IMG/VR virus record: IMGVR_UViG_3300017763_000230
Span: 1-22,120 of that record
Direction: 5' to 3' (one strand)
DNA from: a virus
Length of the DNA stretch: 22,120 nucleotides
Both the position numbers and the translations under genes were made by a program. Positions within the stretch are counted from its first letter, which is position 1; each line of letters starts with the position of its first letter. The notes below the pieces were generated by a model. The model ran no database searches, was not told the origin of the DNA, and saw nothing but the letters and a program-made list of their open reading frames with translations. Below, one piece after another: positions 1-22,120 of the stretch.

Positions 1-140
1 AAGTAAGGATATAATGAAGATCATACGCATAACTGGCGAACAAGTTGAACTAGCAATGGCTGCCTAAGAGGTACCCTAGCTAAACGGCATTTAACAGGGC
101 AAGTCGTATAAGCCCGGTGGTGGTGGATCCCTTTAGGGGT
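1..140 (+). ncRNA. ssrA: tmRNA (ssrA), partial: tag-coding and downstream part, possibly permuted two-piece form
   Basis: Transfer-messenger RNA rescues stalled ribosomes and adds a proteolysis tag. Seen: this stretch is clearly richer in G+C than the genes around it and uses codons (CGC, GGC, CTA, GCC) that the phage genes avoid. From GGC at 35-37 it reads G-E-Q-V-E-L-A-M-A-A and stops at TAA 65-67. Known Bacteroidota tags begin GE and end ALAA or AMAA. The bases before the resume codon are U30-A31-A32, placing an A at -4 as in E. coli tmRNA. After the stop, 73-76 plus 80-84 can pair with 132-140 (nine pairs, a 3-base bulge), enclosing a GGGC/GCCC hairpin at 97-115. Odd: no GGTTCGAATCC-like T arm and no CCA end follow before the next promoter and gene, unlike one-piece tmRNA. 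A permuted gene, with the acceptor piece upstream, would explain this. The 5' part lies outside the window. The alternative is the end of an ordinary ORF (in-frame ATG at 14). Confidence 0.68.
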
Positions 141-142
141 AA

Positions 143-178
143 TTTGGATTTTTTATATATTAGTATTATATTTATACT
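143..178 (+). promoter_or_regulatory. Promoter-like element before the 140 aa gene
   Basis: TTTG (143-146, within TTTGGATT) is followed after 20 bases by TATATTTA (167-174), which continues as TATTTATACT (169-178). This fits the Bacteroidota -33/-7 form TTTG-N20-TAnnTTTG except for the final G. Exactly the same two elements and spacing occur at 19713-19744. The predicted transcription start would fall about at the ATG at 181, giving a leaderless or very short-leader mRNA. Function is inferred from position and recurrence. Confidence 0.45.
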
Positions 179-180
179 AT

Positions 181-603
181 ATGATAAATCTAGACAATAT
201 TTTTCACTTATTTAGCCCTAATGATGATTTAGAGGGAATTGATAATGGTAAAGTACATATTGATTTTAAAAATACACCTATCTACTGGGTTGGGATGTAT
301 AAAAAATTAATATTAAATCATATAAATTTTAATAAAAAAATAATGAAATTTTTTCAAAAATCTAATAAAGATTTAGATTTAAATGATGTTAAAGAAGCTG
401 GGGAGTTTGTTACATATAATAAAGCATGGTCTTATATAAAAAAAATTGATTTAAATAATAAAGATCATAAAAAGGGAATAAACACTTATGCAGATGAATA
501 TTTAGATACTTCATTAAAATTAGGAATTAATTTTTTTATAGAAACCGAAGAATATGAAAAATGTGCACATCTTCAAAAAATTCTAAATTATCTTTCAGAA
601 TAA
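181..603 (+). CDS. Small conserved-type phage protein with UVR-like C-terminal helix (140 aa)
   Basis: I do not recognise a specific family for the whole protein. It is 140 aa, soluble, rich in Lys, Asn and Asp, with no signal peptide or membrane segment. The last ~25 residues (about 114-138, ending E-E-Y-E-K-C-A-H-L-Q-K-I-L) resemble the UVR helix found in UvrB/UvrC and in many small phage proteins, where an acidic E-x-Y-E is followed by Cys-Ala and a Leu-rich helix; this suggests a protein-protein contact role. The start at 181 directly follows a promoter-like box, with no room for a ribosome-binding site; no earlier in-frame start exists. It stands between the tmRNA and a short gene cluster. 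A function cannot be assigned. Confidence 0.75.
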   Translation: MINLDNIFHLFSPNDDLEGIDNGKVHIDFKNTPIYWVGMYKKLILNHINFNKKIMKFFQKSNKDLDLNDVKEAGEFVTYNKAWSYIKKIDLNNKDHKKGINTYADEYLDTSLKLGINFFIETEEYEKCAHLQKILNYLSE

Positions 604-635
604 CTTGGATTCCTCAAATATTTTATATATCTTGG
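604..635 (+). promoter_or_regulatory. Bacteroidota-type promoter candidate in the 604-727 gap
   Basis: CTTG (604-607, within CTTGGATT) is followed after exactly 20 bases by TATCTTGG (628-635), matching five of six fixed positions of TAnnTTTG. The spacing is identical to the elements at 143-174 and 19713-19744, and the -33 side shares TTGGATT with both. The predicted start near 642 would give a leader of roughly 85 bases for the 60 aa gene at 728. Unlike the others it lacks the TATTTATA box, so it may be an earlier-class promoter. Confidence 0.4.
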
Positions 636-727
636 ATATAAATTAATATTAGGTATTAAGGTACATATGTTAATATAAAGGATAAATAATAAAGAGATTA
701 AATATAGAATATAATAAATAAACAATT

Positions 728-910
728 ATGAGAAATAAAAACACATGCATAAGGTTGGTGGAAAAACTAGATGGAGATTTTAAAACATTATTATTCATTT
801 TAAGTAGACCTAATGCCGATATAAAAGATTTTAGGGATGTAATTAAAAGATTACAAGACACTTCATCAAATTTAATGAGATTTATTGAACGTGAAGAGGA
901 AACACTATAA
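728..910 (+). CDS. Small hypothetical protein (60 aa)
   Basis: A 60-residue, mostly helical, charged protein beginning M-R-N-K-N-T and ending E-R-E-E-E-T-L. It contains a central hydrophobic stretch (F-K-T-L-L-F-I-L-S-R-P, residues ~18-28) too short and too punctuated for a membrane anchor, followed by an amphipathic acidic/basic helix. I do not recognise a function. It is probably real because it fits the strand and spacing of its neighbours, its start follows an A/T-rich leader, and the HD-domain gene begins 16 bases after its stop. An opposite-strand ORF overlaps it but has no context. It is likely co-transcribed with the genes at 927 and 1696. Confidence 0.6.
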   Translation: MRNKNTCIRLVEKLDGDFKTLLFILSRPNADIKDFRDVIKRLQDTSSNLMRFIEREEETL

Positions 911-926
911 TTAAAAATAAAAGGTT

Positions 927-1694
927 ATGAAATTAACAGCAGAAAAAATACAGTCTAATTGGGAAGAATTTCATTCTAATATAAAAAAATATATTAAGGG
1001 TGATAGACAAACACAATTATTAGCGTTTTATACTAAATTCCAAGAACGTTTAATATTAATGCCAGCAGCACATAAAAAAGAATATCATAATGCTTTTCCA
1101 GGAGGATATATAGACCATGTTAATAGAGTAGTTAGATGTGCTCTTAAACAATATGAATTATGGAAAGAAGAAGGAGCAGATATTAATACTTTTACAATTG
1201 AAGAATTAGTATTTTCTGCTATTAATCATGATTTAGGTAAAATGGGTGATGCAGACCATGAAGCATATATTCCTCAAACTGATAAATGGAGAAAAGATAA
1301 ATTAGGAGAGGATTATATGTTTAATAAAAAATTAGCATTTTCTGCAGTTCCTGATAGATCATTATTTCTTCTCCAACAACATGATATTAAGTATACTTTT
1401 AATGAGATGGTAGCTATCCAAACTCATGATGGATTATACGACTCAGCTAATGATAAATATTTAAAAGGTTATATGCCAGAACAAAAACCAAGAACATCTT
1501 TACCTTTTATATTACATCAAGCAGATATGATGGCAGCTAGAATTGAATTTGAGATAGAGTGGTTACCTAAATTTGAAAATCCCACACCTGTAAAAACTAA
1601 TAATTTCTCAATAAATTCTAATAAAACAACTAAATCTAAAGCCTTAGGTAATCTATCAAGCCCAGGATTAAAAAATATGTTAGATAATTTATAA
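927..1694 (+). CDS. HD-domain metal-dependent phosphohydrolase
   Basis: The 255 aa protein belongs to the HD superfamily, whose members hydrolyse phosphate esters or phosphodiesters using metal ions held by His and Asp. The metal ligands are visible in order: H64 (in G-G-Y-I-D-H), H101-D102 (in N-H-D-L-G-K-M-G-D), further candidates H152 and H167-D168 (T-H-D-G), and D200 (in H-Q-A-D-M-M). All four canonical ligands are present, so it should be active. The C-terminal ~35 residues are Asn/Ser/Lys-rich and probably flexible. Similar proteins occur in T4-like marine phages. The substrate is unknown: nucleotides, (p)ppGpp-like signals or RNA ends are all possible. The start at 927 is the only one here with a purine-rich AAAGG close by. 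The next ATG begins one base after its stop, suggesting an operon with the membrane protein. Confidence 0.88.
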   Translation: MKLTAEKIQSNWEEFHSNIKKYIKGDRQTQLLAFYTKFQERLILMPAAHKKEYHNAFPGGYIDHVNRVVRCALKQYELWKEEGADINTFTIEELVFSAINHDLGKMGDADHEAYIPQTDKWRKDKLGEDYMFNKKLAFSAVPDRSLFLLQQHDIKYTFNEMVAIQTHDGLYDSANDKYLKGYMPEQKPRTSLPFILHQADMMAARIEFEIEWLPKFENPTPVKTNNFSINSNKTTKSKALGNLSSPGLKNMLDNL

Positions 1695-1695
1695 T

Positions 1696-1974
1696 ATGGA
1701 AACAATAATAATATCAATTCTTTCAGCATTAGTAATAGTATTAGGATTTGCAGTTTTTAATTTAATGCAAAAGAATGAACAACAAGAAGACATTTTAGTT
1801 GAATACATGAAATATTTAAATAAGATTTCTAAAGCAATAGAAGTATCAGATGTAAGATTAAAAAAATTAGACGCTCAGGGGAGATTTAAGAGTGATGATG
1901 AAATAGGTTTTTTCTTTAAAACAGTTATGACAATACAGGATTTATTAAATGGATTTAAAATTAAAGATTTATAA
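1696..1974 (+). CDS. Small single-pass membrane protein (92 aa)
   Basis: Residues ~3-23 (T-I-I-I-S-I-L-S-A-L-V-I-V-L-G-F-A-V-F) form one transmembrane helix at the N-terminus, followed by Lys/Asn/Gln residues, so most of the protein is predicted to face the cytoplasm. The rest is a charged helical region, with D-D-E-I-G-F-F-F-K-T-V and I-Q-D-L-L-N-G-F near the C-terminus, a pattern I associate with small proteins of unknown role in marine T4-like phages. There is no cleavage site typical of a signal peptide. It starts one base after the HD-domain gene and lies 10 bases before the sigma factor gene, so it is likely in the same transcript. Function unknown. Confidence 0.72.
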   Translation: METIIISILSALVIVLGFAVFNLMQKNEQQEDILVEYMKYLNKISKAIEVSDVRLKKLDAQGRFKSDDEIGFFFKTVMTIQDLLNGFKIKDL

Positions 1975-1984
1975 CCTATGACAC

Positions 1985-2794
1985 ATGGATAATATAATAA
2001 GAGAAGCTAAGAAAAAAAGACAGAAAAGAAATTATTTTACTCAAGAAACAGAAGATGCTATTGTTGCTTATAATACAAGTAAAGATTCATTATTTAAAAG
2101 TAATATATACTCCAGAGAAATACATTATCCCTTTTATAAGTTAACTGAAAATATAATACACACTTTTAAGTTTTATTATACAGATGGGGTTGAAAATTTA
2201 GAAGATTTACAACATGAGATTATGGTATTTCTTTTAGATAAAATTCATTTGTTTGATCCTAGTAAAGGAGCAAAAGCTTATTCATATTTTGGTACTATTG
2301 TAAAAAGATGGTTAATAGTATATAACCAAAAAAATTATAAGAAAAAAATAGAATCTATTGATATAGGAGATATATCTAAACATCAAAATTTGGATATTGG
2401 AGAAAATTCCTTTTTTATATTAAATACTAAATTAGAACAATCATCACAAAAATTTGTAGAGTTAGATAATAATTTTGGAGATGAGTTATTTAATAAAGGA
2501 TATAAAGAAGGGGATAGATTATCTATTTTTGTTGATTTATATGTAAAACATATGACTACAAATATTTTTGACTATTTTCCTAAGGAATATGATGCTCAAA
2601 TAGCTGATTGTATTTTAGAATTATTTAGAAAAAGAGATGCTATAGATGTTTTTAATAAAAAAGCACTTTATATCTATATAAGAGAAATGATCGATGTAAA
2701 AACTCCTAAAATAACTAAAATAGCTAATAAACTATACAAAGTATTCAAAGAAAAATATATTATATTTTCAGAAAGTGGTTATTTTTCATCTTAA
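1985..2794 (+). CDS. 55: T4 gp55-like sigma factor for late transcription
   Basis: Phage sigma factors of the gp55 family bind host RNA polymerase and direct it to late promoters, switching on virion genes. The 269 aa product has a compact sigma region 2 at about residues 45-120: L-E-D-L-Q-H-E-I-M-V-F-L-L-D-K, then F-D-P-S-K-G-A-K-A-Y-S-Y-F-G-T-I and K-R-W-L-I, the core-binding/-10 recognition helices characteristic of this family. T4 gp55 is shorter (185 aa). The first ~20 residues are very basic. In T4 the gp55 C-terminus carries a hydrophobic clamp-binding motif; here the tail ends S-E-S-G-Y-F-S-S, which has an aromatic pair but is not an obvious match. An ATG at 1978 is rejected because it stops after four codons. 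The gene sits directly before the first late box and the tail genes, consistent with its role. Confidence 0.88.
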   Translation: MDNIIREAKKKRQKRNYFTQETEDAIVAYNTSKDSLFKSNIYSREIHYPFYKLTENIIHTFKFYYTDGVENLEDLQHEIMVFLLDKIHLFDPSKGAKAYSYFGTIVKRWLIVYNQKNYKKKIESIDIGDISKHQNLDIGENSFFILNTKLEQSSQKFVELDNNFGDELFNKGYKEGDRLSIFVDLYVKHMTTNIFDYFPKEYDAQIADCILELFRKRDAIDVFNKKALYIYIREMIDVKTPKITKIANKLYKVFKEKYIIFSESGYFSS

Positions 2795-2808
2795 AAGCTA
2801 AAATTTTT

Positions 2809-2820
2809 TATATTTATAAT
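2809..2820 (+). promoter_or_regulatory. Late promoter box candidate before the first tail block
   Basis: TATATTTATAAT lies 8 bases before the ATG at 2829. The ten-base core TATTTATAAT recurs exactly upstream of the genes at 6372 and 19765. It contains the exact reverse complement of the T4 late box TATAAATA. At the position where the other copies have TTTG (here 2785-2788) the sequence is TTCA, so only the -10-type element is convincing. It is the first such box after the sigma factor gene. Confidence 0.45.
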
Positions 2821-2828
2821 CAAAAATT

Positions 2829-3182
2829 ATGGGACAACTAGATTCAATAGTATTTGGTAATAAAAAATTCTCAGATATTCTACATGAGATATATGAAAAT
2901 CAAACCACTAAAAAACAACAAATTACATCTTTAATAAGTGAGTTAAAACCTTTAATACAAGAAATAGGTGATGCTACCTTAATAGTACCTTTAATAAAAG
3001 AATATTTAGAAATTGGTGTAAAAAATGATGAACAATTAATAAAAATGGCTACTATAATTCAAAGAGCAGTTAATAACACTAATGATGAAGGTGAATTTGG
3101 TATATCAGAAGAAGAAAAAGCTGAATTATTAGCAGAAATGGATAAATTAGAAAGAATTAATAAAGAAAATAAAAATGGCTAG
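2829..3182 (+). CDS. Hypothetical late protein preceding the spike gene (117 aa)
   Basis: A 117 aa, helix-rich protein with no membrane segment. Residues ~30-75 (S-L-I-S-E-L-K-P-L-I ... L-I-V-P-L-I-K-E-Y-L-E-I-G) look like two or three packed amphipathic helices, and the C-terminus is strongly acidic (S-E-E-E-K-A-E-L-L-A-E-M-D-K-L-E). I do not recognise a named family. It is the first gene after a late-type box and its last 8 bases overlap the start of the gp5-like gene, so the two are likely translated together. A chaperone or assembly partner of the spike is a reasonable guess only. Confidence 0.7.
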   Translation: MGQLDSIVFGNKKFSDILHEIYENQTTKKQQITSLISELKPLIQEIGDATLIVPLIKEYLEIGVKNDEQLIKMATIIQRAVNNTNDEGEFGISEEEKAELLAEMDKLERINKENKNG

Positions 3183-4419
3183 AACACCTACGGGGTTAAA
3201 TTCTTTAAAACCTTTAAATTTACAATCTTCAAAAGGACCAGAAATAATACCTGTAAGAGTTAAATTTGTTTCTTTAAATGGAAAAGATTATCCTATTAAT
3301 TGGAAAGAATATGGAGAATATAGTAGTATAGGTGGTATTTTATTTGAAGAACTATCTAACCCATCAGGAAAGTCTTTATCTACTTTAAGCTTTGCTAGTC
3401 CCCTATATTCTAATATAACATTTTTACCCTTAGTAAATGAAATAGTTTATATAATTTCACTACCTAATGCTACTACCCAAACAAATCCATCTACTGGCAA
3501 AGCATATTATTATTTTCAAAGTATTAATATATGGAATAGCATACATCATAATGCTTCTCCAAATTCCCTTGCTACTAAACCCACCCAAGGTCAAAATTAT
3601 GCTAAAACTGAAGCTGGAGTAGAAGTATCATCTGATACTAATATAGAAGATATTAATTTTGGTTTTACTTTTAAAGAAAGAACAGGAATAAGAAATTTAC
3701 AACCTTTTGAAGGAGATGTTTTAATAGAAGGGAGATGGGGTAATACTATAAGATTTGGGAGTACAGTAAATAATTCAACACCTTTTAATCCTTGGTCAGA
3801 TAGTGGAGTAAATGGAGAACCTATTATTATTCTAAAAAATGGACAAACCCAAACACAGGATGATTCTTGGATCCCACAAGTAGAAAATATAAATACAGAT
3901 AAATCTTCATTATATTTAACATCAAATCAACAAATACCTATAGGTGCAGCAAGTACTGATTATAGTTCCTACACACCCGCTTTTGGTGAAATTCCTAGCT
4001 CCCCTAGCTCATATAATGGTTCTCAAGTTATTGTTAATTCAGGTCGTTTATTATTTAATTCTAAAAATGATCATATTTTACTTAGTTCTGCAAGAACAAT
4101 ATCTTTTGGAGCTCAAAAAGGTTTTAATTTTGATACTCCATCTAACTTTGTTGTTAAAGTTGGAACTAAAATAATGTTAGGAGATAAAGAAGAAAGTACT
4201 ACTGAACCTTTAATATTGGGAGATAAATTTTTAGATGATTTTCAAAAATTATTAAATAACGTTGTTTCATTAACGTCAGCTTTAGGAACAGTTGGTACAC
4301 CAGTTCCATATCAACCTAATATAGCAGTTGCACAATCAGCAACTAAAGTAGGATTACAAGCTCAAACTATGTTAACCTCAATTGAAAGTTATAAATCAAA
4401 AACAACAAGAACTTTATAA
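3175..4419 (+). CDS. 5: Baseplate central spike/hub protein, gp5-like, without lysozyme domain
   Basis: In T4, gp5 forms the membrane-piercing spike at the centre of the baseplate. This 414 aa protein has an N-terminal beta-rich part (residues ~25-95) followed by a region with the family-like signature D-V-L-I-E-G-R-W-G-N-T-I-R-F-G-S-T (~181-197), N-P-W-S-D (~205-209), P-I-I-I-L-K-N-G-Q (~216-224) and S-S-L-Y-L-T-S (~244-250), an OB-fold-type pattern of phage spike proteins. The C-terminal third has short beta repeats (I-L-L-S-S-A-R-T-I-S-F-G-A) and then helices ending at T-R-T-L. T4 gp5 is 575 aa with an internal lysozyme domain; I see neither the space nor the motifs for one. The start ATG lies inside the previous gene, and the stop overlaps the next ATG as TAATG. 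The exact orthology to gp5 is less sure than the baseplate role. Confidence 0.72.
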   Translation: MARTPTGLNSLKPLNLQSSKGPEIIPVRVKFVSLNGKDYPINWKEYGEYSSIGGILFEELSNPSGKSLSTLSFASPLYSNITFLPLVNEIVYIISLPNATTQTNPSTGKAYYYFQSINIWNSIHHNASPNSLATKPTQGQNYAKTEAGVEVSSDTNIEDINFGFTFKERTGIRNLQPFEGDVLIEGRWGNTIRFGSTVNNSTPFNPWSDSGVNGEPIIILKNGQTQTQDDSWIPQVENINTDKSSLYLTSNQQIPIGAASTDYSSYTPAFGEIPSSPSSYNGSQVIVNSGRLLFNSKNDHILLSSARTISFGAQKGFNFDTPSNFVVKVGTKIMLGDKEESTTEPLILGDKFLDDFQKLLNNVVSLTSALGTVGTPVPYQPNIAVAQSATKVGLQAQTMLTSIESYKSKTTRTL

Positions 4420-6326
4420 TGGCTTTAGCAGATTTTATATCAAAAATTGTAACTAGTATAACTAGAGCAACATTTCAGTTTAACAAATCCCTAGATGTAT
4501 TAATTGATAAATTTAAAGAAGGTTGCCCAACAACTGATGAATTAAAAAAATTAATAATTCAAAAAAATGAAATTAATGGTGCTTTAGAACAAATAGAACA
4601 AAAAATAGCTACTTTAAATAAAGTAGCAAAAGGTTCTGAAATAGCAGCTGAAGCTTTAAATACTGGAAAAACTATAATAAAGCAAATCCCAGCACCCTCA
4701 TCTGTTCCTCCTGGTGTAGGTTTACCTTTAAATGTATTTAATAATTTTTCTGATGCTTTAGATAATTTAGGGACTTTAATAGATAAAGAAAAAGCATCCT
4801 TAGATTCAATTCCTGAAGCTTTAGATATAATTAAAAAAGATGTTGGAGAAGTAATTACTAAATTAAATGAATTTGATGTTGTTTTAAATGATTGTATAGA
4901 AAAAGACCCTAATATTACAGCTGAAGATTTAGAGGCAACAACTGAAAATTTTGTAGGAGTATTAACTAACGAAGCATTAGAAGAAATACTAACAACTCCC
5001 CCAGGATTATTATATGGAGATTATTATTTAAGATTAAATTTTTTATCTACAGATTTTTCATTTGATAAAAAACAAATAATAGCACAAAATAAAGAATCTG
5101 TTATAGATGGAGAATTTTATAATGAAAATGCACTTGTAGAAACATTATTAGGAGATGAATCTTTTTCTTCATCAAATTTAGTTTTAGTTAATGAGATGAA
5201 ATGGTTAATTGATACTAAAGATTTAATATTCCCACCCCCAGAACCAGCAGAAGATCCTTTAAAAGCTATATTTAAAGAAGGACAAATTGTTATATTAATG
5301 TCTATTTATGGTGCTAGTAGAGAAGAAGCTGAAGAATTATATGAATTAGCTTGGGAATTATCACAAGATCAAGGACCTAATAAAGGTTATTATCCTACAT
5401 TAGTTCAGGAAGCATTTGATAATTCAAGAACTGTTTTAGAACAAGCTGTAGCTAATGAAGGATATGAATGGCAACAGGGTGATAGAGTATTAGATTCTAC
5501 TATTAAAAAATTATTTTTAGCAGATTATGCTAAAACTGTAAGTGAAGAACTATTAAATGGGGCTATATCACAAATAAGAGCACAAGCTCGATCTTTATTA
5601 AATGCCGCAGATAATATAGGAAAAAGTTATAATTCAAGTGAAAAAAGATGGCAAAATGACGGAGATTTTGCTAACAATTCAAATAATAAATTATACCCAT
5701 ATTCAGAAAGATTAGCAGCAACAGCTGAAAATTTATTTAATGATAATACTATAGGAAGTGAATTTATAAGTTTAAGACCAGAAATGGCTAAAAGAAAACC
5801 TCTTATGCAAGCTATTTTTGAAGTAGCAAATTATTTATTTTTATCAGATAGACCTTATAGTTTTAATGATCCTTTAAAAGAATATTTTAATTCTAAGGGA
5901 ATAGGTTATAATCAACCTATTATTAATGGAATTTATATAAATGGAACATCTACAGAATTAATATCATCTGCTGAATTGGAAGCTATTTATGATGCTGAAA
6001 TTGATATTGTTGAAACTGTAAATTTAAGACCTGATAATTTACTCCCACCTGATTTTAATACTGCTGAAGATGGTTTAACATTTGAACAAAGAAAAGCATA
6101 TGCAAAAACTAAAGTTTTTCTAAAACTTTTAAATACGCTAGGGATAGTATGGTATAATGGAAACGCCCAAATAGCTTCTGAATTACCATTTTGGTATCCT
6201 AGTGGGGGTAATCCAAATTCAAGTACTTATTTTGATTTAAAAGATGCAAATAGAGGTTTAACAATAGCTGATAAGTGGTATTTTGAATTTGGTAGAAATA
6301 GTTTACCTATACCTACTGGATTATAA
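4419..6326 (+). CDS. Large helical virion-associated protein next to the spike (635 aa)
   Basis: I do not recognise a named family. Residues ~20-90 and ~112-165 are long amphipathic helices likely to form coiled coils, separated by a Pro-rich linker (I-P-A-P-S-S-V-P-P-G-V-G-L-P, ~90-103). The middle is acidic and Glu/Leu-rich. The C-terminal ~100 residues are richer in Trp, Tyr and Gly (W-Y-N-G-N-A-Q, P-F-W-Y-P-S-G-G-N-P), suggesting a compact globular end. There is no signal peptide. It overlaps the gp5-like gene by one base (TAATG) and ends the first late block, so a role in the baseplate hub or in coupling spike and tube is likely (inference from context). T4 hub proteins such as gp26-gp29 occupy comparable contexts, but no sequence link is visible. 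Confidence 0.78.
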   Translation: MALADFISKIVTSITRATFQFNKSLDVLIDKFKEGCPTTDELKKLIIQKNEINGALEQIEQKIATLNKVAKGSEIAAEALNTGKTIIKQIPAPSSVPPGVGLPLNVFNNFSDALDNLGTLIDKEKASLDSIPEALDIIKKDVGEVITKLNEFDVVLNDCIEKDPNITAEDLEATTENFVGVLTNEALEEILTTPPGLLYGDYYLRLNFLSTDFSFDKKQIIAQNKESVIDGEFYNENALVETLLGDESFSSSNLVLVNEMKWLIDTKDLIFPPPEPAEDPLKAIFKEGQIVILMSIYGASREEAEELYELAWELSQDQGPNKGYYPTLVQEAFDNSRTVLEQAVANEGYEWQQGDRVLDSTIKKLFLADYAKTVSEELLNGAISQIRAQARSLLNAADNIGKSYNSSEKRWQNDGDFANNSNNKLYPYSERLAATAENLFNDNTIGSEFISLRPEMAKRKPLMQAIFEVANYLFLSDRPYSFNDPLKEYFNSKGIGYNQPIINGIYINGTSTELISSAELEAIYDAEIDIVETVNLRPDNLLPPDFNTAEDGLTFEQRKAYAKTKVFLKLLNTLGIVWYNGNAQIASELPFWYPSGGNPNSSTYFDLKDANRGLTIADKWYFEFGRNSLPIPTGL

Positions 6327-6361
6327 TTGATATAAAAACATAAATTATTAATATTTATAAT
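6326..6361 (+). promoter_or_regulatory. Late promoter candidate before the baseplate wedge block
   Basis: ATTG (6326-6329) is followed after 20 bases by AATATTTA (6350-6357), continuing as TATTTATAAT (6352-6361), 10 bases before the ATG at 6372. The box is identical to those at 2811 and 19739 and the -33-like TTG is at the same distance as in the 143 and 19713 copies. It lies in the 45-base gap between two structural genes, starting within the stop codon of the upstream one. Confidence 0.48.
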
Positions 6362-6371
6362 AAAACTAACA

Positions 6372-6725
6372 ATGAAGTTAACAGAATTAAAAAAAGTACT
6401 TAAAGAAACTGTTAGAGAAGTAATACAAGAAGAATTAAAAGATATACTCTTAGAGGCAGTAAAATCCCCAAAGGTAGTATCACAGACTCCTATAGTAGAA
6501 TCTTTTACTCAATCATCACCAAAAACTCCTCCAACTACTCCAGTAATGTCAGCTCAAGATAAAAGAGATGCTTATAAAAATATTTTAGGAGAAACTGCAA
6601 ATTCTTTTACAAGTAATGATGCACAAACTTTTAGACCAAATCCAGGAATGGATATGGCTAATGGTTCTCTTCCTGCAGGTAATGTGGGTATGGACCAAAT
6701 AATGAATTTAATGAATAGTAAATAA
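6372..6725 (+). CDS. Small virion/assembly protein with amphipathic N-terminal helix (117 aa)
   Basis: Residues 1-30 (M-K-L-T-E-L-K-K-V-L-K-E-T-V-R-E-V-I-Q-E-E-L) form a charged amphipathic helix suited to coiled-coil or docking contacts. Residues ~35-65 are Pro/Ser/Thr-rich and probably disordered, and the C-terminal part is Asn/Met/Gly-rich (N-G-S-L-P-A-G-N-V-G-M-D-Q-I-M-N-L-M-N). I do not recognise a named family. It heads the baseplate wedge block directly behind a late-type box and overlaps the gp25-like gene by one base (TAATG). A scaffold, chaperone or adaptor for wedge assembly fits the context but is a guess. Confidence 0.72.
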   Translation: MKLTELKKVLKETVREVIQEELKDILLEAVKSPKVVSQTPIVESFTQSSPKTPPTTPVMSAQDKRDAYKNILGETANSFTSNDAQTFRPNPGMDMANGSLPAGNVGMDQIMNLMNSK

Positions 6726-7132
6726 TGGCTCAAATTGTAAGTAATGTTTTTCCAACAGTTAGTAGTGGTAGTGCTGCCTTAGGCTTTAGTTTACCCCTAT
6801 CAGGAAGAGCTGTGTTTAATCCAACTTACACAACTAAAGAAGTAATAAGAACTAATTTAGTTAATTGGTTATTAACCAACAAAGGTGAAAGAGTTATGCA
6901 ACCTCTTTTTGGTGCAAATTTAAGGGATTTTATAGGGGAAGGAATTAATGATGGAACTAATAGTGCTATAACAACAAGAATTAAAGATAACGTAACATTA
7001 CAATTTCCAGAGATAACTATAAAAAATATAAATTTTGATAATCAACCAGATACAAATACAATAAATCTATTTATAAATTATATAATTAGTAATATAGGAG
7101 TAGAGGATGAAATAAATATAGCAATACAATAA
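6725..7132 (+). CDS. 25: Baseplate wedge protein gp25 (GPW/gp25 family)
   Basis: The gp25 protein joins baseplate wedges to the sheath and nucleates sheath assembly in contractile tails and related injection machines. The 135 aa length matches T4 gp25 (132 aa). The family hallmark is clear: N-W-L-L-T-N-K-G-E-R-V-M-Q-P-L-F-G (residues ~47-63), including the conserved Gly-Glu-Arg and Pro-x-Phe-Gly, followed by the helical and beta C-terminal part with F-P-E-I-T-I-K. The Thr-Lys-Glu-Val (~37-40) segment before it matches the usual alpha-helical lead. It overlaps both neighbours by one base (TAATG on each side), which couples it to gp6, its structural partner in the wedge core. Confidence 0.93.
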   Translation: MAQIVSNVFPTVSSGSAALGFSLPLSGRAVFNPTYTTKEVIRTNLVNWLLTNKGERVMQPLFGANLRDFIGEGINDGTNSAITTRIKDNVTLQFPEITIKNINFDNQPDTNTINLFINYIISNIGVEDEINIAIQ

Positions 7133-8994
7133 TGGCAAATTTAAATAGAAATATAGTATATACTGAAAGAAATTTTAATAGTTTTAGAAATTCTCTTATA
7201 AATTATTCGCAAACATATTTTCCTAACACTTATAATGATTTTTCTACAGATTCAACAGGAATGTTATTTATTGAAATGGCTGCTTATGTAGGAGATGTTT
7301 TATCCTTTTATTTAGATAATCAAATACAAGAAACTTTTATACAATATGCTAGACAAGAACAAAATTTATTTGATTTAGCTTATATGTTAGGTTCTAAACC
7401 TAAAGTTACAACTGCGGCAACTGTAGATGTTGCTATTTATCAATTATTACCTAATAAAATTGATGTTAATGGAGCATCTGTACCTGATTTTGATTATGCT
7501 TTAAAAATCCCAAGTGGTTTTCAATTAACTTCTAATGAAAATGCTAGTATTAATTTTATAACAGAAGATGTTTGTGATTTTTCTGTTTCTTCCTCTCAAG
7601 ATCCAACGGATATTTCTATTTACTCTTTATCAGCTAATACACCCCAAAGATTTTTACTAAAGAAAACGAGAAAAGCAATATCGGGGACTATTAATTCAAT
7701 ACAAAGTGTATTTAACGCTCCTTCTAAATACCCAACAGTAAATATAAATGCTTCTAGTATTATCAATGTCTTAGATTGTTTTGATAGTGATGGAAACCAA
7801 TGGCATGAAGTATTAAATTTAGCACAGGATACTGTATTTACTACAAAAATAAATGCTTCATATACAGATCCAAATGCAATTCAAGATGATGCTCCTAATT
7901 TATTAAATTTAAAACAAGTTCAAAGAAGATTTACAACAAGATTTTTAAATTCTACTACCCTTCAATTAGGCTTTGGAGCAGGAACTGTAACTGACAATGA
8001 TGAAGATTTAGTTCCAAACCCTGATAATGTGGGTACAGGATTAGCTTTTTCAAAAGACAAATTAACAGCAGCTTATTCTCCTTTAAATTTTATGTTTACT
8101 GATACTTATGGTATTGCACCTGCTAATACAACTTTAACTATAAGATATTTAACAGGGGGCGGATTATCTGCCAATGTTGAATCTGGCACATTAACTAATT
8201 TTAATAATGAAGGAGTAGTATTTAAAAACCCAGATCTTACAAACACTCCATTAGCTAATATTATATTTAATTCTTTAGCAACAAATAATATATTAGCAGC
8301 AGATGGGGGACAAGGTGCAGATACAGTTGAAGAAATTAGACAAAATGCTTTAGGTAATTTTCAAAATCAACTAAGAACTGTTACACAACAAGATTATTTA
8401 ATTAGAGCATTAAGTATGCCCGCTAATATAGGTACTATAGCAAAAGCTTTTATTCAACCTACTAAAGTAGCAGAATATGGAATAGGTGAATTACCTACAA
8501 TTTTAGATATGTATGTTTTATCTTATAATTCAAATAAAACATTAAGAACAGCTTCTTCAACTTTAAAACAAAATTTAAAAACTTATTTATCTGAATATAG
8601 AATGATAAATGATTCTATAAAAATTAAAGATGCTTATATTATTAATATAACTTGTGAATTTGATATAATAGTATTACCTAATTTTAATAATAATGAAGTA
8701 ATTTTAAACTGTATAAATTCTTTAACAGAGTATTTTAGTATAGATAATTGGAATATAAATCAACCTATTTTATTAAAAAGTTTAAGCATATTAATCGATA
8801 AAGTAGAAGGGGTACAAACTGTAACTAATGTATTTATTAAAAATATAGCAGGAGCAAGTAAAGGATATAGTGATTATTCATATGATATATCAGCAGCAAC
8901 TAATAATGGTATTATATATCCTTCAGTAGATCCTATGATTTTTGAATTAAAATATCCTACATCTGATATTGTAGGAAGAGTAGTACCATTATAA
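7132..8994 (+). CDS. 6: Baseplate wedge protein gp6 (baseplate J-like)
   Basis: gp6 forms the inner ring of the baseplate, dimerising around the hub and binding gp25 and gp7. The 620 aa length is close to T4 gp6 (660 aa). The N-terminus carries the family signature: F-N-S-F-R-N-S-L (~15-22), T-D-S-T-G-M-L-F-I-E-M-A-A-Y-V-G-D-V-L-S-F-Y (~39-60) and then L-D-N-Q-I-Q-E-T-F (~61-69), the helical segment that recognises gp25. Further on, E-E-I-R-Q-N-A and R-T-V-T-Q-Q-D-Y (~400-423) match the baseplate J-type core, and the C-terminal part has V-E-G-V-Q-T-V-T-N-V-F. It is complete, starts in a TAATG overlap with gp25, and ends ten bases before the next gene. Confidence 0.93.
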   Translation: MANLNRNIVYTERNFNSFRNSLINYSQTYFPNTYNDFSTDSTGMLFIEMAAYVGDVLSFYLDNQIQETFIQYARQEQNLFDLAYMLGSKPKVTTAATVDVAIYQLLPNKIDVNGASVPDFDYALKIPSGFQLTSNENASINFITEDVCDFSVSSSQDPTDISIYSLSANTPQRFLLKKTRKAISGTINSIQSVFNAPSKYPTVNINASSIINVLDCFDSDGNQWHEVLNLAQDTVFTTKINASYTDPNAIQDDAPNLLNLKQVQRRFTTRFLNSTTLQLGFGAGTVTDNDEDLVPNPDNVGTGLAFSKDKLTAAYSPLNFMFTDTYGIAPANTTLTIRYLTGGGLSANVESGTLTNFNNEGVVFKNPDLTNTPLANIIFNSLATNNILAADGGQGADTVEEIRQNALGNFQNQLRTVTQQDYLIRALSMPANIGTIAKAFIQPTKVAEYGIGELPTILDMYVLSYNSNKTLRTASSTLKQNLKTYLSEYRMINDSIKIKDAYIINITCEFDIIVLPNFNNNEVILNCINSLTEYFSIDNWNINQPILLKSLSILIDKVEGVQTVTNVFIKNIAGASKGYSDYSYDISAATNNGIIYPSVDPMIFELKYPTSDIVGRVVPL

Positions 8995-9004
8995 ATAAAA
9001 AAAT

Positions 9005-9916
9005 ATGAAAAGCTTATTAGAAAGATATAGAGATACACTTAAAGTAACAACTAGAGGAGATCAAGGTATTACAGGAGTAGCAGCACCAGGAACTTATTTA
9101 GGTAATAATCCAGGACCAATTCCCCCAAAACAATCCCCTTTAGAAGCAGAATATGAAAAAGGAAATAATAATCAACCCTTAGATGGAACACCAATTGATG
9201 GAGGTTCAACTAATGATCCTAATTCTGGTTTTGTTCAAAGATATACTTCAACTAATGCTTATTTTACTGATAATGAGGGTATAGTAAGATCTAATATTTC
9301 AACTAATGATTTAGTTCAGTCTACTAAAATATCAGGTTTAGATGTTGAAAGCACATCAGCTGGAGTAAAACAAGGAGGAAGTGGGGGTCCTATTAATGAT
9401 AATGGTCCTAATGGATCAGGTTTTATACAAACTTATACCCCTTCAAATCCATTTTATACTAATAAAGAAGGAATAGTAAGGGCTACAGACGGTGAATCTC
9501 CTTTAACAGATACATTAAAAGTAACAGCATTAGATGTTGAAAACCCAGAATCAGGAATAAAACAAGGAACAGGAGGTGGACCTAATAGAACTTCAAAGGC
9601 AAATGGAACAAAATCTTCATTTATAGATGGAGGAGATTATAAAGTTTTAAGATATCCTACAAGAGCAAAATTTATAGATACTACTATAAATTCTGAAGAT
9701 GGAGGAACATTGGAAACAATGACATTACAACAATATACACCTGATAGGACTTACTTAGAAATACTAGCAGATCCAAATTTAGATATTGAAAAAGTTGTTG
9801 GCACACCTATAGATCAACTCCCAGCAGAAGGAGGCATACCCGATAGTATAGATGAAAGTATTGTTCCTGAAAATGTAAAACCTAAACTTAATGATTTGAA
9901 AAACTTTAATATATAA
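9005..9916 (+). CDS. Virion-associated protein with internal duplication (303 aa)
   Basis: I do not recognise a named family. The protein is Gly/Pro/Asn/Thr-rich and largely extended or disordered. It contains two copies of a ~56-residue unit, about 74-129 and 138-193, each reading S-G-F-[VI]-Q-x-Y-T-x-[ST]-N, then E-G-I-V-R, then L-D-V-E and G-[VI]-K-Q-G, ending G-G-P. The N-terminus starts with a short basic helix (S-L-L-E-R-Y-R-D). The C-terminal ~100 residues are unrelated to the repeats. There is no signal peptide. It follows gp6 by ten bases behind an A-rich leader and precedes the 482 aa protein by four bases, so it is probably a baseplate component or linker wrapping wedge proteins (inference). 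Confidence 0.78.
   Translation: MKSLLERYRDTLKVTTRGDQGITGVAAPGTYLGNNPGPIPPKQSPLEAEYEKGNNNQPLDGTPIDGGSTNDPNSGFVQRYTSTNAYFTDNEGIVRSNISTNDLVQSTKISGLDVESTSAGVKQGGSGGPINDNGPNGSGFIQTYTPSNPFYTNKEGIVRATDGESPLTDTLKVTALDVENPESGIKQGTGGGPNRTSKANGTKSSFIDGGDYKVLRYPTRAKFIDTTINSEDGGTLETMTLQQYTPDRTYLEILADPNLDIEKVVGTPIDQLPAEGGIPDSIDESIVPENVKPKLNDLKNFNI
9224..9583 (+). repeat. Diverged in-frame tandem duplication within the 303 aa gene
   Basis: Copy 1 spans about 9224-9391 and copy 2 about 9416-9583, both in frame and about 168 bases long, separated by 24 bases. The match is clearer in protein than in DNA, so the duplication is old or under protein-level selection. Shared landmarks are S-G-F, E-G-I-V-R, L-D-V-E, K-Q-G and G-G-P in the same order and spacing. 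Confidence 0.75.
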
Positions 9917-9920
9917 TTAA

Positions 9921-11369
9921 ATGGCAATTTATAAATTATTTCCTGAAAAAGACGCTACCTTATATACCCAAAATACTAATATGAATACAGGGTTAGATGA
10001 GATATTAGAAGCATCAACTTATTTATTAGATGATTCAGCACAAACTAGTAGATATTTAATAAAATTTTCACAAGACGAAATAAACAGTGCATTTACTAGT
10101 TATATATCAGGATCACGTATAAGTTATTTAATAGTAGGCAATGCATTAGCATCTCCTATTACTATAAACCCTACAGATTTAGTTGATAGAACTTATTTAA
10201 ATGTACCCTTTACTAGTTCTACAGGAACAGGAGTTGGGGCATTTGGAGATATAACAATATCTGGAAATACTATATCAAGTATTATACTTACTAATAGAGG
10301 TAAAAATTATAAAGCAGGTGATATATTATTAACAACAAATTTATCCCAATCTTTTTCCACTAATGGTAGAGTTTCCCAAACTACAGGTTCAATAACTTTA
10401 AGTAGTGTTGATTTTAAAAAAAGAAAATGGGGAGCTGATTTAAAAAACTATGCTGCTGTAGTCACAAACTTAAATTCAACATCATACTTAAAGGTTTATC
10501 CCGTTTCTCAAAGTTGGGATATGGGAGCAGGAAAATTTGGAGATTCACCTGTTACACAAGATGGATGTAATTGGGGGGAAAGAAAAACAGGTATTAATTG
10601 GAATGATGGAACATTTAATACAATTAGAACTACAGGATCTTATTCTCAAAATCAAGGTACAACTACTGGAGGAGGAACATGGTATACTGGATCTTCTACT
10701 GCTAAAGCGATAACCTCTTCTCAAACTTTTACGTATGCTGATTCTATAGATTTAGATGTAGATGTAACCTTTGCTGTAGATGTTTGGTTTAGTCAATCTG
10801 AGGGATTAGGTGGAGATATACCTAATGAGGGGTTTATAATAAAACAAACCTCATCAGTTGAATTAATTCCTTCACAATCAGAAGCCTCAACTTTTAAATT
10901 TTATTCTGTAGATACTAATACAATTTATCCACCTACATTAGAAATAAAATTTGATGACTTTTTCTATGGTACATCATCCCAAATGCAAACATTATACCAA
11001 CCAGAAGCATTTATATCTTCATATAATAATGATGGAGTTTATTATCCACAAAGTGTACAAAGGTTTAGAATAGCAGCAGTACCTCAATACCCTAAAAAAA
11101 TATTTCAAACAGCTTCTGGTTATTTAACTAATTATTATTTACCAAAACAAGCTCAATATGCTATAAAAGATTCAGAAACTAATGAATATGTAATAAATTT
11201 TGATAGTGAATACACTAAAGTAAGTGCAGATACAACTTCAAGTTATTTTGACATCTATATGGGAGGGTTAGAACCAGAAAGATATTATACTGTTTTATTA
11301 AAAACTAAAATTAATGGTACTACTAAGGTATTTGATGAAGATATAATGTTTAAAGTAATAAATGGATAA
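9921..11369 (+). CDS. Virion structural protein with DNRLRE-like beta domain (482 aa)
   Basis: The opening D-A-T-L-Y-T-Q-N-T-N-M-N-T-G-L-D-E-I-L-E (residues 11-30) followed by R-Y-L-I-K-F (~44-49) matches the start of DNRLRE-type beta-sandwich domains, found in secreted carbohydrate-related proteins and filament components. Later W-D-M-G-A-G-K-F-G-D (~200-209), N-W-G-E-R-K and G-G-T-W-Y-T-G (~250) fit the Trp-Gly-rich second half of that fold. The last ~110 residues form another beta region ending in F-K-V-I-N-G, Ig-like in flavour. No signal peptide, so it reaches the exterior as part of the virion. Similar proteins occur in baseplate clusters of marine phages. It overlaps the next gene by one base (TAATG). 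Likely a surface-exposed baseplate or fibre-attachment component; receptor binding is inference. Confidence 0.72.
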   Translation: MAIYKLFPEKDATLYTQNTNMNTGLDEILEASTYLLDDSAQTSRYLIKFSQDEINSAFTSYISGSRISYLIVGNALASPITINPTDLVDRTYLNVPFTSSTGTGVGAFGDITISGNTISSIILTNRGKNYKAGDILLTTNLSQSFSTNGRVSQTTGSITLSSVDFKKRKWGADLKNYAAVVTNLNSTSYLKVYPVSQSWDMGAGKFGDSPVTQDGCNWGERKTGINWNDGTFNTIRTTGSYSQNQGTTTGGGTWYTGSSTAKAITSSQTFTYADSIDLDVDVTFAVDVWFSQSEGLGGDIPNEGFIIKQTSSVELIPSQSEASTFKFYSVDTNTIYPPTLEIKFDDFFYGTSSQMQTLYQPEAFISSYNNDGVYYPQSVQRFRIAAVPQYPKKIFQTASGYLTNYYLPKQAQYAIKDSETNEYVINFDSEYTKVSADTTSSYFDIYMGGLEPERYYTVLLKTKINGTTKVFDEDIMFKVING

Positions 11370-11797
11370 TGAAAAAAATAACATTAAAGGCCCAAAGATT
11401 TGATAGAGATAAATTTAATGAAACTATAGATACTAGTTTTTCTCAGTTAATAGATACTCCAAATCCTTCTTTTTTTGATAGAGATCTAGCTAATTTAGAT
11501 GACTTTTGGTATCTTTATGAAAAATTCTTTTACATTATACCTAAGCTTGGAGAAATAGAATCTCATCAGTATCTTGCAAAAACTAGTGCTGAATATGCTG
11601 ATTTTGCAACCATTAGTGATGAAATACAAGCTTTATTAGATGAAATTGCTGAATTAAGAGCTGAAAATTTACAATTAATTAAAGATGCAACTAATCTAGA
11701 TAATGCTATTAATCCTGATGACCAAACATTTTCAGGGACAGGTAGAGATAATTTAAATAATACACCAGAAGTATCTAATGATTCAAGAATAAGATAA
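11369..11797 (+). CDS. Coiled-coil protein coupled to the gp7-like gene (142 aa)
   Basis: The N-terminal half is globular, with a conserved-looking aromatic and acidic core (N-L-D-D-F-W-Y-L-Y-E-K-F-F-Y-I-I-P, residues ~42-58, then G-E-I-E-S-H-Q-Y-L). Residues ~82-112 (S-D-E-I-Q-A-L-L-D-E-I-A-E-L-R-A-E-N) form a short heptad coiled coil, and the last 25 residues are Asn/Asp-rich and flexible. I do not recognise a named T4 counterpart. It overlaps the 482 aa gene by one base (TAATG) and precedes the giant gene by 11 bases. A trimeric or dimeric adaptor between baseplate wedge and fibre-like proteins is plausible but unproven. Confidence 0.75.
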   Translation: MKKITLKAQRFDRDKFNETIDTSFSQLIDTPNPSFFDRDLANLDDFWYLYEKFFYIIPKLGEIESHQYLAKTSAEYADFATISDEIQALLDEIAELRAENLQLIKDATNLDNAINPDDQTFSGTGRDNLNNTPEVSNDSRIR

Positions 11798-11808
11798 AAT
11801 AAATATAA

Positions 11809-14800
11809 ATGGCAATACCAATCTCTTCATCTTTAACACAGCTAAATGCCGAAACCTTTTTTCAAGAAGGATTTGAATTAAGTTTAGATGCTATTGTTCC
11901 ATCAATAGAATTAACAGGATCTTTTACTGAGTTTGAGAGTAAAACTCAATTTTATATATATGATTATACTAAAACTATATTATATACAGATTTAGACTAT
12001 AAAGGTAATGGATCATTTTTACTGCCTGAATTAGGTACTTCTACATCAACATCTTCTACTTCAATTTATAATCAATTTGAATTACACCCAAATGAAGACA
12101 TTTATAATCAAGGGTATTCAAATGGTAAGTTTTATGCTGTTTATAATTTTATAGATTATGAATTAGGATCTGAAGCTTTAGATATAGAAGAAGATGGAAG
12201 TTATGAACAGCATCCCTATTTTATAAAAGATATTTCTGGAGATAGAACAGAATTAAGAATCCAAAATAATTTTTTAACATCTCAACAAATAGAAACTTAT
12301 TATAATAATTTTCAAAATAAATTAAGTGCTAGACAAAATGTTGATGAATTTTATATATCATTTATAGGGAACAGAAATTTTATAGGAATAAATAGTCAAT
12401 TAGAAAAACCTTCAACTGAGGGCTCTTCAGACCCAACTTCTATTTTAATTAAATTATACCAACCCCTCCCTGCAGAATATCAGTTAGAAGAAGAACTTCA
12501 AATAATTACAAAAGTAGGAGAAACTCAGGTTTTTGAAGTAGAATTTAATCCTAATTTAGAATTTATAGATAATTTACTTTCATTAAAGGGTCCTAATTAT
12601 AATATAGATATTAAAGATAAAGTTAATAATTCTACTAATTTTAAATCACTAACAGATTTAGTTAACACAAATAGTTCTCAATCTTATTATCAATTTAATT
12701 CTTTACAAGACCAAAAGGGTGTATTTTTAACTAAAAATTGGGGAGATTGGAGTGAATTTGTAAAATTTTCTTCTGCCGAACAAAGATTAAATAATTTTTA
12801 TGATAAAATGGTTTCAATTGAAGCTTATGAAGCAGAATTATCAAATCTTGAAACCATAACGGGAGCATCAAATACTACTCCAAACTATTCTTCTAGTTAT
12901 AATTCTGTTAGTAATAATATTAATAAAATTATTAGTAAATTTGATAGTTATGAATATTTTTTATATTATGTAACAGGATCTGAATCATGGCCTAAATACT
13001 CATCAACATACCCTTATAAAAACTACTCAGTAACAAGTTCAGCTGTATCAAATTGGTTTGGGAGTACAGATGAAAATAATTTATATTATAATACAGGAAA
13101 AAACCAAATATACTCAGCTTCTAGATATGATGAAAACAATCAAGATTATTTATATTATTTAATTCCTCCATATATTACTGATAATAATAGTAATGATCAA
13201 TATGTTAAGTTTGTAAACATGACAGGTCAAACTTTTGATGAAATGTATCTTTATACTGAAGCTGTCGAACAAGTTAGAAATACAAATTCAGGCTTAACAG
13301 GATCAGTTTTACCTTTAGGTATGGCTGATGATGTAATAGAATCTTTAGGATTTGAAACATATGGTAATGACTTTAATTCTATAGGATTTAATGTTAATGG
13401 GGTAGGAGTATTTCCTGCAACAGGATCAGGTTTAGAATATATTGATCGTTACATAGATATAGCTTCTGGTTCAGTTATAAATTATTATGATCAAGAACAA
13501 TCTACTTTAGGGTATGTTATAGCATTAGCAGATCCTTCTTTTCCTTATCCTTTAGATAATACGGCTCAAGAAATTTATAAAAGAATTTTTCATAATATGG
13601 TTTCTTTAGTAAAAAGAAAAGGAACTGTTACTGGATTAAGACAATTAATTAATATATGGGGAGTTCCTAATACAATGCTTCGTATAAGTGAATTTGGGGG
13701 TAAAAATAAGGATGATAAAAATGATTATGATTTATGGATGAATCGTTATAGTAATGCTTTAACTACTTATGACTATAAAAAAGGAGCATTATCACCTAGT
13801 GGATCAATAAGAATCCCATGGGCACCTTTAACAGGTAATTATTATGAAACAGCAGCTGTTCCTGATATAGCTGTTCCTGATTGCATTCAGTTTAGATTTA
13901 AAGCAGCAGAACCTATAACAGCAACATCAAATTTTTCTCAATCTTTATTAGTAAAAAATTCTACAACTAGTGGAACATATAGCGATTTTGGTATTACATT
14001 ACATTACTCAGGATCACAATCAGGATCATATTCAGGATCTGTTTTACCAACAACTAGCCAATATGGAAGTTTATCTTTTAGAATATCTTCATCATTAGCT
14101 GGTGGGTATAGAGAATCAACTCCTATATCATTACCATTTTTTAATGATGGTTGGTGGTCTGTACAACTACAAAGAAAAACTCACATATCAGCATCAAATC
14201 AAAATGCTACAAATAATCAGTTTGAATTAAAAGTAGCAAATAATATATATGATGGTTATGATGGTAATCAAATAGGATTTCAAGGAGTATCAACACTTAC
14301 AACTATTGGAAATGATGGGGTTAATGAAGCTTGGAATAGATTTGCTAATGATGGAGCTCTTCCTTCAGCAAGAGGTGTTATGTTAGGAGGATATATGTCT
14401 GCAACTGCTGACTATAATAAATTAATAGGACCAACATCAATTGTAGTTGGTAGTACAGCTGGTATAGGTTTAGGTGATTCATTTTCAGGATCATTTCAAG
14501 AATTTAGATATTATAGAAGAGCATTATCATCATCTCAATTTAATGATTATGTAATGAATCCTGAATCCATTCAGGGTCATGAAGATTCAAATACTGGAGA
14601 AGGTAGTTCTTATGATTTATTATCTTTTAGACTACCATTAGGAAATGAATTAGAATATACTGATGTTACGGGTTCTGCAGGGGTTTCTTTAGCTGCAGTT
14701 GAGGATGGAGGTGCTGTAGCTATTTTTAAATTTGGAGGAACACCTGATATAATTAACTTTCCATCATTTGGGGGAAGTGCTTTAGGATCATTACATCCTT

Positions 14801-17800
14801 CTTTAGTTAATAAAAAAGGAACATTATATACTTCATCATTTCTTTACCCACTTGCACCTATTTCAAATATTTATAATACTGGAAGTGGTTATACTATTGT
14901 TTACGCAGGAAGTGATGGTACATATACAACATCATTAACATCATCATACTTAGAACCTAATACCCAAATAAACTACATGGACCAGCCATCAGCTGGTATT
15001 AGGAATAGAATAAAAAATAAAATTCAAGTAATTGATAAAAATGAGTATAGTACTGTTTTATCACCTTTTAGAAGTATACAACAAGAATTTGAACAAAGTG
15101 CTAGTTATACAGAAGATTTAAATTCATTAGAAGTTGGATTTTCATTTCAAAATGAAATAAATGATGATATAATTGCAACGTTTGGGCATGGAGTAGTTTC
15201 TGATGCAATAGCAGACCCAAGATTTATATCAGAAAGCTCAGATAGATATCCTGAATTAACTCGTATAGCAAATGATTACTTTAAAAAATATCAAGGTATT
15301 ACTATTAATGATCCTAGATATACAGGATTACCTACTATAATAGAAAAAGAATATGATTATAATAGATTAATAAAATTTTATGAAACCTCACTATTTAAGG
15401 CAATTAAAAATTATGTTCCTGCTCGTACTAGTTTAAGTACAGGAATTATCGTAAAACAACATCTATTAGAACGAAATAAAACCGATGCAGTGATTGGTAT
15501 GCATACACAAACTCCTGTAGCTAAGACGCCTGAAACCGGCTCTAATAGCTTTGGAGCTACTACTCAAACCGGATTTAATAGTATAATGTCGCAACAAAAT
15601 CTTCTAATTACTTCAAGTATAGGAATGCATTCCTTAACAGGAAGTGCAGGAGGAAGTGTTAATAAATATAATACACCAACTTCATCTTATACAGCATTTA
15701 CTCAATCATATAATGTTTTAGATCCTTTTACTGGGGACACAGTTACAGTAAATACTCAAGAAGAATTTTATGATGGTGAATTTAGTGGCAGTAATTTTGA
15801 AGTTATTCCCTCTCAATATAATCCCTATAGAATATTCGCTGATGGAAATAATAAAAACCCAGATGCTAATCTAGCATATACACCACCCTCATTAAATTTA
15901 GCATTACCTGGTCCTTATAATACAACAAGATTTCCTACAGTACCTGGAAGTAATGGTCCAGCAACTGCAGTACCTATTAGAGCAACAGCTAGTTTAGTTT
16001 ATCCTTCGGGATCTAAAGTTGGAGCAGCTAGTAGTGATTCATTATTATTTGTTAATAATGGTTTTTCTGGTACTACTTCAAATAAAACTATAAAAATAAA
16101 TGATGGTTTTGGGGTTACAAGATACTATGTAGCTGTACAATATAATGATTCTATGCAAACATCACTACCATCACCTGCTAATGGTAAGTATAAATTTTCA
16201 ACAGCAACAAATGCTTTAAGTGCTTATTCTACTGTAACAGCAATAGGTCCTAACCCATCTGGTACAGGTACTGAAACTATTACATTAACAAATGGAACTA
16301 AAACAATAGAAGCTTCTGTTAATTGGGCTGGTGGAGTTTGGGGGAATGCAACAGTAACAAACCCAGATCCTGGTAATCAAAATCTTACTGCTTGGCCTGC
16401 AGTAAATGATAATTTTTCTGGGGCAAATTCTGGGGGAGATCAAGTTAATTTTCAAGTAACAGCAGCTTCAGTAACAAACGGTTTATTACAAGTACAATGT
16501 ATATCCGGAACTTCCGATTCAACTATGGCTTCCTCTTTTTTCACTGCAGTAAACTCAGCAGGGGGTCATAATGGATCTATTACTCCACAATTACTTACTA
16601 ATGGCTCAGATATATATGTTCGACTTTTAGCTGATAATGTAGGAGCTGCTGGAAATACAAATATTACATATGAAAATAATTTTGCTAGTAATGCTGGTGG
16701 TGGTGCGGGAATAATTTTAGCTTCAAGATCAACAGGAGCTTCTCCCCAATACTTAGCTCCTACTATATTTCAAGGAGGAGTAGATACACCTTCAACTACA
16801 ACAACTTATTTACAAAATTCAATTACAGATCTTATACCTGGAGTACAATATAGCATTCAATATACTATATCCGGTATAGGTAATGATGGTCAGGGAGGAT
16901 CAAATTATGACATAGGATTAAGCTCCTTATCTACACCTGGAGGAACAGCTAATGGTGTAGGATCAAGTATTAGATCAACCACAAATGGAACTTTTACGGG
17001 AACATGGACTCAAGCTGTGGGACAAACAACAGCAATGTTTTTTGCTGCTATTGGAACTTATGGAACATTATCAAATATACTTATAACTGCTCCACCTGAG
17101 ATTTTAGGACCTAAACATTTCTTTAAAAGAGATGCTTTTACAATATTACCAACAGCAAGTCAATTATTTCAAGCTTCCCCATATAATCCACTTCTTAATA
17201 ATGTAAGTGGTAGTAGAAAAAACTCATTTTTATTTGATCAGGATTTTGACCCTGTATCACCTGGTTTTGAACTAAAAGAAGGAATTCCAAATGACTATGC
17301 CTTAACTATTTCAGCTTCACAACTAGGATGGGAAGGAACGGCTACTGATGAAGATTTATTAGAATACTCAGAGGTACCTGATAGTAATTATACTACAAAA
17401 GCAATAATAAATCCAAGATATGTAGGATGTTTATTAGAAAGTGCAGATTATAATTTTTACACAGGAATACCTTCTGAAAGTTTAGCAATTGGAAGATCTA
17501 CAGATACAGGAATTACAGGATTAGCAAATCCTCCATTTTTACTAACTCAAAATAAAGTTCAATACATTAATGGTGAAACTGGTAGTTGGACGGGAGACAC
17601 TTCCTACGGTAAAAATGCAGTAATTGATAGAAATCCAATTAATATTGCTCACTTTAAATCCTCTTTAGAAAGTAAAGAATATTTTGGTACTACTACTTTT
17701 AATATTGATCAATTAATTCAAATTCCTTTTGAAGAAATATTAAATGAACAATCTCCAATTATCACTTCATCTTTAATAAATGGTAGTAATGAAAATTTAG

Positions 17801-19707
17801 TAGCAATGTCTTCTACTTTTATGCCTGGAAGGGAAGCAACAATTGTTTACAACCAATCAAATAAAACCTTTAATAATGTAGGGGGTACTATACTTAGTTA
17901 TACAAATTTAGGTGTAGGAGCTAGAGAAATTAATGCTGGGGGAATTAATTTTATAGCATACCATTCTAATCAAGTAAATTTAGATAATATATCACCTATT
18001 CAATATTATAATTTACCAATTTGGTACGATTATGATGTTGCTAAAGATTTTAGCAATTTAAGTAATCTTGTAACAGTTAATAATCCAAATATAGAAATTA
18101 CTCCTGCGTCTCAATCACTTCTTTTAAGTGCTTCTTATATGGGATTTGGAGTTAATAATACTGCATATACAATATCTCAATCATCTGTACTTAATGCTTC
18201 TAATATTAATAAGGTTTACTCATCAGGTAGTATTATTTATTCTCCTTCTACACAAGAATTTTATAGTGAATCCCCACAACCAATTTTATTATATACATCG
18301 AGTTTATTAGATGAAAATGGAAAATCACAAGGTATATTAAATTTAAGAGGTCCTAACCCAGGACAATTACCTAGTTCTGTTTTCAATGATAACACTAATA
18401 CCTCATTAATAAACACCTTTTCTATAAATGGACCTTCATTAATGATGTTTAATTCCTGGAATAAATTAATACGTTTAGGAGATATATATCCTTTAGGTTC
18501 ATCAACTACAACTAGTAGTGTATCTATTAGTAGAATGGGAGCTTCTGGTAATAGGGGAATGTATATAAATCCTATAATAGCAAGTAGTGGAAATATATTA
18601 TTGTCTTTTGGTCCTTTTTCCACACCTCGAAATGGTTCCTTACCTTTATTAAATTTAAATGAAAAAGAAAACCCAAATAATTATTATAGATGGAATATAT
18701 CGGGGTCATTATTACCTGAATATAGAGTAACAAATAATCAAATTTTGGATATTGAAGTAGGAGATGAAATAAGGGTCTCATATTCATATTTTGTAGATCC
18801 CGCTAATCCTAGTATTTTAGGAAAACAAGATCAGGATTTTACAGTTTTAGGATATAATATGATGCCTCCTAATATATGGACTACAAATTCAAATTTTAAA
18901 GCTAGTGCTACTGTTAAGTTTGAGATACAATCTACTATAGTTGAATCATATAATACTGGTATAACACCTACAAGAGTTACATCACAAGGACCTCTTCCAT
19001 CAGATGGTTATTTTAGCTTTACAGAATTATGGAAAAGATATAGATCAGCTTTTAATAATAATGTAACCTTTAACTTTCAATCTTATGATGAAAATGAAGA
19101 TTATATGTATACTAGTGGTTCCCTTACAGCACTTAATACTCATTCTGTTGTAGATGGAACTGGAATAATTGGAATAACAGCATCATTGTTTAATAGAACT
19201 AATGTAACTAATGTAAACCCCGCTGATGTTTGTTGGAACATGTCTACTAATTACATATTAAATTTAAGTTCTAGTATAGAGACTAATGAACTATCATCTA
19301 ATTTCACTGGATCTGTACTATATAATTCATGTTCACTATCACCTATGTTAATTTCAAACCAGGACCAAACCTCTAAAACAGCATTCGCCCCTCTAGATCC
19401 TGGATTTTTATTTGATAGACTAGTAGTAACTCCTAACCCAAATGATTTGGAAAATAAAATACCAGAAGGAAAAATATATGCTATGACTTTAAGGAAAAGA
19501 GTAGAAGCAGATGATAGAGTTATATTAAATGCAAACCAACCATCAGGATCAGCAGGTGCTTTAACGTTATCTGGTGATGGTTATTTAATACCAAATGATC
19601 TAACTGAAGTGCAACAAAGAAATGTTCAAAAAATAATTAATAAATTAAAATCTGAAAATGTATTTACACAAGACAGTCCTGACAATTTAGGAGGTTCGAA
19701 TGCTTAA
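11809..19707 (+). CDS. Giant baseplate wedge protein, gp7-like, with LamG-like and inserted adhesin-like domains (2632 aa)
   Basis: In T4, gp7 (1032 aa) starts wedge assembly and links the baseplate periphery to fibres. This 2632 aa protein carries segments I recognise from large gp7-type proteins of T4-like marine phages: V-K-R-K-G-T-V-T-G-L-R-Q-L-I-N-I-W-G at ~601-618 with I-S-E-F-G-G-K after it, and K-N-Y-V-P-A-R-T-S-L-S-T-G-I-I-V-K-Q-H-L at ~1200-1220. Between them, ~664-918 looks like a LamG/concanavalin-type beta sandwich (W-W-S-V-Q-L-Q-R then G-S-F-Q-E-F-R-Y-Y-R-R-A-L-S). Residues ~1380-1768 read differently: Gly/Thr/Asn-rich beta repeats with A-V-N-S-A and D-N-V-G-A-A-G-N-T-N-I-T, a pattern of phage adhesin domains. 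The C-terminal ~860 residues are beta-rich. One intact frame, no visible frameshift. The start at 11809 follows an A-rich leader. Baseplate role is fairly sure; gp7 equivalence is less so. Confidence 0.82.
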   Translation: MAIPISSSLTQLNAETFFQEGFELSLDAIVPSIELTGSFTEFESKTQFYIYDYTKTILYTDLDYKGNGSFLLPELGTSTSTSSTSIYNQFELHPNEDIYNQGYSNGKFYAVYNFIDYELGSEALDIEEDGSYEQHPYFIKDISGDRTELRIQNNFLTSQQIETYYNNFQNKLSARQNVDEFYISFIGNRNFIGINSQLEKPSTEGSSDPTSILIKLYQPLPAEYQLEEELQIITKVGETQVFEVEFNPNLEFIDNLLSLKGPNYNIDIKDKVNNSTNFKSLTDLVNTNSSQSYYQFNSLQDQKGVFLTKNWGDWSEFVKFSSAEQRLNNFYDKMVSIEAYEAELSNLETITGASNTTPNYSSSYNSVSNNINKIISKFDSYEYFLYYVTGSESWPKYSSTYPYKNYSVTSSAVSNWFGSTDENNLYYNTGKNQIYSASRYDENNQDYLYYLIPPYITDNNSNDQYVKFVNMTGQTFDEMYLYTEAVEQVRNTNSGLTGSVLPLGMADDVIESLGFETYGNDFNSIGFNVNGVGVFPATGSGLEYIDRYIDIASGSVINYYDQEQSTLGYVIALADPSFPYPLDNTAQEIYKRIFHNMVSLVKRKGTVTGLRQLINIWGVPNTMLRISEFGGKNKDDKNDYDLWMNRYSNALTTYDYKKGALSPSGSIRIPWAPLTGNYYETAAVPDIAVPDCIQFRFKAAEPITATSNFSQSLLVKNSTTSGTYSDFGITLHYSGSQSGSYSGSVLPTTSQYGSLSFRISSSLAGGYRESTPISLPFFNDGWWSVQLQRKTHISASNQNATNNQFELKVANNIYDGYDGNQIGFQGVSTLTTIGNDGVNEAWNRFANDGALPSARGVMLGGYMSATADYNKLIGPTSIVVGSTAGIGLGDSFSGSFQEFRYYRRALSSSQFNDYVMNPESIQGHEDSNTGEGSSYDLLSFRLPLGNELEYTDVTGSAGVSLAAVEDGGAVAIFKFGGTPDIINFPSFGGSALGSLHPSLVNKKGTLYTSSFLYPLAPISNIYNTGSGYTIVYAGSDGTYTTSLTSSYLEPNTQINYMDQPSAGIRNRIKNKIQVIDKNEYSTVLSPFRSIQQEFEQSASYTEDLNSLEVGFSFQNEINDDIIATFGHGVVSDAIADPRFISESSDRYPELTRIANDYFKKYQGITINDPRYTGLPTIIEKEYDYNRLIKFYETSLFKAIKNYVPARTSLSTGIIVKQHLLERNKTDAVIGMHTQTPVAKTPETGSNSFGATTQTGFNSIMSQQNLLITSSIGMHSLTGSAGGSVNKYNTPTSSYTAFTQSYNVLDPFTGDTVTVNTQEEFYDGEFSGSNFEVIPSQYNPYRIFADGNNKNPDANLAYTPPSLNLALPGPYNTTRFPTVPGSNGPATAVPIRATASLVYPSGSKVGAASSDSLLFVNNGFSGTTSNKTIKINDGFGVTRYYVAVQYNDSMQTSLPSPANGKYKFSTATNALSAYSTVTAIGPNPSGTGTETITLTNGTKTIEASVNWAGGVWGNATVTNPDPGNQNLTAWPAVNDNFSGANSGGDQVNFQVTAASVTNGLLQVQCISGTSDSTMASSFFTAVNSAGGHNGSITPQLLTNGSDIYVRLLADNVGAAGNTNITYENNFASNAGGGAGIILASRSTGASPQYLAPTIFQGGVDTPSTTTTYLQNSITDLIPGVQYSIQYTISGIGNDGQGGSNYDIGLSSLSTPGGTANGVGSSIRSTTNGTFTGTWTQAVGQTTAMFFAAIGTYGTLSNILITAPPEILGPKHFFKRDAFTILPTASQLFQASPYNPLLNNVSGSRKNSFLFDQDFDPVSPGFELKEGIPNDYALTISASQLGWEGTATDEDLLEYSEVPDSNYTTKAIINPRYVGCLLESADYNFYTGIPSESLAIGRSTDTGITGLANPPFLLTQNKVQYINGETGSWTGDTSYGKNAVIDRNPINIAHFKSSLESKEYFGTTTFNIDQLIQIPFEEILNEQSPIITSSLINGSNENLVAMSSTFMPGREATIVYNQSNKTFNNVGGTILSYTNLGVGAREINAGGINFIAYHSNQVNLDNISPIQYYNLPIWYDYDVAKDFSNLSNLVTVNNPNIEITPASQSLLLSASYMGFGVNNTAYTISQSSVLNASNINKVYSSGSIIYSPSTQEFYSESPQPILLYTSSLLDENGKSQGILNLRGPNPGQLPSSVFNDNTNTSLINTFSINGPSLMMFNSWNKLIRLGDIYPLGSSTTTSSVSISRMGASGNRGMYINPIIASSGNILLSFGPFSTPRNGSLPLLNLNEKENPNNYYRWNISGSLLPEYRVTNNQILDIEVGDEIRVSYSYFVDPANPSILGKQDQDFTVLGYNMMPPNIWTTNSNFKASATVKFEIQSTIVESYNTGITPTRVTSQGPLPSDGYFSFTELWKRYRSAFNNNVTFNFQSYDENEDYMYTSGSLTALNTHSVVDGTGIIGITASLFNRTNVTNVNPADVCWNMSTNYILNLSSSIETNELSSNFTGSVLYNSCSLSPMLISNQDQTSKTAFAPLDPGFLFDRLVVTPNPNDLENKIPEGKIYAMTLRKRVEADDRVILNANQPSGSAGALTLSGDGYLIPNDLTEVQQRNVQKIINKLKSENVFTQDSPDNLGGSNA
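14009..14040 (+). repeat. Short tandem repeat encoding Ser-Gly-Ser units
   Basis: The unit CAGGATCAxAxT occurs at 14009-14020 and 14021-14032 and begins again as CAGGATCT at 14033-14040, giving S-G-S-Q-S-G-S-Y-S-G-S. It sits in a surface-type loop of the LamG-like domain. TCAGGATCA also recurs in other structural genes here, so part of the similarity reflects favoured codons for S-G-S. Confidence 0.6.
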
Positions 19708-19712
19708 TATAA

Positions 19713-19748
19713 TTTGGATTAGAAACAAAAAATACATATATTTATAAT
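19713..19748 (+). promoter_or_regulatory. Late promoter candidate before the 216 aa gene
   Basis: TTTGGATT begins at 19713; TTTG (19713-19716) is followed after 20 bases by TATATTTA (19737-19744), continuing as TATTTATAAT (19739-19748). Both elements and their spacing are identical to the copy at 143-174, about 19.6 kb away. The ATG follows 16 bases after the box, at 19765. It lies in the 57-base gap after the giant gene, a sensible place for a new transcript. Confidence 0.5.
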
Positions 19749-19764
19749 AAAATACTAATAAAAA

Positions 19765-20415
19765 ATGGGATATTTAAATAATCAAGTAGTAACAGTAGAT
19801 GCTATTTTAACAAAAAAAGGAAGAGAATTATTAGCTCAAGGTGGTAATGCTTTTAATATAACACAATTTTCATTAGCAGATGATGAAGTAGATTATTCTT
19901 TATATAATCCAAACCACCCATCAGGATCAGCTTATTATGGGGAGGCAATTGAAAATATGCCTGTATTAGAGGCATTTCCTAATGAATTACAAACAATGAA
20001 GTATAAATTAGTTACTTTACCTCGTTCAACTGCAGTTATGCCTACTATTATAGCACCATCAGTTATTCAATTAGTAACAGGAGAAACTTTAGCACCATCA
20101 TTTACACCACAAACCCAAACATTTTCAGGTGTAGAGTCAGAAGCAGATGGTTATACTGTAACTATGTCAAATATTACTTATGCTAATATTACAGGTGGAG
20201 GAGCTAATTCAAATGAAGCATTAAACCAACAAACAACTTTAGGTACTAATGTTTCTAAAACAGTAACAGGAACTAACTTTACACTTACTGCTACCTCAAT
20301 TAATATATTTGGTTCTTTAGATACATTATATGCAACTTTAACAGTTGTAGGTAGAAATACAGGAGCAAGATTACAGGTTCCATTTGAGTTAAGAAAATCA
20401 GCAGGAATGCAATAA
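19765..20415 (+). CDS. Conserved virion structural protein (216 aa)
   Basis: The N-terminal half has a distinctive, ordered sequence: V-D-A-I-L-T-K-K-G-R-E-L-L-A-Q-G (residues ~11-26), I-T-Q-F-S-L-A-D-D-E-V-D-Y (~32-44), then Y-N-P-N-H-P-S-G-S-A-Y-Y-G-E-A-I-E-N-M-P (~47-66). I recognise this as a type recurring in structural gene clusters of uncultured marine T4-like phages, without an assigned position in the virion. The C-terminal half (from ~100) is Thr/Asn/Gly-rich and beta-stranded, like an Ig or jelly-roll module, ending in L-R-K-S-A-G-M-Q. No signal or membrane segment. It is the first gene after a strong late-type box and heads a block of three virion genes. Baseplate or fibre-attachment roles are possible. 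Confidence 0.78.
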   Translation: MGYLNNQVVTVDAILTKKGRELLAQGGNAFNITQFSLADDEVDYSLYNPNHPSGSAYYGEAIENMPVLEAFPNELQTMKYKLVTLPRSTAVMPTIIAPSVIQLVTGETLAPSFTPQTQTFSGVESEADGYTVTMSNITYANITGGGANSNEALNQQTTLGTNVSKTVTGTNFTLTATSINIFGSLDTLYATLTVVGRNTGARLQVPFELRKSAGMQ

Positions 20416-20435
20416 AAATTTAAAACAAAAAAAAC

Positions 20436-21509
20436 ATGGCTAACGGAGCTTTTACAACATTTGGTGCAGGTGACATAATTAATAGTATAGATTCTACAAC
20501 AGGAACTTTATGGAGTGGAAATGAACCTCGATTAACTGAGGTTTATACCTCATCAGTCCAAAACTCATCTAATTCAGGACAATATTATATTCATGTCTAT
20601 CAAACATCATCTACAGAAACTACAGCAGCAGTTCAATTTGATATAGCTTATGGTGATGAAGTAGGTAGTGGTAGTTTACTTTATAATACTTTAGTTTTAG
20701 GTAAATCACCTTCATCTACTATATTTGGTCAGTATCAAAATATAGCTTTAGGAGATGATACAGAACCTTTTATATTTGGAAATTATTCATCATCATACTT
20801 TTATGCTTTATCATTTGAAAGAGCAAGATATAAAGAATCATTAGCTTTAGGTACAATGGCTTTATCTTTATCAGGATCATCAGGAGGTACTGGAGCAGGT
20901 GCAGGTGTAACATTAAGTCTAACAGATAATAGTAATATAAGTACTGGTAATGTTTTTGGAAATGCTGGAAGAGTTTACCAAGTAGTTTCGGGATCAGAAG
21001 GAACAGTTTATACAGGTTTAAATGCTAATGGTTATACACCAGATTCAGGATCATATGGTTTATTTTTACCAGATGTAGGATTAATATTATTAAATGCAGC
21101 AGCATTAGATGGCGATCAACCTTTTGGAACTGATGGAGGTATTAGTTTAGGTACATTAAGAAATTCAAATCAAAATGATGAAAATATGTCTAAACTGTAT
21201 GGGGCTATATCTCAAAGTGTATTTGCTGGAAATACTTTTAGATTAAATTCTCAAGAAACATTAGCATCTGATTTTTATTTTGTAAGAGCTCAAAATGCAG
21301 ATTTTAATTACTCTTCAAATCCATCATTTGTTTCAGGTTCAACAGGACAATTGTTATGGCCTCAAATGCAAAATAATCCACAAACATTCATTACAACAGT
21401 AGGTTTATATAATGATTCAAATGAATTATGTGCTGTAGCAAAATTAAGCAGACCATTAGCTAAAGATTTTACAAAAGAACTACTTGTTAGAGTTAAATTA
21501 GATTACTAA
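20436..21509 (+). CDS. Conserved virion structural protein (357 aa)
   Basis: A Ser/Gly/Thr-rich beta protein. Two segments look like family hallmarks: Y-A-L-S-F-E-R-A-R-Y-K-E-S-L-A-L-G-T (residues ~123-140) followed by a Gly/Ser-rich loop (S-G-S-S-G-G-T-G-A-G-A-G), and the C-terminus L-Y-N-D-S-N-E-L-C-A-V-A-K-L-S-R-P then F-T-K-E-L-L-V-R-V-K-L-D-Y (~327-357). I recall this C-terminal pattern from structural proteins of T4-like marine phages, where its place in the particle is not established. No signal peptide or coiled coil. The start at 20436 follows a run of eight A residues with no Shine-Dalgarno. The next gene begins five bases after its stop. Co-transcription with the 216 aa gene is likely. 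Confidence 0.78.
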   Translation: MANGAFTTFGAGDIINSIDSTTGTLWSGNEPRLTEVYTSSVQNSSNSGQYYIHVYQTSSTETTAAVQFDIAYGDEVGSGSLLYNTLVLGKSPSSTIFGQYQNIALGDDTEPFIFGNYSSSYFYALSFERARYKESLALGTMALSLSGSSGGTGAGAGVTLSLTDNSNISTGNVFGNAGRVYQVVSGSEGTVYTGLNANGYTPDSGSYGLFLPDVGLILLNAAALDGDQPFGTDGGISLGTLRNSNQNDENMSKLYGAISQSVFAGNTFRLNSQETLASDFYFVRAQNADFNYSSNPSFVSGSTGQLLWPQMQNNPQTFITTVGLYNDSNELCAVAKLSRPLAKDFTKELLVRVKLDY

Positions 21510-21514
21510 AATGT

Positions 21515-22120
21515 ATGTCAGCGTACAAACAATTTACAACAAAAGACATTGTAATAACTCCCTTTTCAGCTAATAAAGGATTTAGCTTTACAGGAAATGC
21601 TATGACGGCATCTAATGTTGGGGTTGAAGTTTATTTTGGCACCCAACCTCCAGCTAATAAATTAATATTTGAAACTTCTCAACAAACAACATGGGTTTCA
21701 AGTCAAGCATCTTCTGATTCAGGATCACAAAATTTTACGGGGTTGGTAAATAAATTAAATACAAATTCTGTTTATTCAAGTGCAATGCAACTCTATTATT
21801 CTAACTACTTCCAAAGTATGTCAGGTAGTTTAGTTGCTACTTCAAGTTTATTATATGGTTTATCTGGTCCTCAAAATAATACATTTGCTGAAAATAACAA
21901 TCTTAATTTAGGTATTGAAGGATCAAATAATATGCCTATTGGAGCTGTAAAAAGTCCTCAATACGATAATTATTTATCAAGTACTATTACTCAAACTAGA
22001 GCAGCATTATTAGGAGAAGATATTAATATAAATAGTACTCTTAATAATAATTTTATAACAGCAATCTCAATTCCCTCAAAATTATGGGGTAATAATATTG
22101 AACCTCAAAGCTTTAGTTTA
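21515..22120 (+). CDS. Virion structural protein, truncated by the window end
   Basis: An open frame runs from ATG 21515 to the end of the window (202 codons, no stop), so the true protein is longer. It begins M-S-A-Y-K-Q-F-T-T-K-D-I-V-I-T-P-F and then K-G-F-S-F-T-G, an opening I associate with structural proteins of marine T4-like phages. Around residue 93 it has S-V-Y-S-S-A-M-Q-L-Y-Y-S-N-Y-F, a conserved-looking aromatic helix, and then alternating Asn/Ser/Gly-rich segments. The nearby ATG at 21511 opens another frame that stops after about 18 codons and is rejected. It follows the 357 aa gene by five bases and is probably in the same transcript. Function within the virion is unknown. Confidence 0.8.
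   Translation, partial: MSAYKQFTTKDIVITPFSANKGFSFTGNAMTASNVGVEVYFGTQPPANKLIFETSQQTTWVSSQASSDSGSQNFTGLVNKLNTNSVYSSAMQLYYSNYFQSMSGSLVATSSLLYGLSGPQNNTFAENNNLNLGIEGSNNMPIGAVKSPQYDNYLSSTITQTRAALLGEDININSTLNNNFITAISIPSKLWGNNIEPQSFSL

Follow-up and report, generated by a model that had tools for sequence, protein, structure and literature searches.

Start of the window

The window analyzed here is the whole 22,120-nt sequence of its source record, a linear fragment, so that window position 1 is a contig end. Its first ~120 nt are, close to certainly, the coding piece of a circularly permuted (two-piece) tmRNA. The region contains the following features, the pairing partners being located in an overlapping contig, L004 (see below).

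1 to 3, + strand: last three bases (AAG) of the P2 helix C strand in the coding piece, the others falling before the contig end, from pairing in L004 and covariation
8 to 15, + strand: coding-piece strand of P2 helix B (GATATAAT), pairing with GTTATATT of the acceptor piece in L004
19 to 23, + strand: coding-piece strand of P2 helix A (GATCA), pairing with the 5'-terminal TGATC of the acceptor piece
23 to 34, + strand: 12-nt linker from the P2 core to the resume codon, without PK1, from parsed relatives and the Rfam alignment
35 to 67, + strand: tag reading frame GEQVELAMAA and stop, read directly and called by ARAGORN in the near-identical copies L002 to L005
61 to 73, + strand: P5 hairpin around the stop codon (61 to 64 with 70 to 73), from covariation
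84 to 115, + strand: H-type pseudoknot after the tag (stem 1, 84 to 88 with 103 to 107; stem 2, 97 to 100 with 112 to 115), from covariation
127 to 154, + strand: terminator-like hairpin (127 to 131 with 136 to 140) and T-run after the RNA, read directly
167 to 176, + strand: TATATTTATA box, candidate phage promoter of the next gene, from motif positions and its conservation before tmRNA genes
181 to 603, + strand: ORF for 140 amino acids, the downstream neighbor of the tmRNA and the query used for finding relatives by homologue search

The first-pass annotation had read a GEQVELAMAA-stop frame with U-A-A at -5 to -3, and both are present: GGC GAA CAA GTT GAA CTA GCA ATG GCT GCC TAA occupies positions 35 to 67, and T-A-A precedes the resume codon. 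It had also noted the lack of a T arm and CCA 3' of the tag, where the hairpin with its T-run, the TATATTTATA box, and the ORF starting at 181 are found instead. The interval that it proposed for the RNA, 1 to 140, holds at its start and not at its end, as the structured RNA stops at ~116 to 120 and positions 127 to 154 form the terminator-like element. A different hairpin with a T-run takes the corresponding position after the RNA in L026, L029, and L177.

Neither ARAGORN nor Rfam found a tmRNA in the window alone, because the record begins within the gene. Minimum free energy folding of positions 1 to 160 alone was uninformative (z, 0.45), as this is half of an RNA that contains a pseudoknot. 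When phage DNA was searched with the start of the window, no relevant match emerged. The 140-aa ORF has at least 80 relatives among viral contigs and none in INPHARED, Pfam, or PHROG.

In an alignment of relatives, the TATATTTATA box also directly precedes the acceptor piece of the tmRNA. The motif ATATTTATA occurs in the + strand at positions 168, 2810, 6351, and 19738, each time 10 to 30 nt 5' of a gene start, and is absent from the - strand; the excess of sites (five, versus about 1.9 expected) is statistically weak. The 269-aa protein encoded at positions 1985 to 2794 shows weak similarity to Sigma70 region 2 and is a possible phage late sigma factor, which could read the TATATTTATA boxes.

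Complete permuted gene in overlapping contigs

The whole tmRNA gene is contained in L004, part of a 53-kb contig. L004 matches window positions 1 to 5600 with 100% identity, and L091, another part of that contig, matches the window over 10,072 nt with 99.99% identity. The sequence of the missing half of the tmRNA is therefore directly available, and the copies in L002, L003, and L005, which come from other metagenomes, agree with it. The contigs that overlap the window and hold the complete gene are 99.9% to 100% identical to the window. Window position 1 corresponds to L004 position 4821, and ARAGORN predicted a permuted tmRNA at L004 4683 to 4978. The gene order there is the acceptor piece (GATC... 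GGACGTGGGTTCGATTCCCACCATCTCCA), a 22-nt intervening segment, the 5' acceptor strand GGGGATG..., and the tag. The acceptor piece comprises a T arm and an acceptor strand with the G3-U70 pair. Together with the T arm, this pair was seen as GGGG.TG / CA.CTCC in the ARAGORN calls for L002 to L019, which are independent of our pattern scan; it is present by construction in 42 pattern-derived sequences. The DNA after A73 reads CTA, CAA, or occasionally CCA, so that CCA is mostly not encoded.

Thus, the acceptor piece, intervening segment, and 5' acceptor strand predicted to lie upstream of the window were all found in L004 and its relatives, and the window lacks the acceptor piece only through the contig end. 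The search proposed for extended sequence gave the ARAGORN class "Permuted" and RF04321 (tmRNA_permuted) scores of 66 to 70 bits in five of five relatives, above the cut-off of 47. Two simpler explanations were rejected. An ordinary ORF does not run into the stop at 65 to 67, as about 95 nt lie between the end of the upstream gene in L004 and the 5' acceptor strand. Nor is this a one-piece tmRNA cut by the contig end, since a T arm is absent downstream and the acceptor piece lies upstream.

The permuted layout was matched in 109 viral contigs by a pattern scan for an acceptor piece, an intervening segment, a 5' acceptor, and a GGN-GA tag start, a pattern that favors such tags. GEQVEMAMAA, GEQVELAMAA, and close variants accounted for most of the tags, with tag frame and stop present, and most of these contigs also bear window-type genes. 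The tag frame in the window is not a chance occurrence, because L004 holds the whole gene, the layout recurs in the 109 contigs, and the helices covary.

Helices, missing PK1, and the post-tag pseudoknot

Forty-two distinct sequences were parsed, and pairing was measured in 39 of them, across which all of the helices covary. The parse was anchored on motifs and guided in part by the expected helices, which biases the pairing percentages toward the model; double changes and controls with slid strands are the safer structural evidence. In L004, ATAAAG (4818 to 4823) pairs with CTTTTT of the acceptor piece to form P2 helix C, which was 97% paired, with double changes at four of six pairs. P2 helix B was 99% paired (double changes at five of eight pairs). 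P2 helix A was 98% paired, with four of five pairs changed on both sides, and its variants include GACC/GGTC, GAAC/GTTC, GAATC/GATTC, and GAGTC/GACTC. P5 was 96% paired (double changes at one of four pairs; UGCC/GGUA, UGCU/AGCA, and UGCG/CGCA). The phage tmRNA has one pseudoknot following the tag, both stems of which covary: stem 1 was 100% paired, with double changes at two of five pairs, and stem 2 was 95% paired, with double changes at five of five. The altered post-tag regions of L125, L134, and L165 were excluded from the pseudoknot counts. When one strand was moved by 1 to 2 nt, pairing fell to 1% to 73% (pseudoknot, 1% to 52%).

Two-piece coding pieces typically contain both PK1 and PK2 (PMC3985003), and PK1 is modeled in all three known permuted lineages. 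No PK1 was found between P2 and the tag in the phage RNA. Since P2 consumes the upstream strand and leaves only 11 to 15 nt before the resume codon in 41 parsed sequences, there is no room for it, and its stem positions are gapped in the Rfam alignments. The absence of PK1 is thus well supported.

Host of the phage

In its tail module, the nearest cultured phage is Flavobacterium phage immuto, to which 13 of 18 window proteins correspond in synteny with 27% to 63% identity; immuto likewise supplies the best match for the phosphohydrolase and for the structural protein of 357 aa. Microcystis phage Mel-JY01, the second nearest, has this tail module in common with the window as well (25% to 44% identity), which would allow for a cyanobacterial host. 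We regard such a host as very improbable, because immuto is closer than Mel-JY01 for every shared protein and because Shine-Dalgarno-like 4-mers precede 9 of 27 genes in Mel-JY01 versus 0 of 18 in the window and 1 of 34 in immuto. Mel-JY01 is also without a tmRNA, as is immuto. These comparisons indicate that the window most likely belongs to a marine, T4-like phage of Bacteroidota (Flavobacteriales-type) hosts. Within the tail region, a single ORF (11809 to 19707) encodes 2,632 amino acids, whereas its counterpart in immuto is far shorter (3,798-nt CDS, about 1,265 aa).

tmRNA genes in Bacteroidota chromosomes and a prophage

That Bacteroidota chromosomes carry one-piece tmRNAs, as the first-pass annotation had assumed, agrees with our survey: the standard tmRNA model scored above the cut-off in 189 of 198 Bacteroidota genomes, and the permuted model did so in only 1 of 395, the sole match being a prophage (L216). 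The chromosome with L216, which the data suggest to be of the order Flavobacteriales, also has a normal standard tmRNA. L216 is surrounded by tRNAs and by genes of phage replication (DNA polymerase A and a DnaB-like helicase). An integrase gene (PF00589) lies close to the border, past which there are bacterial genes, among them one for a glycerol-phosphate-oxidase-like protein. The prophage tmRNA lacks PK1 and has the tag GKVIQMNNAPVRLAA, which is followed by a simple hairpin and not by a pseudoknot. Its match to a model of the phage coding piece was weak (E, about 0.01), no better than those of the standard tmRNAs of its order.

Related tmRNAs in gut Crassvirales

A distant DNA search with L216 led to the Crassvirales genomes cr53_1, cr60_1, cr56_1, cr113_1, and cr109_1. 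The cr60_1 gene (NC_055891) resembles the window type in being permuted (also according to ARAGORN), in lacking PK1, and in sharing the AUAACUGGC resume context and the AACGGC..GUCGU pseudoknot, but it has the tag GNTSYVMDYTRLAA and a longer intervening segment and is annotated merely as SsrA. The crAss copies have the AGATAACUGGC resume context and the AACGGC..GUCGU pseudoknot in common, and cr53_1 scored 50.3 bits with RF04321, above the cut-off. Automatic annotation mostly misses crAss-type tmRNAs, ARAGORN having detected that of cr60_1 and none of the others among six loci.

In cr56_1, cr113_1, and MT835588, about 600 nt separate the two tmRNA pieces. An ORF annotated as an endonuclease lies on the opposite strand within the intervening segment of cr56_1 (L352, 553 to 1128) and in the corresponding place in cr113_1 (L353); the product in L352 has 191 amino acids and is HNH-like by eye, with no Pfam match. 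Upstream of the crAss-phage tmRNAs there are also RAGATH-20 (L350, 863 to 964; L352, 216 to 313; L353, 200 to 300; L354, 651 to 752) and RAGATH-9 (L355, 342 to 521) elements.

Relationship to known tmRNA lineages

Previous descriptions of split tmRNA concern three lineages of bacteria and the phages of these lineages. The phage RNA resembles these permuted forms (RF04321; alpha RF01849, beta RF01850, and cyano RF01851) in the order of acceptor piece, intervening segment, and coding piece and in the tRNA-like domain with G3-U70, P2, the tag, and the post-tag pseudoknot. It differs from them in the absence of PK1, in an intervening segment of only 16 to 22 nt, in its Flavobacteriales-type D-loop and tag, and in being phage-borne, no housekeeping copy occurring in the sampled Bacteroidota. 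The standard Bacteroidota tmRNA (RF00023), found also in Cellulophaga phage Calle_1, shares the GE-start and A[LM]AA-end tags and, in the Flavobacteriales-type order, the CTGG[AT]TTTGAC D-loop, but it is a one-piece RNA with PK1 and further pseudoknots, whereas the phage form is permuted.

The D-loop TTGAC was present in 54 of 54 phage tmRNAs and in 19 of 25 standard tmRNAs of the Flavobacteriales-type order, versus 3 of 30 other sampled Bacteroidota standard tmRNAs and 1 of 27 alphaproteobacterial permuted ones. Because the Bacteroidota-wide D-loops are mostly TCGAC (27 of 30), the lineage argument rests on the Flavobacteriales-type order, in which the tags are GE..YALAA; both the D-loop and the tag are short. 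A model of the phage coding piece, built on sequence only and with a near-identical copy of the window in its training set, matched the window at E = 2e-23. The same model matched four crAss-type loci via the post-tag pseudoknot (E, 1e-5 to 6e-5) and several Flavobacteriales-type standard tmRNAs in the tRNA-like part and tag (E, 0.003 to 0.08), but none of 21 alphaproteobacterial loci at E ≤ 10. This favors a Bacteroidota-type origin of the phage tmRNA, in line with the link first proposed from the tag, to which the synteny with immuto, the lack of Shine-Dalgarno sites, the D-loop, the prophage, and the crAss-like copies also point.

Alternatively, an already permuted tmRNA could have been acquired from Alphaproteobacteria or Cyanobacteria, as in pelagiphages and Melnitz, with its tag then drifting to a Bacteroidota look. 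Both groups abound in the same waters, and two-piece tmRNAs are known from their phages (PMC9004378). Moreover, RF04321, which was built from those lineages, recognizes the phage RNA (62 to 71 bits in ten large phage contigs). However, none of the subfamily cut-offs was reached (best scores, 49 of 70 bits for the cyanobacterial and 40.5 of 84 for the beta model, these two groups being compared through Rfam models only; alpha was not the best match). The missing PK1, the uniform TTGAC D-loop versus the AGGATCGAC type of Alphaproteobacteria, and the coding-piece matches to crAss phages and Flavobacteriales-type standard tmRNAs also speak against such an acquisition, and we consider it improbable.

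By D-loop, tag type, and model similarity, the distinctness of the phage RNA from the alphaproteobacterial, betaproteobacterial, and cyanobacterial permuted lineages is well supported, and it appears to represent a fourth, Bacteroidota-phage lineage. A separate permutation event behind this lineage is likely, though not proven. On balance, we lean slightly toward the fuller reading, in which a fourth lineage, permuted independently, is restricted to Bacteroidota mobile elements (marine immuto-like myophages, a prophage of the Flavobacteriales type, and gut Crassvirales) and works without PK1. The permutation would have affected a one-piece gene of the host type, perhaps while this was in a phage, and the two-piece form would coexist with the host one-piece form in infected cells.

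Two-piece phage tmRNAs in general are already known. They were reported for OM43 phage Melnitz and, in a 2022 count, made up 53 of 133 distinct phage tmRNAs, 50 of the 53 being from marine or aquatic phages (PMC9004378). Like the window phage, Melnitz and the pelagiphages are marine myophages with a permuted tmRNA, but that of Melnitz is of the alphaproteobacterial type and tied to a glutamine riboswitch (PMC9004378); no Rfam riboswitch reached the cut-off in the window. The 2025 tmRNA database has three main clades with permuted genes and 79 phage sequences (PMC11915505). In the main texts searched, neither a permuted lineage from Bacteroidota phages nor a permuted phage tmRNA without PK1 was described, and the newness of both is accordingly provisional.

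Proposed function

A function of the phage tmRNA can be inferred from its conservation. In the reading that we consider very probable, a marine Bacteroidota phage carries its own permuted ssrA, whose RNA would be processed and charged by the host and would rescue ribosomes during infection. Transcription would probably start at the TATATTTATA box directly 5' of the acceptor piece. The intervening segment of 16 to 22 nt may then be excised by RNase P and RNase Z of the host, so that the acceptor and coding pieces stay together through the acceptor stem and a P2 helix of three parts. CCA addition and charging with alanine, for which the G3-U70 pair is present, would be left to host enzymes, and host SmpB and EF-Tu would deliver the RNA to ribosomes stalled on broken mRNAs. 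The GEQVE[LM]AMAA tag added there would target the peptide to host proteases, and the presumed benefit to the phage is ribosome rescue while it infects.

It seems unlikely to us that the RNA is a decoy, or a partial tmRNA, which sequesters SmpB or ribosomes of the host and does not complete trans-translation. Such a role has been proposed for the RNA of mycobacteriophage DS6A, which consists of a tRNA-like domain only; an RNA of this kind inhibits tmRNA (PMC4131195, PMC11915505). A decoy role would fit the lack of PK1 and of a phage SmpB (no gene in 21 phage records, several of them fragments; controls positive). A decoy would, however, have no need of the tag frame, stop, P5, and resume-codon context, all of which are kept in dozens of diverged phages, or of the protease-type AMAA end that the tags retain.

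If permuted tmRNAs of this type are confined to phages of Bacteroidota, hosts with one-piece genes, they would constitute an independent case of the origin of a permuted RNA gene, possibly inside a virus. Because dozens of diverged phages have naturally lost PK1, the purpose of this pseudoknot can be tested directly, and the Crassvirales copies connect ribosome rescue encoded by phages with viruses that rank among the most abundant of the human gut.

Occurrence at the locus and in cellular contigs

Among 49 relatives with sufficient upstream sequence, the window's own locus holds a tmRNA in 20, a tRNA in 8, and neither in 21; the tmRNA is therefore an accessory gene. The site is empty in L028. 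In L020, L021, L022, and L048, a tRNA-Gln(ttg) lies directly upstream of the homologue of the ORF at 181, where relatives have the tmRNA.

One scan of cellular genome contigs for a source of the tag returned four matches. Three were rejected: the tmRNAs of L192 and L194 (MAG loci) are one-piece or unclear, and the tag of L193 (a Pelagibacter contig) differs. The fourth, L195, has a permuted tmRNA with the tag GEQVEMAMAA at 4220 to 4511 in a contig binned as a Nitrosopelagicus (archaeal) MAG. This is probably a misbinned phage contig, a point of relevance to reports of archaeal tmRNAs.
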